DNA of 64,000 bases from NCBI RefSeq assembly GCF_900313025.1, contig NZ_OMPQ01000008.1:227432-291431 (forward strand). Reading direction: 5' to 3'. This DNA is from Pseudophaeobacter sp. EL27. GTDB lineage: Bacteria; Pseudomonadota; Alphaproteobacteria; Rhodobacterales; Rhodobacteraceae. The notes beneath the pieces were generated by a model, which worked only from the letters and a program-made list of their open reading frames with translations, was not told the DNA's origin and did not search any database. Of the stretch, positions 1 to 64,000 are shown piece after piece. A program made the translations under genes and the position numbers. Position 1 is the stretch's first letter, and each line of letters opens with the position of its first letter.

Positions 1-233
1 GGCGACCCGGTCCACGCTGGCTTGTCGTCCGGCCATCCTGCAAGACGGAGGGCGTAGGACCATCCTCCAATTCCTGCGAAGAAGTGGCATTGAGTAAATC
101 CAGAAAGTTCATCTGCTCTAACATCAAGAATACTCCTTTCGTCCACCTCGCCTGGCGCAATTAATCCGGCTCTGATTAGTTCTCGCAGCCATGCGGCGGC
201 GCCCTTGTCGAGCTCATTGTAGTAGGCGGCCAT
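1..233 (-). CDS. DNA (cytosine-5) methyltransferase, N-terminal part (cut by window edge)
   Basis: Translating leftward from the ATG at 231-233 gives 77 residues open to the window edge. They contain FFAGIGGWSYALRLAGW, the motif I (SAM-binding FxGxGG) of C5-cytosine methyltransferases, followed by WTGSP where the catalytic PCQ segment would soon come. An N-terminal extension of about 45 residues precedes motif I, as in many phage Dcm proteins. It is the last visible gene of the leftward prophage operon and probably methylates prophage or host DNA for self-protection. The catalytic Cys lies outside the window, so activity cannot be judged. Confidence 0.85.
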   Translation of the reverse strand, partial: MAAYYNELDKGAAAWLRELIRAGLIAPGEVDERSILDVRADELSGFTQCHFFAGIGGWSYALRLAGWPDDKPAWTGS

Positions 234-365
234 TTGGAATCTTTCAGAGGTGCGCGTTTCTGTTTTTGGGTTAAGGTTTTGGATACAAATGCACGCTAAG
301 GTGTTGTCAGGCACTCGGGTCGTCCGCCCATTAGGGTGCCGCAAAGCTTGTTGTCACAGGCATAG

Positions 366-397
366 AGATCGGGTGTGCGTGCTGCGCCCGATCTTTT
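366..397. other. Stem-loop between the leftward early genes and the methyltransferase gene
   Basis: AGATCGGG (366-373) pairs perfectly with CCCGATCT (387-394) around a 13-nt loop. A T-run follows only on the + strand, where no gene reads, so on the coding (-) strand it is a hairpin without a U-tract. It may attenuate transcription or protect the 3' end of the upstream mRNA. The rest of 234-402 shows no coding region. Confidence 0.4.
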
Positions 398-402
398 ACG
401 TT

Positions 403-747
403 TCAGCCTTTTCCAATTTCATTCTCCATCAGTTTGGTAGGGGCGAGGCCCTGGCCGCTGTAAGGGCACTCTGGGTGGCCATCTGTTCCCTGCAGCGGAA
501 CGTTGGCCTTTGCCGCGTGCGCCCATGCCAGGATCGCAGCATCGCAACTGCCTCCGGTGCGCAGGATGCCAAACAGATCGGCCTGCCAGTAGTTTTCCTC
601 TGGATAGCCCTGAACTGGTTCAGGAGCTCGCAGTGTCCCGCCAAGGGAGCGAAACAGAACAACTCTGCCATAGGTCCATTTGTGGCCCAGCAAGTCTTGA
701 GATGCACTGTAGATGCGGACTGTCTCGGTCATGGCCTGCGCTTTCAT
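403..747 (-). CDS. Prophage protein of unknown function with CPYxGQGLAP tail
   Basis: The 114-residue product starts at the ATG at 745-747, which overlaps the stop of the upstream gene (ATGA), making this start more likely than an upstream in-frame ATG. I recognise no domain. The C-terminus carries ECPYSGQGLAP, and the same motif (DCPYNGQGLAP) recurs at about 49820-49855 fused to a broken integrase near tRNA-Ser, so this is a recurring phage protein family of the host group. It is the fifth gene of the leftward operon. Confidence 0.65.
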   Translation of the reverse strand: MKAQAMTETVRIYSASQDLLGHKWTYGRVVLFRSLGGTLRAPEPVQGYPEENYWQADLFGILRTGGSCDAAILAWAHAAKANVPLQGTDGHPECPYSGQGLAPTKLMENEIGKG

Positions 748-884
748 AAGAGCGAGATGAAAAGGGTGGCGATGGCTACAGTGGTGGCCATTGCAATGAT
801 CACCCAAGGCATGATGGGGCGCGCTGGGCGCAATAGGTCGCCATTGCGCAGGCCAGCAAAGCGGGGCAGGTCGGGTTTACGCAT
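744..884 (-). CDS. Small single-pass membrane protein of the leftward prophage operon
   Basis: The 46-residue product has a hydrophilic N-terminus (MRKPDLPRFAGLRNGD) and one hydrophobic stretch (IMPWVIIAMATTVAIATLFI) at about residues 24-43, predicting an N-in single-pass inner membrane protein. Its start overlaps the upstream gene by 8 bp and its stop overlaps the downstream start by ATGA, so it is translationally coupled on both sides. Its function is unknown. Longer forms starting further upstream would run deep into the previous gene and are unlikely. Confidence 0.6.
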   Translation of the reverse strand: MRKPDLPRFAGLRNGDLLRPARPIMPWVIIAMATTVAIATLFISLL

Positions 885-1182
885 TAGAACATCCCTCCAC
901 TGAGCAGCAAACCTGTGCGGGTACGACCATCGGGAGCCGGGCAAACAGTGCCTGGGCGTCGGTGCGCTCCTGTGGTTCCGAGTGATCGGTATCCAATACA
1001 ATCCGGCAGGCGCGCGCTATCTGGAGGTCTGTGTGGTTTGAGACCTGCGCCAGGACAGCGCGCGCCGCGGTTAATCCCCCATCACCTTTGCCGTGAGTGG
1101 TGGAAAAGACCCCAGCAGCACTTGGGCCGCTGGGGAAGGTGCCCGCATCAATGCGGGACCGGGGGAAATAGGATGTGGTCAT
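877..1182 (-). CDS. Hypothetical prophage protein
   Basis: This 101-residue protein is not recognised. It is probably soluble, with Gly/Ser-rich N-terminal third and a mixed alpha/beta C-terminal part, and no motif I can name. The ATG at 1182 overlaps the preceding stop (ATGA, 1179-1182), and the gene overlaps the small membrane protein by 8 bp. The coupling is the main evidence that it is real. Confidence 0.6.
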   Translation of the reverse strand: MTTSYFPRSRIDAGTFPSGPSAAGVFSTTHGKGDGGLTAARAVLAQVSNHTDLQIARACRIVLDTDHSEPQERTDAQALFARLPMVVPAQVCCSVEGCSNA

Positions 1183-1517
1183 TGGACGGCCTGTCCAAGT
1201 CCAAGCTTTTCAGCATAACTGCGCAGTTTGTCTGTGAACTCGGTCACAAGTTCCGTTTCACCGTCCTTGTCATCAGAAGCATCGATACGACGACGCAGGT
1301 TGCCGAGCTTGCGAACAAGGGTGACCGGGAACTTGGCCTTTTCAGCATCGGCCGCGATTGCGTTCTGCAAGGATGTCGGCTTGGAAACGGCGCCGGGATC
1401 TGCTGCGTCGGCATATTGGGTGACGAATTTCAGCAGCTCGCGCTTGTTCCAAATCCAGGCCTTGCGCTTCACTTCCAGATCTTCCGGAGTTTCAACCAGG
1501 TGGCTCGACAGGCTCAT
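1179..1517 (-). CDS. Hypothetical prophage protein, charged helical
   Basis: The 112-residue product is highly charged and predicted mostly helical, with LVRKLGNLRRRID and FTDKLRSYAEKLGL resembling short amphipathic helices. I recognise no family. Start and stop both overlap neighbours by ATGA. A role as a small DNA- or protein-binding early phage protein is only a guess from composition and position. Confidence 0.65.
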   Translation of the reverse strand: MSLSSHLVETPEDLEVKRKAWIWNKRELLKFVTQYADAADPGAVSKPTSLQNAIAADAEKAKFPVTLVRKLGNLRRRIDASDDKDGETELVTEFTDKLRSYAEKLGLGQAVQ

Positions 1518-2083
1518 GCTGCTACTCCCTGGCGAACCAACCGATTGCGAGCAGGGAGCTCGGCTAAGGCGGCCATGTGCCAGCTGTCTGTTGCAGCTGT
1601 TGGGCTATCGCCGCGGCCAAGGACGCCAAACATCTCGATCTCGTAGAAATGTGAGGTGACGCGCTGGGCGGGCAGGGTAGGATCTACCCACGAGCCCGCG
1701 CCCAGCTTGGCTGTGGCCATAGTGATAGCGTGGAACTTGTCACGCGCACCAAAGTGGAAGGCCTGCAGGAAGGTGACCAGAGGGTCGGTGCCTCCCATGG
1801 CGCCAAGGTAGCGCAGAACCTGGCCACACCAGAGGCGCAGGGCTGTGCCCAGATCCTTGTCGATGGCGTCTACACCATAGAGGTGGATATGAGCGGCGTC
1901 CTGACTGTGAGCGATTGTCGCGTCAAAGCAGGATCTGGCTAGGTCAGCAGCTTGGGTGGGGGTAGTGAGCTCCAGCCACTCAAGGATACCAGCTGCGGCC
2001 CGGGCTGCGAGGATCACATCTGTAGTTCGCATACCTGTGTCGGAGACAGTCAATTCTGTGCGTATCTTGGCAAAGGCATTCAT
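1514..2083 (-). CDS. Hypothetical protein, first full gene of the leftward prophage operon
   Basis: The 189-residue product is not recognised. It is Ala-rich and mainly helical in its first half (DVILAARAAAGILEWLEL, then LRLWCGQVLRYLGAMGG). AGGAG about 8 nt upstream of the ATG at 2083 is a good ribosome site. It is the first gene after the operator-controlled promoter at 2191-2219, with a leader of roughly 100 nt, so it should be repressed in the lysogen and expressed early on induction. Confidence 0.65.
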   Translation of the reverse strand: MNAFAKIRTELTVSDTGMRTTDVILAARAAAGILEWLELTTPTQAADLARSCFDATIAHSQDAAHIHLYGVDAIDKDLGTALRLWCGQVLRYLGAMGGTDPLVTFLQAFHFGARDKFHAITMATAKLGAGSWVDPTLPAQRVTSHFYEIEMFGVLGRGDSPTAATDSWHMAALAELPARNRLVRQGVAA

Positions 2084-2112
2084 CGCTACTTCTCCTCATA
2101 ATCTCCCCGCGA

Positions 2113-2148
2113 TCAGCAACCTGTCAGCGCGTCGGCTGGTTCGGTCAT
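2113..2148 (-). other. Possible 11-codon leader ORF in the left-operon leader
   Basis: In the predicted transcript leader, ATG at 2146-2148 is preceded by GAAGAGG and encodes MTEPADALTGC before a stop. It could be a translated leader affecting downstream expression, or chance. A longer frame reading through the operators in the same direction is not convincing. Confidence 0.25.
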
Positions 2149-2190
2149 GCGCCTCTTCGACGGGGTGCCCGGTGTGGGCTGATGAGAATG

Positions 2191-2219
2191 AGGATAAAGT
2201 GGACAAATATCCACGTCAA
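2191..2219 (-). promoter_or_regulatory. Leftward early promoter (PL-like)
   Basis: On the - strand TTGACG (2214-2219) and TATCCT (2191-2196) are separated by exactly 17 bp. The spacer is almost wholly occupied by operator OL1, so bound repressor would block RNA polymerase directly. Transcription should start near 2184 and run into the gene at 2083. Confidence 0.7.
2199..2214. promoter_or_regulatory. Repressor operator OL1
   Basis: GTGGACAAATATCCAC has dyad symmetry with arms GTGGA/TCCAC. It matches the three operators beside the repressor gene (9227-9289), one of which is GTGGATAAATGTCCAC. It fills the spacer of the leftward promoter. Confidence 0.8.
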
Positions 2220-2226
2220 TCGAAAT

Positions 2227-2242
2227 ATGGATAAATATCCAC
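2227..2242. promoter_or_regulatory. Repressor operator OL2
   Basis: ATGGATAAATATCCAC contains the perfect inverted repeat TGGATA-AA-TATCCA. Its centre is 28 bp from OL1, upstream of the -35 box, placing it for cooperative binding. Confidence 0.8.
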
Positions 2243-2613
2243 TTTCGGTCAATCCTAACGAAAAGAAAGGGCAGTTTTGAGCCTGGTAGCGCTCCTTGTG
2301 CACAAAGAAACCCCCGCCGGAGAGGGGAGCTTGCGTAGGTAACGCTGGAATGACTTCTCTCAGCCCAAACCAGACATCGACAATTCAAGTCAGCTCGACA
2401 ATGCCACAGTTTCAAGAATTAAAAATCTGCTTTCTAAACCATTCATTGCTCACTCTTTGCGACCAGATCGCAACGGCTTCAAGCCACATTGTGACGGCTT
2501 TGCAAACTTCATGACATTTTTCGAGTTTTTGAAGCTCCCCATTCGAATACCTTCGTTCGAAATGAGCCCAGCTTGACCAGCATCACTCTTTAAGTAAACT
2601 AAAACGCGTTATC
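2243..2613. other. Intergenic region between OL and the first cargo gene, with a dispersed repeat
   Basis: No convincing gene is seen. Positions 2351-2380 carry CTCTCAGCCCAAACCAGAC, a copy of an element that recurs in nearly every gap between the cargo genes (about 3631, 4641 and 5887). Confidence 0.5.
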
Positions 2614-3372
2614 CTAAACCGGCTGGTACTTTAGAAGCGGCGTTCGTGGCTTAGCATAGTCCCATGCTTGGAGAACCTTCATATAGTAATCAAACACAAT
2701 GAGAAGAGGCGCGGCACCTTTAAAAATCCCGTCATGGCTTGAGATATAAAGATCATCTCCGTCTTTCTGTGCCAGCCATCCGTTGTTCCTGACGAGTGTA
2801 AAATCTAGTTCCAAGCACGTAATGGTGTCTGGCAGCTCACCTCCATTGTCTGCATGCTCCTTCAGTTTTTTTAGCAGGTGCTTTTCGGTGCAACTTTTAA
2901 ACGAAATAATTGAATTTGGAATATCCTGTATCCACAATTCCTTACCGCTATTTGTCTCTGCGCTCCAAGGCCAAGGATATAAGTCTCCTTTTGAAATCGA
3001 CAATCTCTTTACTTTATTAGTGGATTGCAGAGCTTCCTTAAGATGTTTTGTGTTCAAATCGGACTTCACTTCGAAAGTCGCGGCAACTCCATGGGCTAGG
3101 CTGATCGCGTACCGTTCTCCCAAGCTGAGGCGTGGCGCATTGTTTGGCACAATGAGAATGTCTATTTGTCCAGATCGCACATCCTTTGGGTCAACGATTT
3201 CGCCTGTGTTGTAGTCGAACCCCTTGGGCAAATTACCTTCAAAGAACTCAGTAATTACAAGTTCTCGCACGGACCCAATCAAAGTTGAATTTCGCCCAGA
3301 GTGTGCCAGTCCAGATTTCGATAGTAGGTTTTGTCTGAGGGCCTTAAAATGATTATTCAAAAAATCTGGCAT
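2614..3372 (-). CDS. DUF6602-like protein with PD-(D/E)XK-like core
   Basis: The 252-residue product opens with a helical region typical of DUF6602-like proteins (FLNNHFKALRQNLL, then GSVRELVITEFFEGNLPKGF). SGQIDILIVP and, about 30 residues on, ATFEVKSDL follow. This ID...EVK spacing is the signature of a PD-(D/E)XK nuclease-like fold, with K as catalytic lysine. Family assignment is from memory. A GTG at 3414 would add 14 residues but sits too close to its GGAG. It is the first cargo gene leftward of OL, oriented like the repressor, and visibly AT-richer than the phage backbone. A nuclease acting in phage exclusion is a reasonable inference, not shown. Confidence 0.7.
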   Translation of the reverse strand: MPDFLNNHFKALRQNLLSKSGLAHSGRNSTLIGSVRELVITEFFEGNLPKGFDYNTGEIVDPKDVRSGQIDILIVPNNAPRLSLGERYAISLAHGVAATFEVKSDLNTKHLKEALQSTNKVKRLSISKGDLYPWPWSAETNSGKELWIQDIPNSIISFKSCTEKHLLKKLKEHADNGGELPDTITCLELDFTLVRNNGWLAQKDGDDLYISSHDGIFKGAAPLLIVFDYYMKVLQAWDYAKPRTPLLKYQPV

Positions 3373-3974
3373 TGCTGCATCCGAGCTACAAGTTCGTCGT
3401 GTAGTTAAATACACCTCTCCTTCACTCGGTCAAGTTTTCTCATAGAAAGTAGGCCAAACTTTGGTCTTAAAAGTGGTTTCCTACCATACCCTTGCATCAT
3501 TGTGCTCAACAAAGGCCCACCGAAAGTCTACGGCATGGTCTTTGCAAAGTTCGGTATCTGCGCATAGCTGCCGTCAACGCCGAGCCAAGGCGGGCCGCTT
3601 GGTCAGTGATCAACTCTAGAAGTGCCGGAAGGTCGGCTCTCAGCCTAAACACGACCTTCACACCAAATGCCGCAAAGCGCATCCTGCGAGTTCGAAGTGT
3701 TTGCCCGCTTTTCCGCTAGCCGCCATTCAGCGAGTGGTCGGGGCCTCGGCTGGTGCTGTGCTCTAGGCGAACGGCAGCGAAGCGCAGATAGCCACGTTTT
3801 CAAAGTTTGGAGCAATTCACGTCTTTACGAAGTACGATTGAGCTTCGAAGACAAAAAAGTTGACAACTTAACTAGATAAATCAAGAAGATCCAACAGCTG
3901 CAGTAAGCCTTTTGGGGTGCGCGCACTGCAGCATTTGCCTAGACTATATGTAGCACAGTAGGATCCAATGAAAT
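3373..3974. repeat. Non-coding gap with three copies of the dispersed cargo-region repeat
   Basis: Positions 3541-3580 carry TTTGCAAAGTTCGGTATCTG followed by CGCATAGCTGCCGTC, and 3631-3657 carry GGCTCTCAGCCTAAACACGA. Positions 3775-3814 hold an inverted copy whose reverse complement reads CTTTGAAAACGTGGCTATCT. The same modules recur at 5803-5912 and 8545-8580. No gene is supported here; Met-initiated frames across the repeats look like chance. Confidence 0.6.
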
Positions 3975-4436
3975 ATGCCTTTCTCCTCTTCTAAAAAGAC
4001 CTGCTTCGTAGATATGGACGATGTGATGTGTGACTTTCTGGGAGCATACCAGAAAGCGATTGAGCACAATCCCGCCATGACCTTCCCACAAGCTGAGCAT
4101 GGGTTCTTTCGGCGTTTGCCTGAGGTCGAAGGAGCTGTTGATGCGGTGAAAACGCTAGCTCAAACATTTGATCTATGGATCCTCAGCGCACCTTCTGTGT
4201 TCAACCCAATGTCCTATACCGAAAAACGGGTCTGGGTTGAAGAACATCTCGGGTTTGATTTCTGTGAGCGGTTAATTTTGTCCTGCAATAAGGGCTTCAT
4301 GAAGGGTGATTTTCTCGTGGATGACCGAGTTAGAGGGCATGGACAAGAGTTATTTGAAGGTGAGATCGTGCAGTTTGGAAGCGCTAGCTTTCCGAGCTGG
4401 GACGAAGTTTTGCGCTATTTGCTACCCAGAGCATAG
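3975..4436 (+). CDS. 5'(3')-deoxyribonucleotidase-like HAD phosphatase
   Basis: The 153-residue product has the HAD motif I FVDMDDVMCDF (nucleophile D13, acid D15), motif II in ILSAPS, a conserved Lys in the ILSCNKGF segment, and the acidic motif DFLVDDR. These match the NT5C family (5' nucleotidase, deoxy, cytosolic type C), which dephosphorylates deoxynucleoside monophosphates in the cytosol. Length fits the family. It stands alone between repeat-filled gaps in the prophage cargo block. Depleting dNMP/dNTP pools is a known antiphage strategy, but here that is only inference. Confidence 0.8.
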   Translation: MPFSSSKKTCFVDMDDVMCDFLGAYQKAIEHNPAMTFPQAEHGFFRRLPEVEGAVDAVKTLAQTFDLWILSAPSVFNPMSYTEKRVWVEEHLGFDFCERLILSCNKGFMKGDFLVDDRVRGHGQELFEGEIVQFGSASFPSWDEVLRYLLPRA

Positions 4437-4911
4437 TTTGCAGAAGGTGCAGAATTTCACGTTTCAAATCATAAGCGTCCAACAAGTGCAGCAAGCCTCT
4501 TAGGCAGCTCCACTTGTAGGCAGCCCCACTTGCGTGGTCCAAGTTAAAACTTAGCCGTTCGTATGACGCAGTTGCTGTGAAGGGCGGCTTCGAGCCAACA
4601 GCCGCCCTCGGTACCTGGCATGGATACTGCATACGCATTGGCCAGTTCGCAGCCCAAAGCAGACATGGCCTATCGACGAATTGGTTGGCAATAAGTTGTA
4701 CATGATGGACGCGGCGAAAGCGAAGTTCTAAAATCGGGGATTGATCGTCTGTATTGCTCGATGCTAACACATTGTGCGCGGGACATTACATCTTGCATAT
4801 TTGATGTTCGCAACGATTCAACACGAAGATTTCTACCAGATAGCGAGCCCTCGTAACTAAGTTTGGGGGCTTGGGTTAGCTAACACCCATTCAATAAGCG
4901 AATTTACAAAG
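4437..4911. repeat. Non-coding gap with a dispersed repeat copy
   Basis: Positions 4641-4670 carry GTTCGCAGCCCAAAGCAGAC, a copy of the CTCAGCCCAAA element. GGGCGGCTTCGAGCCAACAG near 4582 forms a hairpin with GCCGCCC. No gene is supported. Confidence 0.45.
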
Positions 4912-5391
4912 GTGCGCGCCTTGAACTTTGATCCTGATCGACACAAAAAATCTCGTTGGAGGAATTTCGAGTTCTTTGACGGATCGGTGCTCGGCATGTT
5001 AGTCGGTGTCGTGTTCGCGTTGTTATTGGTGTGGGCTCTAGATTCAGACCTCACTCAAGAAATAGAAAACAAGATTTTTGATATCGTTGCATTTTTGGTG
5101 GCAATTTTTGCGGCATTTGTCGCTTTGGGGGGCGTACTAATGCAACTGCGCGCACAGTCAGATTTGGAAGAGAAAAGGCGCAAAGATGAGCTTGAGGGGG
5201 AAGCAGCGGCGCTATCCTTTACTCTAGTTCATGTGATGAAAATGTCCCAAAAGGGAATTCAAGAGCTAGTTGGAAAAGATTTTCTCGACCTGAATTTATG
5301 GGTTTCAGTCGAAATGGAAGTCTCTGAGACGCAGCTCTCCAGCATCAAATCAGCAATACGTTTGACACACGGAAAGGAACGACATGGTTGA
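4912..5391 (+). CDS. Two-TM membrane protein with cytosolic coiled coil, prophage cargo
   Basis: The 159-residue product has two hydrophobic segments (VLGMLVGVVFALLLVWAL, about 26-43, and IVAFLVAIFAAFVALGGVLM, about 59-78), then a charged stretch (QLRAQSDLEEKRRKDELEGE) predicted to be coiled coil. It starts with GTG at 4912 and has no strong ribosome site. I do not recognise the family. Similar membrane-plus-coiled-coil proteins with a cytosolic tail are common in phage-exclusion loci. Its stop overlaps the next start, so the two form a unit. Confidence 0.55.
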   Translation: MRALNFDPDRHKKSRWRNFEFFDGSVLGMLVGVVFALLLVWALDSDLTQEIENKIFDIVAFLVAIFAAFVALGGVLMQLRAQSDLEEKRRKDELEGEAAALSFTLVHVMKMSQKGIQELVGKDFLDLNLWVSVEMEVSETQLSSIKSAIRLTHGKERHG

Positions 5392-5714
5392 AATTAATAT
5401 TGCAGTTGTTGCAGCCAGCGCTCGAAATGCAGATGTCCAATTTGTTTCAAGAATATCTTTCGCTCGCAGGCATATCTCCGACGAACCTAGATCGGACGAA
5501 AATTGCACAAATTGAGAGGTGGGTATCCATTTACTGCCTGTCTGCAAGCTTGTTAGATTTCTCACGCGGCCGTTCCTTGAAAATAAACCTACCAATCCAA
5601 AGTGATGCGATTGATAATTGCTTCACGAAATCAGGCGTTAACGCGTCTGAATTTGTAGGACTCACGGGAGTTAAACTAGTTCACCCAGTCAGAGAGATGA
5701 ATTCGCATGGCTGA
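5388..5714 (+). CDS. Hypothetical partner of the membrane protein (TTG start)
   Basis: The 108-residue product begins at a TTG overlapping the upstream stop (TTGA, 5388-5391), implying translational coupling. An ATG at 5427 is an alternative. The sequence is helical (LFQEYLSLAGI, then IERWVSIYCLSASLLDF) and unrecognised. Alternatively a frameshift split one longer protein: both halves read naturally as one membrane-anchored effector. Confidence 0.4.
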   Translation: MKLILQLLQPALEMQMSNLFQEYLSLAGISPTNLDRTKIAQIERWVSIYCLSASLLDFSRGRSLKINLPIQSDAIDNCFTKSGVNASEFVGLTGVKLVHPVREMNSHG

Positions 5715-5802
5715 GAGCTAACAGTAGATAGGTCTACTAGAAAGTACCTGCTTCCACTCATTTACAGCTTTTGATCAGGCAAATGGAACTAACTGTTCCC
5801 GG

Positions 5803-5912
5803 ACTTTGCAAAGCTCGATATCTGCGCATAGCCGCCGTTGCCCATGCGCAGCGATTGTCACGCGAACCTTCAAGAACCGTAGATGACTGCTCTCAGCCCA
5901 AAACAGCCGTTG
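5803..5912. repeat. Dispersed repeat, both modules present
   Basis: ACTTTGCAAAGCTCGATATC and CGCATAGCCGCCGTTG lie at 5803-5840, then TGCTCTCAGCCCAAAACAGC at 5887-5912. This matches the pair at 3541-3657 in order and spacing. The remainder of 5715-6015 shows no gene. Confidence 0.6.
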
Positions 5913-6015
5913 GAACGCGCTGCTGCAAGGAGCAACTGTTAAGCTCACAATCCTGTTGCTGCGCTTCGCACGAATGTCGGGTTTGACGGTTCAAAGAAAG
6001 GCAATCGCATTTGGC

Positions 6016-8322
6016 TTAGTCAGGCGAGGTGAGGCGAGCAAGGAGTGCCTCTGCCTGGGGGATCTGATTGGCTAAGGCTTTTGCCGATGCCGGGTGCCCG
6101 CACTCACGCAGAACCGTTTCAGCATCGGCTAGCTTATCGAGCACGAGGACGACGAGGGTAGAATCCTTGGTTCGATCTGCCAGGATAAGCAGGGCCAAGG
6201 CTTCGTTGCCAACGGTATTGGCCCAGTCGAGGGGCGCCTGGTCGCGGGTAAATTCCTTTAGCGCAGTGCGGTAGGCGGTGACGGCTTCCTCCAGCCGCGT
6301 GGTGCCTCTCTCCCGCCCCCCGAGGGTCTGCAACGCATTACCGAGGTTCATCTGGGCCTTCGCCCAGTCAGCGGGCACCCGGTCGCGGGTCCTTTCCTCC
6401 AGCGCAGCGCGACAGGCGGTGACGGCCTCCTCCAGCCGCGCGGTGCCGCTCTCCTGCAACCCGAGGATCTGGAGCGCATTACCGAGGTTCATCTGAGCCT
6501 TCGCCCAGTGGAGGGGCACCCGGTCCCGGGTAAATTCCTTGAGCGCGGCGCGCAAGGCGGTGACGGCCTCCTCCAACCGCGCGGTGTCGCGCTCCCGCTC
6601 CCCGAGGGTCTGAAGCACAGCCCCGAGGTTCATCTGGGCGGTCGCCCAGTCGAGGGGCGCCTGGTCCCGGGTAAGTTCCTTGAGCGCAGCGCGCAAGGCG
6701 GTGACGGCCTCCTCCAGCCGCGCGGTGCCGCTCTCCCGCGCCCCGAGGATCTGGAGCACAGCCCCAAGGTTCAACTGGGTCACCGCCCAGACGAGGGGCT
6801 CCCGGTCGCGGGTCTTTTTCTCCAGCGCAGCACGGTAAGCGGCGACGGCCTCCTCCAGTCGCACGGTGCCGCTCTCCCGCGCCCCGAGGGTCTGTAGCGC
6901 ATTCCCTAAGTTGATTTGGGCGGTCGCCCAGTCGAGGGGCGCCCGGTCGCGGGTAAGTTCCTTGAGCGCAGCGCGGAAGGCGGTGACGGCCTCCTCCAGC
7001 CGCGTTGTTCCGCTCTCCCGCCCCCCGAGGGTCTGCAACGCAACCCCGAGATTCATCTGGGCGGTCGCCCAGTGGAGGGGCGCCCGGTCGCGGGTAAGTT
7101 CCTTGAGCGCAGCGCGCAAGGCGGTGACGGCCTCCTCCAACCGCGCGGTGCCGCTCTCCCGCGCCCCGAGGGTCTGCAGCGCAACTCCCAGGTTGCCTAG
7201 GCACACGCCTTTCTTGTCTTGATCTTCGCGAAAGCGGGTGACCATATGTTGCATAAGCGCAATCGCCACTTCGACATCGAAGTTCAGGCCTTTCTGAGCA
7301 CCCCGCGTGTACCATTCGTTGTAAACGTCACAATGATTCCTATAAGAGTCTTCCGGCTCCGATGACTCCATCGGCAGTTTCTTCAGCTCATAAGTAACGG
7401 CTGCCTGAACATCGCGTGTCAGAACCGCCTGAGAGATGCCTTTGTCATACAGTCGAATCAGACCGGCTTGTGCGCGCAGCTCCTCCTCCGCCAGCAAAGC
7501 GGCGGCGGTTTCGATCTGACCTGACTCGTTCAGGGCATCGACCTGAACGATGATAGCGTTGACAGCGTCATCGGTATTGGTAGGAAGTTTCCCCCTCTCC
7601 CGTTCTTCAGCTGCGATCTCCAGAGCGTGTTCAAGACCGCGGAGCGCAGCGGCGAAATCCTGCTGACTACCTTCAGCATAACGGAAAGCGAGGGCGACGA
7701 CAAAACTCTCATTATCCAACAGTGTCTGCGCCGTGGCGGACAATTGTGGTCGATGGTCTGCCAGTTGGCGGATCAGATTTGCGACCAACCCTTTTAGGTC
7801 GTCAATGTCGGTGGCGAGACGTTCTTCCAACGCATCAAACCGGGTATCGAACTGATTTTCTAGGTGCGATAGGCTTTCCTGGGTGAAGAGTTTGTGTACG
7901 TCATCTTCCAAGCGCAGAACCTCCCAGGCCCCCTCAACAATAGCGAAAAGAGCTTCTGGGACGCGGTCATCGGCGGGAATCGTTTTGGGGTCAAAAAGCG
8001 TATCGTAAAGGGTTTGCGGGAAAGCGCCGCGTGTGCGGGAGTCTTTTAAAGAGGCAGGGTTCACCTCGAGATGGATCTTGTAGTCCTTGAGATAGTTCAG
8101 CGCCACCTCTGCCTGCCGGTCGGTGATGCCGAGGGAAGCAAGCCTGGCCATGCCAGCTTCTCGCGCGGCTTTGCGTTTTGCGTGACGACAACTGCGCCAA
8201 ACGTCAAAGAGTGCGACGCCGATGAGAGCGACTGAAGAAAGTGGCGCTGCGACAGTAGAGAACCCGAGACCTAGGATGCAGATCCCGACGCCGTGTTCAG
8301 CCAGAACTTGTTGGTTAGACAT
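6016..8322 (-). CDS. Large TPR-repeat protein with N-terminal membrane segment
   Basis: The 768-residue product starts at ATG 8322 after AGGAG. Residues about 12-42 are hydrophobic (GICILGLGFSTVAAPLSSVA), consistent with a membrane anchor or hairpin. Residues about 50-390 are helical and unrecognised. Residues 395-723 are seven consecutive 47-residue units built on LEEAVTALRAALKE...WATAQMNLGNALQTLG, i.e. TPR-type helix pairs, and a short TPR-like tail follows. No enzymatic domain is visible. It lies directly beside the repressor gene on the same strand, so it may be expressed in the lysogen. A sensor or scaffold in phage exclusion is inferred from position only. Confidence 0.75.
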   Translation of the reverse strand: MSNQQVLAEHGVGICILGLGFSTVAAPLSSVALIGVALFDVWRSCRHAKRKAAREAGMARLASLGITDRQAEVALNYLKDYKIHLEVNPASLKDSRTRGAFPQTLYDTLFDPKTIPADDRVPEALFAIVEGAWEVLRLEDDVHKLFTQESLSHLENQFDTRFDALEERLATDIDDLKGLVANLIRQLADHRPQLSATAQTLLDNESFVVALAFRYAEGSQQDFAAALRGLEHALEIAAEERERGKLPTNTDDAVNAIIVQVDALNESGQIETAAALLAEEELRAQAGLIRLYDKGISQAVLTRDVQAAVTYELKKLPMESSEPEDSYRNHCDVYNEWYTRGAQKGLNFDVEVAIALMQHMVTRFREDQDKKGVCLGNLGVALQTLGARESGTARLEEAVTALRAALKELTRDRAPLHWATAQMNLGVALQTLGGRESGTTRLEEAVTAFRAALKELTRDRAPLDWATAQINLGNALQTLGARESGTVRLEEAVAAYRAALEKKTRDREPLVWAVTQLNLGAVLQILGARESGTARLEEAVTALRAALKELTRDQAPLDWATAQMNLGAVLQTLGERERDTARLEEAVTALRAALKEFTRDRVPLHWAKAQMNLGNALQILGLQESGTARLEEAVTACRAALEERTRDRVPADWAKAQMNLGNALQTLGGRERGTTRLEEAVTAYRTALKEFTRDQAPLDWANTVGNEALALLILADRTKDSTLVVLVLDKLADAETVLRECGHPASAKALANQIPQAEALLARLTSPD
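6154..7140 (-). repeat. Seven tandem 141-bp units inside the TPR gene
   Basis: Seven 47-codon units are highly similar at DNA level, with recurring GTGACGGCCTCCTCCA and GGTCGCGGGT blocks. The near identity suggests recent unit duplication or gene conversion, so copy number may vary between strains. The unit length is much larger than a CRISPR repeat and it is coding throughout. Confidence 0.85.
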
Positions 8323-8869
8323 TTTGTTCTCCTCAAGTCGGGAGAAAACGAAACAGCTTAAGTAGAGTCAACCAAAACTAAGCGGAACAGGGCGTGGCTG
8401 TTTTTTTACAGCTTCACTAGCGGTTTTCAGCGTGGATTTTGGCCAACAACCGAGACCACAACCCTACGATTGCCATGTATCAAAGCAACGTCTGAAGTAC
8501 GCTAACGAACGTACGCATTTGCCACTGAACCTTAAGGCGAGGTCGTACTTTGCAAAGGTAGCTATCTGCGCAGAGTTGCCTTTGAGCTGTTGCCGTTTTC
8601 CTCTGAAAGCCCAGTCTGTCCAGACAAAAGTTGGCGCTCTCTATGCGGTAGCTTGAAATTTACTGGGTGTCGATAGGGTTGTATCTTGCCACTTGATTTG
8701 TTCTCTGTTTGTCCCTATCAGGGGGCTGCAACGTGCAGAATGAGACTCGGTCCCTGACCTCGCAGTCTCTGCACTCCCCATGCCGCCATAGGCGGTTCGC
8801 TTAGCCACAGAAAATTGGTGGCGTGGCCATTATTTGCAAACCATGGGGGACGTATGGGTAGAGAAGAGG
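8323..8869. repeat. Non-coding gap with a dispersed repeat copy
   Basis: Positions 8545-8580 carry TACTTTGCAAAGGTAGCTAT and CTGCGCAGAG, another copy of the cargo-gap repeat. I see no gene. A frame antisense to the repressor's end is treated as chance. The repressor terminator should lie here but no clear hairpin was found. Confidence 0.45.
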
Positions 8870-9214
8870 TTATTGGGTTTCTTCGTCAGGCACTGGAGAC
8901 GAGTGATTTCGAGCGTCGATCTGAGCTTTTGCAGCGTTTAGCAGGAACTGACGCTCTGTCGGTTCTAGCTGCATCAAGAGAGAGGCTATCTCAGCGTCTT
9001 TCTGAGTAGAGGAGTCCTCAAGGAACTCATCTAGGGACTGCCCGAAGTAGTTCGCAATTTTCAGAGCATCATCCACATTGGTGGATCTGCTCTTCCCTTG
9101 CTTCACTTTATGGATCTGATCCTTGGAAACACCCGTCGCTCTTGCCAGTTCTGCGACTGACACTCCGCTTGAGGCTATCCCTTCGATCAGCGCGTCTCTG
9201 AATGATTTGGCCAT
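8870..9214 (-). CDS. CI-like prophage repressor (XRE-family HTH)
   Basis: The 114-residue product starts at MAKSFRDAL (9214; an ATG at 9220 is possible). Residues about 16-60 are a classic XRE helix-turn-helix: VSVAELARATGVSKDQIHKV followed by KQGKSRSTNVDDALKIANYF. The C-terminus is short and helical, with no S24 peptidase domain, so it lacks the LexA-type self-cleavage switch and induction must work otherwise. It diverges from the gene at 9300 across three operators. It most likely binds the GTGGATA-type operators at both early promoters and keeps the prophage silent. Confidence 0.85.
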   Translation of the reverse strand: MAKSFRDALIEGIASSGVSVAELARATGVSKDQIHKVKQGKSRSTNVDDALKIANYFGQSLDEFLEDSSTQKDAEIASLLMQLEPTERQFLLNAAKAQIDARNHSSPVPDEETQ

Positions 9215-9223
9215 AGTCATTTT

Positions 9224-9229
9224 ATTATG
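9224..9229 (-). promoter_or_regulatory. Candidate -10 box of the repressor promoter
   Basis: Reading leftward, CATAAT lies 9 nt before the ATG at 9214. A start site about 7 nt downstream would leave almost no leader, suggesting a leaderless or near-leaderless repressor mRNA, as for lambda cI from PRM. No good -35 box is seen, so activation by repressor bound nearby is possible. Confidence 0.45.
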
Positions 9230-9242
9230 GATAACTGTCCAT
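9227..9242. promoter_or_regulatory. Repressor operator OR (repressor-proximal)
   Basis: ATGGATAACTGTCCAT has dyad arms ATGGA/TCCAT. It overlaps the candidate repressor -10 box, so occupancy should turn repressor synthesis down. Confidence 0.75.
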
Positions 9243-9249
9243 TTTGCTA

Positions 9250-9265
9250 GGGGATAAAAGTCCAT
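9250..9265. promoter_or_regulatory. Repressor operator OR (middle)
   Basis: GGGGATAAAAGTCCAT is the least symmetric of the set. It starts 23 bp from the first operator and 24 bp from the third, giving the regular spacing of lambdoid operator triplets. It abuts the TTGACA of the rightward promoter. Confidence 0.65.
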
Positions 9266-9294
9266 TGACATGGGTGGATAAATGTCCACATGTT
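9265..9294 (+). promoter_or_regulatory. Rightward early promoter (PR-like)
   Basis: TTGACA (9265-9270) is followed after 18 bp by CATGTT (9289-9294). The third operator fills the spacer, as at the leftward promoter. The predicted start site is at or near A9300, the start codon, so the first gene may be read from a leaderless mRNA. Confidence 0.6.
9274..9289. promoter_or_regulatory. Repressor operator OR (right-gene proximal)
   Basis: GTGGATAAATGTCCAC is symmetric with arms GTGGA/TCCAC and differs from OL1 at two positions. It lies between the -35 and -10 of the rightward promoter and 10 bp before the start codon at 9300. Confidence 0.8.
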
Positions 9295-9299
9295 GATGC

Positions 9300-9509
9300 A
9301 TGACTTACCCCGACATCATATCCGAACTTGAAGACTACTGCGGTGCTACGGGCCTCAAACCGTCTACCGTTTGCGTTCGAGCGCTTGAGAACTCTCGCTT
9401 CTATGAGAGGGAAAAGCGCCGCGCAGAAATGTTGGCTGAAAAAGCTCGACTGATCAGAGCATACATGACTGCCAACCCAGTTGAGAGTGGCGGACCCGGC
9501 CAGCAGTAG
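9300..9509 (+). CDS. First rightward early gene, small helical protein (Cro position)
   Basis: The 69-residue product occupies the cro position. Residues about 10-30 (LEDYCGATGLKPSTVCVRAL) could form a short helix-turn-helix-like segment, followed by a highly charged helix (REKRRAEMLAEKARLIRAYM). No Shine-Dalgarno precedes the ATG, consistent with the leaderless prediction. A Cro-like antirepressor is plausible by position only; the family is not recognised. Confidence 0.6.
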   Translation: MTYPDIISELEDYCGATGLKPSTVCVRALENSRFYEREKRRAEMLAEKARLIRAYMTANPVESGGPGQQ

Positions 9510-9589
9510 CCCCCTTCCTATGCAAATATCCTCCTCCATGTATCCACCATGGGGCAGGGCCAGAGAAACACCAAGGAAATGGCCTTTCC

Positions 9590-10015
9590 ATGTATGAGAG
9601 CTACGAAACACCGGCCCTTCGCCAAACCTTTGCCAGCCTCGTCAAGAAAGCGGGGGGAGGCGCAGCTGTGGTGATGGTCATCAAAGAGATGACCGGGCGC
9701 TGCATGTCAGAGGGAACCCTGACCAAGATCAAAAGCGGCGATATGCGCTTTGATTGGGAACTGGGCTTCATCCTGGAAGATGTGGTTGGGGAATACCCTA
9801 TCCGGGCTCACCTGGACGCCCGGCGCCAGGAAGCCTGCGGCAAGAGTGATTTGCAGATCATAGCCGAGGCGGCGCTGCGTGAGATTGGCGAAGTGCCTGC
9901 TGCCGTCCTGCATGGGGTCACCACTGGCAACTTTGATCCGCTTCTCAAAGAAGGTCCTGAAGGCATGGCGGCACTGCAGGATCTGCTGAACCGCGTGAAG
10001 ATGGTGCAGAGATGA
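9590..10015 (+). CDS. Putative early regulatory protein of the rightward operon
   Basis: The 141-residue product has FASLVKKAGGGAAVVMVIKE followed by MSEGTLTKIKSGDMRFDW in residues about 11-50, which resembles a helix-turn-helix of the CII/YdaS type. The C-terminus is helical with no known motif. A GGAA-containing ribosome site precedes the ATG. Its stop overlaps the first copy of a 14-bp direct repeat (10012-10025), which contains the same ATGAGCC that starts the replication gene at 10599, suggesting the two genes once overlapped directly. Confidence 0.6.
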   Translation: MYESYETPALRQTFASLVKKAGGGAAVVMVIKEMTGRCMSEGTLTKIKSGDMRFDWELGFILEDVVGEYPIRAHLDARRQEACGKSDLQIIAEAALREIGEVPAAVLHGVTTGNFDPLLKEGPEGMAALQDLLNRVKMVQR

Positions 10016-10025
10016 GCCACAAAGC
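10012..10025 (+). repeat. 14-bp direct repeat, left copy
   Basis: ATGAGCCACAAAGC recurs exactly at 10599-10612, where it is the start of the replication gene. The two copies bracket the opposite-strand gene 10027-10542. Confidence 0.8.
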
Positions 10026-10026
10026 T

Positions 10027-10542
10027 TCAAAGCCCATTGATAGGCTCACTGCGCAAAAATCCAAAGTCCGTTTCGCATTCGGAGCAAGCAAGGTGATAAC
10101 TTCCCAAGCCTTTATACTTGGGTTGAAGAATTATGTGCTTACCGCGATCTGCACAATTGGGGCATATGCTGTGCGCTGGCTCGTCCCCGCAGTGTTCCTC
10201 GCGGAGCGAGTACACGAGGCTTCCGGTGTCCCGCTCGTGAAGCGCGTAGCGCGCAAGTTTATCATCACGTGCTTTCTGCTGATTGATTTCCAGAAGCAGC
10301 TCACTCAGCTGAACCTTGAGCTTAGCATTCGCCAGTGCCGCATCGCCTATTTGCGAAGCAAGCTCGGCAACGGCGGCATCCAGATCACTGTCTGTAGCCG
10401 CCTCAGATTTCTCGAAAAGACTCTTGATGGATCGGGCAAGGGACACCCCTCGTTCCGTCGAGGAAAACGCCTGGCCAGCGACTTTTGTCAGCTCGCTCAA
10501 AGTCTGGAGGTCAAGATCGCCCATGGAGCACCTATGAAACAT
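10027..10542 (-). CDS. Moron-like gene: coiled-coil protein with C-terminal zinc ribbon
   Basis: The 171-residue product starts at ATG 10542 after GGGGAG (7 nt spacing). Residues about 20-110 are helical and charged (VAGQAFSSTERGVSLARSI, then LANAKLKVQLSELLLEINQQ), and the C-terminus has CPNC and CSEC knuckles about 27 residues apart, a zinc-ribbon pattern. It runs against the rightward operon and is framed by a 14-bp direct repeat, so it looks inserted. The overlapping + strand frame is its antisense shadow. A DNA- or RNA-binding moron expressed from its own promoter is inferred. Confidence 0.75.
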   Translation of the reverse strand: MFHRCSMGDLDLQTLSELTKVAGQAFSSTERGVSLARSIKSLFEKSEAATDSDLDAAVAELASQIGDAALANAKLKVQLSELLLEINQQKARDDKLARYALHERDTGSLVYSLREEHCGDEPAHSICPNCADRGKHIILQPKYKGLGSYHLACSECETDFGFLRSEPINGL

Positions 10543-10598
10543 CGCGGAACTCCCCCGAAGGTTGCAGTGGATGGTGTTGCTGTCAATGAGGGAAAGCC

Positions 10599-10612
10599 AT
10601 GAGCCACAAAGC
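10599..10612 (+). repeat. 14-bp direct repeat, right copy
   Basis: This is the exact second copy of ATGAGCCACAAAGC, here forming the first codons (MSHKA) of the replication gene. Confidence 0.8.
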
Positions 10613-11513
10613 AACTCACTGGCTGGCGGACCTTGACCCGACCCGGTTGAACAACGCCGAGTTTCGGATCCTGTTTGTGCTGTGCGACTGTCACAACCCA
10701 TCTCAGGGGTGCTTCCCTAAGCAGGAGTACCTGATGACCAAAACCGGGCGCGGTAGCAGCTCAGTCAACGCGGCTCTGAATGGCCTGGAGGAAAAGGGGC
10801 TAATTCGCCGTGATCGGCGTAAAAGCGCAAAGACCGGCCGACGGGAAGCTACCCACTACATCTTGGGGTTCGAAATGGAGCGCCCACAAAAGCCAACTCC
10901 AAATAGTGGAGATGGAAAGCGGAAGACAAAAGTGGAACAAACCGCAAGTCCAACTCCAAATAGTGGAGATGGGTCCATCTCCGGTTTTCAGGCCGATCCA
11001 TCTCCGGTTTTCGGGCCATTCCATCTCCTGAAAACCGGAGTTGGCCATATAAAGGAAGAACCAGTAAAGGAACCTGTAAAGGAACCTTGCGCTGCTGACG
11101 CCGCGCATCAGGATTTTGATTTTGGATCTTTCTTTGATCGGGTGTGGCGAGCCTCACCGCGTCCCGACAGCTGGCCAGAGACCGAAGCGGCCGTGCAGGC
11201 CCTGATCGAGGCTGGTGAGCGCCCGGAGGATATCATCGCAGCAACCGAGGCGTACGGCGCCAGGGTGGCTGGCTATGACGCTCAGCGGGTCCACTATAGC
11301 CAGAACTTCTTTGCTCAGGGGGCCTGGAAGCGCCATGTGCCCAAGGTCACCCCAAAGCCGAGCCAGGACGCAGTGCTGCAGGCCAGAGCGCAAAACATCC
11401 GTGAGGGCAAACCCTTCGTCTGCCGGTCCATCACGATCCACGCGGCTGGTGAGTGCATCACGGCAGGGCTGGTGAGCATTGATGACTGCCACGCCGCGGG
11501 GATCCGGGTATGA
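10599..11513 (+). CDS. Phage replication initiator-like winged-helix protein
   Basis: The 304-residue product has an N-terminal winged helix of the phage replication O type at about residues 10-90 (LNNAEFRILFVLCDCHNPSQ, then SSSVNAALNGLEEKGLIRR). A low-complexity linker with twice-repeated TPNSGDG follows, and the C-terminal half is alpha-helical (AVQALIEAGERPEDIIAATE). The linker DNA carries iteron-like repeats, as lambda O carries ori. A GAGGG ribosome site precedes the ATG, and its stop overlaps the next start (ATGA). It probably binds the internal repeats to start prophage replication. Confidence 0.75.
   Translation: MSHKATHWLADLDPTRLNNAEFRILFVLCDCHNPSQGCFPKQEYLMTKTGRGSSSVNAALNGLEEKGLIRRDRRKSAKTGRREATHYILGFEMERPQKPTPNSGDGKRKTKVEQTASPTPNSGDGSISGFQADPSPVFGPFHLLKTGVGHIKEEPVKEPVKEPCAADAAHQDFDFGSFFDRVWRASPRPDSWPETEAAVQALIEAGERPEDIIAATEAYGARVAGYDAQRVHYSQNFFAQGAWKRHVPKVTPKPSQDAVLQARAQNIREGKPFVCRSITIHAAGECITAGLVSIDDCHAAGIRV
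10893..11044 (+). repeat. Iteron-like repeat cluster in the replication gene (candidate phage origin)
   Basis: CAACTCCAAATAGTGGAGAT occurs within 10893-10915 and again within 10950-10972. CCATCTCCGGTTTTC occurs at 10975-10989 and 10998-11012. CCATCTCCTGAAAACCGGAG at 11021-11040 is a partly inverted version. The core GGAGATGG/CCATCTCC is thus present five times in 150 bp, inside the initiator gene as in lambda ori. Confidence 0.65.
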
Positions 11514-11806
11514 GCTCGCCGCACTCCAGCCCCGATCTGCACGGCACCCGCTTTGGCCAGGTTGTGGTTACCGTCGATCTTGCGCTGGGTGACTGCGTGG
11601 TGATTGCACCGCAGAGGGCAGGGGTCACCACCGCGCCGCGCAAGATGCGCCTCAACTCCCTGGATGAGATGCGGGGCGCCTATGCAGTCCAACACCGCCT
11701 CGCCAGGAACGCCGCTGTCAAACACCCCCATGCCGCCGAAATCGCCAGCGCCTTGAAATTCGCCGGTGAACAGATCGCAGACCACGAAAGGAAGAAACGC
11801 ACATGA
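11510..11806 (+). CDS. Hypothetical early phage protein
   Basis: The 98-residue product is not recognised. The middle (LHGTRFGQVVVTVDLALGDC) suggests a small beta-rich core and the C-terminus (AAEIASALKFAGEQIADHER) a helix. It overlaps both neighbours by ATGA and so is firmly part of the rightward operon. Confidence 0.65.
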   Translation: MSSPHSSPDLHGTRFGQVVVTVDLALGDCVVIAPQRAGVTTAPRKMRLNSLDEMRGAYAVQHRLARNAAVKHPHAAEIASALKFAGEQIADHERKKRT

Positions 11807-12351
11807 GCATTGATTTTCATAAGCTGCGCGCCGCCAATATCGCCCGTCAGGCCGAGTGGGCGGGCAATGAGCAGGCAGACCTTGCCTTTCGGGCGGTGGA
11901 GGTGGCTGACGAGGCAGGAGAGCTGCTGGGGGCCATCAAGAAGGTTGCCCGGGCCCAGCGCGGTATTGCTGGCTCCACGCTCTCCCTGCAGGACGTAGCA
12001 GACGAGATGGGCGATACCGTGATCTCACTGGATCTGCTGGGGATAGAGTTGGGCTTTGAGCTGGGGGCGCCCGTAAGCAATCCTATGAGCTCGCTGCCGC
12101 TTCTGTCTCAGGCCCTGATGCTGGATTCAGTCGTGGGGGACTTGTCTGCCTCGGTAGTAGAGCTGCTGGCTGTCCGGAGCATGGTGAAGCCTCAGGACAA
12201 GGAAGAAGCCCAGCGGGTCTATGAGAACCTGCATAGGGCAATCTTCTGGGTCATGTGCCTGGCGGCCGCGCTGGGCATTGGGCTCGAGACTGCTGTCACG
12301 GCGAAGTTCAACAAGACCTCTGTGAAGTACGAGATGGCCACGCGCCTCTGA
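11803..12351 (+). CDS. MazG-like nucleotide pyrophosphohydrolase
   Basis: The 182-residue product has the MazG/all-alpha NTP-PPase signature: AVEVADEAGELLGAIKK (ExxE-type metal ligands, residues about 30-46) and, some 25 residues on, DVADEMGDTVISLDLLG (ExxD ligands). The C-terminal half is helical with no further motif. The family hydrolyses NTPs or dNTPs to monophosphates. Phage versions may manage nucleotide pools or lower (p)ppGpp effects during infection. It overlaps its upstream neighbour by ATGA. Confidence 0.8.
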   Translation: MSIDFHKLRAANIARQAEWAGNEQADLAFRAVEVADEAGELLGAIKKVARAQRGIAGSTLSLQDVADEMGDTVISLDLLGIELGFELGAPVSNPMSSLPLLSQALMLDSVVGDLSASVVELLAVRSMVKPQDKEEAQRVYENLHRAIFWVMCLAAALGIGLETAVTAKFNKTSVKYEMATRL

Positions 12352-12413
12352 TCTCTCTTTCTGCCCCTTCACTGTGAGGGGGTAGCGACGGACATCAGAA
12401 AAGGATCACCCCC

Positions 12414-12692
12414 ATGACAGCTCCAGAGACAACATCAGACGAAGCCACCAACGACAGCTACAAGGTCACTGCAGGCGAGCTGCGCCAGTTCGTCGAGCGC
12501 ATTGAGCGGCTGGACCAGGAAAAGGCAGATATCGCGGAGCAGCAGAAAGAGGTTTTCGCCGAGCTCAAAGGCCGCGGGTATGACGTGAAGGTGGTGCGCT
12601 CCATTGTAAGGCTCCGCAAGAGGGACAAAGACGACATCGCTGAAGAAGAGGCGGTGCTGGAGATGTACAAAGAAGCGCTGGGCATGGTGTGA
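12414..12692 (+). CDS. DUF2312 / GapR-family nucleoid protein
   Basis: The 92-residue product matches the DUF2312/GapR family: VTAGELRQFVERIERLDQEK, then the KADIAEQQKEVFAELKGRGYD segment and VVRSIVRLRKRD, i.e. nearly the whole protein. Chromosomal GapR binds AT-rich overtwisted DNA ahead of replication forks in Alphaproteobacteria. A prophage copy next to replication genes may stimulate topoisomerases or mark phage DNA. An AGGATC ribosome site lies about 9 nt upstream. Confidence 0.85.
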   Translation: MTAPETTSDEATNDSYKVTAGELRQFVERIERLDQEKADIAEQQKEVFAELKGRGYDVKVVRSIVRLRKRDKDDIAEEEAVLEMYKEALGMV

Positions 12693-13111
12693 TGACAGAG
12701 CGCCTGACAGCTGAGCAGTACAGGGATGCCCATGCCCCCAGAGGGAAGGGCAAAGAAGATCGTCGCCGTGTGCGTGGCGCTCAGCGCACCACAACCGCTG
12801 ACGGCATCACCCATGACAGCAAGACAGAAGCGGATCGCTGGGAAGAGCTGAAGCTACTCCAGAGGGCAGGAGAGATCTGTGGGCTGCGTCGTCAGGTCGA
12901 TATCGTGCTCCAGGGGCGTGACGGTCCTATCATGACAGACGGGGGAGAGCAGGAGCGTGTTTACCGCGCGGACTTTGTCTACGTCGATAACGCGCTGGGC
13001 ATCACAGTCGTGGAAGACCGCAAGGGGCATGAGACCGATGTGTTCAGGCTCAAGCAGGCAATCCTTGCAGCACAGGGGCAAGAGCTCCTGATTACCAGAG
13101 CAAAGGGGTAG
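12692..13111 (+). CDS. DUF1064-like phage endonuclease (PD-(D/E)XK)
   Basis: The 139-residue product starts at the ATG sharing one base with the preceding stop (TGATG). TADGITHDSKTEADRW matches the conserved N-terminus of DUF1064, and YRADFVYVDNALGITVVEDR followed by KG supplies the D...ExK nuclease core. These proteins are typical of phage replication/recombination modules and are predicted to cleave branched or damaged DNA. Confidence 0.8.
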   Translation: MTERLTAEQYRDAHAPRGKGKEDRRRVRGAQRTTTADGITHDSKTEADRWEELKLLQRAGEICGLRRQVDIVLQGRDGPIMTDGGEQERVYRADFVYVDNALGITVVEDRKGHETDVFRLKQAILAAQGQELLITRAKG

Positions 13112-13116
13112 GGAGC

Positions 13117-13686
13117 ATGGGAAGGCGCTCTAACTTCAAACGCATTGGTAAAGATGCCTATGACACTATCGACCAGCGCGCCTTTCCGCCTCTCCTGCGG
13201 CAGCTGAAGCGTCCTGTGCGGTACTGGGAGCCCTGTGCTGGTGAAGGGCGTCTTGTACGCGCGCTGGGCGCCGAGGGGCATGCCTGTGCCGTGGCTACCG
13301 ACATCAGGCCGCGGGAAGAGGGGATCTATCGTCTGGATGCATTGCAGGCGACTGCTGAGGATGTGGACACCACCGGCGCGGAAATGATCATCACCAACCC
13401 GGTTTGGTCGCGCCCCTTGATGCATGCCATGATCGACCACTTTTCCCGGATCCGGCCAACGTGGCTGCTGTTCGATGCTGCCTGGATGTACACGGTCCAG
13501 GAGAAAGTAGCGCGCAAGCACGGCGTGAAGACCACTCCGGAGCTGCTGAACTACTGCCACAAGATCGTGAGTGTTGGCCGGCTGATCTGGATCCCCGGCA
13601 CCACCATGGCCGGGAAGGATGATGTTTGCTGGTATCTGTTCGATCAGAGCAGACCCAGCGGACCTATCGAGTTTATTGGAAGTTGA
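13117..13686 (+). CDS. Class I SAM-dependent methyltransferase-fold protein (phage)
   Basis: The 189-residue product has motif I WEPCAGEGRLVRALGAEGH, an acidic strand end in VATDIRP, and motif IV IITNPVWSRPL. The sequence NPVW in place of the usual NPPF/NPPY is odd for an N6-adenine methyltransferase and may alter the target or reduce activity. The target domain is very short, so it may depend on a partner. A GGGTAGGGAGC ribosome site precedes the ATG. Confidence 0.7.
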   Translation: MGRRSNFKRIGKDAYDTIDQRAFPPLLRQLKRPVRYWEPCAGEGRLVRALGAEGHACAVATDIRPREEGIYRLDALQATAEDVDTTGAEMIITNPVWSRPLMHAMIDHFSRIRPTWLLFDAAWMYTVQEKVARKHGVKTTPELLNYCHKIVSVGRLIWIPGTTMAGKDDVCWYLFDQSRPSGPIEFIGS

Positions 13687-13694
13687 GGCAAGGC

Positions 13695-14327
13695 ATGAGC
13701 TACAAGATCGGGCAGCAGGTGCGCCCAAACCTTCACCGCAGGCTAACAGGTGATCCTATTCAGACCGCGCTGGGCGAACCTTGCACGCATTGGTACGTGC
13801 TGAAGGTGGCAGCCCTGCAGGAGTTCGTTGTGCAGGAATGGTTGAAAAGTGAGCCGGGTGTACTGGATGCCTGGCTGCCGACTGAGAAGGCGTGGCGCAA
13901 CCAGGCCCAGGGTCGTCGGCGCAGGATCCCTTACAGGAAGAAGATCGCCCCCGGCTATGTCTTTGTCTGTGTAGATCACCAGATCGCATGGGATGTGTTA
14001 CGCCACCAGTCAAACGGTAAGGTGCTTGGTGTCGTTGGGCGCGATGGCAGGCCCATGCCTGTGCCTGAAGACCAAATGCGCGCCATGAAGAGGTTGCCCA
14101 AGACCATCCAGAAGATCTACGCCGAGCAGGAAGCAGCCTCGGCCATCGTGCCTGGTATGAAGGCTCGCATCAAGGATGACAGCGGTGTCATGGCTGGCTG
14201 GGTCGTTGACGTGTCAGAGGTCAACCGCGGCATCGCCAAGGTCTTGGTTCCATTGTTTGGAGGTAGATCTGCCGACTTGGATGCAACGTGCTTGGAAAAG
14301 CACTCCCAGATGGGGAGGGACACATAA
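13695..14327 (+). CDS. NusG-like transcription antitermination protein (phage)
   Basis: The 210-residue product has an NGN-like domain at about residues 30-130 (HWYVLKVAALQEFVVQEWL, then RKKIAPGYVFVCVD) and a C-terminal KOW-like segment (IVPGMKARIKDDSGVMAGWV). GlyTyrValPhe after a basic stretch is typical of NusG/RfaH. A NusG paralogue at the end of the early operon, before the late (HNH-terminase) region, is in the position of lambda Q, so it may let RNA polymerase read into the late genes. An upstream in-frame Met at 13626 lies inside the previous gene and is unlikely. Confidence 0.8.
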   Translation: MSYKIGQQVRPNLHRRLTGDPIQTALGEPCTHWYVLKVAALQEFVVQEWLKSEPGVLDAWLPTEKAWRNQAQGRRRRIPYRKKIAPGYVFVCVDHQIAWDVLRHQSNGKVLGVVGRDGRPMPVPEDQMRAMKRLPKTIQKIYAEQEAASAIVPGMKARIKDDSGVMAGWVVDVSEVNRGIAKVLVPLFGGRSADLDATCLEKHSQMGRDT

Positions 14328-14435
14328 GTTCGAGTCTTACCCACGTTAGCGACACAGCTAACTGCAGGTTTGCGTCAAGCCCTATCTTGTCAATTCGATG
14401 AAGCGAATGTCCGTGTTGGTCAGCCCTAGTACTCG

Positions 14436-15425
14436 CTATCCTACTGTTCTGATTTCGCCTTTGTTGCCAAATTCCTCGAAGCCAGAATCGACCGTCATTT
14501 CTTTGTCGAGTATGTCGTCTAGATAACTTGCGGGAGTTATGATGCCGTAGCCTAGCCCATTTAACTTGTCAGAAGAAGTAGGAGAAATTGCTGTGCTTGC
14601 GACCACTCCCACAACACAACCGTCGCGATTCAATACTGGTGCTCCACTGCTTCCGCCCTTTACGCGAGCATTGACCAGAAAATACTCGGTAGTCTCCTGG
14701 TAGGGAATACCACCACCAACGATCTCTCCGTTCATGACCTTAATCTCAGATCCGATTTCGCCATGCTCAAGCACTGTCAATCGATCAAACCCGGGAACAG
14801 GCGGAAAACCAATACTCAGGATGCTTTCACCCAGAACGTGCGCAGATTTTCGAAATGGTAGAAATGTTGGTGTCGATTCTTCTTCTAGCAAGAAGACCGC
14901 CAGGTCAACGTCAGATGCAACGTGATATGAGAGACTTCGTATTCTACGAGGATTTTCATTTGCACCTAACACCTTAACACTCTGCATATTCTCCACAACA
15001 TGGCGAGCGGTTACAAAGGTATTTGCGTTACCGAGAAAGAACCCCGTACCGATATCATAGTCATTATCGCGGTCTTTAACTATTACTGGGGCAACGGCTC
15101 CGGAGTGCCGCCGAAAAATCTCAATGGGACCACCAACCCGGTTTTCGTAGACACCATATTCGGCTTTGGTTTCCGAAAATTCGCGTCCCAAATATAGTCG
15201 CTCCAGTCCAACTCCTCCCAAATCGACCAAAAGGCCTTGGTGTACGAGTTGGTTAACTACGTGAAAAAGGTAACCAACATCTAAGGTTTCATTCCAACGT
15301 GGGTCTGAGTTCACGAAATCAACTAGTTTCAATGAGGAAGGTTGACCTGTTGCTAACTGACCAGCGGCATGGAAGTGGCGCATTAAAAGTGTGGCAAGGT
15401 TTTGGGGTCGTTCCATTTTTTCCAT
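14436..15425 (-). CDS. Trypsin-like serine protease with N-terminal helical domain
   Basis: The 329-residue product has residues 1-80 as a helical domain of unknown type (LATLLMRHFHAAGQL, then VGYLFHVVNQLVHQGLLV), reminiscent of small adaptor domains. Residues 105-315 are an S1 protease: H142 in FVTARHVV, D174 in SDVDLAVF and S260 in GGSSGAPV, so the triad is complete. There is no signal peptide, so it acts in the cytosol, unlike HtrA. Cytosolic trypsin-like proteases with adaptor domains occur as effectors of bacterial immune systems. It lies 115 bp downstream of the three-gene unit on the same strand and may be part of it. Confidence 0.8.
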   Translation of the reverse strand: MEKMERPQNLATLLMRHFHAAGQLATGQPSSLKLVDFVNSDPRWNETLDVGYLFHVVNQLVHQGLLVDLGGVGLERLYLGREFSETKAEYGVYENRVGGPIEIFRRHSGAVAPVIVKDRDNDYDIGTGFFLGNANTFVTARHVVENMQSVKVLGANENPRRIRSLSYHVASDVDLAVFLLEEESTPTFLPFRKSAHVLGESILSIGFPPVPGFDRLTVLEHGEIGSEIKVMNGEIVGGGIPYQETTEYFLVNARVKGGSSGAPVLNRDGCVVGVVASTAISPTSSDKLNGLGYGIITPASYLDDILDKEMTVDSGFEEFGNKGEIRTVG

Positions 15426-15540
15426 TTTTCTCTGGAGGATAGCTCTTGTACCCAGTTTTTGGATCGAGCTTCTGGCAGTCTCAAAACCGGTTGAAAGGCT
15501 TGGGGTTAGAGTTTTCGCCTAAGAATTGAAGCCTAGAGAT

Positions 15541-16146
15541 TTATTTTAGAGGGTCATGCGTCATTGGCACGATTGTGTGTCGGACATGGTAAGGCAGTCC
15601 AGAGCCCTTGCAGTCGTGTTCGGTGCGGAAAAAGAGATGTGGATTTATCTCATCTTCGACGATGTCAACATATTGATGGTTAGCTTTGATATGATGCATC
15701 CAGTCTGTAAGAACCGCAGCTGAAGGCTTTTGTCCCTCAGTATGATAGATCAGTATTTCAGCGTGATCTCTCTCGGACATCGATCTTCCATAACGCGTAG
15801 AAAGTTGCAAGAATCCAGCATCCGTCCAACTGGCCCCTCGATGAATCTTTGCCTCTGCTACCCAAAGAAAACCAGTTGAGTGGTCTTCAACGGTGAGATC
15901 AACATGACCACCACGTTTAACGTCATGGTTTGCTACAATGCCAAGCGTTGAGAGAATCCCGCATATAATGTTTGTTAATCCATCCTCACCGAGACCCGCG
16001 TAATCTTTTCGTCCATCCACTAAGTGCCGGTATGCACGCTTCAAAAGACTCTCTAGGGCTTGGACACGCTTTTCCGTAGTCGTAGCGAAAAAGTACAAGT
16101 CTGCTTCAGGCAACCTCTCGGCAATGCCAAACTGCTGATTATGCAC
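15541..16146 (-). CDS. PD-(D/E)XK restriction-endonuclease-like protein
   Basis: The 201-residue product has a helical N-terminus, then EDGLTNIICGILSTLGI, GGHVDLTVED (D83) and, 15 residues on, VAEAKIHRG (E98, K100), the layout of a PD-(D/E)XK active site. The C-terminal half has no named domain. It is the third gene of a tight - strand unit (4-bp gaps). A nuclease effector acting on phage DNA is the likeliest role; specificity would come from its partners. Confidence 0.75.
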   Translation of the reverse strand: MHNQQFGIAERLPEADLYFFATTTEKRVQALESLLKRAYRHLVDGRKDYAGLGEDGLTNIICGILSTLGIVANHDVKRGGHVDLTVEDHSTGFLWVAEAKIHRGASWTDAGFLQLSTRYGRSMSERDHAEILIYHTEGQKPSAAVLTDWMHHIKANHQYVDIVEDEINPHLFFRTEHDCKGSGLPYHVRHTIVPMTHDPLK

Positions 16147-16150
16147 GCTA

Positions 16151-16561
16151 TTATTTCCCCTTTGCCCGATCAGATTCGCGAGGCATCCAAAAGAATGGAT
16201 GAACCCACTTCAAAAAATCTGAGTGTTCGGTGCCGAAATCAGGGTGAGCTAGTTTTCCTGTCTCTAAAGCTTCTGCGTAGAGTTCAGCCTCAAGCTCTCG
16301 AATATTTCCATCATCATCGGTCCAGTAGATTCCACGTGACAATGCAGGCTTCGAGAGCTGCGTAAGTACATATAGAGCCGAAAGGACGTGAGTATGCTCG
16401 GTGGTAAGATCCAGGCGGTCAATTACCCTGCGAACAGTAATGAACTGTGCACTATCTTCAGTAAGTTTTTCAAGCCATTCCACAACTTTGAACGCCATTG
16501 CACGAACATCGTCGTCCAGTGGCGTTGCAGTCAACTCTTCTCGTATGTGGTCAAGCTCCAT
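16151..16561 (-). CDS. Unrecognised middle gene of the three-gene nuclease unit
   Basis: The 136-residue product has a predicted helical N-terminal two-thirds (VRAMAFKVVEWLEKL, then ITVRRVIDRLDLTTEHTHVL) that could be a winged-helix, followed by SRGIYWTDDDGNIRELE and an aromatic C-terminus (FLKWVHPFFWMP). No family is recognised. It sits 4 bp from both neighbours, strongly implying co-translation and a shared complex. Confidence 0.6.
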   Translation of the reverse strand: MELDHIREELTATPLDDDVRAMAFKVVEWLEKLTEDSAQFITVRRVIDRLDLTTEHTHVLSALYVLTQLSKPALSRGIYWTDDDGNIRELEAELYAEALETGKLAHPDFGTEHSDFLKWVHPFFWMPRESDRAKGK

Positions 16562-16565
16562 TATA

Positions 16566-17714
16566 TCACTCTACCACAGCAACCTCGTTAAGGCTCGCGT
16601 GTTCTGCTAGTACTTCAACCAGACTTTCGAAATCAACGCTTGTAAGGCAGCCCTCAAGCATTGCCGCGTTAACTTCCGGGTTCCCGCCTGCCCCGTTTCC
16701 GGACGGACCGCTTCCACGCAATGATAAGCTGATAGGATAAGACTTCCTCTCAGACAACCTTGCTTGCCATTCTACGCAGATGTGAAAAACGGAAATATCT
16801 TCATCAACCCCGACTTTCCCTGCTAGGTGGTAGGCTTGAGTTCTGCTGTCACCCTCTTCTTTCCTTAACATGCGTTCATTGTGAAGGCCATTTGTGGAAG
16901 TCGAGAATGATATTTCAGTTGCTCGTCCGACCTTAATATCAGAGTACAGTGAGGTGATCGCTGGGAAAAGATCGTGTGGGGGCTCAAATTTCACCTCAAG
17001 CAATTCAGCACAGAAGCGTCGCAACAATGAGTGTATTGTGAATGCATTTCTGGTTCCTGCTCCCAATGTGCAGTCTAGTCTAAACTCAATAAAGTCGCGC
17101 TCGTGAGGTACCCACATCACGTGGAAAAGAGGCACTGGTTGGAGTTTCACACCTACCAATTCATCATACTTCGTAAGAAATTTCGGTGCATGGGCGAACT
17201 CACTTCTTTCGACCGCCTCACGCGTTTTCTGAACCACAACTTGCGATAAAACGAGCCCAACACCATCGGGGGTCACTTCTACAGAGACTGGCGTTAGTTT
17301 TCCGCTGGCCTTTGCTAAGTTTTCCTCATCCAGAGGCAAGGGGTACGCAGATCTCTCATCTGTCTCTTCAAGTGTCAGCCCGAGAAGCTTGCTTTGCACG
17401 GCCTTACGCATAGACGGCTGCATAGGGTGCAACTTAACGTGTTTATCAGAATACAATGTGTGCTGGATCAGTAAGTCGATCAAGCGCCCATGTAAATTTT
17501 CATCTTCCGAAGATTCATACTTGGTTCTTGAAGCTTGCCAGCCATTGCCCGGCAACATGCCCGCCATCCACATTAGCCGCCTCCCTGTGGTGTAAGACAT
17601 GCGGCGTTCCATACGCGAAATAACGTCAGATATCATAGATAAAATTCCAAAGTACAGAAAGTAAGGTCTCTGCGGAGATCCAAGAAGGCGAATCCCTTCA
17701 AGATGAAGTGTCAT
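16566..17714 (-). CDS. Unrecognised first gene of the three-gene nuclease unit
   Basis: The 382-residue product is not recognised. The first 60 residues are hydrophobic-rich but polar enough for a soluble fold. SSEDENLHGRLIDLLIQHTL and a middle region rich in beta strands (VSVEVTPDGVGLVLSQVVVQ) follow, then a C-terminal segment with Gly/Ser linker (SLRGSGPSGNGAGGNPEVN) and an acidic helix. No ATPase, nuclease or helicase motif is visible, so it may be the sensor or structural part. Codon use is AT-richer than the phage genes on either side, a sign of separate acquisition. Confidence 0.6.
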   Translation of the reverse strand: MTLHLEGIRLLGSPQRPYFLYFGILSMISDVISRMERRMSYTTGRRLMWMAGMLPGNGWQASRTKYESSEDENLHGRLIDLLIQHTLYSDKHVKLHPMQPSMRKAVQSKLLGLTLEETDERSAYPLPLDEENLAKASGKLTPVSVEVTPDGVGLVLSQVVVQKTREAVERSEFAHAPKFLTKYDELVGVKLQPVPLFHVMWVPHERDFIEFRLDCTLGAGTRNAFTIHSLLRRFCAELLEVKFEPPHDLFPAITSLYSDIKVGRATEISFSTSTNGLHNERMLRKEEGDSRTQAYHLAGKVGVDEDISVFHICVEWQARLSERKSYPISLSLRGSGPSGNGAGGNPEVNAAMLEGCLTSVDFESLVEVLAEHASLNEVAVVE

Positions 17715-18054
17715 TGCAATTACTACTCAGGGGCGTTCTGGTCAAAGCTTGATTAGGTTGTTCAGCAAGGTGGCGTCATCTTGTCGCAAATGTCACCTTA
17801 AAAGCCCACAGCGTCATCTTTTTCGGTGTGAAATACCCAAATTTTATAAAAGTTTACCTCCTGCACAGTGCGAGTGTGTCGGCGGGGTGGATCGGTGGAT
17901 GTCCCAAATACTTGCGCACTTCAGAATGGTTTGATAGCTACTAGGTAAGGTGAGTAGCGCTCGGATGCGTAGAGAAGCCAAGACCCAGCCCGGCTCCAAC
18001 CTGACAGCAGGTGCGGCCGGTGCAACTGCGTAAGCAATTCCCGATAACTTTGAT
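17715..18054. other. Gap between the nuclease unit and the HNH gene
   Basis: It must hold the - strand promoter of the nuclease unit and the + strand late start. GGTGGCGTCATCTTGTCGCA and AATGTCACC near 17770-17800 form a weak inverted repeat. A 22-codon + strand frame at about 17965 ends in NLTAGAAGATA and may be a truncated gene end. Nothing firmer is seen. Confidence 0.3.
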
Positions 18055-18408
18055 ATGGCCTCAGTCCACGAAACCACAGAGTGGCGCAAGCTACGCCCGG
18101 TAATCCTGCAGCGTGACTTATGGACCTGCCAGATGTGCGGCGCCTTGCTGCGCTCTGGGCGGCGTCACAAGGCGGCTGCAGTGATCGACCACAAGAGGCC
18201 ATACGACCTGCGTCCGGATCTGGCCTATGATCCAGCGAACCTATGGGCGCTGTGCCGTGACTGCCATGACCGAGAATGCCGACGCATTGAGGATAAGGCG
18301 CGCGGCATGCGCCAATGGACCTTCCGTGGTGCTGACTGGATTGCCTCGGAGAAGGCCAAGTGCCGCTTTGTCGGGCTGGATGGCGCAACCGTCATTCCAA
18401 CCGCCTAG
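18055..18408 (+). CDS. HNH endonuclease (phage packaging-associated)
   Basis: The 117-residue product has zinc knuckles CQMC (25-28) and CRDCH (67-71), the catalytic DH pair at 45-46 (AAVIDHKRPYD) and N62 (PANLW), giving a complete HNH site. Its position just before the terminase genes is typical of HK97-like cos phages, where HNH proteins assist terminase in cutting cos. The G-rich gap 18409-18550 could hold the cos site. Confidence 0.85.
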   Translation: MASVHETTEWRKLRPVILQRDLWTCQMCGALLRSGRRHKAAAVIDHKRPYDLRPDLAYDPANLWALCRDCHDRECRRIEDKARGMRQWTFRGADWIASEKAKCRFVGLDGATVIPTA

Positions 18409-18550
18409 AACACCCCAGCTTGGCCTGAGCGCTCAAGGGGAGGGGGTGGCAAAAGTGCCACATCCTCCGGGCCTGTTCACCCGCTGCTGAGGATCATTCT
18501 CACAGAGACCAAATTTCAAAGGGGGGTGGGGGTCAGCCACTTTTAGGAAG

Positions 18551-18949
18551 ATGAAGAAACCCGTCTACAAGAATATTTACAGTGACTTAGAGGATGGTGG
18601 TGAGCGCGCAAAGGTCGCAGAAAGGGAGTGGAAAGCGCTCTGTTTGGACCTGGAAACGCGTGATTTGATGACAGATCAGCGCAAACGGATCGTGGATCGT
18701 CTGGTACGTGAGCGGGTTGAATACGAGTTTCTGTTCCCCATCGCCATCAAGGCAGGACATGTGAACAAAGGCCCGAAGGGTGGGGAATTCGTCAATTTGC
18801 ACTGGTCTGCCCTACAGAGAACCAAGGACCAGATTTTGAAGTTGGAAGAGGCCCTGAGATTGACCGTTGATCGGGTGGCCGCTCCAACTGGAAAGACTGA
18901 GAAGAAAACAAAAGCGAGCAAGTATCTTGGCAGGCTTGGACCCAACTAG
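18551..18949 (+). CDS. Terminase small subunit (P27-like)
   Basis: The 132-residue product is helical and charged, with a region resembling the P27 family (LVRERVEYEFLFPIAIKAGH, then NLHWSALQRTKDQILKLEEA). It is followed, out of frame and overlapping, by the large subunit. It would recognise phage DNA at cos and stimulate the large subunit. Assignment rests on order and general similarity. Confidence 0.7.
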   Translation: MKKPVYKNIYSDLEDGGERAKVAEREWKALCLDLETRDLMTDQRKRIVDRLVRERVEYEFLFPIAIKAGHVNKGPKGGEFVNLHWSALQRTKDQILKLEEALRLTVDRVAAPTGKTEKKTKASKYLGRLGPN

Positions 18950-20573
18950 CGAGTATGCGCGCCGGGTTCTGGATGGGGAGATCATTGCGGGCAAGTACGT
19001 GCGCCTGGCATGTGGACGCCACTTCGCTGATCTGGAAGCCGGCGCAGCGCGCGGTATCTATTTCGATGCGGAGGCAGCCCAGGAGGCGATAGAGTTTTTC
19101 CCGGCGATGTTCACCATCACGGATGGGCCGAAGGCTGGTGAGCCCTTTGATTTGTTGGATTGGCATACCTTCGTGGTTGGGTCGCTGTTTGGCTGGCACA
19201 AGGCTGGGCGCCTTCGGTTCCGCAATCTCTGGCTGGAGACAGGCAAGGGACAGGCTAAATCTCCGCTGATGGGCGGCATTTCCATCTATGTTTGTGGATT
19301 TCTGGGGATCCAGCGGGCGCAGTGTTATGCCATTGCCTCGAAGTTGGACCAGGCAAAGATCCCGTTCAAAGATGGAGCGGCACTCTGCAGGGCAGACATT
19401 CCCGATCTGGGCGAAAGCCTGGAAGAGCGGGGCGACGTTTTCATTTCCGGCAAAGGCGAGAATGCATGGCGGATTGAGTTCACGGAAAGCTCTTCGTTCT
19501 TTGAGGCAAAGGCCACCACGGACAGCCTGTCGGGGCCGAGGCCGGACTGTGTGATTGCCGATGAGGTTCACGAGTTCACAACGGACAAGCCGATTGAGCT
19601 CTGGGCAGCTGGGGTCGCCAAGAAATCCGGATCTGCCTTTATGATCCTGGGCACCAATACCCCGGCGATTGACCAGATCGTCGGCACCGAGCAATCAGAA
19701 TACTACCAGCGCCTGCTGGAGGGCATCTTTGAAGATGACGAGGCCTTTGCCTATATCGCGAGGGTGGATGATGACGACGACCCATTTGCAGATGAAAGCT
19801 GCTGGATCAAAGCGATGCCTGCTCTGGGCGTCACTTTCGACTATGAAAACGTGCGCGGCGTCGTCAATCGCGGCAAGAACGATGAGGGGAAACGGCTCAC
19901 AGTCTCGCGCCTGTACTTTGGCATTCCGGTTGGCTCAAGTGGGTTCTGGGTTGATGAGGCCGCCTGGCGCGACTGTATCAAGGATATCGAAGAGGAAGCC
20001 CTTGAGGGCAAGAAGTGCTTCCTGTCCCTTGATCTGTCGGAGAAAAACGACCTCACGGCCCTGGGCGCGGTCTGGAAAGGGCAGGATGATCAGTTGCTGG
20101 CCAGGGTCGACTATTGGACCACACCGGCCGGGCTGGAGCGCCGGTCTGCTTTGGATCGCATTCCTTACAAGGTCTATGTTGCAAAGCAGGAATTGAAGGT
20201 CACCCTGTCTGCGGTGGTGGACTATGAATTTGTTGCGCTGCGCATTGCTGAGATGGTTGCGCAATATGACGTGGACAGCCTGACAATTGACCCCTCATTC
20301 TGGGAGAAGTTCCGGGACGCCTGCGAAAAGGTGGGCTTGGCAGTATGGGTCTATGAGGGGCCGGAAGAGCCAGAGGGCGATGGGCTGAAGGTTGTCAGGC
20401 ATTCGCAGGGCACCAAGGTAGCATTTGGGGAGCGCAATCTCTGCATGCCGCACTCAATCACCCGGCTCACCGATAAGGTTTTGACCAAGGAAATCGTCAT
20501 CCAGACCAACCGGCTGACGCAATACTGCGCGGCCAATACGGTTATCAAGACGGACGTGAGCCTCCCCCAATGA
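18867..20573 (+). pseudogene. Terminase large subunit, truncated by IS insertion
   Basis: The frame holds Walker A (ETGKGQAKSPL, residues about 123-133), Walker B (DCVIADEVHEF, about 227-237) and the first part of the nuclease domain (CFLSLDLSEKNDLTAL, about 386). It stops within the left IS end: the last native residues are about NTVIKTD and the final four come from the IS. The closing nuclease segment is missing. The true start may be an alternative codon near 18927, because the ATG at 18867 overlaps the small subunit by 83 bp. The protein probably cannot package DNA. Confidence 0.85.
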
Positions 20574-20613
20574 AGTGGTCCGCCCCTATGTTTAGAAAAG
20601 CGGAGGACCATAG

Positions 20614-20892
20614 ATGGCTATTAAGAGACCGAAGCCCGAAGAGATTGTCGTGAAGTTACGGCAGGTTGAAGTGTTGATGGGGCAAGGGATGCCCCGGATT
20701 GATGCAATCCGTCAGATCGGCGTGACGGAGCAAACCTATTACCGCTGGAAGAAGAAGTACAGCGGAATGGGCACAGAGCAGCTTAAGGAACTGAAGCGGC
20801 TCCAGAAGGAAAACGAGCGCCTGCGCAGGGCGGTAACGGACCTGACGCTGGACAAATTGATCCTGTCCGAGGCCGCAAAGGGAAACTTCTGA
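20614..20892 (+). CDS. IS3-family transposase OrfA
   Basis: The 92-residue product has an N-terminal helix-turn-helix ([20 protein letters not shown], then [12 protein letters not shown]) and a leucine-zipper-like helix ([20 protein letters not shown]). It binds the IS ends. A -1 frameshift near GCAAAGGGAAACTTC (20875-20889) would fuse it to OrfB. Confidence 0.9.
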
Positions 20893-20936
20893 GCCCCTCG
20901 CGCCGCCGTGCCTGCATCGACCTCATTCGCAGCAAG

Positions 20937-21740
20937 ATGAAGGTTTCCGAGCGTCGCGTTTGCCGTGTCCTGGGCCAACACCGGTCCACACAACGGCGAT
21001 TGCCACAGGGGCGTGCCGACGAGGAACACCTGGTAGCTGATATGATCGAGCTGACGCGTCAGTACGGGCGATATGGCTATCGCCGGATTGCTGCCTTACT
21101 GCGAGACGCTGGCTGGCAGGTGAATGACAAACGTGTCGAACGTTTGTGGAAACGCGAGGGGCTCAAAGTGCCTGTGAAACAGCAAAAGAAAGGACGGCTC
21201 TGGCTCAACGACGGTTCGTGTGTCCGGCTTCGTCCCGAATATCGTAATCACGTCTGGTCGTACGATTTCGTGCATCACCGAACAGATGATGGCAGGGCTT
21301 TCAGGACATTGAACATTCTGGACGAACACAGCCGGGAATGTCTTGCGATCCGGGTGAAGCGGAAGCTGAACGCGAACGAAGTCATTGATGCTCTGACGGA
21401 TCTGTTCATTCTGCGAGGCGTGCCCTCTTACATCCGATCAGATAATGGCCCTGAGTTCATTGCTGAGGCCGTCAGAGGCTGGATCAAGGCTGTCGGGGCC
21501 AAGGCCGCATACATCGAGCCTGGATCGCCATGGGAGAACGGATACTGCGAAAGCTTCAATGGGCGAATGAGGGATGAATTGCTGAACGGTGAAATCTTCT
21601 ATTCGTTACGAGAGGCCCAGATCATTATCGAAAGCTGGAGAAAACACTACAACACCAAACGACCCCACAGTGCTCTGGGCTACCGCCCACCTGCGCCAGA
21701 GACCATCGTCCCGATGGACCAAAGGCCAACCATGCACTAA
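20937..21740 (+). CDS. IS3-family transposase OrfB (DDE integrase domain)
   Basis: The 267-residue product has an HTH_21 segment ([19 protein letters not shown]) and an rve domain with the DDE residues in [22 protein letters not shown] and [15 protein letters not shown]. It ends in the usual [14 protein letters not shown]. The frame opens upstream near 20880 without a good start, as expected for expression through the OrfAB frameshift. It looks intact. Confidence 0.9.
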
Positions 21741-21767
21741 CTTTCAATTTGGACCACTCAAGTGGGG

Positions 21768-22174
21768 CTGCTCACTGACTGAATCGAAATGTCTTAAAAG
21801 CGGCCATTCATGCCTATTGCAGCATCGGTCAAAAAGGGCTCACATACCGCCTTGCGGCGGTGCGGCATCACATTGCAGCTAGATCAGGTGAGACCCTAGA
21901 TTGACGATGACTGGGGCCAGCCATTTCAACCATTTGTTCTGTCGACAAGACGTAAAGAGGATGCGGGTCATGGGCTTCCAGCGTAGGTGCGAAGTTTCTT
22001 ATGAAAGCGGATCTTTAACCCTAGCAAGATTGTAGAGCAGTGGCGAAAATCCGTCTGACGCTCCTTCCACATCTCAACCAGTTTGGAATGTTGTATGTGC
22101 AACTGACTGCGCTAAGCCCAACGCGGAACTGGCATTGGTTAGTTTTCCAGCAAGCATCAAGGAATTCTGAGACT
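21768..22174. other. Gap after the IS, no gene supported
   Basis: No head, portal or tail gene is seen. A + strand frame ending near 21899 reads LTYRLAAVRHHIAARSGETL before a stop and looks like the 3' end of a lost gene. Confidence 0.35.
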
Positions 22175-22876
22175 TCACCATGGAACTGTTTTTCCCGCCC
22201 AGTCAACAAAGCTACCGGTGCTGGAGGAATTAAGCCCTTCCAAGACCGAAAGAAGTTTGGCTGCTGCCTCAGTTGGCGCAGTCTTTGAGTGACCGGGAAA
22301 GTGCGCAGTAAATGGTGTTTCAACCGTTCCTGGATGCAAAGCTACTACGATTGCATTTTTTCGCTTTCTAGAGATCTCTATAGCGGCAGTATGCACAATC
22401 TGATTTGCCGCAGCCTTGGAGGCGCGATAGCTGTACCAACCGCCCAGATGATTGTCACCGACCGAACCGACTCGGGCAGATATTACACCCACAACGGAGC
22501 GATCACTCAATGGCAGGAGACGTGGCAAATGCCGCAAGATCAGCGCTGGTCCTATCGCGTTCACAGCCAGAACCCGCATCATGTGATCAGCATCGATCTC
22601 TTTTAGTGACTTTTCAGGTCTCTTCCCCACAGGGGCGAGAATACCGCTGGCTACTATGACAGTTTGGAACGTTCCACTGAGGTGGTCCATATGAAGTTTC
22701 ACTTTGTCTGGATCCGTAATATCAAAACCATCACTGGATCGAGACAAGTTCGTCACATTCGCGCCTTTGGATACGAGGGCGCGAGACAAAGCAGCACCTA
22801 TTCCACCAGAGCCCCCCACAATCAGTGCGCGATGCTCTCCCACATTTTTGCGAGAGACATCATGAGTGCTGTCCAT
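22175..22876 (-). CDS. Short-chain dehydrogenase/reductase
   Basis: The 233-residue product has the NAD(P)-binding VGGSGGIGAALSRAL (residues about 19-33), the NAG-equivalent VASGILAP, an active-site Ser in ISARVGS and the catalytic pair in YSYRASKAA. The length fits classical SDRs of the CsgA/C-factor type. The substrate is unknown. It starts 2 bp after the stop of the small membrane protein gene upstream, so they are probably co-transcribed. Confidence 0.8.
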   Translation of the reverse strand: MDSTHDVSRKNVGEHRALIVGGSGGIGAALSRALVSKGANVTNLSRSSDGFDITDPDKVKLHMDHLSGTFQTVIVASGILAPVGKRPEKSLKEIDADHMMRVLAVNAIGPALILRHLPRLLPLSDRSVVGVISARVGSVGDNHLGGWYSYRASKAAANQIVHTAAIEISRKRKNAIVVALHPGTVETPFTAHFPGHSKTAPTEAAAKLLSVLEGLNSSSTGSFVDWAGKTVPW

Positions 22877-22878
22877 GG

Positions 22879-23142
22879 TTATTGCTTTTGCAACAAATCG
22901 GGATTTTGAGCGCTCTGAAACACGACCAGAGTCGTAAAAACCGCACTCAAAATCAAGACATGTGCGATAGACGAAATACCGAATGCCAAATAGCTACCAA
23001 TCGATATTGAAAAGACTGCACTCCACATCCAGGCTAGGAGTTGCATCAGCATATATGCTGCAGGGAGTGGAATGTTCTGTAACGGGTTCTCCCGATCATC
23101 CATCAGAGACGCCCAGGTGGTTTTAAAAGTTCTGATCAACAT
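22879..23142 (-). CDS. Small membrane protein paired with the SDR gene
   Basis: The 87-residue product has two hydrophobic stretches (AAYMLMQLLAWMWSAVFSIS and IAHVLILSAVFTTLVVF) joined by SIGSYLAFGIS, predicting two membrane passes. The family is not recognised. A GGAAGAAA ribosome site precedes the ATG. Confidence 0.6.
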   Translation of the reverse strand: MLIRTFKTTWASLMDDRENPLQNIPLPAAYMLMQLLAWMWSAVFSISIGSYLAFGISSIAHVLILSAVFTTLVVFQSAQNPDLLQKQ

Positions 23143-23470
23143 TTTTCTTCCTCCTACTCACTATACGGCCCAAAAATGACTTTGGATCATTCAGAAATGT
23201 TTCAAGCGGGCGGAATGGGATGGGCGGTCTCTTCACAGAGCTGATTTTTCCGAGATTTGTAACGCCTGATCAACCCATAATGCACGCGGCGCGCTGTCAT
23301 GACTGGCCGGAGAACCCGGAATACCTCTTGGCAGATCTTGAAATTGCATAGTTCTAATCCACAAGAAAATAGAAATCAGGGTTGATCCCACTTTGGAAAA
23401 ATAAACCCTAAGAGACTGTGGCAGAGTGCCTGCGAAATTCAATTCATCTCTGAGCTGTGAAGCTACAACT
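23143..23470. other. Gap with no supported gene
   Basis: A - strand frame of 87 codons (23233-23496) overlaps the recombinase end. Its composition does not look clearly coding, and nothing else is seen. Confidence 0.3.
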
Positions 23471-24034
23471 TTAGTGTTTTGTCTTAACATCATCACGTGG
23501 CAACACTGAAGAACTGCCTTGCTCTACGCGCCGTTCGATTTCATCATCTGGTGCAGTGTATGTGACTTCCATATCGCTCAGGTCATCAAGGGCAGTTTCC
23601 ATCGTCTTCGACAAACGTGGTCGACCAACATGCACACCTCTGGCCTTGGCCGCAGCCATGCCAGCTTTCGTGCGCTCAGAAATTAGACTGCGTTCATATT
23701 CGGCAAACACAGCGAGTTGCCCATAGATCATGTGCCCCACGGCAGTACGCGTATCAATCCCTTGCGTGATGGCGTGGAACTCAACACCGCGCTCTTGTAG
23801 GTCGTTGAGGATCTGCAACAGGTGAATAGCTGACCGGCCAAGCCGATCCAGCTTCCACACCGTGAGAGTGTCGCCAGCTCTAAGTTCACGCATCAGCGCA
23901 TTCAATGCGGGGCGGTCAACCTTGCCGCCCGACACGCCATGATCCGTGTATATCTTCCTGCAACCTTCTGCTTGCAGGGCATCGACTTGTAGAGCTTCGG
24001 TTTGATCCTTGTCCGACACGCGGACATATCCCAT
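23471..24034 (-). CDS. Serine recombinase (resolvase/invertase family)
   Basis: The 187-residue product starts at MGYVRVSDKDQ after GGGAG. It has the catalytic Ser (YVRVS), the TVWKLDRLGRS arginine motif and GQLAVFAEYERSLISERT helix E. The C-terminal DNA-binding part is atypical: after HVGRPRL it reads SKTMETALDDLSDMEVTYTA instead of the usual Hin-like helix-turn-helix, so its site recognition may have diverged. It would resolve or invert DNA at nearby sites. Confidence 0.85.
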   Translation of the reverse strand: MGYVRVSDKDQTEALQVDALQAEGCRKIYTDHGVSGGKVDRPALNALMRELRAGDTLTVWKLDRLGRSAIHLLQILNDLQERGVEFHAITQGIDTRTAVGHMIYGQLAVFAEYERSLISERTKAGMAAAKARGVHVGRPRLSKTMETALDDLSDMEVTYTAPDDEIERRVEQGSSSVLPRDDVKTKH

Positions 24035-24121
24035 CTTTCTCCCTGCCTTTGCCTGTGTTCCCATCCCCTGATTGTGCGGGGTTTCATGATCAAAACAATC
24101 TCCAAACATGGCGATTTTCCT

Positions 24122-24259
24122 CTTTGCAAAAGGGGTCCCTTTCAAAGCGGCGGAGGAAGTGGTTTTGGCCAACAAGACTCCGTCAAAAAACCTGTGGAAA
24201 ACAGCGATGACGGACTCCGATGGTGGTGATGTGATACCCCTATCAAAAGGGACCCTTTT
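24122..24259. promoter_or_regulatory. Two GGGxCCC palindromes upstream of the recombinase gene
   Basis: AAAGGGGTCCCTTT, nested in CTTTG/CAAAG arms, lies at 24122-24147. AAAAGGGACCCTTTT lies at 24245-24259. Both are followed by a GAGCGG/AAGCGG motif in the same direction, so they are diverged copies about 118 bp apart. They could be recombination (res-like) sites or autoregulatory operators of the recombinase. Confidence 0.5.
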
Positions 24260-24335
24260 TGAGCGGCCATAGCTCAAACGAGGATTTAATGCTTTTTCTT
24301 AAATCACACGCGTTCCGCCAAGCGGAGGGCAACGC

Positions 24336-24512
24336 ATGACGATGCAAGATGCAACACAGTACATTGTGGGTAGTAGCATGGGTTTGATCATTGCCCTCGT
24401 TATCTGCCATGTGTGGCTTGGGGACACTTGGGGATTCCAAGTAGTAGGTTTTTTATTGTTGTTATTGGCTCTCAGGGGATGTGCTACGCCATTTCTCCAT
24501 TCTGTTCACTAA
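24336..24512 (+). CDS. Small two-TM membrane protein (58 aa)
   Basis: The ATG at 24336 follows GGAGG with 7-nt spacing, the best ribosome site in this area. The 58-residue product has two hydrophobic segments (SSMGLIIALVICHVWLG and FQVVGFLLLLLAL) and a short tail ending in RGCATPFLHSVH. The family is not recognised. It lies between the recombinase and ardA, divergent from the former and convergent with the latter. Confidence 0.6.
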   Translation: MTMQDATQYIVGSSMGLIIALVICHVWLGDTWGFQVVGFLLLLLALRGCATPFLHSVH

Positions 24513-24534
24513 GCTTGCTGCGTGCCAAGAACCT

Positions 24535-25035
24535 TTAGCCAGCCCTATAAATTAGCACTTCGCCTGCGATTTCTGTGTAGTCATAGGTCAGATCGCGGGC
24601 GATGGCGTCCATGTCGATGTAGCGCTCTAAATGCTCGGGAATATCACCGAATAGGCCTTCACCGACCATTTGTTCCGCCAGTTCTTTCATGCCGTCCACG
24701 TGGTACAGATCCACGTCAAATTCTTCTGGTTGAACATCCTCTGGATCGAAACCGAACCCAACTTCACCAACGGCGATGATGAAGACTTTCTTCTGGTAGT
24801 CCTCCCATTCATCGCAGGCTGCAAAGTACCCGCCAATATTGGCCTGATTGATGCCCCACGCCTTGGCCAAGGTGCAGTCGATATCGTCGCCATCGATGAA
24901 CTGGATTTCGCACTCTTCGACGGGTTCCCAGTGGGCATTCATGTGGCGCTTGGAAATGGCCGGATATTCCTCAAGACTCTCAAAGTAAAATCCGATTGCG
25001 TCTAGATCGTATGGTTGTGCGTGTAGTTGCGGCAT
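24535..25035 (-). CDS. ardA: Antirestriction protein ArdA
   Basis: The 166-residue product matches ArdA in length and acidic character: YDLDAIGFYFESLEEYPAIS-like N-terminus, GINQANIGGYFAACDEWEDY, and the ending YIDMDAIARDLTYDYTEIAG. ArdA mimics about 42 bp of B-form DNA and blocks type I restriction enzymes, protecting incoming mobile DNA. Its presence marks this segment as derived from a plasmid, ICE or phage. GGTTGCGCATGCAACC at about 25061-25076, upstream of the start, is a palindrome that could be an operator. Confidence 0.85.
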   Translation of the reverse strand: MPQLHAQPYDLDAIGFYFESLEEYPAISKRHMNAHWEPVEECEIQFIDGDDIDCTLAKAWGINQANIGGYFAACDEWEDYQKKVFIIAVGEVGFGFDPEDVQPEEFDVDLYHVDGMKELAEQMVGEGLFGDIPEHLERYIDMDAIARDLTYDYTEIAGEVLIYRAG

Positions 25036-25213
25036 GTCTTTTCTCCACTGTTATCTGACTGGTTGCGCATGCAACCGTCTGGCTTCCGCCGAGGAGCTGG
25101 GGTGCAAGGATCAAGGGCGTGGGAACCACGGGACCAGAGCCACGCGGAGCTGCAATGCTATTGAAGCGAGCATGGTGAGGACCCACCTTTTGAACTGCGC
25201 GGGGGCGGCAGCC

Positions 25214-25420
25214 CTAGTCAGTCATGGGGGTATTCGGGGAGCAGACAAGTTCCCCTGATTGTGGATCAAACGCGCAGATCGTTTTGTCGGGTTTAGCTTC
25301 GACAATCTGGCGGTATTCAATCGGCGGACGGTAAAGCAATTGGAAATTGGGAAGAGAAGAATTGTTGACTAACCAACCGACAGTGCGCAACTTGTGGAGG
25401 CAAAGAAGGTGATTGCAAAC
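25214..25420 (-). pseudogene. 3' remnant of an unknown gene
   Basis: Leftward translation gives LRTVGWLVNNSSLPNFQLLY, RPPIEYRQIVEAKPDKTICA and a tail SGELVCSPNTPMTD before the stop at 25214-25216. It reads like real protein but has no start and runs into the opposite-strand cassette gene. PIEYRQIVEAKP resembles PIECRQLVNLNP encoded at 26730-26775. The family is not recognised. Confidence 0.4.
25286..25332. repeat. Imperfect direct repeat, left of the GAF-protein cassette
   Basis: The sequence from GTCGGGTTTAG to ATTCAATCGGCGGACGGT matches 26730-26775 (GTCGGGTTCAG to ATTCAATCGGCGTACGGT) over about 47 bp with one small gap. The copies flank the three-gene cassette in the same orientation. Confidence 0.6.
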
Positions 25421-25735
25421 ATGATAGTTTCAAAAATATCGAGCTTCAACAAATGGCTTAACGCCCAAGCAGGCTGGTTCAGAGCAGTTTTTATACCATT
25501 CATACTCAGCGCCCTGAACTTACTCATCCTTCTGTTTTGGCGAGATCTACCTGCTGTAACCGGATTTATTCTGTTAGGGGTTTATGTCATTGGCTTGTTC
25601 TTCCTAATTCTTGTGAATTATGAAAATACAGGTTTCATTGACCGAACAAATAGTGAGCGCAAACTTGAAAAGTTGAAACTGGAGAAGTTAAATGCGATAG
25701 TTTCCGAAAAAACAGAAGACTATCAATCGCTCTAG
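25421..25735 (+). CDS. Two-TM membrane protein with coiled-coil tail (cassette gene 1)
   Basis: The 104-residue product starts at ATG 25421 after AAGGTG (a GTG at 25394 is possible). Two hydrophobic segments (AVFIPFILSALNLLILLF and AVTGFILLGVYVIGLFFLIL) precede a charged coiled coil (NSERKLEKLKLEKLNAIVSE). The very low GC contrasts with the core genome. The next gene lies 14 bp on in another frame, and the coiled coil would lead naturally into it, so one frameshift may have split a single membrane-anchored GAF protein. Confidence 0.55.
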   Translation: MIVSKISSFNKWLNAQAGWFRAVFIPFILSALNLLILLFWRDLPAVTGFILLGVYVIGLFFLILVNYENTGFIDRTNSERKLEKLKLEKLNAIVSEKTEDYQSL

Positions 25736-25749
25736 GTCAATCTGATAAT

Positions 25750-26358
25750 GTGCAGGGATTGCAATTAGCAAAAAAAATAAAATCCACTCTAGAACTCTCT
25801 AAGACAACTGACACATTAAACAGGATTCTCTTCGAGCTGGTCGAAACTTACATCACTGAAACGCTACATCACCCATCTGGAAATTTGTACCTTTCCTTTC
25901 TTCGTCCTATTGATGGTCAGTTCACTCCGGTAGGGAAGGCCTACTGTGGACCAGAATCAAAGAGACAAATGTCATCTACCAACATTGAAGTTGACGACAC
26001 GCGAACTATGATCGGAAAACTTCATTCAGACTCTATGGTCATATACACTGGTTCAAGTAATACTTATGAATCGGCGGAGTTTGGAAAGTTTTACTTTTTT
26101 TCTGAAGATCAAAAAACATCACTTAAGTCAATCTTCATCTACAAGGTCGTAAATGAGACATCGAGAGAACCTGTAGGCTACTGGTGCCTTGAGTCCGACC
26201 AAGAAGGTGACCTGCCATCAGAAAGCAATATATTGGAAATTCGGAGACTTGCTGGAATTTTTTCTGGCTTTGATTCCCGAATGCAATTAGAGTTTCTTTA
26301 CGGAGATGCGCTTAATGCGACAGAGTATCTCTTTGAAGAGAAAGAAGAAAAGATATGA
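25750..26358 (+). CDS. GAF-like sensor protein (cassette gene 2)
   Basis: The 202-residue product has a GTG start. A leading helix (LQLAKKIKSTLELSKTTDTL) is followed by a GAF-like alpha/beta fold: NLYLSFLRPIDGQFTPVGKA, SIFIYKVVNETSREPVGYWC and a closing helix ILEIRRLAGIFSGF. No catalytic motif is visible, and the family call is structural intuition. It overlaps cassette gene 3 by ATGA. Similar soluble GAF plus membrane-protein pairs are seen as sensors in defence or signalling cassettes. Confidence 0.5.
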   Translation: MQGLQLAKKIKSTLELSKTTDTLNRILFELVETYITETLHHPSGNLYLSFLRPIDGQFTPVGKAYCGPESKRQMSSTNIEVDDTRTMIGKLHSDSMVIYTGSSNTYESAEFGKFYFFSEDQKTSLKSIFIYKVVNETSREPVGYWCLESDQEGDLPSESNILEIRRLAGIFSGFDSRMQLEFLYGDALNATEYLFEEKEEKI

Positions 26359-26561
26359 GTAAAATGCAAGAAAGTTCAAAGTTTGCAAAATTCAACATAC
26401 AGGCGGTGGAAGTCATCGACGGAGATGCGTTAAGGCGGAAATTCAATGAATCCTTTATGCAGAACGATGATGTAATTCGAGCACAAGTTGCTGACAGGAT
26501 GAGGCAAGATATTTTTAAATTTCTGCAAGGACCGCTCAAATTTTTGAGACCCATTTTCTGA
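26355..26561 (+). CDS. Small protein, third gene of the GAF cassette
   Basis: The 68-residue product overlaps gene 2 (ATGA, 26355-26358). It is mostly helical and basic at its end (RQDIFKFLQGPLKFLRPIF), not recognised. Coupling suggests a fixed ratio with the GAF protein; an effector or inhibitor role is possible. Confidence 0.5.
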   Translation: MSKMQESSKFAKFNIQAVEVIDGDALRRKFNESFMQNDDVIRAQVADRMRQDIFKFLQGPLKFLRPIF

Positions 26562-26729
26562 TTTAGTTTTTCATACCTATGTAAATTTCATGGCACATAA
26601 ATTCGATCAATCTTAATTGATCAATCTTTTTGTAGAATTTGCTGCAGATTTTTTTGGGAACCCTCTCATCTTGCAACCCGTTCTCCTACAAGCTCCAAGA
26701 GTGACACGGAGGCAAGGAAACGTACAATA

Positions 26730-26775
26730 GTCGGGTTCAGGTTGACAAGTTGACGACATTCAATCGGCGTACGGT
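26730..26775. repeat. Imperfect direct repeat, right of the GAF-protein cassette
   Basis: This is the partner of 25286-25332. On the - strand it encodes TLINRTPIECRQLVNLNP within a frame running from about 26800 to a stop near 26663, a gene-end remnant like that at 25214. Confidence 0.6.
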
Positions 26776-26867
26776 TGATCAGGGTTCCAAGGGGCAGGAA
26801 CACCCCTAGGTCAATGGGTGCAGGGAGAGTGAAATCTCACCTGCAAGGGGTCAAACACCGATATGTT

Positions 26868-27022
26868 TGCATGGTCATCACCAGGTTCGAGGTAGTGCCC
26901 GGGCCCAGTGTGGACATCCGTAGCAGTTCTTTGGCCATTGCTGCACGGGGCAGAACGCTCAGTGTCGCGAGCGCGGCAGGGCCAGCCAACAGGTTGTGGA
27001 GGTTAAGGTGTTGTGTCTTCAT
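26868..27022 (-). pseudogene. TAXI-TRAP solute-binding protein, 5' remnant
   Basis: The frame starts well (AGGGAGAG before ATG 27022) with a signal-peptide-like MKTQHLNLHNLLAGPAALAT followed by AMAKELLRMSTLGPGTTSNL, the beginning of a TAXI-type periplasmic receptor. Homology stops at MVMTM (about 26868), where unrelated sequence begins, so only about 51 codons remain. Confidence 0.7.
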
Positions 27023-27044
27023 GATATCTCTCTCCCTAGTGTGA

Positions 27045-27890
27045 TTAAGTAGTCTGGTGGTTATTGGTCAGATCCAGTCGATCAAAATACATCACCCCGA
27101 TGCCTGCGATGGCGGCAATCCAGGATACGATTGGTCCAAAGAAGATAAGTGCAAGGGCCAAACCAAGCCCCACAGGCACCATGTAGCTCTTGCCGCGTCG
27201 TGGATAGCACGCCCGCGAAATCAAAATGGTTGCAAGCAAGACGAACAGGATGGCCTGCAGTGACTCTGTCCAGTGGAACCCGGTTCCGAGCAAAAGGGCC
27301 GGTTGATAGACAAAGGCGAACGGGATCACAAAGCCCGGAAGCGCAAGCCTTGACGCTTCAAGGGCGGTTGGCATCGGGCTGGAACCCGCAATCGGGGCCG
27401 CTGCAAAGGCTGCAAGCGCAACCGGCGGGGTGATTGCCGAAAGCACACCGAAATAGAGCACAAACATGTGGGTGTGGACGATTGGCACGCCAAGTTTCTG
27501 AAGCGATGGCCCCATCACCAAAACGATGATCAGATAGGCCGGTACAGTAGGCATCCCCATCCCAAGCAAAAGGCAAGCAACAGCCATCAAGATCAACGAC
27601 AGGATCATCTGGTCTTCTGCAAGGCCTGACAGAAGCGATGCAAAGCGCAGCCCCACGCCGGTGAGGTTCAGCACGCCGATAACGATCCCCACAGCGCCCA
27701 CGATGACCACCAGTTGTGCCGAGATCAGACCCACCGAGCGAATGAATTTCAACCACGCCTGTCCGTTGGTCAGCAGATCCGGACGGACAGCGAAACCAAA
27801 CACAAAAGCCAAAGCGACGCCAACGAAGCCTGCATAGGCTGGAGAAGACCCGCCGACCATAGTCACAACGATACCCGCAAGAGCCGTCAC
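27045..27890 (-). pseudogene. TRAP transporter fused permease, C-terminal remnant
   Basis: The 281 codons encode the last membrane segments of a TAXI-type TRAP large permease: GLLNLTGVGL-like VLNLTGVGLRFASLLSGLAE, LLLGMGMPTVPAYLIIVLVM and ITPPVALAAFAAAPIAGSSP. A full protein would be about twice as long. The N-terminal half is missing to the left of about 27897. The solute-receptor remnant follows 22 bp downstream, so an operon was cut at both ends. Confidence 0.8.
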
Positions 27891-28088
27891 AGCATTTTGC
27901 CAATGTCACTTCATTCGTCAGGTGACTTCGATCCAAAATGGCTTTGAATTGGCCTTGCTTGGATCATGAACGTGATTTCAAGGTGGTTGTGTTACTTGCA
28001 CTTTATAGAATACGGGTGGACCTTAGAGCTTGGCTTCATCGCAACCCAGAGAATTTGCTCTCGAAAATACAACTCGACTTGACCTCAA

Positions 28089-29351
28089 ATGACGCAGAAA
28101 GAGTTCAGCAAAGTGAAAATCAGCATTGTCATTCCGACCCGAGAACGGAGCCGGTATTTGCGGCATTCTCTTCAGACTGCTTTGGAAATTGAAGATGCCA
28201 ACATTGAGATCGTAGTAAGCGACAATGCCAGCTCCGACGGGACCAAGGAGCTGGTGCGAAAGTTTGACGACCGCCGACTAGTTTATGTGAATACCGATGC
28301 GCGGTTGTCGATGCGGCAAAACTTTGAATTCGCTTTTGAAGCGACGACTGGCGACTACTTGATTTTCTTTGGCGATGACGACGGGATACTGCCAAAGCAG
28401 TTCCCCTACTTACGGCAGCTGTTGGAGGCAAATAGGCCTGATGGTCTGAGTTGGGTCAAGGCAACCTATGGCTGGCCCATCGACGGGTATGGCAAGAAGA
28501 CTGGCGGTGTCAGATTCTACCACGGCAACTGTTTCGGCCCCCCGAAGCCATTTCAGGGCGCGGAAAATCTGCAGAAGCTAATGACAGCAGAGGTCTCCAA
28601 CCTGCGCCCAGTTCCGGATATCTATCATGGCTGCCTTTCACGTCCATATATGCTCAAGACCTCGATGGACGGGAACAGGGTTTTCGACAGCGCCATACCT
28701 GACGTCAACCTCACCTATAGATCCATCTTGAAAGACGGCAGCTTCATAGGAGTTGACCACCCGTTTTCGATCAACGGATACAGTCCGGCAAGCACCGGGG
28801 GTGGCCATGGAGCGGAACAAAACAACCGCGCAGATACAGATACCAGCAAGGTATTTGCAAAAGAAAACCTGACCGACACCATGAGTGATGTACTTGCCCA
28901 TGCGGGATCAGCCCCCTTGGCGCTCTTCTCAACTTTGGAAACGTTACGACGCAACCACTCGCTTGAGAATTTCCAGCCCGACTACCTTTGCTGGTATCGA
29001 TTTGTTCTGGGGTCGGCGCACAAGAATCCTGAACTAGCAGAAAATATACGCGGCATTCTCGGGGACCACGCAAAGGCGACGGACGCGCAATCTTCCCTAA
29101 CCGCTGCTCTGGACAGCCCCTCTCAGGCCAAACGAACCCCAAGGGAGCGCCTTGCCCGTGCGTGGGGGCAGTTGCATAGTTTCAGGGTATCCGCCGCTGA
29201 GGGCTCCGAAAATACCATTCTTACTGCAGCACGCACTATGGACTCGATCCTTGGGAACGATTTTGGTGACGTTCTGTCAGGCGAGATGGAGCCACGCTTG
29301 GCCTGGAAAGGGGCCAAGCGTCGGTCTAAGGGCTTTCAGCGTCAGCTTTGA
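28089..29351 (+). CDS. Glycosyltransferase family 2
   Basis: The 420-residue product has an N-terminal GT-A domain (KISIVIPTRERSRYL, VVSDNASSDGTKEL, and the metal-binding YLIFFGDDDG at about residues 95-104). The long C-terminal half is not recognised. It probably adds a sugar to a surface polysaccharide in the cytoplasm. It converges with the deoxysugar operon, whose last gene ends next to it, and may use its product. Confidence 0.85.
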   Translation: MTQKEFSKVKISIVIPTRERSRYLRHSLQTALEIEDANIEIVVSDNASSDGTKELVRKFDDRRLVYVNTDARLSMRQNFEFAFEATTGDYLIFFGDDDGILPKQFPYLRQLLEANRPDGLSWVKATYGWPIDGYGKKTGGVRFYHGNCFGPPKPFQGAENLQKLMTAEVSNLRPVPDIYHGCLSRPYMLKTSMDGNRVFDSAIPDVNLTYRSILKDGSFIGVDHPFSINGYSPASTGGGHGAEQNNRADTDTSKVFAKENLTDTMSDVLAHAGSAPLALFSTLETLRRNHSLENFQPDYLCWYRFVLGSAHKNPELAENIRGILGDHAKATDAQSSLTAALDSPSQAKRTPRERLARAWGQLHSFRVSAAEGSENTILTAARTMDSILGNDFGDVLSGEMEPRLAWKGAKRRSKGFQRQL

Positions 29352-30122
29352 TTATCGGACCCGTTTGAGGAACCCGTCATGGGCCACGGTGATCAGCAGC
29401 TTTGCGGGAATACTCTTATCGATCTCGAACTCGGGATGGGTATTAAGGTAGTCCCAAACCGCAGTTTTGGGGTTGTTGCCCGGTCCCCAAGATCGGTCGG
29501 GATATTCATCTGCTGGCATGTCCTCAATCAACGTATCGAAAACGACGCAATAGCTTCCGACCGACGTGAGCGGCGCATATAACTCCAACTCGCCTCGGAC
29601 ATGATCATGGGTGTGGTTCGAATCCAGACATACAAGCACCCGCTCATATCCTTCTGCGGCCTTCTGAACCTTAGCAAAGATATCTGCGTCGATACTGGAC
29701 CCCTCGATCATCTCAATGCGCGAGGCCATCGGATGGTCTTGAATCCCGGTGAGATTATGCTCGCGAATGTCGATGTCTATGCCCAAAACTTTGCGGGACG
29801 ATTTGGACGGGTCCATCACAGTACCAGCCTCGATTGCGTCACACATGTCTAGTAGCGCCAACATGGATGCGCTGAAAATCAGCGAGCCACCATGTGCGAT
29901 ACCCGTTTCAATGATCAGATCGGGTTTGATGCTCCAGATCAGTTCCTGCATCGCCATGATATCCTGCGGGTACTGGATAATCGGGCGATCTTGCCAATGA
30001 TAATTATAAGAGTATTTCGGCTGGGTCGTGGCCTGCAAAAATGCCATCGCCAGGTCGTTCAGCGGCTTGTTGTCCATCATGTCCGAGATGCGGCCTGCGA
30101 TCTCTTGCTTAAATTCAGTCAT
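29352..30122 (-). CDS. CmcI/rhamnosyl O-methyltransferase-family protein
   Basis: The 256-residue product starts at MTEFKQEIAG, overlapping the upstream stop by 8 bp. It shows IIETGIAHGGSLIFSASML (SAM-binding region), VLGIDIDIREHN and VLVCLDSNHTHDHVRGEL, the pattern of the cephalosporin hydroxylase/CmcI and rhamnosyl O-methyltransferase family. In a sugar operon, O-methylation of the deoxysugar or glycan is more likely than antibiotic chemistry. Confidence 0.8.
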   Translation of the reverse strand: MTEFKQEIAGRISDMMDNKPLNDLAMAFLQATTQPKYSYNYHWQDRPIIQYPQDIMAMQELIWSIKPDLIIETGIAHGGSLIFSASMLALLDMCDAIEAGTVMDPSKSSRKVLGIDIDIREHNLTGIQDHPMASRIEMIEGSSIDADIFAKVQKAAEGYERVLVCLDSNHTHDHVRGELELYAPLTSVGSYCVVFDTLIEDMPADEYPDRSWGPGNNPKTAVWDYLNTHPEFEIDKSIPAKLLITVAHDGFLKRVR

Positions 30123-31182
30123 TTCCCACCTCAACATATGTAAATGCGTCGTTCGATATCTTTCGGATCTCCTCGCAGTAATTCGGGTTCATCACAAGGA
30201 TCCTTGATGACCAAGGCAGGCTTGGCAAAACCTCCTCGGGTGCGCTGACACGTAATCCGGTTCCCGCCAGAAAGCGGCCCTGCTTACTTGGGTTGATGTC
30301 AATCACGGCCTCAACCGGCGCGCCGGCTCGTTCGCGTAGCAACGAATATATTACCCCTTTGGAAGCGCCCCCCCAAACAACATCCGATTTAGGTGACGCC
30401 GCCGTACTATCCTGCAAGGTCGCCATGAAGTTGTCGGGAAAAATCACGGGATCTTGCGAGTCATACTTCGGCGCGCGCAATCTGGATAAATCACCAATGA
30501 CATAAAGGTACTGCCCGCCAAAGGAGCGGCCCATCGCAGGCGCTTTGCCAAACATTTTGCGAAAGTCGGACAGACGGAAATAATTGACATGCTCGTAGAA
30601 AATATCGAACCACGACCGCCCGTCGCAAATCCAATCGAAGCATGGGACTTCGATGTATATCAGGCCGCCACCGCCATTCGCATCGCGTAACTGACATAGA
30701 AAAGCGTAAGGGTCCGGAATGTGCTCCAGCACATGGCGCAGTACGAGCCCCTTCGCCGAAAATCCCAAATCGGGCCCAAAATAATGCTTCTGGATATGCG
30801 GGCTGTCTCCTTCGTAAGTTGGATCAAATCCGGTGATCGACGCGCCGCGCCCCGCAAGCATTTCAAGAAACGTCCCCTTGCCACACCCAACCTCAACCAG
30901 ATCATCAAGACCGATCTTGTCGGCAATCAGGTCGGCGGCCCAATTCAGATGCTCACGAAACGGCGCGCTGTTCGCTTGCTCGTTTTGATAGGCGGAATCG
31001 TAATCAACAAGAGCCGGATCGAAGGCGTCATTGCGTACCAAACCAGAGGTCAGATCTTCGACTATGCGGATGTTGCCCCTCGGACAATTCCGCGCCTCAT
31101 CAACGCTGCCATACATGCGGTTCTGAAAAGCCGGAAAATCATCTTGCGAATAGAGCAAACGGGTATCTGCAGGCTGTGTCAT
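30115..31182 (-). CDS. SAM-dependent methyltransferase with C-terminal Rossmann-like part
   Basis: The 355-residue product has motif I LVEVGCGKGTFLEMLAGRG (about 96-114), ITGFDPTYEGDSPH and GLVLRHVLEHIPDPY. The C-terminal third (VVWGGASKGVIYSLLRERAG, then VEAVIDINPSKQGRFLAGTG) resembles the C-terminal domain of sugar C-methyltransferases. It lacks the N-terminal zinc-binding domain of its neighbour at 32009. It overlaps both neighbours. Confidence 0.75.
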   Translation of the reverse strand: MTQPADTRLLYSQDDFPAFQNRMYGSVDEARNCPRGNIRIVEDLTSGLVRNDAFDPALVDYDSAYQNEQANSAPFREHLNWAADLIADKIGLDDLVEVGCGKGTFLEMLAGRGASITGFDPTYEGDSPHIQKHYFGPDLGFSAKGLVLRHVLEHIPDPYAFLCQLRDANGGGGLIYIEVPCFDWICDGRSWFDIFYEHVNYFRLSDFRKMFGKAPAMGRSFGGQYLYVIGDLSRLRAPKYDSQDPVIFPDNFMATLQDSTAASPKSDVVWGGASKGVIYSLLRERAGAPVEAVIDINPSKQGRFLAGTGLRVSAPEEVLPSLPWSSRILVMNPNYCEEIRKISNDAFTYVEVGND

Positions 31183-32012
31183 TTCGGGGCCCCCGTTCTT
31201 AAACCGATGACAACCGGCGGGTCTGTCAAATTGTCTGGACGAGCGCCAAATTCGAGCAAATCGCGGCGGTTATATTGATCAGCTATTTCTTCTGCAAGGG
31301 CACGAATAGTGACGCCCCTGCCGCTACAAATGTTGGTCGGACCAACGCGATTGCCGGTTACGTCCTTTACCAGCAGATCTGCAGCCGCATCGACATCCGA
31401 ATAATCGCGCACGGCTTTCCCATGGCTCAGCTCAGCCACCTTACCGTTACGCAGTTGGTTGTGTAGATAAGGAACAAGGCGGCGATCATCTTCGCGCGCT
31501 CCGTATAGATAAAACAATCGTGCCCAAAGAAACTCTATCTCGGTGGTCGCGAACCATGACTTCAACATCGTAAAGGCAGCCACTTTGGAAGCTGCATAAG
31601 GCGTATCAGGCGCGAGCGCGGTATCGACCGACAGCTCACCCACCGACAGGTCGTATTCAAAGCAGGTGCCTACACCCACAAACCGGCGCAGCTTGGCCGC
31701 TACAGCGCCCTTTGCCATAGACAGAGTTCCGACAAGGCAATCCAAATTGCGTTCCGAAGTCAGGTATTTTCCCGGCTCCGCATACCACGCCAGATGCACG
31801 ACAGTGTCGACGCCTGTCAGTGTGTCGTTCCACCAGTCGGACGGCTGCGCGAAAACGTCGTCACAAAGGATGGTTCGGACTTTCAGGCCTTCCAGTTTCT
31901 CCTCGGAGCCTGGACGGATGATGCAGGTCAGATCATGTCCGGTGGCAACCAGCTTCTGCGCAACCGGCAAACCGACGAACCCCGTGGCGCCGGTCAACAG
32001 AATGCGGCTCAC
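31179..32012 (-). CDS. NAD-dependent epimerase/dehydratase family protein (sugar 4-ketoreductase-like)
   Basis: The 277-residue product begins at the GTG overlapping the upstream stop (GTGA, 32009-32012): VSRILLTGATGFVGLPVAQ, an extended-SDR nucleotide site. TPYAASKVAA carries the YxxxK catalytic pair and RLFYLYGAREDDRRLVPYL the substrate-binding part. In this operon it likely reduces the 4-keto group of the nucleotide sugar after methylation. Confidence 0.8.
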   Translation of the reverse strand: MSRILLTGATGFVGLPVAQKLVATGHDLTCIIRPGSEEKLEGLKVRTILCDDVFAQPSDWWNDTLTGVDTVVHLAWYAEPGKYLTSERNLDCLVGTLSMAKGAVAAKLRRFVGVGTCFEYDLSVGELSVDTALAPDTPYAASKVAAFTMLKSWFATTEIEFLWARLFYLYGAREDDRRLVPYLHNQLRNGKVAELSHGKAVRDYSDVDAAADLLVKDVTGNRVGPTNICSGRGVTIRALAEEIADQYNRRDLLEFGARPDNLTDPPVVIGLRTGAPK

Positions 32013-33229
32013 TTCGACACCTCTAACCTTGGCACCGCAGTGACAAACTTTGTGCCGAGGGCGGCAAGGTCGCTGCATTGGGCTTTCACCTCAGCCGCGA
32101 TGTTCCATGGCAGAATGATCAGGTAATCTGGACGATCTTCGCGCAACGCCGAGGGGGCAAGTATGGAGATATGGCTCCCGGGCATCAGCTTACCGATTTT
32201 TGCCGCCGCTGCGTCGCAGATGAACGGGATCAGATCAGCGCGCACGCCAGCATAATTCATGATGGTGTTGCCCTTTGCCGCCGCGCCATAGCCCGCGACG
32301 GATTTGCCTTCAGCTTTCGCCTGCAATAAAAAACTTAGAAAGTCGTTCTTGACGTCATCTGCCTGCGACTGAAACGCCAGATAGTAATCGTCGCGGTCCA
32401 TTCCGCGAACCTTCTCCTGATCCAACAACGCAGCAACCGAGCTGTCTTGCGGGTGGTCCGACCCGTCATGGCAGCCGAAAATACGAAGGCTCCCACCATG
32501 CGTCGGCAACTCCTCGACATCAAAAATACGCAGTCCTGCTGCGGCAAAAATCCGGTCAACCGCCAACAACGAAAGGTAGGAGAAATGTTCGTGATAGACG
32601 GTATCGAATTGGGCGAATTCTACCAGTCTCATCAGATGGGGAAATTCCAGCGTGATGACACCTTCCGGTTTCAAAGACGCCGATAGTCCTTCAGTGAAAT
32701 CGTTGATGTCGGGCACGTGCGCATAGACGTTGTTACCCACGATCAGGTCGGCCTGTTTAAGTGAGACCGCAAGTTTGGTGCCAAAGAAGTCCTGCACCAC
32801 CGGTATGCCCAGCACGCGCGCGGCGTCAGCTGTGCTTTGTGTCGGCTCCACACCTAGGCACGGGACGCCCTTCGCCATGAAGTTTTTCAGCAGGTAACCG
32901 TCATTCGATGCAACTTCCATCACGTGGCTGTCAGGCCCAAGGCCAAACCGGTTGGTCACCATATCTGCATAGCGGGCCGCATGATCCAACCAACCTTGAG
33001 AGGTCGATGAAAAGTAAGCGTAGTCATCCGTAAACAATGCATCAGCCTCTGGAAAATCCTCGGTCTGCACGAGGCGGCAATTTCCACATGCCAACAGACG
33101 CAGCGGAAAGGTCAATTCGGGCTTCTGAAGATCTGCTGGGTTTAGATAGGCATTGGACGGCGGGGCGAATCCAAGATCTAGAAACCGGATGCTCAAAGGG
33201 GTAGCGCAATGGCGACACAACTGCGTCAT
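32009..33229 (-). CDS. Sugar C-methyltransferase (NovU/TylCIII type)
   Basis: The 406-residue product has an N-terminal zinc-binding domain (CRHCATPL and CGNCRLVQ) as in Methyltransf_13 proteins, a SAM domain (VMEVASNDGYLLKNFMAKGV; FPHLMRLVEFAQFDTVYHEH with the HEHFSYLS catalytic signature) and the C-terminal SVAGYGAAAKGNTIMNYAGV domain. NovU, TylCIII and EvaC use this three-part fold to methylate a ring carbon of 4-keto-deoxysugars. Confidence 0.85.
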   Translation of the reverse strand: MTQLCRHCATPLSIRFLDLGFAPPSNAYLNPADLQKPELTFPLRLLACGNCRLVQTEDFPEADALFTDDYAYFSSTSQGWLDHAARYADMVTNRFGLGPDSHVMEVASNDGYLLKNFMAKGVPCLGVEPTQSTADAARVLGIPVVQDFFGTKLAVSLKQADLIVGNNVYAHVPDINDFTEGLSASLKPEGVITLEFPHLMRLVEFAQFDTVYHEHFSYLSLLAVDRIFAAAGLRIFDVEELPTHGGSLRIFGCHDGSDHPQDSSVAALLDQEKVRGMDRDDYYLAFQSQADDVKNDFLSFLLQAKAEGKSVAGYGAAAKGNTIMNYAGVRADLIPFICDAAAAKIGKLMPGSHISILAPSALREDRPDYLIILPWNIAAEVKAQCSDLAALGTKFVTAVPRLEVSK

Positions 33230-33768
33230 AATGGTGAAACCTCCTCAAGAGCCGGTAGATTTTTGTCCCGCTCCGACATTTGGGCCGGTGGTAAAGGCCA
33301 GTCGATTGCCAAGTGGCTATCCATCAAGTTAACTCCGCCCTCTTGTGTCGGGGAATAGGGTTGCGAATGGAGGTATTGCAGTTCGGTCTCTTCTTCCAAC
33401 ACCTGAAAGCCATGGGCAAACCCCTCGGGAATATAGATCGAGTTTCGGCGTTCCGCATCCAGTTCAATCCCGACATGCTGGCCAAAGCTGTCAGACCCTT
33501 CGCGCAGGTCAACAATGACGTCATAGACCCGTCCACGCAGGCAGCGCAGCAGCTTGACCTCGGCGGCGGAACCGCGCTGAAAATGCAGGCCGCGCAAAGT
33601 TCCTACGCCCCGGGTATACGACAGGTTCATCTGAGGCCACCGCGAGTTCAAACCATGTTCTCCAAACTCTTCGTCGCAATAAAACCGCGAGAAAAATCCA
33701 CGCGCGTCGCCGTTCGGCTCCAGCAGCACTTCGAATGCGCCGTCAAGTTGAAGCGGCCTGAAGATCAT
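33226..33768 (-). CDS. rfbC: dTDP-4-dehydrorhamnose 3,5-epimerase-like protein
   Basis: The 180-residue RmlC-type cupin has ARGFFSRFYCDEEF, LRGLHFQRG with the catalytic His, YDVIVDLREGSDSFGQ and IPEGFAHGFQVLEEE. The length is normal. Here the substrate is probably the CDP-4-keto-6-deoxyhexose made by the two upstream enzymes. Start and stop overlap neighbours by ATGA. Confidence 0.85.
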   Translation of the reverse strand: MIFRPLQLDGAFEVLLEPNGDARGFFSRFYCDEEFGEHGLNSRWPQMNLSYTRGVGTLRGLHFQRGSAAEVKLLRCLRGRVYDVIVDLREGSDSFGQHVGIELDAERRNSIYIPEGFAHGFQVLEEETELQYLHSQPYSPTQEGGVNLMDSHLAIDWPLPPAQMSERDKNLPALEEVSPL

Positions 33769-34814
33769 AAGCCACCGAACTCTAAAAGCTGCGCCTTGGA
33801 GACATCCACCGCCGACTGCCCCTCGCCGACTGCGCGATACCAGCTTACGGTTTTCTCGATCGTCTGCTCGAAGGACCAGCGTGGTTTGACACCCAAAAGG
33901 GCTTCGCTTTTGGCGAGGTCAAGGCTGAGAAATCCAGCCTCATGAACAGCATCCTCAGAAGACGCATCCACCCAGCGCCCCGGCCAATTGCGCAACGCCT
34001 CCGTCACCACGTCGCGTACCGGTCGTGCATCTTTAGGATCTGGTCCAAAATTGAAGCCCGACTGATAGACAGGATTATCTGAAACCCAAAGCCGCTCAGC
34101 CAGCGCAAGGTATCCAGCCAACGGCTCTAGCACATGTTGCCACGGACGCACGGCGTTGGGGTTACGCACTTCAATTGGCTTTCCAAGCCTCAACGCCCTG
34201 ACGATGTCCGGCAAGATGCGGTTGCTGGCCCAGTCGCCACCACCGATCACGTTTCCAGCCCGTGCCGACGCCATCCTGATATCTGTCCCACTTAGAAAAG
34301 ATCGCCGCCAACTCGATACCGCGATCTCCATTGCCGCCTTGCTGGCGCTGTAAGGGTCATGGCCGCCAAGCGGGTGTTGCTCGTCATAAGGCTTGCCGTC
34401 TTCAAGGTTCTCGTAAACCTTGTCAGTCGTCACCATCACCACGGCGCATCGATCGGGCAATTGGCGGATAGCCTGCATAACATGAGCCGATCCCATGACA
34501 TTCGTCTGCCAGGTTTCCAACGGCGTTTCATAAGACTCGATGACAAGCGGTTGTGCCGCAAGGTGGAACACAACATCAGGCTGAACTTCGGCCACACAAC
34601 GGGCAACCAGATCCGCGTCGCGAATATCGCCAATCATATGATCAACCAGGGCCTCGACCCCCAGTTGGTCAAACAGCGCAGGGTCTGTGTCAGGCGTCAG
34701 CGCTATACCCGCTACATCGGCCCCAAGCCTGTTCAACCAAATAGACAACCAGCTTCCCTTGAATCCGGTATGCCCCGTCACCAGAACGCGCTTGCCGTTC
34801 CAGAAATCGCTCAT
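33765..34814 (-). CDS. rfbG: CDP-glucose 4,6-dehydratase
   Basis: The 349-residue product starts at MSDFWNGKRVLVTGHTGFKG (34814, ATGA overlap with the upstream stop). The Rossmann motif, VVMVTTDKVYEN, DPYSASKAAMEIAVSSWRRS with YxxxK, and SARAGNVIGGGDWASNRILP are diagnostic of RfbG. It makes CDP-4-keto-6-deoxy-D-glucose. Confidence 0.9.
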   Translation of the reverse strand: MSDFWNGKRVLVTGHTGFKGSWLSIWLNRLGADVAGIALTPDTDPALFDQLGVEALVDHMIGDIRDADLVARCVAEVQPDVVFHLAAQPLVIESYETPLETWQTNVMGSAHVMQAIRQLPDRCAVVMVTTDKVYENLEDGKPYDEQHPLGGHDPYSASKAAMEIAVSSWRRSFLSGTDIRMASARAGNVIGGGDWASNRILPDIVRALRLGKPIEVRNPNAVRPWQHVLEPLAGYLALAERLWVSDNPVYQSGFNFGPDPKDARPVRDVVTEALRNWPGRWVDASSEDAVHEAGFLSLDLAKSEALLGVKPRWSFEQTIEKTVSWYRAVGEGQSAVDVSKAQLLEFGGL

Positions 34815-35578
34815 TCCCAAGTTTTCCATGGGGCCTTATCCGCCGCCCAGAGTTCTTCCAGTGCATTGCGGTCGCGCAATGTGTCCATGGACTGCCAGTA
34901 GCCGCCATGCTTCCAGACCGATAACTGACCTTCAGCAGCAAGGCTCTCCAACGGCTCCTTTTCAAAGACCGTTAAGTCATCTGAAATCCGGTCAAGAACT
35001 GCAGGCTCGCAAACAAAGAACCCGCCATTGATCCAACGCCCGTCTCCCTCGGGTTTTTCTTCGAACCGAGAGACCAGACCACCGTCGATAACAAGCCCTC
35101 CAAAGCGTCCAGCCGGTTGAATGGCGGTCACCGTCGCCTCGTGCCCGTGCTCGCGGTGGTGCTTAAACAATGCAGTCAGATCAACGTCACTCACCCCGTC
35201 CCCGTATGTCAGACAGAACGTGCCATCCAGATGATCTACGACACGCTTGATGCGACCTCCAGTTTGAGTCGTCTCTCCCGTATCAACCAGAGTGATTTTC
35301 CATGTCTCTGCCCGCTGAGAATGAATTTCCATTCCGTTGGTTTCCAGATCAATTGTGACATCGGACATGTGCAGGAAATAATTCGCAAAATACTCCTTGA
35401 TCATGTACCCCTTGTAGCCACAGCAAATCACAAATTCATTGATCCCATGCTCGCTGTAATGCTTCATGATATGCCAAATGATCGGACGCCCGCCGATTTC
35501 AATCATCGGTTTGGGTCTGAGATGCGACTCTTCGCTGATGCGTGTCCCAAAACCGCCCGCCAGTATAACCAATTTCAT
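34811..35578 (-). CDS. rfbF: Glucose-1-phosphate cytidylyltransferase
   Basis: The 255-residue product starts at MKLVILAGGFGTRISEESHL. KPMIEIGGRPIIWHIMKHYS, CLTYGDGVSDVDLTALFKHH and FEKEPLESLAAEGQLSVWKH are typical of RfbF. It forms CDP-glucose, the first step of the operon. The gap 35579-35850 must hold the operon promoter; no clear box was assigned. Confidence 0.9.
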   Translation of the reverse strand: MKLVILAGGFGTRISEESHLRPKPMIEIGGRPIIWHIMKHYSEHGINEFVICCGYKGYMIKEYFANYFLHMSDVTIDLETNGMEIHSQRAETWKITLVDTGETTQTGGRIKRVVDHLDGTFCLTYGDGVSDVDLTALFKHHREHGHEATVTAIQPAGRFGGLVIDGGLVSRFEEKPEGDGRWINGGFFVCEPAVLDRISDDLTVFEKEPLESLAAEGQLSVWKHGGYWQSMDTLRDRNALEELWAADKAPWKTWE

Positions 35579-35935
35579 CGCCCGCAAACCTGCTATTCAA
35601 CGCTTCAATATGATGGGCTACAAAAAAGCAGTCATGGTCTCGACTTCGCTTCTCAAATGCGCCTGATCGTTCGTGCAATCGGCTCCCAATAATCCGCCGA
35701 GCTCTACCTCTTGGGGCAAAGGTAGTCCAGAAAAATTTGACCAGATGATTATCTGGGCGAGGATAGTATGGAATTGAAGGACGTGCTGGCTAAAATAGAA
35801 AACGCCTGCAAATTTATGCGGCTCGATTGTAAACATTTACGCTACCGGAGGGCTTTGTTGCGCAAATCGCGTGAAGGCCAGACTTCCCCTTACCCCGGAC
35901 GGACTTATCCTACGGGCTCTGTGACAGGTATGCCG

Positions 35936-36579
35936 ATTGCCGTGTAGCGGTTGAGGAATGAGACCTTTTCCGTCATTAGTCCGAGGACAATGGTCGAATG
36001 ATGCGGATTTGGATCTCCGCAACCGTCCTTTCGCAGTCCCTTGCCATGAGCGATTGACCGAGAAGTTTCACACGATGCATCCGCCGCCCGGCAGGGTTAT
36101 GCATTGCATGATCCTGCCGGGCAGTGAATTTGTATCTTGCACCAGATACGCCGTTTCGAACCTCCGTGCTTGCGCGCGCTCCATTTCCATTCACCTTCGG
36201 CCTTGATGCCGGTGCTATCGATAAGGAGGTTCTGTGGGCCTTTGCCGCCTAGATACCGTAGACGCAGGCTCAGCGTCTATTGTCGGCGGCACAGCGTGCA
36301 GTAATCCGGCATCGCCCAGTCCAACCCTGCCAGCCGTAACAGGCTTTCGATAAAGCCAGAGGTCTGGCGGAGCGGTATGCCAAACAACACTTTCAGCGTC
36401 AGGCAGGTCTGGATCGCGGCATCGCTGAAACTCTGCTGCCGACCGCGTTTGCCGTTCGGCGGCGGCACCCAGACCATCTCGGGATCAAACCAGATTGCCT
36501 GCGATCCACGACGCTTCAATGCCGTGTTGTAGGTCGACCAGTTCGTGGTCTTGTACTTCGTAGGTGTCCAACTGCTCAT
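35936..36579 (-). pseudogene. IS5-type transposase remnant (copy 1)
   Basis: The frame opens MSSWTPTKYKTTNWSTYNTA and carries SFSDAAIQTCLTLKVLFGIP, then an amber stop after YCTLCRRQ (about 36277). Beyond it NLLIDSTGIKAEG keeps the first catalytic Asp. The segment with the second Asp and the Glu is deleted, and the 3' end (VKLLGQSLMARD) survives after the palindrome. Confidence 0.8.
36086..36122. repeat. 37-bp near-palindrome at the deletion junction, copy 1
   Basis: GCCCGGCAGG and CCTGCCGGGC form the arms, with ATGCATTGCAT at the centre. Copy 2 has a longer and more perfect version (40963-41001). Confidence 0.75.
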
Positions 36580-36643
36580 GGCCTCCAGCTATCATGCTGG
36601 ATTCACAGCGTGAATCCTCTAAACCCATTTGCGCAACAAAGCC

Positions 36644-37033
36644 TCTTTGCGTAGCGCAGACCGAGTATGAGCCCCTAGCCGCCTTTCTCGTCTGTCCTAA
36701 ATACTGCGAGTGGTGGGCCGCCGACAGCCCAAAGCGATCTGTGCGAAGCGAGGTTGGTTCTCCTTGCCGCACTTGCACAAATCGAGCCGCGACTTTCCGG
36801 AACCGGACGGTCAAGCTGTCAAACGCATTTTTTCCCTCAATGTCGACTGTGACCCCCAACTTACCCGATGCTGCAACGCTTTCAGGTGTCTGCTATTGGT
36901 CGTTTTCCACATTCTCGACGGGCCGATTAGGTATTCTGGCTGCCGCTTCGGTACGACCACACTCACCTGCCCCACCTCGGATGCTGGACGGTCACTTGAG
37001 GTAGGTGGCATTTTCCATCCGGTATTGACGTAA
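36644..37033. other. Gap between IS copy 1 and the lrp gene
   Basis: No gene is supported; the visible frames lack coding character. The last 50 bp lead into the Lrp-type operator pair. Confidence 0.35.
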
Positions 37034-37086
37034 ATTTTCGCAATTGATACGAAAACTAGAAACATTATCGCATGGGATTCGAAAAT
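37034..37086. promoter_or_regulatory. Two operators for the Lrp-type regulator
   Basis: ATTTTCG-N9-CGAAAA (37034-37055) and ATTATCG-N9-CGAAAAT (37064-37086) are matching inverted repeats with centres about 30 bp apart. The second reaches the start codon at 37085. This predicts autoregulation and, because the genes are co-oriented, control of the exporter operon. Confidence 0.65.
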
Positions 37087-37558
37087 GGACATCACAGATC
37101 GGTTAATTTGTGAAACCGTACAGCGAGACGGGCGCGCATCGAGCGCGGCGATTGCCGAAGCAGCGGGCATCCCAACCTCGACAGCGAACGACCGATTGCG
37201 ACGTCTTTCAGCAACGGGCGCGATCAAGGGGTGGCACGCCACGCTAGACGCCAAACGCGTGGGTGCTGGCTTGGCCTGTTTTGTCCTGATCGATATGCAG
37301 CACGAGGGCGAAGATGAGGCCGTGGAAACCCTATGTGATCGCCCCGAAGTACAGGAAATGCACCACATTTCGGGCGCGCATTCCTATCTCGTCAAACTGC
37401 GTTTGAAAGATATGGATGCCATGCAAAGTTTCTTGGCCGAAGTCGTTAAGCCCCTTCGCGCGGTTCAGCGCACCGAAACAACATTTGCGCTCAAGACACA
37501 TAAAGAAACAGCCCAGGTGCATGTCGCGCATCCATCCGGTGGAGAAGAAAATGATTGA
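37085..37558 (+). CDS. Lrp/AsnC-family transcriptional regulator
   Basis: The 157-residue product has an N-terminal winged helix (SSAAIAEAAGIPTSTANDRL, then RRLSATGAIKGWHATLD) and a C-terminal RAM/AsnC ligand domain (AGLACFVLIDMQHEGEDEAV, VQEMHHISGAHSYLVKLRLK). It likely senses an amino acid and controls the lysE-type exporter gene, which overlaps it by 8 bp, and itself through the upstream inverted repeats. Confidence 0.9.
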   Translation: MDITDRLICETVQRDGRASSAAIAEAAGIPTSTANDRLRRLSATGAIKGWHATLDAKRVGAGLACFVLIDMQHEGEDEAVETLCDRPEVQEMHHISGAHSYLVKLRLKDMDAMQSFLAEVVKPLRAVQRTETTFALKTHKETAQVHVAHPSGGEEND

Positions 37559-38174
37559 CGTACTTATCAAGGGTATTGGTGTTGGCGTCGCGGTGGCCGC
37601 CCCTGTTGGGCCGATTGGGCTGCTTTGCATCAAACGAACATTGGCTGATGGTCGCAGCGCCGGCTTGGCCTCGGGTCTTGGTGCTGCTAGCGCCGATGCC
37701 GTCTATGGGTTCATGGTTGCTGCCGGTCTTGCCGCTACCGGTTTACTGGTCAGCTATGCCGGAGCGATGGCCTTGTTTGGCGGCACTCTGATCGCGGTCC
37801 TCGGTGTCCTGTCCATTCGAGCCTTTTTGACGGGTGCAGGCGACGATGCAAAACCTGCAGGCGCGCGAGTTTCCCGTGGCTTGCTATCCGCCTTCGCGAC
37901 AACTTTTGCACTGACCATTTCCAACCCCATGACAATCCTGGCCTTTGTTGCTTTGGTCTCTGGGCTTGGGGCCTCGGCAGCTTCCCATCCGGGTGCAGCC
38001 TACATCCTGGTGGCCGGTGTCTTTGCCGGATCAGCCCTCTGGTGGTTGTTTCTGGTCATGGTTGCTTCAACCGCTCGCTCCCGGATCACGCCACGCGAAA
38101 CACGATGGCTCGATCTGGTGTCTGGAGCTGTGCTGGTGATCTGGGGGCTGTGGATTGTCTGGGGTGCCTTGTGA
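37551..38174 (+). CDS. LysE-family amino acid exporter
   Basis: The 207-residue product has about six hydrophobic segments, opening MIDVLIKGIGVGVAVAAPVG with the family motif PVGPIGLLCIKRTLADGR. ALTISNPMTILAFVALVSGL contains the conserved NPKT-like site as NPMT. It exports an amino acid or derivative across the inner membrane. The start overlaps lrp and the stop shares a base with the next start. Confidence 0.9.
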   Translation: MIDVLIKGIGVGVAVAAPVGPIGLLCIKRTLADGRSAGLASGLGAASADAVYGFMVAAGLAATGLLVSYAGAMALFGGTLIAVLGVLSIRAFLTGAGDDAKPAGARVSRGLLSAFATTFALTISNPMTILAFVALVSGLGASAASHPGAAYILVAGVFAGSALWWLFLVMVASTARSRITPRETRWLDLVSGAVLVIWGLWIVWGAL

Positions 38175-39760
38175 TGGCGCCGAAACATGTTGCAATTGTC
38201 GGCTGCGGCTTTGCCGGCACCAGTGCCTTCTATCAGATCGTTGACCAGTATCCGGTGGAGGAGTTGACGATCTTTGAACGCAGCGGCGTATTTGGGCCGG
38301 GCTATCCCTACCGGCCGGAGGACTGCCCTGACTACCTGCTCAACAATACGACGGACAGCTTGTGCCTGACGCCGCGCAATCGGCGCGCATTCTACACTTG
38401 GCTACAAAGCAGGCCGGAATATGGGCCTGATCTGGACCCACGTGGTAACCTGCCGCGCAGGGTGTTCGGCGAGTTTTTGTCAGAAGCCTTTGAGGCCGCA
38501 CGTCTGATGGCCGCCGTCAAAGGTATCAAGGTCACGCTGGTGCCGAAAGAGGCGACCGTGATGGAAGAGCACCCGGATGGCCGCGTACGGATTGGCTGGG
38601 ACGGCGGTGAGACAACAGTTGATGCAGCACTTTTGACCACGGGCCGCTGTACGGATGTGGACCCCTTTCCCGCGCCTCCTGAGGATGCAAACGCGACCTA
38701 TATCGCGAACCACATATGCACGGATGCCTTTGACACCGTTGGGCTGGACGCCACCGTGCATATCCTTGGCGCATCGCTTTCCTCCTATGACGTGATCAAT
38801 AGGCTGTTTTCTGCAGAGACCGGTTGCAGGTTCACAGAAGCCGAAGATGGCAATCTGACCTTCGAGCCGGGACCGAACAACCGCCATGTGGTGCTTTGTT
38901 CCCGCTCCGGGCGGCTGAAAGCCCTGCAAAGCCAGAAGCCGATGGATATCCAGCGCACACACTTCACGCCGGAAGGTCTTACGCCTGCCTCAGGAACAGA
39001 ACAGGCGTCACTGGCGGATGTCGCGGCGGCCATTCTGCAAGAGGCAGAGGATCATGGTGTCACCTTGTCTGCATCCGCGCTTACCGATCCCTATGCCGGA
39101 TGCGCCGATGCTGAGGCTGTGAATTCCCGAGCGGGGCAATTGCTTGATCAGGCGATTGCGGCATCCACAGAAGAAGGCAGGCCAAACTTTCTGGTGGATT
39201 TGTTCTCAGATGCGCAGATTGACCTATGGGATGGTTGGGCATCCGACCTGCTTCGGACGGACTCAAAGGCACAGTATCGCAGCAAGTTCGAAACGGCCTT
39301 TCTCAGCTACTCTGCGCCTTGTCCGCTGTCGACCGCCCGACGGCTGCAAGCCCTGCATAAAGCGGGGCGGCTGACGGTGCGAAACGGGACAAAAGAGGTC
39401 TACTGGTCCGAGGCAGAGCATGCCTATCATTTGGGTCACGCGCATGGCGTTGATATCGTCCAGACCTTGGTCAACACCACCGGCAGTCTGGTGCGCGACC
39501 TGACCAGCAATCAGCAACCGCCGCTCGTTCAATCCCTCGTATCAGCGGGCCTTCTTGGCGCACCAGCCGGGGAGAACGCCCCAGGTGCAGCGGTAGATAT
39601 GGAGACCTTCCGCTCAAAACTAGCGCGCAACATATATGTTGCCAATATGATGCTGTGGGGCCCTGGGTTCTTTACAAGCTCGGCCTTCATGATGGCCCTG
39701 GTCGTGGAGCGAGTGCTAACCGGCCTATTTGCTTTGGAACCGGTCACAGCATCAAGCTGA
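38174..39760 (+). CDS. FAD/NAD(P)-binding oxidoreductase-like protein
   Basis: The 528-residue product starts with a GxGxxG dinucleotide site (HVAIVGCGFAGTSAFYQIVD), then GVFGPGYPYRPEDCPDYLLN, of the FAD-NAD(P)-binding (pfam13454-like) family. A second binding motif is in VHILGASLSSYDVINRLF. The substrate is unknown. Position between an amino acid exporter and a PhzF-type enzyme hints at modification of an amino-acid-derived compound. Confidence 0.8.
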   Translation: MAPKHVAIVGCGFAGTSAFYQIVDQYPVEELTIFERSGVFGPGYPYRPEDCPDYLLNNTTDSLCLTPRNRRAFYTWLQSRPEYGPDLDPRGNLPRRVFGEFLSEAFEAARLMAAVKGIKVTLVPKEATVMEEHPDGRVRIGWDGGETTVDAALLTTGRCTDVDPFPAPPEDANATYIANHICTDAFDTVGLDATVHILGASLSSYDVINRLFSAETGCRFTEAEDGNLTFEPGPNNRHVVLCSRSGRLKALQSQKPMDIQRTHFTPEGLTPASGTEQASLADVAAAILQEAEDHGVTLSASALTDPYAGCADAEAVNSRAGQLLDQAIAASTEEGRPNFLVDLFSDAQIDLWDGWASDLLRTDSKAQYRSKFETAFLSYSAPCPLSTARRLQALHKAGRLTVRNGTKEVYWSEAEHAYHLGHAHGVDIVQTLVNTTGSLVRDLTSNQQPPLVQSLVSAGLLGAPAGENAPGAAVDMETFRSKLARNIYVANMMLWGPGFFTSSAFMMALVVERVLTGLFALEPVTASS

Positions 39761-39873
39761 CATCCCTGTTCAGGTGTTGATGGGCGGCTTACCCTGCCCG
39801 TCCGAACCACATGGGATTATCATTTGTCAACTCGAGGCGGGGGCAGGCCCAGGCCTCACGATTAGGAAGTATC

Positions 39874-40713
39874 ATGAAATACGGTGTTGTAGATGTTTTT
39901 TCAGACAAGGCCTTTATGGGAAATCCAGTCGCTGTGGTTTTCCCAGACCGCGAAATGAGTGTCGACGAGATGCTTGCCGTAACGGCCTGGTTCAATCTGT
40001 CGGAGACCACTTTCGTTACGAATTACGACCCAGAGGCGGCCTCCTACGACGTTCGCATTTTCACCCTCGGTCAAGAGCTGCCCTTTGCTGGTCATCCGAC
40101 GCTTGGAACGGCAGCAGCCGTGCGTAAGAATTTTGCACCAGAGGCTAAAAATTTGACCCAGAACTGCGGCGCAGGTGCGGTATCTCTCAGGTTCGATGCG
40201 CAGGCGGGCACCGTACATCTGATTGCACCCGGGGTTTCTCTTCAGCCGCTGAAAGCTGAGGATCAAGAAGAAATAGCGCAGGTCTTTGGTGACGATGTCC
40301 CCGTGCAGGCATCCGCGCGCGTTGATGCAGGCCCCATCTGGGTGACTTTGATAACCGACAGCCCGGAAACAGTCATGGCGACCCAACCTGATCTGACACT
40401 TTTGAATGAATACTCTCAAAAGCATGGAGCCACCGGCATTCAACTGGCAGCAGGAAACCCAACTGGTGACATCTGGAAGGTCCGAACCTTTGCACCCGCA
40501 GTTGGGGTTCCGGAGGATCCTGTCTGTGGAAGCGGAAACATCGCTGTCGCGGGCTTGCGACGCAGTGCCGGATTGGGAACATCCGACTACGTTGCGAAAC
40601 AAGGCCAAGAAGTTGGACGGGACGGTGAGATCGTCGTTCGGTATATCGAACAGGACAAGATAGAAGTTGGCGGGGCAACGCGGATAACAGCCAGCGGGGA
40701 GCTTTTAGTGTAA
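39874..40713 (+). CDS. PhzF-family isomerase/epimerase
   Basis: The 279-residue product starts at ATG 39874 after AGGAAG. It has GNPVAVVFPDREMS, the catalytic Glu in FNLSETTFV, LPFAGHPTLGTAAAV, and DPVCGSGNIAVAGL, all family hallmarks. PhzF proteins isomerise cyclic or amino-acid-like substrates; no phenazine genes are nearby, so the product is open. It ends 16 bp before IS copy 2. Confidence 0.9.
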   Translation: MKYGVVDVFSDKAFMGNPVAVVFPDREMSVDEMLAVTAWFNLSETTFVTNYDPEAASYDVRIFTLGQELPFAGHPTLGTAAAVRKNFAPEAKNLTQNCGAGAVSLRFDAQAGTVHLIAPGVSLQPLKAEDQEEIAQVFGDDVPVQASARVDAGPIWVTLITDSPETVMATQPDLTLLNEYSQKHGATGIQLAAGNPTGDIWKVRTFAPAVGVPEDPVCGSGNIAVAGLRRSAGLGTSDYVAKQGQEVGRDGEIVVRYIEQDKIEVGGATRITASGELLV

Positions 40714-40817
40714 AGTACTCCGCGGTACGGCTTTGTTGCGCAAATCGCGTGAGAGCCAGACTTCCCCTTACCCCGGACGGACTTATCCTACGGGCTCTGT
40801 GACAGGTATGCCGATTG

Positions 40818-41457
40818 CCGTGTAGCGGTTGAGGAATGAGACCTTTTCCGCCACTGGTCCGAGGACAATGGTCGAATGATGCGGATTTGGATCTCCGCAA
40901 CCTGCGTTTCGAAGTCCCTTGCCATGAGCGATTGACCGAGAAGTTTCACACGATGCATCCGCTGCCCGGCAGGGTTATGCATTGCATGACCCTGCCGGGC
41001 AGTGAATGTGTATCTTACGCCAGATACGCCGTTTCGAACCTCCGTGCTTGCGCGCGTTCCATTCCCCTTCACCTTCGGCCTTGATGCCGGTGCTATCGAT
41101 AAGGAGGTTCAGTGGGCCTTTGCCGCCTCGATACGGTAGGCGCATGTTCAGCGTCTTTTGTCGGCGGCACAGCGTGCTGTAATCCGGCATCGCCCAGTCC
41201 AACCCTGCCAGCCGTAACAGGCTTTCGACAAAGCCAGAGGTCTGGTGGAGCGGCATGCCAAACAACACTTTCAGCGTCAGGCAGATCTGGATCGCGGCAT
41301 CGCTGAAACTCTGATGCCGACCGCGTTTGCCGTTCGGCGGCGGCACCCAGACCATCTCGGGATCAAACCAGATTGTCAGCGGTCCACGACGCTTCAATGC
41401 CGTGTTGTAGGTCGACCAGTTCATGGTCTTGTACTTCGTAGGCGTCCAACTGCTCAT
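40818..41457 (-). pseudogene. IS5-type transposase remnant (copy 2)
   Basis: This copy reads 160 codons: MSSWTPTKYKTMNWSTYNTA, PYRGGKGPLNLLIDSTGIKA, then HGGSKRRIWRKIHIH, after which the frame enters the palindrome and stops. The second and third catalytic acidic residues are absent. The 3' piece (MHRVKLLGQSLMARDFE) follows in another frame. Confidence 0.8.
40963..41001. repeat. 39-bp near-perfect palindrome at the deletion junction, copy 2
   Basis: Arms TGCCCGGCAGGGT/ACCCTGCCGGGCA are perfect over 13 bp; the inner ATGCA/TGCAT also pairs, leaving one mismatch per arm and a single central base. Confidence 0.8.
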
Positions 41458-41521
41458 GATCTCCAGCTATCATGCTGGATTCACAGCGTGAATCCTCTCA
41501 ATCCATTTGCGCAACAAAGCC

Positions 41522-41800
41522 CGCGGCACGTGGAAAACCTGACACTCACTGGCACCGCAGACATCAATGGCACCGGCAACTGGCACGACAATATCATTAC
41601 TGGAAATGATGGCGACAATGTCCTGGCTGGCGGCTGGGGCAATGACACCATGATTGGCGGGGTCGGCAACGACACGATCAATGGGAACGGCGACAATGAT
41701 CAGATGTCGGGGGGCGCGGATCAGCGATGGTAACGGCAATAGCATCGCTCTGACCGGTGTTACAATTGCCGACCTCACGGCGGATGATTTCCTGTTCTAA
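41522..41800 (+). pseudogene. RTX/hemolysin-type calcium-binding protein, 3' remnant
   Basis: After VENLTLTGTADINGTGNWHD come nonapeptide repeats (GNDGDNVLAGG, GNDTMIGGV, GNDTINGNGD). A frameshift near 41720 separates the typical RTX end VTIADLTADDFLF, which stops at 41800. The 5' part has been removed by IS copy 2. Such proteins are secreted by type I systems. Confidence 0.8.
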
Positions 41801-41854
41801 AACCAGGGCATCAAATCAAGGGAGGAGCCCCCTCCCCGACCACAATTCCAAAGC

Positions 41855-41884
41855 AAAAGGCGGACCACTATGGTCCGCCTTTTG
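41855..41884. terminator. Bidirectional rho-independent terminator
   Basis: AAAAGGCGGACCA and TGGTCCGCCTTT pair around a CTA loop, with A/T tracts on both sides. It separates the convergent RTX remnant and DUF2339 gene. Confidence 0.85.
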
Positions 41885-41910
41885 TGTTCTCAGATCTTGC
41901 GAAACCGGTA

Positions 41911-44832
41911 TTAAGGTTCTTCAATCTCGCTGTCGCGGAGGCCTTTTGCCCACTGAGCATTCATCACTCGATTGAGCCAAGCAAGCGCCACCAAAGCCAG
42001 CCCCAGCCCCATGAAGGAAAACACCCGCGTCAGTCCCGACAGCCCGCTCATATCCACCAGGAAGACCTTGGCAATGGTCAGAACAACCCCAGCCATAGCC
42101 AGACGGCGCAGCAGGTCAGAGCGGCGCCAGAAGGCCAGTATCACCCCGCCAGCCGAAATCAGCAACAAAGCCACGGTATAGGAATACAGCTCGGCATCGA
42201 TCACCCCCGGCAGGCTCAGATCATCCCCGCGCCAGAACCGGCGGATCTCAAGTGTGAGGTAGAGGGCCGCGAACACGCTGGCTGCGAGGGTAAACCCAAC
42301 TCGCCCCCAACGCCGCAGATGATCCAGGCGCGCCGCCGCAAAGGCAAGCACCGCCGCCAAGGGCAGATAGGCCGCAGCCAGACTGTCGAGGATCAGCGGG
42401 CCAAGGACCATCTCATCGCTGGACAAAAGCGGGTTTGCAAAGACCAACAAGCCAACAAGGCTGGACAAAGCTGCCAGCCCATAGCCCAGCATCAGCAACC
42501 CGCGCAGTGCTACTGTTAGCGTGCCGCTCATCTGCATGCGCTGCAGCTGATTGATCAGCGAGGCGGTCCAGACCGTGGCCATCAGCCCCATGCCGACATG
42601 TCCATAGCGCATCTGCTCTGGCAACAAGCGCAGGATCAAGACGCTCAGGAAAACCGCACCGATCAGGGTCGCGGCGCTTTCCAGGATCAACGCAGTTTTT
42701 GCGCGCCGCTGCCGCGCCCAAAACCAGCCCAGCCCCAGCAGGACCAAGCTCCCAAGGTAGCCGAGGATAATCTGTAAAAGCGGTGTCACATATTGCCAGC
42801 GCTCATCCAGATAGTCCCGATCAAGCGCCCAGTCCACGCCAGGATCCAGCACCAGCCGATAGGTGATCACGGCCACGGCAATCTGCACGAACAGCACCAG
42901 CTCCGCCAGGTCGTATTTGCGGTCGAGCAAGACCACCAAAACCACCATCACAGACAGGGCCAGCGTGAGCGCGGTTTTTGCCAGCACCAAAAACAGCGCA
43001 AAGGCAATGAGGGTCAGCGCTGAGATGGCAAACAGCGCCACCCGCAGATCTTTCTGCCTGATGTCTTGCCCACGGGCGCAGCGCTCTGTCAAAAACGTCA
43101 TAGCAGCAGCCAGGTTCAGCACCACCAGCGCCCAGGTATAGACGCCGTGCACCCGGGTCGGCATCCAGGTGAACTCCAGGATCAACAGCATCGCCGGGGC
43201 AAAGCATGCGGCTGCAAGCGCCCAGAACAAGGAGCGATCTCTGGCCTCTCCCTCCACCTCTTCCAGGCTCCAGCGCATACGCAGATAGGCCAGACCCGAG
43301 CCCAGCGCGCCGATCGCCACCAGGGCCCAGATGGTCTGCGGCGCTGCGGTTTCCGGCGGGCGTCCAACAGCGGCCTGGAATTCTCGAAACAGCGGGCCAA
43401 AACTGATCCCCTCAAGCAGGACCACCACCAGGATTGCGACTCCCGGCACCAACACATGGTCAAACAACGCCGGTGCCTGCCGCATCCAAAGCAGGCTGGC
43501 CAGTAACAGCGCCACCAGAGCAGCCAAGGCAAAGGTCACCACCGCCGCTTGATCCGCCTGCACAGCTACAAACACCGCAGCGGCCGCGACTGCGCAGCTG
43601 GTAGCCGCCGAAACCCGGGTTGGGAACTCAGGATAGCGCCGTCTGCCTTGAGACGGCAGCAAGAGGTCCACAACTGCTGGTCCGGCATGGCGCGGCCAGA
43701 GGCGGCGTTCTGGCAGGATCACGGCAGCTGCAGCAACAAGCAACAGGCCGGTCAGGAAATGTACCTCCCCCGCTCCGGAGAGGTAGAGCAACAGACTGGC
43801 GCTGAGCGGAGCTGCCAAGGCAAGCCCTGAAATCCAGGCCCAACGTTTGACCGTATCAACCCCCAGCCCAACTGTCGCGATCAGGGCAAAATAGTAATAA
43901 AGCATCCATGTGTCCTGCGACTGCCCGCCAACCAGGAAGGGCACCGCACAGGCTCCCACCAGCCCCAAAGCGGTGAGGAAGGCGCCATAGTACCAGCCCA
44001 GGACAAGGGCCAGCAGTGAAACCAGACCGAGGGCCGCAAAGCTGGGACTCGGTTCGATCAACTGATACATGACGCGCGCTGACAACAGCCCGGCAAAAAG
44101 CGTTATCAATCCCGCCCCTGCCAGAGCAGAGGGGAGATGCTGCGCCGCCCCCTCGGTTGCATCTCCCAGGCGCCGCCGGATCACCTCGGCTCCGGCAATA
44201 AGCGCAGTGCCAAATCCCAAGGAGGCCATGACGCGCCAGAAGGGCGTCAACAGGCCGTTTTCAACGCCGTATTGCACCATAAACAGACCTGCCAGCGCCA
44301 AGGACGCGGCCCCTGCCAGCAGAACCCAGTTTTCACGGAGCCATAGGCTGAGAGCCGCCACAAGATCCCCCCGCAAGACAAATGCACGTGGGGGCTGATC
44401 CTCGTCGGTTTTGGACCGTGCTGCCCTCTGTGGGGACGTCGAAATTCCCGGTTGTGCGGCCTGCGTTGCCGTTACCGGCTCGCCAGATGTTTGGTCCGTT
44501 TCCGCCGGGGTCGCCATGGGCTGCGACGTGGACTGATCTGCGTTGCCCTGCCCCGTTACAGCTTCTCGCTCAGCGGCTTGGGAACGATCAACCTGGGTAT
44601 CACGTTGCTGTTTTTCTCCCCATGGAGGAGCAGATTTGGCAGTTTCTTGTCCAGGGCCTTCAGTGGTCACAGAGGACTGAACCTTAGGAGAGGTTTCTTG
44701 TAAGGCACGTATTTTTGCTTCCAAATCACGCACCTGCGATTTGAGGCGAGTATGCGACACCAAGAGATAGGGGACACCAAGCAGAAAAACCAAGCCAAGA
44801 AGCCCCAGCAGAGCCAGACTAAAATCAAACAT
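41911..44832 (-). CDS. DUF2339 multi-pass membrane protein
   Basis: The 973-residue product has an N-terminal anchor (FSLALLGLLGLVFLLGVPYL), a short coiled coil (LKSQVRDLEAKIRALQE), a Gln/Thr-rich linker to about 150, then some two dozen membrane segments to the C-terminus (WVLLAGAASLALAGLFMVQY, RVFSFMGLGLALVALAWLNR). This layout and size match DUF2339, a poorly characterised envelope family. It is a core gene, monocistronic here. Confidence 0.9.
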   Translation of the reverse strand: MFDFSLALLGLLGLVFLLGVPYLLVSHTRLKSQVRDLEAKIRALQETSPKVQSSVTTEGPGQETAKSAPPWGEKQQRDTQVDRSQAAEREAVTGQGNADQSTSQPMATPAETDQTSGEPVTATQAAQPGISTSPQRAARSKTDEDQPPRAFVLRGDLVAALSLWLRENWVLLAGAASLALAGLFMVQYGVENGLLTPFWRVMASLGFGTALIAGAEVIRRRLGDATEGAAQHLPSALAGAGLITLFAGLLSARVMYQLIEPSPSFAALGLVSLLALVLGWYYGAFLTALGLVGACAVPFLVGGQSQDTWMLYYYFALIATVGLGVDTVKRWAWISGLALAAPLSASLLLYLSGAGEVHFLTGLLLVAAAAVILPERRLWPRHAGPAVVDLLLPSQGRRRYPEFPTRVSAATSCAVAAAAVFVAVQADQAAVVTFALAALVALLLASLLWMRQAPALFDHVLVPGVAILVVVLLEGISFGPLFREFQAAVGRPPETAAPQTIWALVAIGALGSGLAYLRMRWSLEEVEGEARDRSLFWALAAACFAPAMLLILEFTWMPTRVHGVYTWALVVLNLAAAMTFLTERCARGQDIRQKDLRVALFAISALTLIAFALFLVLAKTALTLALSVMVVLVVLLDRKYDLAELVLFVQIAVAVITYRLVLDPGVDWALDRDYLDERWQYVTPLLQIILGYLGSLVLLGLGWFWARQRRAKTALILESAATLIGAVFLSVLILRLLPEQMRYGHVGMGLMATVWTASLINQLQRMQMSGTLTVALRGLLMLGYGLAALSSLVGLLVFANPLLSSDEMVLGPLILDSLAAAYLPLAAVLAFAAARLDHLRRWGRVGFTLAASVFAALYLTLEIRRFWRGDDLSLPGVIDAELYSYTVALLLISAGGVILAFWRRSDLLRRLAMAGVVLTIAKVFLVDMSGLSGLTRVFSFMGLGLALVALAWLNRVMNAQWAKGLRDSEIEEP

Positions 44833-45083
44833 AAATAGATCATTTCAAAGAGACAGAGTTAGCCCCAAAGCTAAGCAAGATCCCTGTTGCAGGCAAGCGC
44901 CTGTCGAAGGTCTGACACGCAATGAGTGTACAGCTAGACGCCCCGTCGCTGAGTTTTGCTCTAGTAGGTGCAGTTCGCCCGCAGATACCGCCATCAGCAG
45001 AACCGCTGGTCTTCCTGTCACCGCTCGCCCCACAGGGAACCGGGGGCAGGATGGCCTGCGCTGGGTCAGGCGCTGTTAAATAC
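44833..45083. other. Gap upstream of the DUF2339 gene
   Basis: It should hold the DUF2339 promoter. No gene or notable motif is seen. Confidence 0.3.
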
Positions 45084-45118
45084 CGAAAAAACGGTCCGGC
45101 AAGATGACGAGCCGGACC
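45084..45118 (-). terminator. Rho-independent terminator of the VOC gene
   Basis: On the - strand GGTCCGGC pairs with GCCGGACC (45111-45118 and 45093-45100) and is followed by GTTTTTT. It lies 12 bp after the stop of the gene at 45130. Confidence 0.9.
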
Positions 45119-45129
45119 AGAACAGGTCT

Positions 45130-45501
45130 TTATCCAAAGACGTAAAAGGTCATTTTGTTGCCATCGGGATCACGGACATAGGCCCCATAGAACCGATCAG
45201 GAATGCGCTGGCCCGGCGCGCCTTCGCAAGTCGCGCCAAGCGAAATCGCCTTGGCATAAAGCGCATCTGCCTCTTCTTTGCTCTTGGCAGCAAAGGCAAC
45301 CATATTACCGTTACCCGGCTGCGGGTCCTTTTTGTCATAGGGCACACAGACCGAAATCATCGGCTCTTTGGGGGTGGCGCCAATCATCGCAATGCGGCCC
45401 GCGTCAATAATTACCTTTGCACCGCGATCTGCAAAAAGACCGCAGTAGAAGGTCTTGGCTTTCTCGATGTCCGAGACGCCAACAGTTACATATCCAATCA
45501 T
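45130..45501 (-). CDS. VOC-family (glyoxalase/dioxygenase-like) protein
   Basis: The 123-residue single-module VOC protein begins MIGYVTVGVSDIEKAKTFYC with paired beta-alpha-beta units and ends YVRDPDGNKMTFYVFG. The metal ligands are not the standard glyoxalase I set: the N-terminal His is replaced by Tyr/Thr, so it may be a non-glyoxalase member. A GGGAAA ribosome site precedes the ATG. Confidence 0.85.
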   Translation of the reverse strand: MIGYVTVGVSDIEKAKTFYCGLFADRGAKVIIDAGRIAMIGATPKEPMISVCVPYDKKDPQPGNGNMVAFAAKSKEEADALYAKAISLGATCEGAPGQRIPDRFYGAYVRDPDGNKMTFYVFG

Positions 45502-45696
45502 CAGATTTCCCTTAGTTTTTTGAAAGGTAACCTCAGAAAGGTATAGGTCAAGCGCACAAAAACGTTACCCCCCGTCCGCAATCAAGAGGACGTTACGGGA
45601 TCTCGGCCTCAACTGAGGCGCTGGCCATGTCGTCTCTGGAGAACAATTTCACAGCTTCCAGAGGAGCCATTGGGCCGCCACTTTATCAGATTAACC

Positions 45697-48063
45697 TCAG
45701 CCGCCAGCCCCCTGGACAGCAATGTCAGTGACATAGCTCTGTGTCGCGTCTCTGGTCATCGGACTGCTATAGAGATAGCCCTGTCCATCGTCACAGCCCA
45801 GTTCAGCCAGAAGCTCCACATCGGCTTGCGTTTCCACCCCTTCGGCAATCACGGACAGTCCCAGATTGTGCCCCAGCTGCACAATCGTACTGACAATCGG
45901 GTTCGAGGCTGCCTGGGAAAGGTCCCTCACAAAGGACTGATCAATCTTGAGCCTGTTGAGTGGCAATTCCTTCAGATAGCTCAACGAAGAATAGCCGGTG
46001 CCAAAGTCATCAAGGGCAATGGAGACGCCAATTTCTGACAGCTCCTGAAGTGTTGCGGCGATCTTTTCCTTGGAAGCAATCAAAACCCCCTCTGTGACCT
46101 CGACCTCGAGAAGTTCGGGCGGCAAGCCGGTTTCGTGCAGAACCCGAGAGACCAGGCCGGTCACGTCAGTTCTGGCAAATTGAATGGGTGAAAAATTCAC
46201 AGAAACGACCGGAGGCGCCTCTGGCATTTGTTTGGCCCATTGCGTCGCGTCTTCGCAGGCGCGCCGTAGCAAATGTTCGCCCAGCTCAACAATCAGCCCG
46301 GTCTGCTCGGCAATTGGAATGAAGACATCCGGCCCCACATAGCCCAGCGTCTCATCGTTCCAACGCGCTAGCGCCTCAAAGCCGATCAGACGGCCAGTGC
46401 TCAAAACATGTTGGGATTGGTAATAGGGCTCAATGTCACCATTGCGCACGGCTCGCTTTAAACGCTCAATAACAGTAACTCGTTCGTTCAGCCTATTTTG
46501 CATCTCCACGTCAAAAAACGTGATGCGATCGCGGCCGGCATTTTTCGCTTCATAGAGTGCGATATCCGAGAGGGAGAGCAGTTCAGGGCCTTTTTCAGTA
46601 TCTTCAGGGAACCTGGAAATTCCTATCGAAGCAGTGACTTGCACAATAAACTCTTCCACTTTTATTGGCTGAGCCAGCTGCTCGCAGATGGATTGAGCGA
46701 CCCAAGAGATTTCGGCGGTGCTCATCGGTTGATCACGGTTCATCATGACGAGGAATTCATCCCCGCCAAGCCGCGCAACCCAGCTTTTGCCGTCAACGGC
46801 CTGCAAAAGCAGTTCCGCAACCTTTTTCAGCAACAAATCCCCAATATGATGGCCATAGCTGTCATTGACCTGTTTGAAACCATCCAGATCGACCAAGAGG
46901 GCTGCTGAAAACTGGCCTTCCACCTGCATTTCAGAGAGTTTCTTTTTGACAGAGTGTCGGTTCAACAGGGAGGTCAACCCGTCAAAAGACGCCAGAAACT
47001 GCACCTTTCGCTCGGCTATTACGGCCGCTGTTGCATCCGCAAAGATCCCGCGAAACCCTTTGAACTCCCCCTGTTCAAACTGCGGACGGCCTTTCATCAA
47101 AATCCATCGCAATTCTCCGTCCAACGGGCTTTTAATCGACAGGCGCACGTCATGGAACTCGACTCTTTCCTGCACCGCCTGTTGCAGTTTTTGCCTATCG
47201 CCCAGCGCAGCCTCTGTACAGTTAGCCGCCAAAAGCTGGAACAGGTCGGGGGTCTCGCCTTCCCCTGGCAACGGTTGGCACATCTCCAACACCTGCACCG
47301 GAGCGCTCAGGAGCTGGCCGTTTTTATCCGTCTGCCATAACCACTCGGTGGCCTGCTCTTCATAGTCTTTAAGCAAAAGCTCAACGACTTCGCTTTTTTC
47401 GCTCAGTCTTTCATGGTCGTTGAACGCCGCCCTGGCTGCCTTGGCCCCTTCCAAGGTGGCATTGAACAGGCTGATCCCAGCAGCAACCATCAAGATACAC
47501 AGGATGTAATCCGTCGAAGATCCCGTCATCAGCCCACAGATCAAGGCGACCAGGGCATTGCCGATGGTCTGCACGGCAAGATAGGTAATTCCGGCCAAAG
47601 GCGCATGCGAGAAACCTGTTGTTCCCAGGGCCAGGGATCCTGCCATGATCGCAGAGATGATGGCTTTCTGGTCGCCCTCCACGATCGGATAGAACAAGGC
47701 CATCCCGATGGTCCAGGACAGCGAGTTAAAGAAGGTTTGGATTACAAACCCACGCATGTCCTCGGCCGTGCCTGCGGTTTGATATGTCTTTGTCCAGGAA
47801 TAAAAAATCCACCACGAGAACAGGATGAAACAGACCGTCCATAACACAACCAAGCCATCACGCCCCTGCCCCCAGGCGTTCATAGACAGTGCCGGGGCAA
47901 AAAGCGTATTGCCCAGCAGCATGACACGCATCTGTTCGATCGTCCCGCGCAACTGACCCCGACGCAGTCGGTTCGCAACATCTGGTGCCAGCCCCCGCGT
48001 CCCCAGAACTCCAAAGCCCAGGCTGGAAAACACCCTACTGGTAAACTGTATTGCTTTTGTCAA
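45697..48063 (-). CDS. Membrane-bound GGDEF-EAL protein (c-di-GMP turnover)
   Basis: The 788-residue product uses a TTG start at 48063 unless a later ATG is used. An N-terminal sensor of about six membrane segments (residues about 30-210) is followed by a PAS-like region (EWLWQTDKNGQLLSAPVQVL), GGDEF (LARLGGDEFLVMMN-like RLGGDEFLV) and EAL (IGFEALARWND; DDFGTGYSSLSYLKEL; IAEGVETQ). Both catalytic motifs are intact, so it may make or degrade c-di-GMP at the inner membrane. It probably controls motility or attachment. Confidence 0.9.
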   Translation of the reverse strand: MTKAIQFTSRVFSSLGFGVLGTRGLAPDVANRLRRGQLRGTIEQMRVMLLGNTLFAPALSMNAWGQGRDGLVVLWTVCFILFSWWIFYSWTKTYQTAGTAEDMRGFVIQTFFNSLSWTIGMALFYPIVEGDQKAIISAIMAGSLALGTTGFSHAPLAGITYLAVQTIGNALVALICGLMTGSSTDYILCILMVAAGISLFNATLEGAKAARAAFNDHERLSEKSEVVELLLKDYEEQATEWLWQTDKNGQLLSAPVQVLEMCQPLPGEGETPDLFQLLAANCTEAALGDRQKLQQAVQERVEFHDVRLSIKSPLDGELRWILMKGRPQFEQGEFKGFRGIFADATAAVIAERKVQFLASFDGLTSLLNRHSVKKKLSEMQVEGQFSAALLVDLDGFKQVNDSYGHHIGDLLLKKVAELLLQAVDGKSWVARLGGDEFLVMMNRDQPMSTAEISWVAQSICEQLAQPIKVEEFIVQVTASIGISRFPEDTEKGPELLSLSDIALYEAKNAGRDRITFFDVEMQNRLNERVTVIERLKRAVRNGDIEPYYQSQHVLSTGRLIGFEALARWNDETLGYVGPDVFIPIAEQTGLIVELGEHLLRRACEDATQWAKQMPEAPPVVSVNFSPIQFARTDVTGLVSRVLHETGLPPELLEVEVTEGVLIASKEKIAATLQELSEIGVSIALDDFGTGYSSLSYLKELPLNRLKIDQSFVRDLSQAASNPIVSTIVQLGHNLGLSVIAEGVETQADVELLAELGCDDGQGYLYSSPMTRDATQSYVTDIAVQGAGG

Positions 48064-48414
48064 AATGCGTACTCGTTTTGCACGTAACCCGTTACGTGGG
48101 TAAAACCACCATAAAAATCACTGGTAAACATGCCGTTATTGAGATCTGACTCTACAAGTTTCCACAAGGAGCCCGGCCGTCCACTTGCATAGAATTACCC
48201 TTAGACATTTGCTGAGTGCACCAGTAGAAACAGCCTTTCTTTTCAAGATACTGCACTTAGGTTTGCGGTGATTTCTATTTTGATACTGGATGGCTTGAGG
48301 AAGCTGACATTTCTGGATCACAAAAATCCATGAGATTGCGAGCACAACGCCTCCCTGCAGAAAGGCCATCATCGCAATCTGGCTGCAAACAAGCGATGGC
48401 TTGAGATAGGTTGC
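48064..48414. other. Gap between response regulator and GGDEF-EAL genes
   Basis: A 78-codon - strand frame (48136-48372) has weak coding character and no ribosome site. The GGDEF-EAL promoter should be here. Confidence 0.3.
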
Positions 48415-48837
48415 TCATTCAGCGGGAAGATTTGGAGCCTTTTCCATCTGCAAAAGCGCCTCCCATTCCTCAACCAACACCCGTTTCAAAGTATCCATTG
48501 GAATGGGTTTATAGAGGTTACGCCCGACCGAGAGATTACGGGCGCGCGCCATCAATTTGGCTGCCAGCATCGGTGCATCAGCCCCTCCCGTCATAAAGCG
48601 AAACCGAAGCGGGCGAGAAATCCCCGACAAGCCTTCGATCACCTCGATGCCATCTTTTTCCGGCATGTTGATATCGACCAAAACCACTGCAGGCCCATCG
48701 CCAGAGAACAACAACTCAAGCAGTTCATTACCATTGGAACAGGTCTGAACTGTCCATCCCAAACGCCCGGCAACCGTCGTAAGGTACTCAGCGAATTCAA
48801 TATTATCATCCGCTATATAGAGCCTTTGCTCAGACAT
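48415..48837 (-). CDS. Single-domain response regulator
   Basis: The 140-residue receiver domain has the acidic pair DD at 10-11 (LYIADDNIEF), the phospho-acceptor Asp in VVLVDINMPEKDGIEV, a Thr/Ser switch in FRFMTGGADAP and the Lys in NLYKPIP. There is no output domain, so it acts through protein contact. It lies upstream of the GGDEF-EAL gene on the same strand and may act in the same pathway. Confidence 0.85.
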   Translation of the reverse strand: MSEQRLYIADDNIEFAEYLTTVAGRLGWTVQTCSNGNELLELLFSGDGPAVVLVDINMPEKDGIEVIEGLSGISRPLRFRFMTGGADAPMLAAKLMARARNLSVGRNLYKPIPMDTLKRVLVEEWEALLQMEKAPNLPAE

Positions 48838-49212
48838 TTCCGGAAACCAGCTCCACTAGACATTGCTTCGACCCACTCTACAGGCACTCGCCGAGCTACA
48901 ACAAGCCACTTTTTTACAGTGGTTTTCAGAGCCTTAACTAGAGTGTTCCTTTGATCACAGCAACGCTTCCAAGAGATCGCCTGTTGCAGACCCTTGCTCA
49001 GATCTGGGCAAAGCTTCAGAACATCAAGTCATTGCGGCCCTAGCGCCGCGAAATCACCTGACTGCGAAACGCGGAAATCCTTGTCAAAAACCCCAAGACC
49101 CGCATCTTTTGCAGTGACAGAGACGATAGTTTGTGTACGCCAGATTGAGTAGCGAAGGGAAGCCGCCTCCGGTCGCCCCCTCACCATCTCTCTAGCTATT
49201 GTGATCATTCAT
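48838..49212. other. Gap before the MITE, no gene supported
   Basis: No coding or structural signal stands out. Confidence 0.3.
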
Positions 49213-49369
49213 GGCTTTGTAACGCAAATGGGTTGAGAGGATTCACGCTGTGAATCCAGCATGATAGCTGGAGGCCATGAGCAGTTGGACACCTACGAAA
49301 TACAAGGCCATGAACTGGTCGACCTACTACACGGCAGTGAATCCCTCAACCGATTTGTGCAACAAAGCC
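49213..49369. mobile_element. 157-bp MITE-like derivative of the IS5-type element
   Basis: Ends GGCTTTGTAACGCAAAT (49213-49229) and the complement of GGCTTTGTTGCACAAAT (49353-49369) match the 793-bp copies. The left part equals the transposase 5' end, including the ATG and MSSWTPTKYKAMNWSTY, but in opposite orientation to the other copies. Nearly all coding sequence is gone. Confidence 0.85.
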
Positions 49370-49543
49370 GCCGCGCTACGTAAACGCCACGCCGCAGGAC
49401 ACCTAGGCCAGCGCCCGGAGGACGGCGCCGGTCACTCTCTCCCAGAAATCCGCGTTTTCATCCCGGTTGCACGGATCAGCTTGGGCGGTTCAGTCCTCCT
49501 CCCAAATGCACCGCCCGCGCGTCCAACCCTTCGAGGTCAAATC

Positions 49544-49856
49544 ATGTCAGCACAAGCACGCGCCGCCGCCGCGGCAGAAATCAACACCGCCCAGGGCCTC
49601 TGCAAAACTCTGGCGTTTCACAATCTCGGTGGCACAGTGACCCCGCCCAGCGATGATCCCTCCGATTGGTGGGAACCTGAGATGATGACCCACCGCGCCG
49701 AGCTGTTGGGCATCCGGGCATCGGGCGAGAACACATTCGTCGCGGTGAGAGCCTTGGGTGCGGGTGGCGAAAGTCGCCAGACGCAACAAAGGCTGCCGTG
49801 CCACCGACCTACGCCCCGATTGCCCCTACAACGGCCAGGGCCTCGCCCCTGCCAAC
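49544..49856 (+). pseudogene. Phage protein remnant with CPYNGQGLAP motif
   Basis: From ATG 49544 a frame reads MSAQARAAAAAEINTAQGLC, then SDWWEPEMMTHRAELLG. In a second frame from about 49758, ATDLRPDCPYNGQGLAP matches the tail of the prophage protein at 403-747. The frames do not join cleanly, so this is decayed coding sequence. Confidence 0.5.
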
Positions 49857-50423
49857 CCGGCAAAAGAAATAGAGAAGATCAAAACCGAAGAAGGGCACAA
49901 ACCCTGGTCGCAATCGGCTATTGCGACTTATCGCAATTACGCCCAAGGGCTTGCTTTGCTTGCCTTTGAACTGGCGCTTGGCACCGGCCAGCGAGCATCT
50001 GATCTGGCCCGTATGGAATGGCAGGATATCGAAGATGGAGGCAACTGGGTGACGCCAGGCAAAACCAAGGCTCGCCTTTGGATCCCTTTCCCCCAGCGCC
50101 TCGCGACTGCTCTGAACCACACATAGCGGACAAGCTTGCGGCACATCCTGGCTGACCAGCACGGACGCGCCCTGAACTATGATCAGGTTCAGAAAAAGAT
50201 GATGGTAGTTCGCGAAAAACTAGGTCTCAAAGAGTTTTCCCTGCATGGCCCACGCAACAGCGCCGCCAGCGAACTGGCAGAGGCTGGCTGCACCGATCAG
50301 CAAATCGCAGCCATCACCGGGCACAAAAGTCTGTCGATGATCAGGAAGTACCCAAAAGGCGCGAGTCAAAAACGTCTCGCCAAAGAGGCTCAAAGCGTTC
50401 GAGAACGGAACGTGAAGGGATAG
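49857..50423 (+). pseudogene. Tyrosine recombinase (integrase), degraded
   Basis: One frame reads through HKPWSQSAIATYRNYAQGLA, LGTGQRASDLARMEWQDIED, an in-frame TAG at 50124-50126, then LKEFSLHGPRNSAASELAEA, ITGHKSLSMIRKYPKGASQ. The catalytic Arg, HxxR and Tyr are all still visible, so a single amber codon plus loss of the N-terminal domain inactivates it. It ends about 85 bp from tRNA-Ser, the usual place for a phage or island integrase. Confidence 0.8.
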
Positions 50424-50506
50424 GGAGCGCGGGAAACTTTTTGGGAAACAGCCCAGACCGCCCTTGGGAGGCGAGACGCCAAACAACCGGTAAGTAATTG
50501 ATTTAG

Positions 50507-50596
50507 TGGCGGGGAGACAGGGATTCGAACCCTGGGAACGCTCTCACGTTCAACGGTTTTCAAGACCGCCGCATTCGACCACTCTGCCACCTCCCC
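50507..50596 (-). tRNA. tRNA-Ser (anticodon UGA)
   Basis: The 90-nt sequence folds as a class II tRNA: acceptor GGGGAGG/TCTCCCC, anticodon stem-loop GGTCTTGAAAACC with TGA anticodon, a long variable arm (GAACGTGAGAGCGTTC) and T-arm GGTTCGAATCC, with encoded CCA. Its 3' end faces the integrase remnant and is the likely attachment site. Confidence 0.95.
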
Positions 50597-50873
50597 AGTC
50601 TTGGGGCGGTTTAAGGCGAGGAATGGCAACACGCAAGAGGAAATTCACCTCTTTGCCATTGCGACCTAAAACTCTTTCACACCTCTCACCTAACCGGCCC
50701 CCTCCCCGACAGAGGACGCGCGGGAAAATGCCCATCACTGAGCTTTTACAAGCCTTGCTCGGGCATAGGGTTTTCATGACTGCCGCCGCAGGCTATCATC
50801 CGCCAAATCATAAGGATGACCGGGAAATCCGGCGGCGCGCATAGGCCCAGTGAGAACAGGCAAGGAAACCATC
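50597..50873. other. Gap between tRNA-Ser and the SPOR lipoprotein gene
   Basis: It holds the promoters of the divergent tRNA and core operon. No gene is supported. Confidence 0.3.
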
Positions 50874-51755
50874 ATGACACCACCCATGCCGAAATGGAAA
50901 TCAGGACCTGGCCTGGCCTTTATGCTGGTCTCAATGCTGGCACTTTCTGCCTGCGAAGAGGGCGCCAATCTTGGTTTTTTGAAACCCAAGCCAGCAGAGA
51001 CTGCGGTGGCGGGGTCCAGCAGGACACAATTGGTTGAACGCGACGTTGAGGCCCCTGATGTGTTTCAGGTCAATGAGGCCGGACTTTGGGATGGTCGCCC
51101 CTCACTGGGCGGTGTTTGGGTGGCCCATCCAGATGCCAAAGATCCAGAGCGCGTGATCATCCGCAACACCGCCAATGGCAAGTTTGTAATCGGCGCCTTG
51201 TTCCGCCGTGAGCGCGAAATCCCCGGCCCCCGCTTGCAGACCTCCTCGGATGCGGCTGCGGCCCTGGGCATGCTGGCAGGCGCCCCGGTTGCTTTGAATG
51301 TCACCGCCCTGCGCCGCGAGGCTGAAGAGCTGCCCGAAGAGGGGCTGACGGATGCCACCCTGGAAGAAAGCCCCTTAGAGGAGAGTGCAGCTACGGCGCT
51401 CAATGCGGATGAGATCGAAGCCACGCCGCTGGATCCGATTGCAGGCGCAGCCGCCGCAATTGATGCGACACCCGCGCCCAGTCCACAGGCCCCCGTAGCC
51501 CCGGCACCGCGCCTGTCTTCACTGAACAAACCTTTCATTCAGATCGGCATCTTTAGCGTCGAAAGCAATGCACAGAACACCGCCGCGCAGATGCGCAATG
51601 CCGGTCTGATCCCAACAGTTCTGGCGCAAACTGGTAACGGGAAACCCTTCTGGCGAGTTGTTGTCGGCCCCGCCCAGTCCAAGACTGAGCGCAGCCAGCT
51701 GCTGAAACAGATCAAGGATACGGGCTTTTCCGATGCCTATGCTGTCACCAACTAG
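50874..51755 (+). CDS. SPOR-domain lipoprotein
   Basis: The 293-residue product starts at MTPPMPKWKSG after AAGGAAA. The signal peptide ends in a lipobox (LALSAC), giving a lipoprotein. A central disordered acidic/Pro-rich region leads to a C-terminal SPOR domain (FIQIGIFSVESNAQNTAAQM, FWRVVVGPAQSKTERSQLLK) that binds denuded glycan strands at the septum. It leads the dac-tmk-holB cluster. Confidence 0.85.
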   Translation: MTPPMPKWKSGPGLAFMLVSMLALSACEEGANLGFLKPKPAETAVAGSSRTQLVERDVEAPDVFQVNEAGLWDGRPSLGGVWVAHPDAKDPERVIIRNTANGKFVIGALFRREREIPGPRLQTSSDAAAALGMLAGAPVALNVTALRREAEELPEEGLTDATLEESPLEESAATALNADEIEATPLDPIAGAAAAIDATPAPSPQAPVAPAPRLSSLNKPFIQIGIFSVESNAQNTAAQMRNAGLIPTVLAQTGNGKPFWRVVVGPAQSKTERSQLLKQIKDTGFSDAYAVTN

Positions 51756-51791
51756 AACTGTCCCCACCCCATCCTCAAGGAGGCCACAGGC

Positions 51792-52991
51792 GTGAACTCA
51801 GCAGGTGTAAAATCAAAGATCAGCCCCTTTGCCAAACTTGCCCTGGCGGTCGGCTTTGGGCTCTGCCTGACAGCGCTGCCGCTTGCCGCCTATGACACCC
51901 GGGCGCGGGCGGCCTTTGTGCTGGATCAGGGTACCGATACGGTGCTCCTGTCCAAAAATGCCGAAGTGCCGCTGCCGCCGGCCTCCATGTCCAAACTGAT
52001 GACCCTCTATGTTGCCTTTGAGGCGCTGCGCGATGGTCGCCTATCCCTGGATGAGCGCCTGCCCGTCAGCGCCCATGCCATGAGCTATGGTGGCTCAACC
52101 ATGTTTCTGGACACCACTGATCGGATCCGTGTCGAAGACCTGTTGCGCGGCATTATCGTGCTCTCGGGCAATGATGCCTGCGCCGTCATTGCCGAGGCGC
52201 TCAGCCCTGATGGAACCGAAGCCGGCTTTGCCCGCTACATGACAAAACGCGCCCATGAGCTGGGCATGACAAATGCCAGCTTTGCCAATTCCAACGGCTG
52301 GCCGGCCATTGGCCACCGCATGTCGATGCGCGACCTTGGCATTCTTGCGGAACATCTAATCGAAGACTTCCCGCAGTATTACCCTCTGTTTTCAGAGAAA
52401 AGCTTTGCCTTCGATGGTCGCGCGCCTTCGAATACCCGCAATCGCAACCCTTTGTTGGGGCTCGGCATAGGCGCGGATGGGCTCAAGACTGGCCATACCT
52501 CCGAGGCTGGTTATGGCCTGGTTGGCTCCGCTGTGCAGGGTGATCGGCGTGTTATCTTTGTTGTGTCCGGATTGGACAGCGACAAGGCCCGCGCAGAGGA
52601 GGCCGAGGCCATTGTTAATTGGTCGTTTCGCCAATTTGCCAAAAAGATCGTCGCCAAGGCCGGTGTCTCGGTTGCCAGCGCCGAAGTCTGGCGTGGAGCG
52701 GAACGATCGGTAGGGCTGGTGCCCGAAACTGATCTGGAAATTCTGCTGCCAGCCCTCGCGGGTAAGGAAATCCCGGCCGAAGTCGTCTATGATGGCCCAA
52801 TCAATGCCCCAATCACCAAAGGACAACAATTGGCAGAGCTGGTTATCCAGCCGGAGGGGCTGCCCGAAATTCGCCTGCCGCTGGTGGCAGAAACTGACGT
52901 CGCCAACGCCGGATTCTTTCTGCATGTCCAAACCGCAGCGCAGGTTCTGTCCAGACGCCTGCTTGATGGACCCGAGGCACAACAACAGTGA
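51792..52991 (+). CDS. dacC: D-alanyl-D-alanine carboxypeptidase (PBP5/6 family)
   Basis: The 399-residue product has a GTG start after AGGAGG, and a signal segment (LALAVGFGLCLTALPLAAYD). Active-site motifs are SxxK in PPASMSKLMTLY, SGN in VLSGNDACAVI and KTG in DGLKTGHTSEAG. A C-terminal beta domain with a closing amphipathic helix anchors it to the periplasmic face. It trims peptidoglycan pentapeptides. The stop overlaps tmk (GTGA). Confidence 0.9.
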   Translation: MNSAGVKSKISPFAKLALAVGFGLCLTALPLAAYDTRARAAFVLDQGTDTVLLSKNAEVPLPPASMSKLMTLYVAFEALRDGRLSLDERLPVSAHAMSYGGSTMFLDTTDRIRVEDLLRGIIVLSGNDACAVIAEALSPDGTEAGFARYMTKRAHELGMTNASFANSNGWPAIGHRMSMRDLGILAEHLIEDFPQYYPLFSEKSFAFDGRAPSNTRNRNPLLGLGIGADGLKTGHTSEAGYGLVGSAVQGDRRVIFVVSGLDSDKARAEEAEAIVNWSFRQFAKKIVAKAGVSVASAEVWRGAERSVGLVPETDLEILLPALAGKEIPAEVVYDGPINAPITKGQQLAELVIQPEGLPEIRLPLVAETDVANAGFFLHVQTAAQVLSRRLLDGPEAQQQ

Positions 52992-53656
52992 CCCAAGACA
53001 TGACGACGCCCTCTTCCGGCCTGTTCCTGACCTTTGAAGGTATTGATGGTTCCGGCAAATCAACCCAGTGTAAACGGCTGGCAGAAAACCTGCGCGCAGC
53101 GGGCCATGATGTGGTGCTGACCCGCGAGCCGGGCGGCTCTCAGGGGGCCGAAGAAATCCGCCGCATGGTGCTGGAGGGCGACCCCGACAAATGGTCCGCC
53201 GAGACCGAGATCCTGTTGTTCACCGCAGCCCGACGCGATCACCTGGAGCGCACCATCCAGCCTGCATTGGCTGCGGGCAAAGTGGTGATCTGTGATCGTT
53301 TTGCCGATAGCACCCGAATGTATCAGGGCCTGTCGCGGGGCGATCTGCGCGCTACGGTGGATCAGCTGCACAGCCTCATGATTGGGCGGGAACCAGACCT
53401 GACCCTGCTGATCGATATGGATCCCGCCACCGGATTGTCCCGCGCCAAGGGACGCCAGGGCACCGAAGAACGGTTTGAGGATTTTGGCATCGGATTGCAG
53501 GAACAAATGCGCGCAGGCTTTTTGTCTCTCGCCAAGGAGTTCTCCGCGCGTTTTCGGGTCGTCGATGGCGCGCAGCCGATCGATGCTGTCGCCGCTGATG
53601 TCTTGCATCACACCAAACAGGCGCTGGCAGGAGATACCGGAGCGTCAGAGAAATGA
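52988..53656 (+). CDS. tmk: Thymidylate kinase
   Basis: The 222-residue product has the P-loop FEGIDGSGKSTQ, the DR(E/Y) motif as TREPGGSQGAEEIRRMVL, and the lid RAKGRQGTEERFED. It phosphorylates dTMP to dTDP. A GTG start overlaps the dac stop; ATG 53000 is an alternative. The stop overlaps holB by ATGA. Confidence 0.95.
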   Translation: MTQDMTTPSSGLFLTFEGIDGSGKSTQCKRLAENLRAAGHDVVLTREPGGSQGAEEIRRMVLEGDPDKWSAETEILLFTAARRDHLERTIQPALAAGKVVICDRFADSTRMYQGLSRGDLRATVDQLHSLMIGREPDLTLLIDMDPATGLSRAKGRQGTEERFEDFGIGLQEQMRAGFLSLAKEFSARFRVVDGAQPIDAVAADVLHHTKQALAGDTGASEK

Positions 53657-54789
53657 GCCGTGCGCCCAAGGCAAAATCTGACGAGGAACTGCCCCGTGCT
53701 GATCAGGCTCCGGGGGCACCGCATCCGCGTGAAACCGCGCAGCTCTTTGGTCAGGATCAGGCGGAACAGGATTTCCTCACCGCCTTCAATTCCAACCGGC
53801 TGCACCACGGCTGGCTGCTGACCGGCCCACAGGGCATCGGCAAGGCCACCCTGGCCTGGCGCATCGCCCGTTTCCTGCTGGCCACGCCCCCTTCTGAGGA
53901 GGGGCTATTTGGCGCGCCGCCCCCTGCGACCTCACTGTCGATTGACCCGGACCACCCGGTTTCCCACCGTATTCAGGCACTGGCAGAGCCGGGCCTCGCC
54001 GCCATCAGCCGCAGCTACAATGACAAGGGCAAGCTGCGTGATCAAATTGTGGTGGATGATATCCGCAAACTGAACCGCTTTTTTGGCCTGTCTTCCGCCG
54101 AGGGTGGTCGCCGTGTGGTGATTGTGGACGCTGCTGACGACATGAACACAAGTGCGGCAAACGCGCTTTTGAAAATGCTGGAAGAGCCCCCTGCCCGCAC
54201 CACGCTTTTGCTGATCTCGCATCAGCCCTCGCGGCTGTTGCCGACAATCCGGTCGCGCTGCCGCACCCTGCGGCTGGGGCCGCTTTTGCCGGATGACATG
54301 CAATCTGCCTTGGCGCAGGCCGGGGCAGAGCTCCCTGATAACACAGCCCATCTCACGGCCCTGGCCGCAGGGTCGGTTGGGGCCGCGCTGCGATTGTTGA
54401 ACCTTGATGGGCTGAAGATCTACGCCGAGCTGGTGCAGATCCTTAATACCATGCCCCGGCTGGATCGCCAGCGCGCCCTAGCCCTTGCCGAGGCTTCGGC
54501 CCAGCGCGGCGCGGCGGAAAAATTTGAACTATTGCTGACCCTGGTTGAGGTGGCCCTGTCGCGACTGGCCCGCACCGGTGCCATGGGCCAGCCGCCCGCG
54601 CCTGAGGCCGCCCTCGGCGAGGCCGCGATGCTGACCCGACTGGCTGCCACCCCACAACAGGGGCGCGCCTGGGCTGATCTCTCGACTGAGGCCACGGCGC
54701 GGGCACGCCATGGTCAGGCGGTGAACCTTGACCCGGCTTCACTTGTCCTAGATACGGTTTTTAAGATGCAGGAGACCGCGTCCCGGTGA
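53653..54789 (+). CDS. holB: DNA polymerase III subunit delta'
   Basis: The 378-residue product has a clamp-loader AAA+ fold: GWLLTGPQGIGKATLAWRIA (P-loop), VVIVDAADDMNTSAANALLK and LEEPPARTTLLLISHQPSRL (sensor 1), with SRC in PTIRSRCRTLRL. It is part of the gamma complex that loads the beta clamp. It is always next to tmk in this group. Confidence 0.95.
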   Translation: MSRAPKAKSDEELPRADQAPGAPHPRETAQLFGQDQAEQDFLTAFNSNRLHHGWLLTGPQGIGKATLAWRIARFLLATPPSEEGLFGAPPPATSLSIDPDHPVSHRIQALAEPGLAAISRSYNDKGKLRDQIVVDDIRKLNRFFGLSSAEGGRRVVIVDAADDMNTSAANALLKMLEEPPARTTLLLISHQPSRLLPTIRSRCRTLRLGPLLPDDMQSALAQAGAELPDNTAHLTALAAGSVGAALRLLNLDGLKIYAELVQILNTMPRLDRQRALALAEASAQRGAAEKFELLLTLVEVALSRLARTGAMGQPPAPEAALGEAAMLTRLAATPQQGRAWADLSTEATARARHGQAVNLDPASLVLDTVFKMQETASR

Positions 54790-54838
54790 CCTGAATACGA
54801 GGCATCCCGGATGCGGCCCAAGACAGGACGAGGCAGGC

Positions 54839-55648
54839 ATGAGCAGCACAATTCCACAGATCACCGATAGCCATTGCCATCTGGATTTCCCCGATTTTGA
54901 AGGCGAATTGGACGCCGTGATCGCCCGCGCCGCAGAGGCAGGGGTCACCCGTATGGTGACCATCTGTACCAAGCTCAAGAACGAACCTGCCGTGCGCGCC
55001 ATCGCCGAGGCCCATGCACCGGTGTTCTACGCCGCTGGCACCCATCCGATGAGTGTCGCCTCAGAGCCCATGGCAACCTATGACGAGCTAGTCGCACTGG
55101 CGCACCATCCAAAATTTGTCGGCATTGGTGAAACCGGGCTGGATTATCACTATACCGCTGAAAGCGCCGGGATTCAGCAACAAAGCCTGCGCACTCATAT
55201 TGCTGCTGCCCGCGACACCAAGCTGCCGCTGATCATCCATGCCCGCGCCGCTGACGACGATATGGCCCGCATCCTGCGCGAAGAGATGCAGAACGGCGCC
55301 TTTAGCTGTGTGATGCATTGCTTCTCCTCCTCGGTTGAGCTGGGCCGTGCGGCACTGGATCTTGGGTTTTACCTGTCGATGTCAGGCATCGCCGCCTTCC
55401 CCAAAAGCCAAGAGCTGCGCGATATCTTTGCCGAGGCACCGCTGGACCGCGTTCTGGTGGAAACCGACGCGCCCTATCTGGCGCCGCCCCCCCATCGCGG
55501 CAAACGTAATGAGCCCGCCTATTCAGCCCTGACCGCTCAGGTCGGTGCCAAGGTCTTTGATCTGGACTACGTGGATTTTGCCGCCCAGACCCAGGCCAAT
55601 TTTGACCGCCTGTTCTGGAAGGCTGCCCAGGTGGAGGCCGCCGCCTGA
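54839..55648 (+). CDS. tatD: TatD-family metal-dependent hydrolase
   Basis: The 269-residue TIM-barrel hydrolase has TDSHCHLDFPDF (metal His pair), GETGLDYHY, PLIIHARAADDDM, VMHCFSSSVE and VLVETDAPYLAP. TatD proteins are 3'-5' DNases. It shares a base with the next start (TGATG). Confidence 0.92.
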   Translation: MSSTIPQITDSHCHLDFPDFEGELDAVIARAAEAGVTRMVTICTKLKNEPAVRAIAEAHAPVFYAAGTHPMSVASEPMATYDELVALAHHPKFVGIGETGLDYHYTAESAGIQQQSLRTHIAAARDTKLPLIIHARAADDDMARILREEMQNGAFSCVMHCFSSSVELGRAALDLGFYLSMSGIAAFPKSQELRDIFAEAPLDRVLVETDAPYLAPPPHRGKRNEPAYSALTAQVGAKVFDLDYVDFAAQTQANFDRLFWKAAQVEAAA

Positions 55649-56445
55649 TGGCTGAGATACGCTATACAATCCTGGGCTGCGGCTCTTCGGGCGGGGTTCC
55701 GCGTCTGGGCGGTCACTGGGGTGACTGCGATCCGGACAACCCCCGCAACCGTCGGCGCCGCTGCTCCATGTTGGTGGAACGCGACGGGCCGGGTGGCACC
55801 ACCTCGGTGCTGATCGACACCTCGCCCGATATGCGCAGCCAGCTGTTGGATGCCGAGGTCGGACGGCTGGACGCGGTGGTCTATACACATTCTCATGCGG
55901 ATCACGTGCATGGCATGGATGACCTGCGGATGATTGTCTTCAACATGCGCGCCCGTGTGCCCGTCTATGCCGATGGCGCCACCCAGAATGCGCTGCTGTC
56001 GCGCTTTGGCTATGCCTTTGTGCAGCCCGAGGGCTCGCCCTATCCGCCGATCCTGGATTTGCGCACCATTGACGGTGCCTTTAGCATCGACGGCCCCGGT
56101 GGCGAGATCCCGTTCCTGCCCTTTGAGGTCAATCACGGCGCCATGGATGCGCTAGGATTTCGCATTGGAAATCTTGCCTATCTGCCGGATGTGGCCGAGA
56201 TTTCTGAGGAAGCCACGCAGGCGCTGGAAGGGTTGGATTACTGGGTGTTGGATTCCCTGCGTCGTAGCCCACACCCCACGCATTTCAACCTTGATCAGGC
56301 GCTGGCCTGGATTGATCGGATGCAGCCAAAACGCGCCGTTCTGACCAATATGCATATAGATCTTGACTACGCCACCCTGGAGGCAGAGACCGCCGATCAC
56401 ATTACCCCGGCCTATGATGGGATGGTCATTCACTGCCCATTGTAA
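55648..56445 (+). CDS. PhnP-like metallo-beta-lactamase-fold hydrolase
   Basis: The 265-residue product has GCGSSGGVPRLGG, YTHSHADHVHGMDDLR (HxHxDH) and FEVNHGAMDALGFR, matching the PhnP/RNase-Z-like group that hydrolyses cyclic phosphate diesters. Coupling to tatD is conserved in Rhodobacteraceae, so a nucleotide-repair role is as likely as phosphonate use. Confidence 0.88.
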   Translation: MAEIRYTILGCGSSGGVPRLGGHWGDCDPDNPRNRRRRCSMLVERDGPGGTTSVLIDTSPDMRSQLLDAEVGRLDAVVYTHSHADHVHGMDDLRMIVFNMRARVPVYADGATQNALLSRFGYAFVQPEGSPYPPILDLRTIDGAFSIDGPGGEIPFLPFEVNHGAMDALGFRIGNLAYLPDVAEISEEATQALEGLDYWVLDSLRRSPHPTHFNLDQALAWIDRMQPKRAVLTNMHIDLDYATLEAETADHITPAYDGMVIHCPL

Positions 56446-56557
56446 CCTGACCTCAGAGACAGGGTTCAGACCGAAGAGTGTTTTGTTATAAGCGCCCTAT
56501 GTGTTGAGGGCGCCAACTGCTTGTAATGCCCTGACCGCCTCCCCACAGGAGAAGCCC

Positions 56558-57490
56558 ATGCTGCAAAGTCTGATTGATGTCATTCTGCCGGTTTTCCTGG
56601 TGGTTGCAGCGGGTTACATTGCAACGCAACGGCAGTTTTTCACCCAGGCGCAGATTGATGGGCTGATGAAATTCACCCAGAGTTTTGCCATCCCCTGTCT
56701 GCTGTTTCGCGCCATTGCCAATCTGGATCTTTCGGCCAGCTTTGACCCCAAACTGCTGATTAGCTTTTATACCGGAGCCGCGATTTGCTTTTGTATCGGC
56801 ATTATCGGCGCGCGCGTGTTGTTCAGGCGCGATTGGGAAGACAGTATCGCCATCGGGTTTTGTTGCCTGTTTTCCAACTCTGTCCTGCTGGGGCTGCCTA
56901 TTACCGAGCGCGCCTTTGGCCCCGACAACCTGACCGGGAACTACGCGATCATCGCCTTTCACTCGCCCTTTTGCTACGGGCTCGGCATTACCGCCATGGA
57001 GATCGTGCGCAATCGTGGCAGTGGAGGACTCCAAACAGTGGCGTCGGTGCTGAAGGCGATGTTCAAAAACGTATTGATCCTTGGCATTGCCATCGGTTTT
57101 GCCTTCAACCTTTCGGGATTTGTGGTGCCCGGAGCCGTAGACGCAGCACTACAGTTGCTGATCCGCGCCGCACTTCCTACGGCGTTGTTCGCCTTGGGCG
57201 GCGTCTTGGTGCAATACCGCCCAGAGGGCGATCTGCGCACCATCCTGTTTGTCTGCTTCACCTCACTGATGATCCACCCCGCCATTGTCTGGACCCTGGG
57301 CAGCAGCCTCAACCTCAAGCTGGACCTGTTCCGGTCAGGTGTTCTGAATGCTGCTATGGCCACTGGATTTAACGGCTACATCTTTGCCAATATGTACGGG
57401 CGGGCCAAACGGGTAGCGGCCTCTTCGGTATTGATTGCCACCGGGGCGTCGGTGTTCACCGTCTGGTTCTGGCTGCTGGTACTGAGCTGA
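56558..57490 (+). CDS. AEC-family transporter (auxin efflux carrier type)
   Basis: The 310-residue product starts at MLQSLIDVILPVFLVVAAGY after AGGAG. About ten membrane segments are visible, with FAIPCLLFRAIANLD and SNSVLLGLPITERAFG as conserved crossover regions. It is a secondary transporter, usually for organic acids or amino acids. It converges with the racemase gene. Confidence 0.88.
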   Translation: MLQSLIDVILPVFLVVAAGYIATQRQFFTQAQIDGLMKFTQSFAIPCLLFRAIANLDLSASFDPKLLISFYTGAAICFCIGIIGARVLFRRDWEDSIAIGFCCLFSNSVLLGLPITERAFGPDNLTGNYAIIAFHSPFCYGLGITAMEIVRNRGSGGLQTVASVLKAMFKNVLILGIAIGFAFNLSGFVVPGAVDAALQLLIRAALPTALFALGGVLVQYRPEGDLRTILFVCFTSLMIHPAIVWTLGSSLNLKLDLFRSGVLNAAMATGFNGYIFANMYGRAKRVAASSVLIATGASVFTVWFWLLVLS

Positions 57491-57507
57491 ACATTCTTGC
57501 CTGCACC

Positions 57508-58242
57508 TCACCAACGCGGGTCATCCAGCTCCAGATCATAGCGTCGCGGCATCAGCCCGGCCTGAAACCAGATAACAAAACTCTGAATGGAGAAAACCGG
57601 CAGGCCAGTCGCCCGGCGCAGATCGCGTGCATAGGGCACCATATTGGTGCACTCCAGCACAATCGCGCCCAGATCCGGGTTGTTCGCCACAAGTGCCCGC
57701 GCACCATCAATCATGTCCAGTCGACAGGCCTCAAAATCGATTGCAGCCACATCCCCCAGAATATCGCGGGTAAAACATCTGAGACCATCTGTTCCGCCAA
57801 CGGGCGTATCCTCTGGCGCGCCCGCAGCTCGCAGATGCGCAGGTGTCAGTGTCTCTTTGGAAATGGTCAAAACGCCAACCCGTTGGCCCGCTGGCAGCAG
57901 CGCCTGCACCATGGGCACCTGCATCAAAGAGGAGGTCGCCACAGGGACGCCCAGCGCCGCCTTTACCTGATCCTGGATCAGCGCCAGAAAGCCACAGTTG
58001 GTGGTGATGCCATCACAGCCCATAGCCACCAGATCCCGGCCGGCTTCGATAAAGAGATCCACCAGCTTTGTCGGATCATTGCGCACCACCAGATCCGGCG
58101 TAGCCCCACGTACCACCCGGTAATGCACCGGAAAATCCCAGGTCATGGCATTGCCCATATCCCCGTGAATACGGGGGAATTGTGTCTCCAGCATCAGGAT
58201 TCCCACTGCGGCCCCATAGACCGTCTTGCCACCCTGTTCCAT
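57508..58242 (-). CDS. Aspartate/glutamate racemase-family protein
   Basis: The 244-residue product has the two catalytic Cys regions ITTNCGFLALIQDQV and IVLECTNMVPYARDL, and GVLTISKETLTPAHL. Spacing fits the Asp/Glu/hydantoin racemase superfamily. It is transcribed with the FCD regulator gene upstream (43-bp gap) and likely acts on an amino acid or related acid. Confidence 0.88.
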   Translation of the reverse strand: MEQGGKTVYGAAVGILMLETQFPRIHGDMGNAMTWDFPVHYRVVRGATPDLVVRNDPTKLVDLFIEAGRDLVAMGCDGITTNCGFLALIQDQVKAALGVPVATSSLMQVPMVQALLPAGQRVGVLTISKETLTPAHLRAAGAPEDTPVGGTDGLRCFTRDILGDVAAIDFEACRLDMIDGARALVANNPDLGAIVLECTNMVPYARDLRRATGLPVFSIQSFVIWFQAGLMPRRYDLELDDPRW

Positions 58243-58285
58243 CCCGTCTCCTTCGATGTCCTAACTTGCGCCCCTGCTCTGTGAC

Positions 58286-58981
58286 CTAACTCTCGTCAGG
58301 CACATAGAGCTGCGAAAAGGCGATGCGCACCGCCTCGGTAGCCTCTTCCCGGCGTTTTTCTATGTGGTTGCGCAGTGCTTGGGTTGCGGCTTCCACGTCC
58401 CGCGCTGCCAGCCCCTGCAACACCTGCCGATGGGCCGAAATATCACCCGGTGCACGGCCCTCCGATTGATCGCGCATCCGCTTCAGATCAATCAAGCGAA
58501 TGTATCTTATTCGCCCGTTCAGGTTCTTCAGCATCCGTTGCAGCTCGCTATTGCCCGACAATTGCACCAGTCGGTTGTGAAAGCTCTCGTCCAGCGCCAA
58601 TAGCTCTTCCAACTCGGTGGCGCTTTCGTATTCGGGCTCCATCCGGTCCAGATAATCGGAAAACCCGGTGATATCCGCATCAGAGGCGCGCAGACAAGCG
58701 CTCCGCAGGGCCTCACACTCAATCGCCACACGCGCCTCGTAAAGGTCAAGAATATAGCTCGGTGTCAGGGGGCGGCAAAAAAAGCCCCGGTTGATTTGAA
58801 AGATCAGGAACCCCTCAGCGACCAGCCGGTTCAGCGCCTCACGCAGCGGCGTGCGACTGGCGCCCAGCACTTCTGACAGGGCGCTCTCATTGATCCGCTG
58901 ATCGGGTTTGAAGGCAAAATCCGCTGCCATTCTGCGCAGCGCCTCATAGACCCGATCAACATTGCTTTCCCGTTTGGCCAT
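58286..58981 (-). CDS. GntR-family regulator with FCD domain
   Basis: The 231-residue product has an N-terminal winged helix (NESALSEVLGASRTPLREAL, then NRLVAEGFLIFQINRGFF) and an all-helical FCD domain (YEARVAIECEALRSACLRAS, LDESFHNRLVQLSGNSELQR with metal-binding Asp/His). These regulators sense organic acids. It diverges from the TPP enzyme gene and probably binds at 59064-59075. Confidence 0.9.
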   Translation of the reverse strand: MAKRESNVDRVYEALRRMAADFAFKPDQRINESALSEVLGASRTPLREALNRLVAEGFLIFQINRGFFCRPLTPSYILDLYEARVAIECEALRSACLRASDADITGFSDYLDRMEPEYESATELEELLALDESFHNRLVQLSGNSELQRMLKNLNGRIRYIRLIDLKRMRDQSEGRAPGDISAHRQVLQGLAARDVEAATQALRNHIEKRREEATEAVRIAFSQLYVPDES

Positions 58982-59063
58982 CTCGCCCTGCCCCTATCGT
59001 GCCCGGTGCCGATTTGGCGCCAAACTAGAGCAGGCTTGACTTGTCCGCAATAATGAATTCCAA

Positions 59064-59075
59064 ACTGTATACAAT
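59064..59075. promoter_or_regulatory. Candidate operator for the GntR/FCD regulator
   Basis: ACTGTATACAAT is one base from the perfect palindrome ATTGTATACAAT, a common GntR/FCD-family site. It lies in the divergent promoter region. Confidence 0.6.
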
Positions 59076-59146
59076 TATGAATGCAAATTCACGATTCCAC
59101 CTGATGGCGGCCATCGAGACTTAAAACCCAAGACCGGGAGAGCAAT

Positions 59147-60838
59147 ATGAGCAATTCAATGAACGGTGCCGAGGCCATGGTGCGGATGCTGGAAGCCCAT
59201 GGCGTGCGCCACATCTTTGGCCTCTGCGGTGATACCACCCTGCCCTTTTATGACGCCATGAATGGGCTGGACCACGGCATTACCCATGTGCTCACCCGAG
59301 ATGAGCGCAGCGCCACCTATATGGCCGATGCCTATTCGCGTGTCTCAGGTCGCCCCGGCGTGGCCGAGGGCCCCTCAGGTGGCGGCGCCACCTATATCCT
59401 GCCTGGTCTCATAGAAGCCTCGGAAAGTTCCTATGCGGTGCTTGGCATCACCACCGATATCTCGGTTGCGTCTTACGGAAAATACCCGCTGACAGAGGTC
59501 GACCAGGAGGCCCTGATGCGGCCCTTGACCAAGTGGAACACGGTGATCAAGCAGTCCCAGCACATTCCACGGATGGTGCGCACCGCCTTCAAGGCAATGA
59601 CCACAGGCCGTTCCGGTGCCGCCCACCTCGGCCTGCCCTATGATGTGCAATATGATGCGGTTGACCCTGCCGACATCTGGGCAGATCCCAAACATCACAG
59701 TTACCCGGCCTATCCGCAGTCCCCCGAACCCGGCGCTGCCGAGGCGGCAATTGATGCAATCCTGTCGGCCAAATATCCGCTGATCATCTGCGGTGGCGGC
59801 ATTGTGATTGCGGGCGCGATGGAAGAACTCTCTCGCCTTGCCACCCGCCTTGATATTGCTGTCGCCACCTCGATTTCAGGTCAGGGATCTCTGGCGGAAA
59901 CCCATGCAAACTGCCTCGGTGTTGTTGGTTCCAATGGCGGCACTGATGAAACCTGGGAGATGATGCAGGCTGCTGATCTGGTCGTCTTCATGGGCTGTCG
60001 CGCCGGCTCAACCACAACCTCGCGCTGGGAGGCCCCGGCACCCGGCACCCGAGTCGTACATTTTGACAATGACCCGATGGTGATTGGCGCCAATTACCGC
60101 ACCGAGGTCGGCGTGGTGGGCGATCTGCGACTATCACTGGCCGCCGTCAACGCCGAGCTGGACCGTCGCGATCAAGGAGGCGCCACTTTTGGAGGGGCCG
60201 CTGCCATTGCCGACATCAAGGCGCGCAAGTTTGAAGCTTTTAGCCATCTTGCTCAAAGCACGCAGGCGCCAATCCGCCCCGAACGTGTGGTCGATACCCT
60301 GATGAAGGTGCTGCCACCAGATGCCACTGTGGTCTCCGATCCTGGCACCAGCTGCCCCTATTTCTCCGCCTACTACCAATTACAGCAGCCCGGACGCTAT
60401 TTCATCACCAACCGGGCCCATGGGGCGCTAGGCTACGCGCTCTCTGCCTCCCTCGGCGCCTGGTTTGCACGGCCTGCATCCAAAACCGTGGCCCTGATGG
60501 GGGATGGCTCCTTTGGATTTACCGTGGGCGAGCTGGAAACCGTCTGTCGCGCCCGGGCGCCGATCACATTTGTGGTTTTCTCCAATTCCAATTTTGGCTG
60601 GATCAAGGCTAGCCAGTTTGCCGACAAAGACGCTCGCTATTACAACGTCGACTTTAATCGCACCGATCACGCCGCCATCGCCGCAGCCTATGGCGTCAAA
60701 AGCTGGCGTGTAGAGAACCCCGAAGACCTAGAGCGCGTGATGCGTGAGGCGGTCAATCACGACGGCCCAACACTGGTCGATGTGGTGTGCCAGGCCCTGG
60801 AAGAAAGCAATGCCCCTGTTCGGCGCTGGATGGGGTGA
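59147..60838 (+). CDS. Thiamine-diphosphate-dependent enzyme (acetolactate synthase-like)
   Basis: The 563-residue product has the three TPP-enzyme domains: N-terminal PYR part with the catalytic Glu (LTRDERSATYMADAYSRVSG), a central domain (YPLIICGGGIVIAGAMEELS) and the C-terminal PP part with GDGSFGFTVGELETV and NSNFGW, the GDG-N metal site. Substrate specificity cannot be read from motifs; decarboxylation of a 2-oxo acid fits the neighbouring racemase and oxidase. AGGGAGA-type site precedes the ATG. Confidence 0.88.
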   Translation: MSNSMNGAEAMVRMLEAHGVRHIFGLCGDTTLPFYDAMNGLDHGITHVLTRDERSATYMADAYSRVSGRPGVAEGPSGGGATYILPGLIEASESSYAVLGITTDISVASYGKYPLTEVDQEALMRPLTKWNTVIKQSQHIPRMVRTAFKAMTTGRSGAAHLGLPYDVQYDAVDPADIWADPKHHSYPAYPQSPEPGAAEAAIDAILSAKYPLIICGGGIVIAGAMEELSRLATRLDIAVATSISGQGSLAETHANCLGVVGSNGGTDETWEMMQAADLVVFMGCRAGSTTTSRWEAPAPGTRVVHFDNDPMVIGANYRTEVGVVGDLRLSLAAVNAELDRRDQGGATFGGAAAIADIKARKFEAFSHLAQSTQAPIRPERVVDTLMKVLPPDATVVSDPGTSCPYFSAYYQLQQPGRYFITNRAHGALGYALSASLGAWFARPASKTVALMGDGSFGFTVGELETVCRARAPITFVVFSNSNFGWIKASQFADKDARYYNVDFNRTDHAAIAAAYGVKSWRVENPEDLERVMREAVNHDGPTLVDVVCQALEESNAPVRRWMG

Positions 60839-61190
60839 GATGCACCTCGAACAGGCTCTGGGAGAGCCTTTTAGGGCCGAACGGGCGGAGCCCTGGGGGG
60901 CATGCCGAACGGGGGAGGCGTCAGCGCTCGGCCAACCCGACAAGGCCCTGAAAGCCTCCTCAAGGCCGGAGCATTCTACCAACCAGACCGAACCAGCATC
61001 TGCCCAGATCCAGCAGTCTAGATCTACTCCCTTCAGTTCCGCTCGGGGTGGCCTTGTCAAAAATCCGTTCCCCACCACCCTGGCCACACTCGCCAACCGC
61101 GCCGTGCCTCTGGCACGGCGCTTGGCCCAAGGAGAGAGAGGTAATCTATGATTGCCTTGATCTGCGCGGGAACCCCCTTTTCCGTAAATC
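60839..61190. other. Non-coding gap with a strong hairpin
   Basis: GCGCCGTGCC and GGCACGGCGC pair perfectly around TCT at 61099-61121; no T-run follows on either strand, so it is not a standard terminator. Frames here lack coding support. Confidence 0.4.
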
Positions 61191-62087
61191 TCAATCAACG
61201 CAATAGGGCTCCAGCTCGCATTTCAAAAGCGTCAGGAACTCCTGCCCGATCGAGGACAGCGGTCGGGTGGCGGAGGTGATTACCGCCATTTCCATCAGGA
61301 TCTGCGGGCGAAAGGGCCGCGAGACAAAACCACCCTCCTTGTCAAAATCCAACACAAAGGGATCCAGCAACGCAACTCCCATCCCCTCTTTGACAAAACT
61401 CAGCAGGTTCTTGAACAACTGAGCATGGACCCGGGTTTTCAACGGCACCTCCGCCTGTACAAAGGCCTCGCGGATGCGTCGGTGGGTCATATGGTCAGGC
61501 CCCATGACTAGAAAGGGCGCCCCCTCCAACAGTTCCGGTGTCAGGACCTCATGACGCGTTAAAGGGCTGCCCTCTGGCAGTGCTATGGATGTCTCAACCC
61601 GGATCGGGTGAGCCACAAGCCCGTCATGCAACAGCGGCGTTTCACAAATGCCGATTTCAAACAGGCCAGAGATCACCCATTCCTGGATTTTTGACGAATA
61701 CTGTGACTGGAACGAGATCGACATATCCGGCCGATCCCGGGCAAATTCGGCGATCAACCTGGGCATAAACCCAAAGGACATTGAGTGCTGCGAGGCCACC
61801 TGCAGCTGGCCCGCCTTTTTGTTTTGCAGATCAATCACCGCCTGGGTCACATGATCAAAACCACGCACCACCGTGTCGATCTCGCGAAACAGCAGGTTGG
61901 CCTCCGGCGTCGCCCGTAGCCGCCCGCGCTCACGCTCAAACAGTTTGAACCGGGTCTGCCGTTCCAACTGATGCAAAAGATTGGATATCGCAGGCTGCGA
62001 TATCCCCAAGAGCGACGCAGCTCCGGTCACGGTGCCGGTCTCGATCACCGAATGAAAGGCCTGCAACTGTCTAAAACGTAGGTTCAT
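61191..62087 (-). CDS. LysR-family transcriptional regulator
   Basis: The 298-residue product starts at MNLRFRQLQAFHSVIETGTV (a GTG at 62102 is possible). Winged helix GAASLLGISQPAISNLLHQL is followed by the two-lobed effector domain (GQLQVASQHSMSFGFMPRLI; VKEGMGVALLDPFVL). It is divergent from the oxidase gene at 62261 and probably activates it and the TRAP genes in response to their substrate. Confidence 0.92.
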   Translation of the reverse strand: MNLRFRQLQAFHSVIETGTVTGAASLLGISQPAISNLLHQLERQTRFKLFERERGRLRATPEANLLFREIDTVVRGFDHVTQAVIDLQNKKAGQLQVASQHSMSFGFMPRLIAEFARDRPDMSISFQSQYSSKIQEWVISGLFEIGICETPLLHDGLVAHPIRVETSIALPEGSPLTRHEVLTPELLEGAPFLVMGPDHMTHRRIREAFVQAEVPLKTRVHAQLFKNLLSFVKEGMGVALLDPFVLDFDKEGGFVSRPFRPQILMEMAVITSATRPLSSIGQEFLTLLKCELEPYCVD

Positions 62088-62112
62088 CCCCCCATGTATC
62101 ACTTTTCCTTAT

Positions 62113-62136
62113 GGATGACATCCAAATTTATATTTG
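62113..62136. promoter_or_regulatory. Candidate LysR binding region
   Basis: GGAT-GAC-ATCC and CAAATTTATATTTG (62123-62136) are adjacent inverted repeats in the divergent intergenic region. The second has the T-N11-A form of LysR sites. Confidence 0.5.
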
Positions 62137-62260
62137 AAATGATGTGCCTGGCTGGGCATGGTCAGGGAAAGACCGGTACTGCAACAGGGCGAGGCATACG
62201 CGATATGCACAGCCTCCTGCTTCTTCCCGCGTCTCCAAGAACGTAAACAAAGCGACGCGA

Positions 62261-63502
62261 ATGAAAACAGAACATATTATCATTGTCGGCGCAGGTATTG
62301 TGGGCGCTGCCACGGCGCTTTGGCTGAAGCGGGCTGGACAAGAGGTCACGCTGATCGACAAGGGTGAGCCCGGCATGGGCGCCTCCTATGGCAATGGCTG
62401 CCTGCTGGCCAGCTGCGCCATGGTGCCTGTGACAACGCCCGGCTTGATCCCCAAGGGACCAAAGTACCTGCTGGATCCAAAATTCCCCCTGTTCATGCGC
62501 TGGGGATACACGCCCAAACTGCTGCCCTGGCTGATGAAATACCTCTCCCACGCCAATGACAGCGACACCCGTCGCATTGCCAAATCGTTAACCCATATTG
62601 TCGGCGACAGTGTTGAACAGCACCAGGCCCTGACTGCGGGCACTCCTGCGGCAAAATGGATCAAAGAGACCGATTATAACTTTGCCTATAAAGACCGTGC
62701 CGCCTTTGACGCGGACGCCTATGTCTGGGCGCTGCGCCGCGAGGCGGGATTTGTCCCTGAAATCATCGAGGGCGCGGCGGTTCAAGAGCACGAACCGATC
62801 CTGGGCAAGAACACCTCTCTTCTGGCGGTGAACAAAAATCATGGCTTTATCCTGAACCCTGCCAATTACGTCAAAGATCTGGTCAAGCTGCTGGTCGAGA
62901 TGGGTGGCACCTTCCTCCAGGCTGAGGTCAAGGATTTCGACCTCAGCGGGGGGCGCATTTCAGCCGTCGAGACCGATCAGGGGCGCATTGACTGTGACAA
63001 GGCGGTGATCTCTGCCGGGATCTGGTCCAAGCCCCTGATGCAGAAACTGGGGCTCAAAGTGCCGATGGAGGCCGAACGCGGCTATCACATCCTATTCAAA
63101 TCCCCCAGCATTACCCCCCGCTATCCGATGATGGTGGCAGCTGGCAAATTTGTTGCCACCCCGATGGATCAGGGGCTGCGCTGTGCAGGTGTGGTAGAGT
63201 TTGGCGGCCTGGATGAGACCCCGTCCAAGGCGCCGCTGGCCCTGCTGCGCCGTACTGTGGCTGAGACCTTTCCGCAGATGCAGGCCGTTGAGGAGGAAGA
63301 ATGGCTCGGCTTTCGCCCTGCCCCTACCGATAGCCTGCCGCTGATTGGCGAGGTCGCAGCCTCAGGTGTCTTTACCGCCTTTGGCCATCACCACATCGGC
63401 CTGACTGGCGGCGCAAAAACCGGGCGTATGGTGGCCAGTCTGATTACCGACCAGCCCATGAACCTTGACATGCGCCCCTTTGAGCCGGATCGTTTCGCCT
63501 AA
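62261..63502 (+). CDS. DadA-like FAD-dependent amino acid oxidoreductase
   Basis: The 413-residue product starts at MKTEHIIIVGAGIVGAATAL (GxGxxG). ASYGNGCLLASCAMVPVTTP, HGFILNPANYVKDLVKLLVE and EEEWLGFRPAPTDSLPLIGE, then FGHHHIGLTGGAKTGRMVAS, match D-amino acid dehydrogenases. It oxidises an amino acid with electrons passed to the membrane. It precedes the TRAP receptor gene by 66 bp. Confidence 0.9.
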   Translation: MKTEHIIIVGAGIVGAATALWLKRAGQEVTLIDKGEPGMGASYGNGCLLASCAMVPVTTPGLIPKGPKYLLDPKFPLFMRWGYTPKLLPWLMKYLSHANDSDTRRIAKSLTHIVGDSVEQHQALTAGTPAAKWIKETDYNFAYKDRAAFDADAYVWALRREAGFVPEIIEGAAVQEHEPILGKNTSLLAVNKNHGFILNPANYVKDLVKLLVEMGGTFLQAEVKDFDLSGGRISAVETDQGRIDCDKAVISAGIWSKPLMQKLGLKVPMEAERGYHILFKSPSITPRYPMMVAAGKFVATPMDQGLRCAGVVEFGGLDETPSKAPLALLRRTVAETFPQMQAVEEEEWLGFRPAPTDSLPLIGEVAASGVFTAFGHHHIGLTGGAKTGRMVASLITDQPMNLDMRPFEPDRFA

Positions 63503-63568
63503 CGATTGTAGAACAACCCAATCAATAAAAAGCTGAAAACAGCAAAACCAACCACCAGGGAGACAACT

Positions 63569-64000
63569 ATGACTGCTAAATTCTCACTCAAAATGACCCT
63601 CACGGCTTCTGCGCTGGCACTTGCGGCCTCAAGCGCCACTGCGGAAAACTGGGATATGCCGATGGCCTATGCCGCGACCAATTTCCACTCTGAGATGGGC
63701 GTGGTTTTTGCCGATAAGGTGCGCGACTACACAGGCGGTGACATCGACATCACCGTTCATGCCGGGGGCTCCCTGTTCAAGGGCGGCGAGATCAAACGCG
63801 CGGTACAGACAGGCCAAGCCCCCATTGGGGAACGTTTCATGTCCGCCCATGCCAATGAGGCGCCGCTCTTGGGTTGGGATAACCTGCCCTTTGTTGCCAC
63901 CACCTATGCGGACAACGAAAAACTGTGGCACGCCGCCAAGGATCGGGTGAACGCTCAGCTCTCTGACCTCAATCTGGTGGCGCTTTATACCTGCCCATGG
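63569..64000 (+). CDS. TRAP transporter solute-binding protein (DctP type), cut by window edge
   Basis: From ATG 63569 the frame stays open to the edge (144 codons). It has a signal peptide (MTLTASALALAASSATA, cleaved before ENWDMPMAYA) and the DctP fold start: FHSEMGVVFADKVRDYTGGD, HAGGSLFKGGEIKRAVQTGQ. It should deliver the substrate of the DadA-like enzyme to permease genes beyond the window. Confidence 0.85.
   Translation, partial: MTAKFSLKMTLTASALALAASSATAENWDMPMAYAATNFHSEMGVVFADKVRDYTGGDIDITVHAGGSLFKGGEIKRAVQTGQAPIGERFMSAHANEAPLLGWDNLPFVATTYADNEKLWHAAKDRVNAQLSDLNLVALYTCPW

Follow-up and report, generated by a model that had tools for sequence, protein, structure and literature searches.

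The locus and its prophage setting

Three genes on the - strand, here called A, B and C, lie at 15541-17714 of the window, which is the whole 64,000-nt stretch of DNA analysed. A sequence-only reading of the same DNA had described these open reading frames correctly, with gaps of 4 bp both between A and B and between B and C. Its treatment of them as a three-gene unit is borne out by the recurrence of the three families together, but it passed over a fourth - strand gene, at 14436..15425. The features of the locus are as follows.

17714..16566, - strand: gene A, open reading frame of 382 aa with ATG start; exchangeable partner and proposed sensor
16561..16151, - strand: gene B, open reading frame of 136 aa with ATG start; proposed coupling domain
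16146..15541, - strand: gene C, open reading frame of 201 aa with GTG start; PD-(D/E)XK nuclease and proposed effector
15847..15900, - strand: active-site stretch of C, with the codons of D83 at 15900-15898, E98 at 15855-15853 and K100 at 15849-15847
14436..15425, - strand: trypsin-like serine peptidase (Trypsin_2, E 3e-20; PHROG 18002), 115 bp downstream of C

The unit is opposite in direction to the prophage genes, as had been claimed, and runs of + strand genes are found on both sides of it. One flank holds resolvase-like, methyltransferase and antiterminator genes (12689-14327), and the other an HNH endonuclease at 18055 and the large terminase at 18867. The further claim that the unit is richer in AT than its surroundings stands with a reservation, given that its GC content is 47.7%, as compared to 55.2% for the window, but 7% of windows of the unit's length, taken at steps of 100 along the 64,000 nt, are equally low. 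The AT-richness counts as modest evidence. In a whole-genome search, C was absent from two genomes of the genus to which the window belongs, which suggests that A-B-C arrived recently. Elsewhere in the prophage, the terminase reading frame (18867-21740 region, + strand) ends just ahead of a two-ORF transposase pair (20614-20892 and 20937-21740), which may have inserted into the terminase.

The trypsin-like gene raises the prospect of a four-gene nuclease-protease system. The protease is on the same strand as C, 115 bp downstream, and has a similar GC content, and defence by nuclease-protease pairs is known; in the available portion of their description these resemble the window unit as a portable effector common to unrelated immune systems, with a protease nearby (PMC12799240). 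Such a system is scarcely credible here. Among 147 loci, RdgC loci included, the protease was matched in the window's own copies; the other match was a single weak one (E <0.01) on the opposite strand, at the locus L147. The published pairs, as far as that portion of the source describes them, combine a nuclease of the metallo-beta-lactamase fold with a protease fused to a defence enzyme, whereas the window has a PD-(D/E)XK protein and a free, non-conserved protease (PMC12799240). The peptidase was dropped as a fourth component because it neighbours A-B-C in the window's own copies only, and it is possibly a separate cargo gene at the same site. By eye, its first 100 residues look winged-helix-like.

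Database searches and linkage of the three families

None of the three proteins has a match in Pfam, PADLOC (2023 version) or NCBIfam up to E 1, and the earlier statement that no named system can be assigned is upheld. The word "unrecognised" is right with respect to named families, but it overlooks three PHROG families of unknown function, 12777 for A (E 7e-34), 11490 for B (E 1e-7) and 9664 for C. Searches of PDB sequences with profiles of A, B and C gave chance-level matches only, those of B to haemagglutinin spanning 37 positions, and nothing beyond stray Pfam matches came from 36 sequences each of A and B. A literature search of partial coverage, with few subscription papers and no bioRxiv preprints, found the module described in none of the titles and abstracts listed, nor, under the same coverage, any paper that combines RdgC with anti-phage, nuclease and defense system, or RdgC-like with defense. 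PADLOC dates from 2023 and the papers searched are an incomplete set, so a recent description of the module may exist elsewhere.

Relatives were gathered from phages, plasmids, bacterial genomes (18 loci), viral contigs (18 loci) and whole-genome searches. Among 50,697 phage records and 72,556 plasmid records, tblastn matched C in 5 and 13, respectively, and the phage records gave nothing for either the window A or the trypsin-like peptidase. No relative was found in a scan of genome contigs with the window C alone, the PHROG model of C had the window as its sole match among 289 genomes of the class, and two scans of viral sequences with other subsets of C found nothing. A scan with A rows recovered five loci, all on contigs already in the set. 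With Rhodobacterales C rows ten loci were found, nine of them on contigs already in the set; the tenth, L147, has the arrangement A-B-C and was left out of the count that follows.

The 94 C-bearing loci, with RdgC and E. coli loci excluded, were clustered at 95% to give 60 distinct C genes. Their arrangements are A-B-C (46), a B fusion followed by C (9), B-C (3) and C without detectable B (2). The spacing is tight in the A-B-C loci, from -49 to +47 between A and B in 44 of the 46 and from -56 to +8 between B and C in all 46. That the same three families stand in the same order in 46 of 60 loci argues that the arrangement is more than chance. Co-occurrence across 57 genomes agrees with this linkage, as 10 of the 16 C-positive genomes carry A and 14 carry B, and neither is present in any of the 41 C-negative genomes. 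The six C-positive genomes without A carry the EF-Tu and S3 fusions described below, a Type ISP enzyme, B-C alone and, in two genomes, C behind a Res-like gene. One genome, G360, has an additional 44-residue fragment of A. The three proteins matched no known non-defence operon. The interpretation as a conserved, unnamed nuclease unit carried as cargo thus holds, but the sequence-only reading missed that A is only one of the partners of B-C.

C is infrequent, being found in 9 of 390 genomes sampled from the order, 7 of 394 from the family, 1 of 385 from the class and 7 of 398 from the phylum, in samples that overlap. In a Klebsiella phage record, whose gene order we take to be P2-like, A-B-C stands alone between the replication gene and the packaging genes. 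It adjoins the integrase in a Vibrio phage (Vinavirales), lies close to a recombinase on a Pantoea plasmid, and occurs on a 6-kb Klebsiella plasmid and in cyanobacteria. When the neighbourhoods were inspected, without statistical scoring, no named defence gene was noticed as a constant neighbour of A-B-C. The record of Moraxella phage Mcat13 (L004:3317-5444) contains a full A-B-C that is unannotated. The three B-C loci that lack A (L072, L073 and L074) are all in genome G745, where two copies of C are intact and one is a fragment, and each B copy has an N-terminal extension of repeated wording.

Gene C encodes a PD-(D/E)XK nuclease

The PD-(D/E)XK residues proposed earlier, D83, E98 and K100, are numbered correctly and are invariant in all 44 aligned C sequences, the window's included. 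The full set of invariant positions is E54, G80, D83, W95, E98, K100, Q114, Y119 and P199, each of them unchanged in 44 of 44 rows, or in 43 of 43 without the window. Window copies and near-copies, ten loci in all (L001, L002, L012, L016, L018, L040, L042, L045, L049 and L050), were left out before the 43-row alignment was made. The AlphaFold2 model of C has a pLDDT of 92.3, and the Foldseek list against the PDB is headed by AF1548, NucS and HindIII, followed by EndoMS, DdmD, EcoRV and Can2. None of these matches is strong, the best having an E of 0.0099 and none lying below 0.001, and unrelated proteins such as gephyrin and PTP1B are interspersed in the list. AF1548 presumably has the PD-(D/E)XK fold. 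By its conserved active-site residues and its predicted fold, gene C is a member of the PD-(D/E)XK superfamily.

Comparison of the 44 C sequences with Pfam one by one gave stray matches, such as Mrr_cat (1 of 44), PDDEXK_9 (1 of 44) and HamA (2 of 44). The PADLOC candidate family PDC-S54, to which the library assigns no function, is matched weakly by 11 of 44 C relatives (best E 4.7e-6), but not by the window C.

Gene A and its possibly RdgC-like fold

The AlphaFold2 model of A (pLDDT 86.2, pTM 0.85) was compared with known and predicted structures by Foldseek. In the PDB, the sole matches below E 0.001 are to RdgC (2owl, 3.9e-5; 2owy, 3.0e-4), with TM scores of 0.35-0.44. Four matches in BFVD are below 0.001, of which the best is a phage RdgC (E 2.3e-6) and the second a putative TATA-binding-like viral protein (E 2.6e-4). 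The profiles show no likeness, as hhalign of the A profile against 16 RdgC sequences gave a probability of 0.1 and no similarity. The candidacy of A as a true RdgC homologue was reduced on this account to a resemblance of fold. A is likely, if unproven, to have an RdgC-like and putatively DNA-binding fold according to its model. RdgC itself is not known to be paired with B or C, and Pfam detects no ATPase-like domain in A. L051 was omitted from the alignments of A, since on that viral contig (L051:5389-6455) the gene is broken into two reading frames.

The fold of A invites comparison to phage recombination functions. A unit in which an RdgC-like DNA-binding protein and a nuclease serve the phage's own DNA metabolism would be in keeping with the frequency of RdgC in phages (385 of 50,697 records). 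We regard such a unit as very unlikely, given that plasmids and bacterial contigs, alongside phages, make up most of the sources, that the unit is oriented opposite to the phage genes, and that A is replaced by restriction enzymes in relatives.

Fusion of B to other proteins

In 9 of the 60 loci, A is missing and the B domain is found at the C-terminus of a much larger protein with C directly behind it. The partners of B are listed by locus.

L022, L024: Type ISP enzyme, by Pfam domains
L028, L031: Type ISP enzyme, by 72% identity to L022/L024
L007: MmeI-type enzyme, by MmeI domains
L032: HsdR-like protein, with HSDR_N and SWI2/SNF2
L027: helicase-like protein, with Pfam ResIII just below the cut-off and PADLOC type IIG at E 3.5e-30
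L063 (genome G344): EF-Tu, domains 1-3, in a fusion of 572 aa
L065 (genome G302): ribosomal protein S3, by S3 domains, in a fusion of 353 aa

A rebuilt model of the stand-alone B, searched against 2774 reading frames, matched the fusions at E 1e-15 to 1e-21 and the S3 fusion at 1e-5; against reversed sequences it gave no match up to E 1. The S3-B protein is the weakest of the fusions, with a B match of E 1e-5 (6e-5 in the genome search) on a contig of 3.3 kb. The start of C lies 4 bases inside the stop of the fusion in 6 of the 9 loci. Upstream of the L032 and L027 fusions, reading frames resemble, by eye, modification and specificity subunits. Two further loci have C behind a ResIII-domain protein in which no B was detected, L064 (by Pfam) and L075 (92% identical to L064). 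A tblastn search of plasmids with C from L063 and L022 matched three new records, two from Proteus and one from Acinetobacter, and among the records inspected no B fusion was found outside Rhizobium. For B itself, in which the sequence-only reading had suggested a possible winged helix, a Pfam scan of 36 rows gave three helix-turn-helix-type matches, each in 1 of 36 and weak (E 0.012-0.022); L047 was omitted from the B alignment. B is proposed to be a small domain that would couple C to a partner.

The EF-Tu and S3 fusions, found in one genome each, are additional to ordinary copies, as G344 retains two tuf genes and G302 one rpsC. The EF-Tu part is full length, aligns collinearly with the EF-Tu of G344 itself over 391 residues and shares 88% identity with it. 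The S3 part is 61% identical to the native S3 of G302, and its KH loop reads LGEGG rather than the native IGKKG, such that, in this one sequence, the basic residues are lost.

A tree of C was built from 59 of the 60 sequences, with the C fragment of L074 omitted. Several deeper forks are without resolution, and the well-supported branches require at least six changes between A-B-C and other arrangements. The EF-Tu, S3 and window units fall in one supported group of 12 (99/95), the rest of which are A-B-C or B-C. This grouping indicates that A is one of several interchangeable partners.

Partner exchange bears on two other accounts of the unit. In the first, the unit would be a toxin-antitoxin or plasmid addiction system, in which A and B restrain a toxin C and so stabilise the element. 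The unit is small, compact and mobile, and is carried by plasmids down to 6 kb, but swapping A for restriction enzymes, EF-Tu and S3 makes no clear sense in an addiction system, which would also have to accommodate three genes rather than two and the many copies that are chromosomal or in prophages. We consider it improbable.

In the second, the partner would serve for targeting rather than sensing, by bringing C to its substrate with B as a docking piece only. All recognised partners bind nucleic acid or work beside it, and EF-Tu in the fusion is still complete and 88% identical to the native protein, which favours delivery. An ungated nuclease held permanently on EF-Tu or S3 would, however, damage the cell, and the LGEGG loop of the S3 fusion, without the basic residues of IGKKG, speaks against delivery to RNA, albeit in one sequence. 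We judge targeting to be rather unlikely. The destinations that it would entail are DNA for the restriction enzymes, tRNA for EF-Tu, the mRNA channel for S3 and a DNA structure for A.

Comparison with known defence systems

Type ISP, MmeI-type and Type I restriction enzymes are related to the unit in that some of them bear the same B domain with a gene of the C family behind. The window unit differs from these enzymes in that neither a methyltransferase nor a helicase or specificity domain is present in it. Its three proteins match no family in Pfam or PADLOC, and by this measure it is not a restriction-modification system. The three-component ABC-3C systems have an ABC ATPase in the operon, and no ATPase domain was found by Pfam in A, B or C. 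As to Hachiman (HamA-HamB), no window protein matches HamA in Pfam or PADLOC, and A-B-C has no helicase; HamA models each match at most 2 of 44 C relatives, with a best E of 0.0017.

PrrC, PARIS and Ronin are nucleases that answer the inhibition of restriction or anti-restriction proteins, according to the accessible portions of two accounts (PMC12409349, PMC12707154). PrrC/EcoprrI is similar to the fusion loci in that a nuclease gene is linked to a restriction system and answers the inhibition of that system (PMC12409349, PMC12707154). PrrC, as these portions present it, is an anticodon nuclease inside a restriction-modification locus, whereas here a PD-(D/E)XK protein follows the B domain of unrelated partners, and the PADLOC models of PrrC do not match the window A, B or C. 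PARIS and Ronin sense anti-restriction proteins, and in PARIS the protein AriA restrains the nuclease AriB until Ocr binds, in the same portions of the texts (PMC12409349, PMC12707154). The window unit differs from PARIS (AriA-AriB) and Ronin in that A, B and C have no PADLOC match to them and no ATPase-like domain was found in A.

A proposed defence module with an exchangeable sensor

Three gene families, their linkage, a nuclease active site, the swapping of partners and the extra status of the EF-Tu and S3 copies are observed directly. From these we lean, by a little, towards A-B-C as a mobile module for defence, whose sensor can be exchanged and whose nuclease effector is C. The best pointer to a defence role, and an indirect one, comes from relatives that carry B at the end of a restriction enzyme, immediately followed by C. 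Why a nuclease should be tied to a spare EF-Tu or S3 is hard to explain unless the spare protein is bait or a delivery vehicle, and the altered KH loop of S3 is slightly in favour of bait. The unit travels on prophages, phages and small plasmids, in keeping with competition among mobile elements. Against the module reading, the Type ISP and HsdR proteins own nuclease domains, which makes an additional C unnecessary for restriction, and two C loci are without detectable B.

Physical coupling, gating, the trigger, the substrate and defence itself are steps that we infer for this module. C would be kept inactive in the healthy cell, and B would tie it to a partner protein that determines what is sensed. 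Restriction enzymes detect phage DNA and are themselves attacked by anti-restriction proteins; with such an enzyme as partner, C might fire on foreign DNA or when the enzyme is blocked by an anti-restriction protein. In the simplest reading, a spare EF-Tu or S3 would serve as bait, attracting a phage factor that acts on the genuine protein by binding or altering it. In the window, the signal sensed by A may be a DNA intermediate, or else a recombination or replication protein of a phage, given that the modelled fold of A is like that of the DNA-binding ring protein RdgC. Once triggered, C would cut nucleic acid and halt the infection, probably at a cost to the cell, and a prophage-borne unit would thereby shield its lysogen from rival phages.

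A broader version, to which we give slightly less than even credence, is that B-C is a general guard module plugged onto proteins that phages attack or must pass. The candidate baits so far would comprise restriction enzymes, extra copies of EF-Tu and S3, and the RdgC-like A of the window's prophage. Such a module would be a bacterial counterpart of the plant immune receptors with integrated decoys, with translation proteins used as bait. A nuclease and a putative coupling domain that are shared by, and move among, partners as different as restriction enzymes, EF-Tu, S3 and the RdgC-like A form a combination matched by no tested system. The guard logic, by analogy, is not new and has precedents in PrrC, PARIS and Ronin.

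If this is true, the partner attached to B reveals a component of the cell that phages target, and a survey of partners across genomes could lead to what viruses target and to the effectors that they use for it. The reading would also explain why PD-(D/E)XK genes occur behind restriction enzymes, extend known bacterial immunity by a module that swaps its sensor and offer a testable decoy immunity based on EF-Tu or a ribosomal protein.

Genes beside the partner-exchanged loci

Several neighbours of these loci were recorded in passing. At L064:2845-7010 and L075:5506-12628, a divergent C (E ~1e-26) follows the ResIII-domain protein and a second large conserved reading frame. Behind the helicase-B protein and C of L027 (8153-14630) are a reading frame of 1817 aa and one that is DUF262-like by eye, suggesting that the region is a defence island. 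Upstream of EF-Tu-B at L063:1937-6465, an HD-domain protein (833 aa) and a GHKL-ATPase protein (651 aa) are found, a pair that is perhaps a second defence unit.
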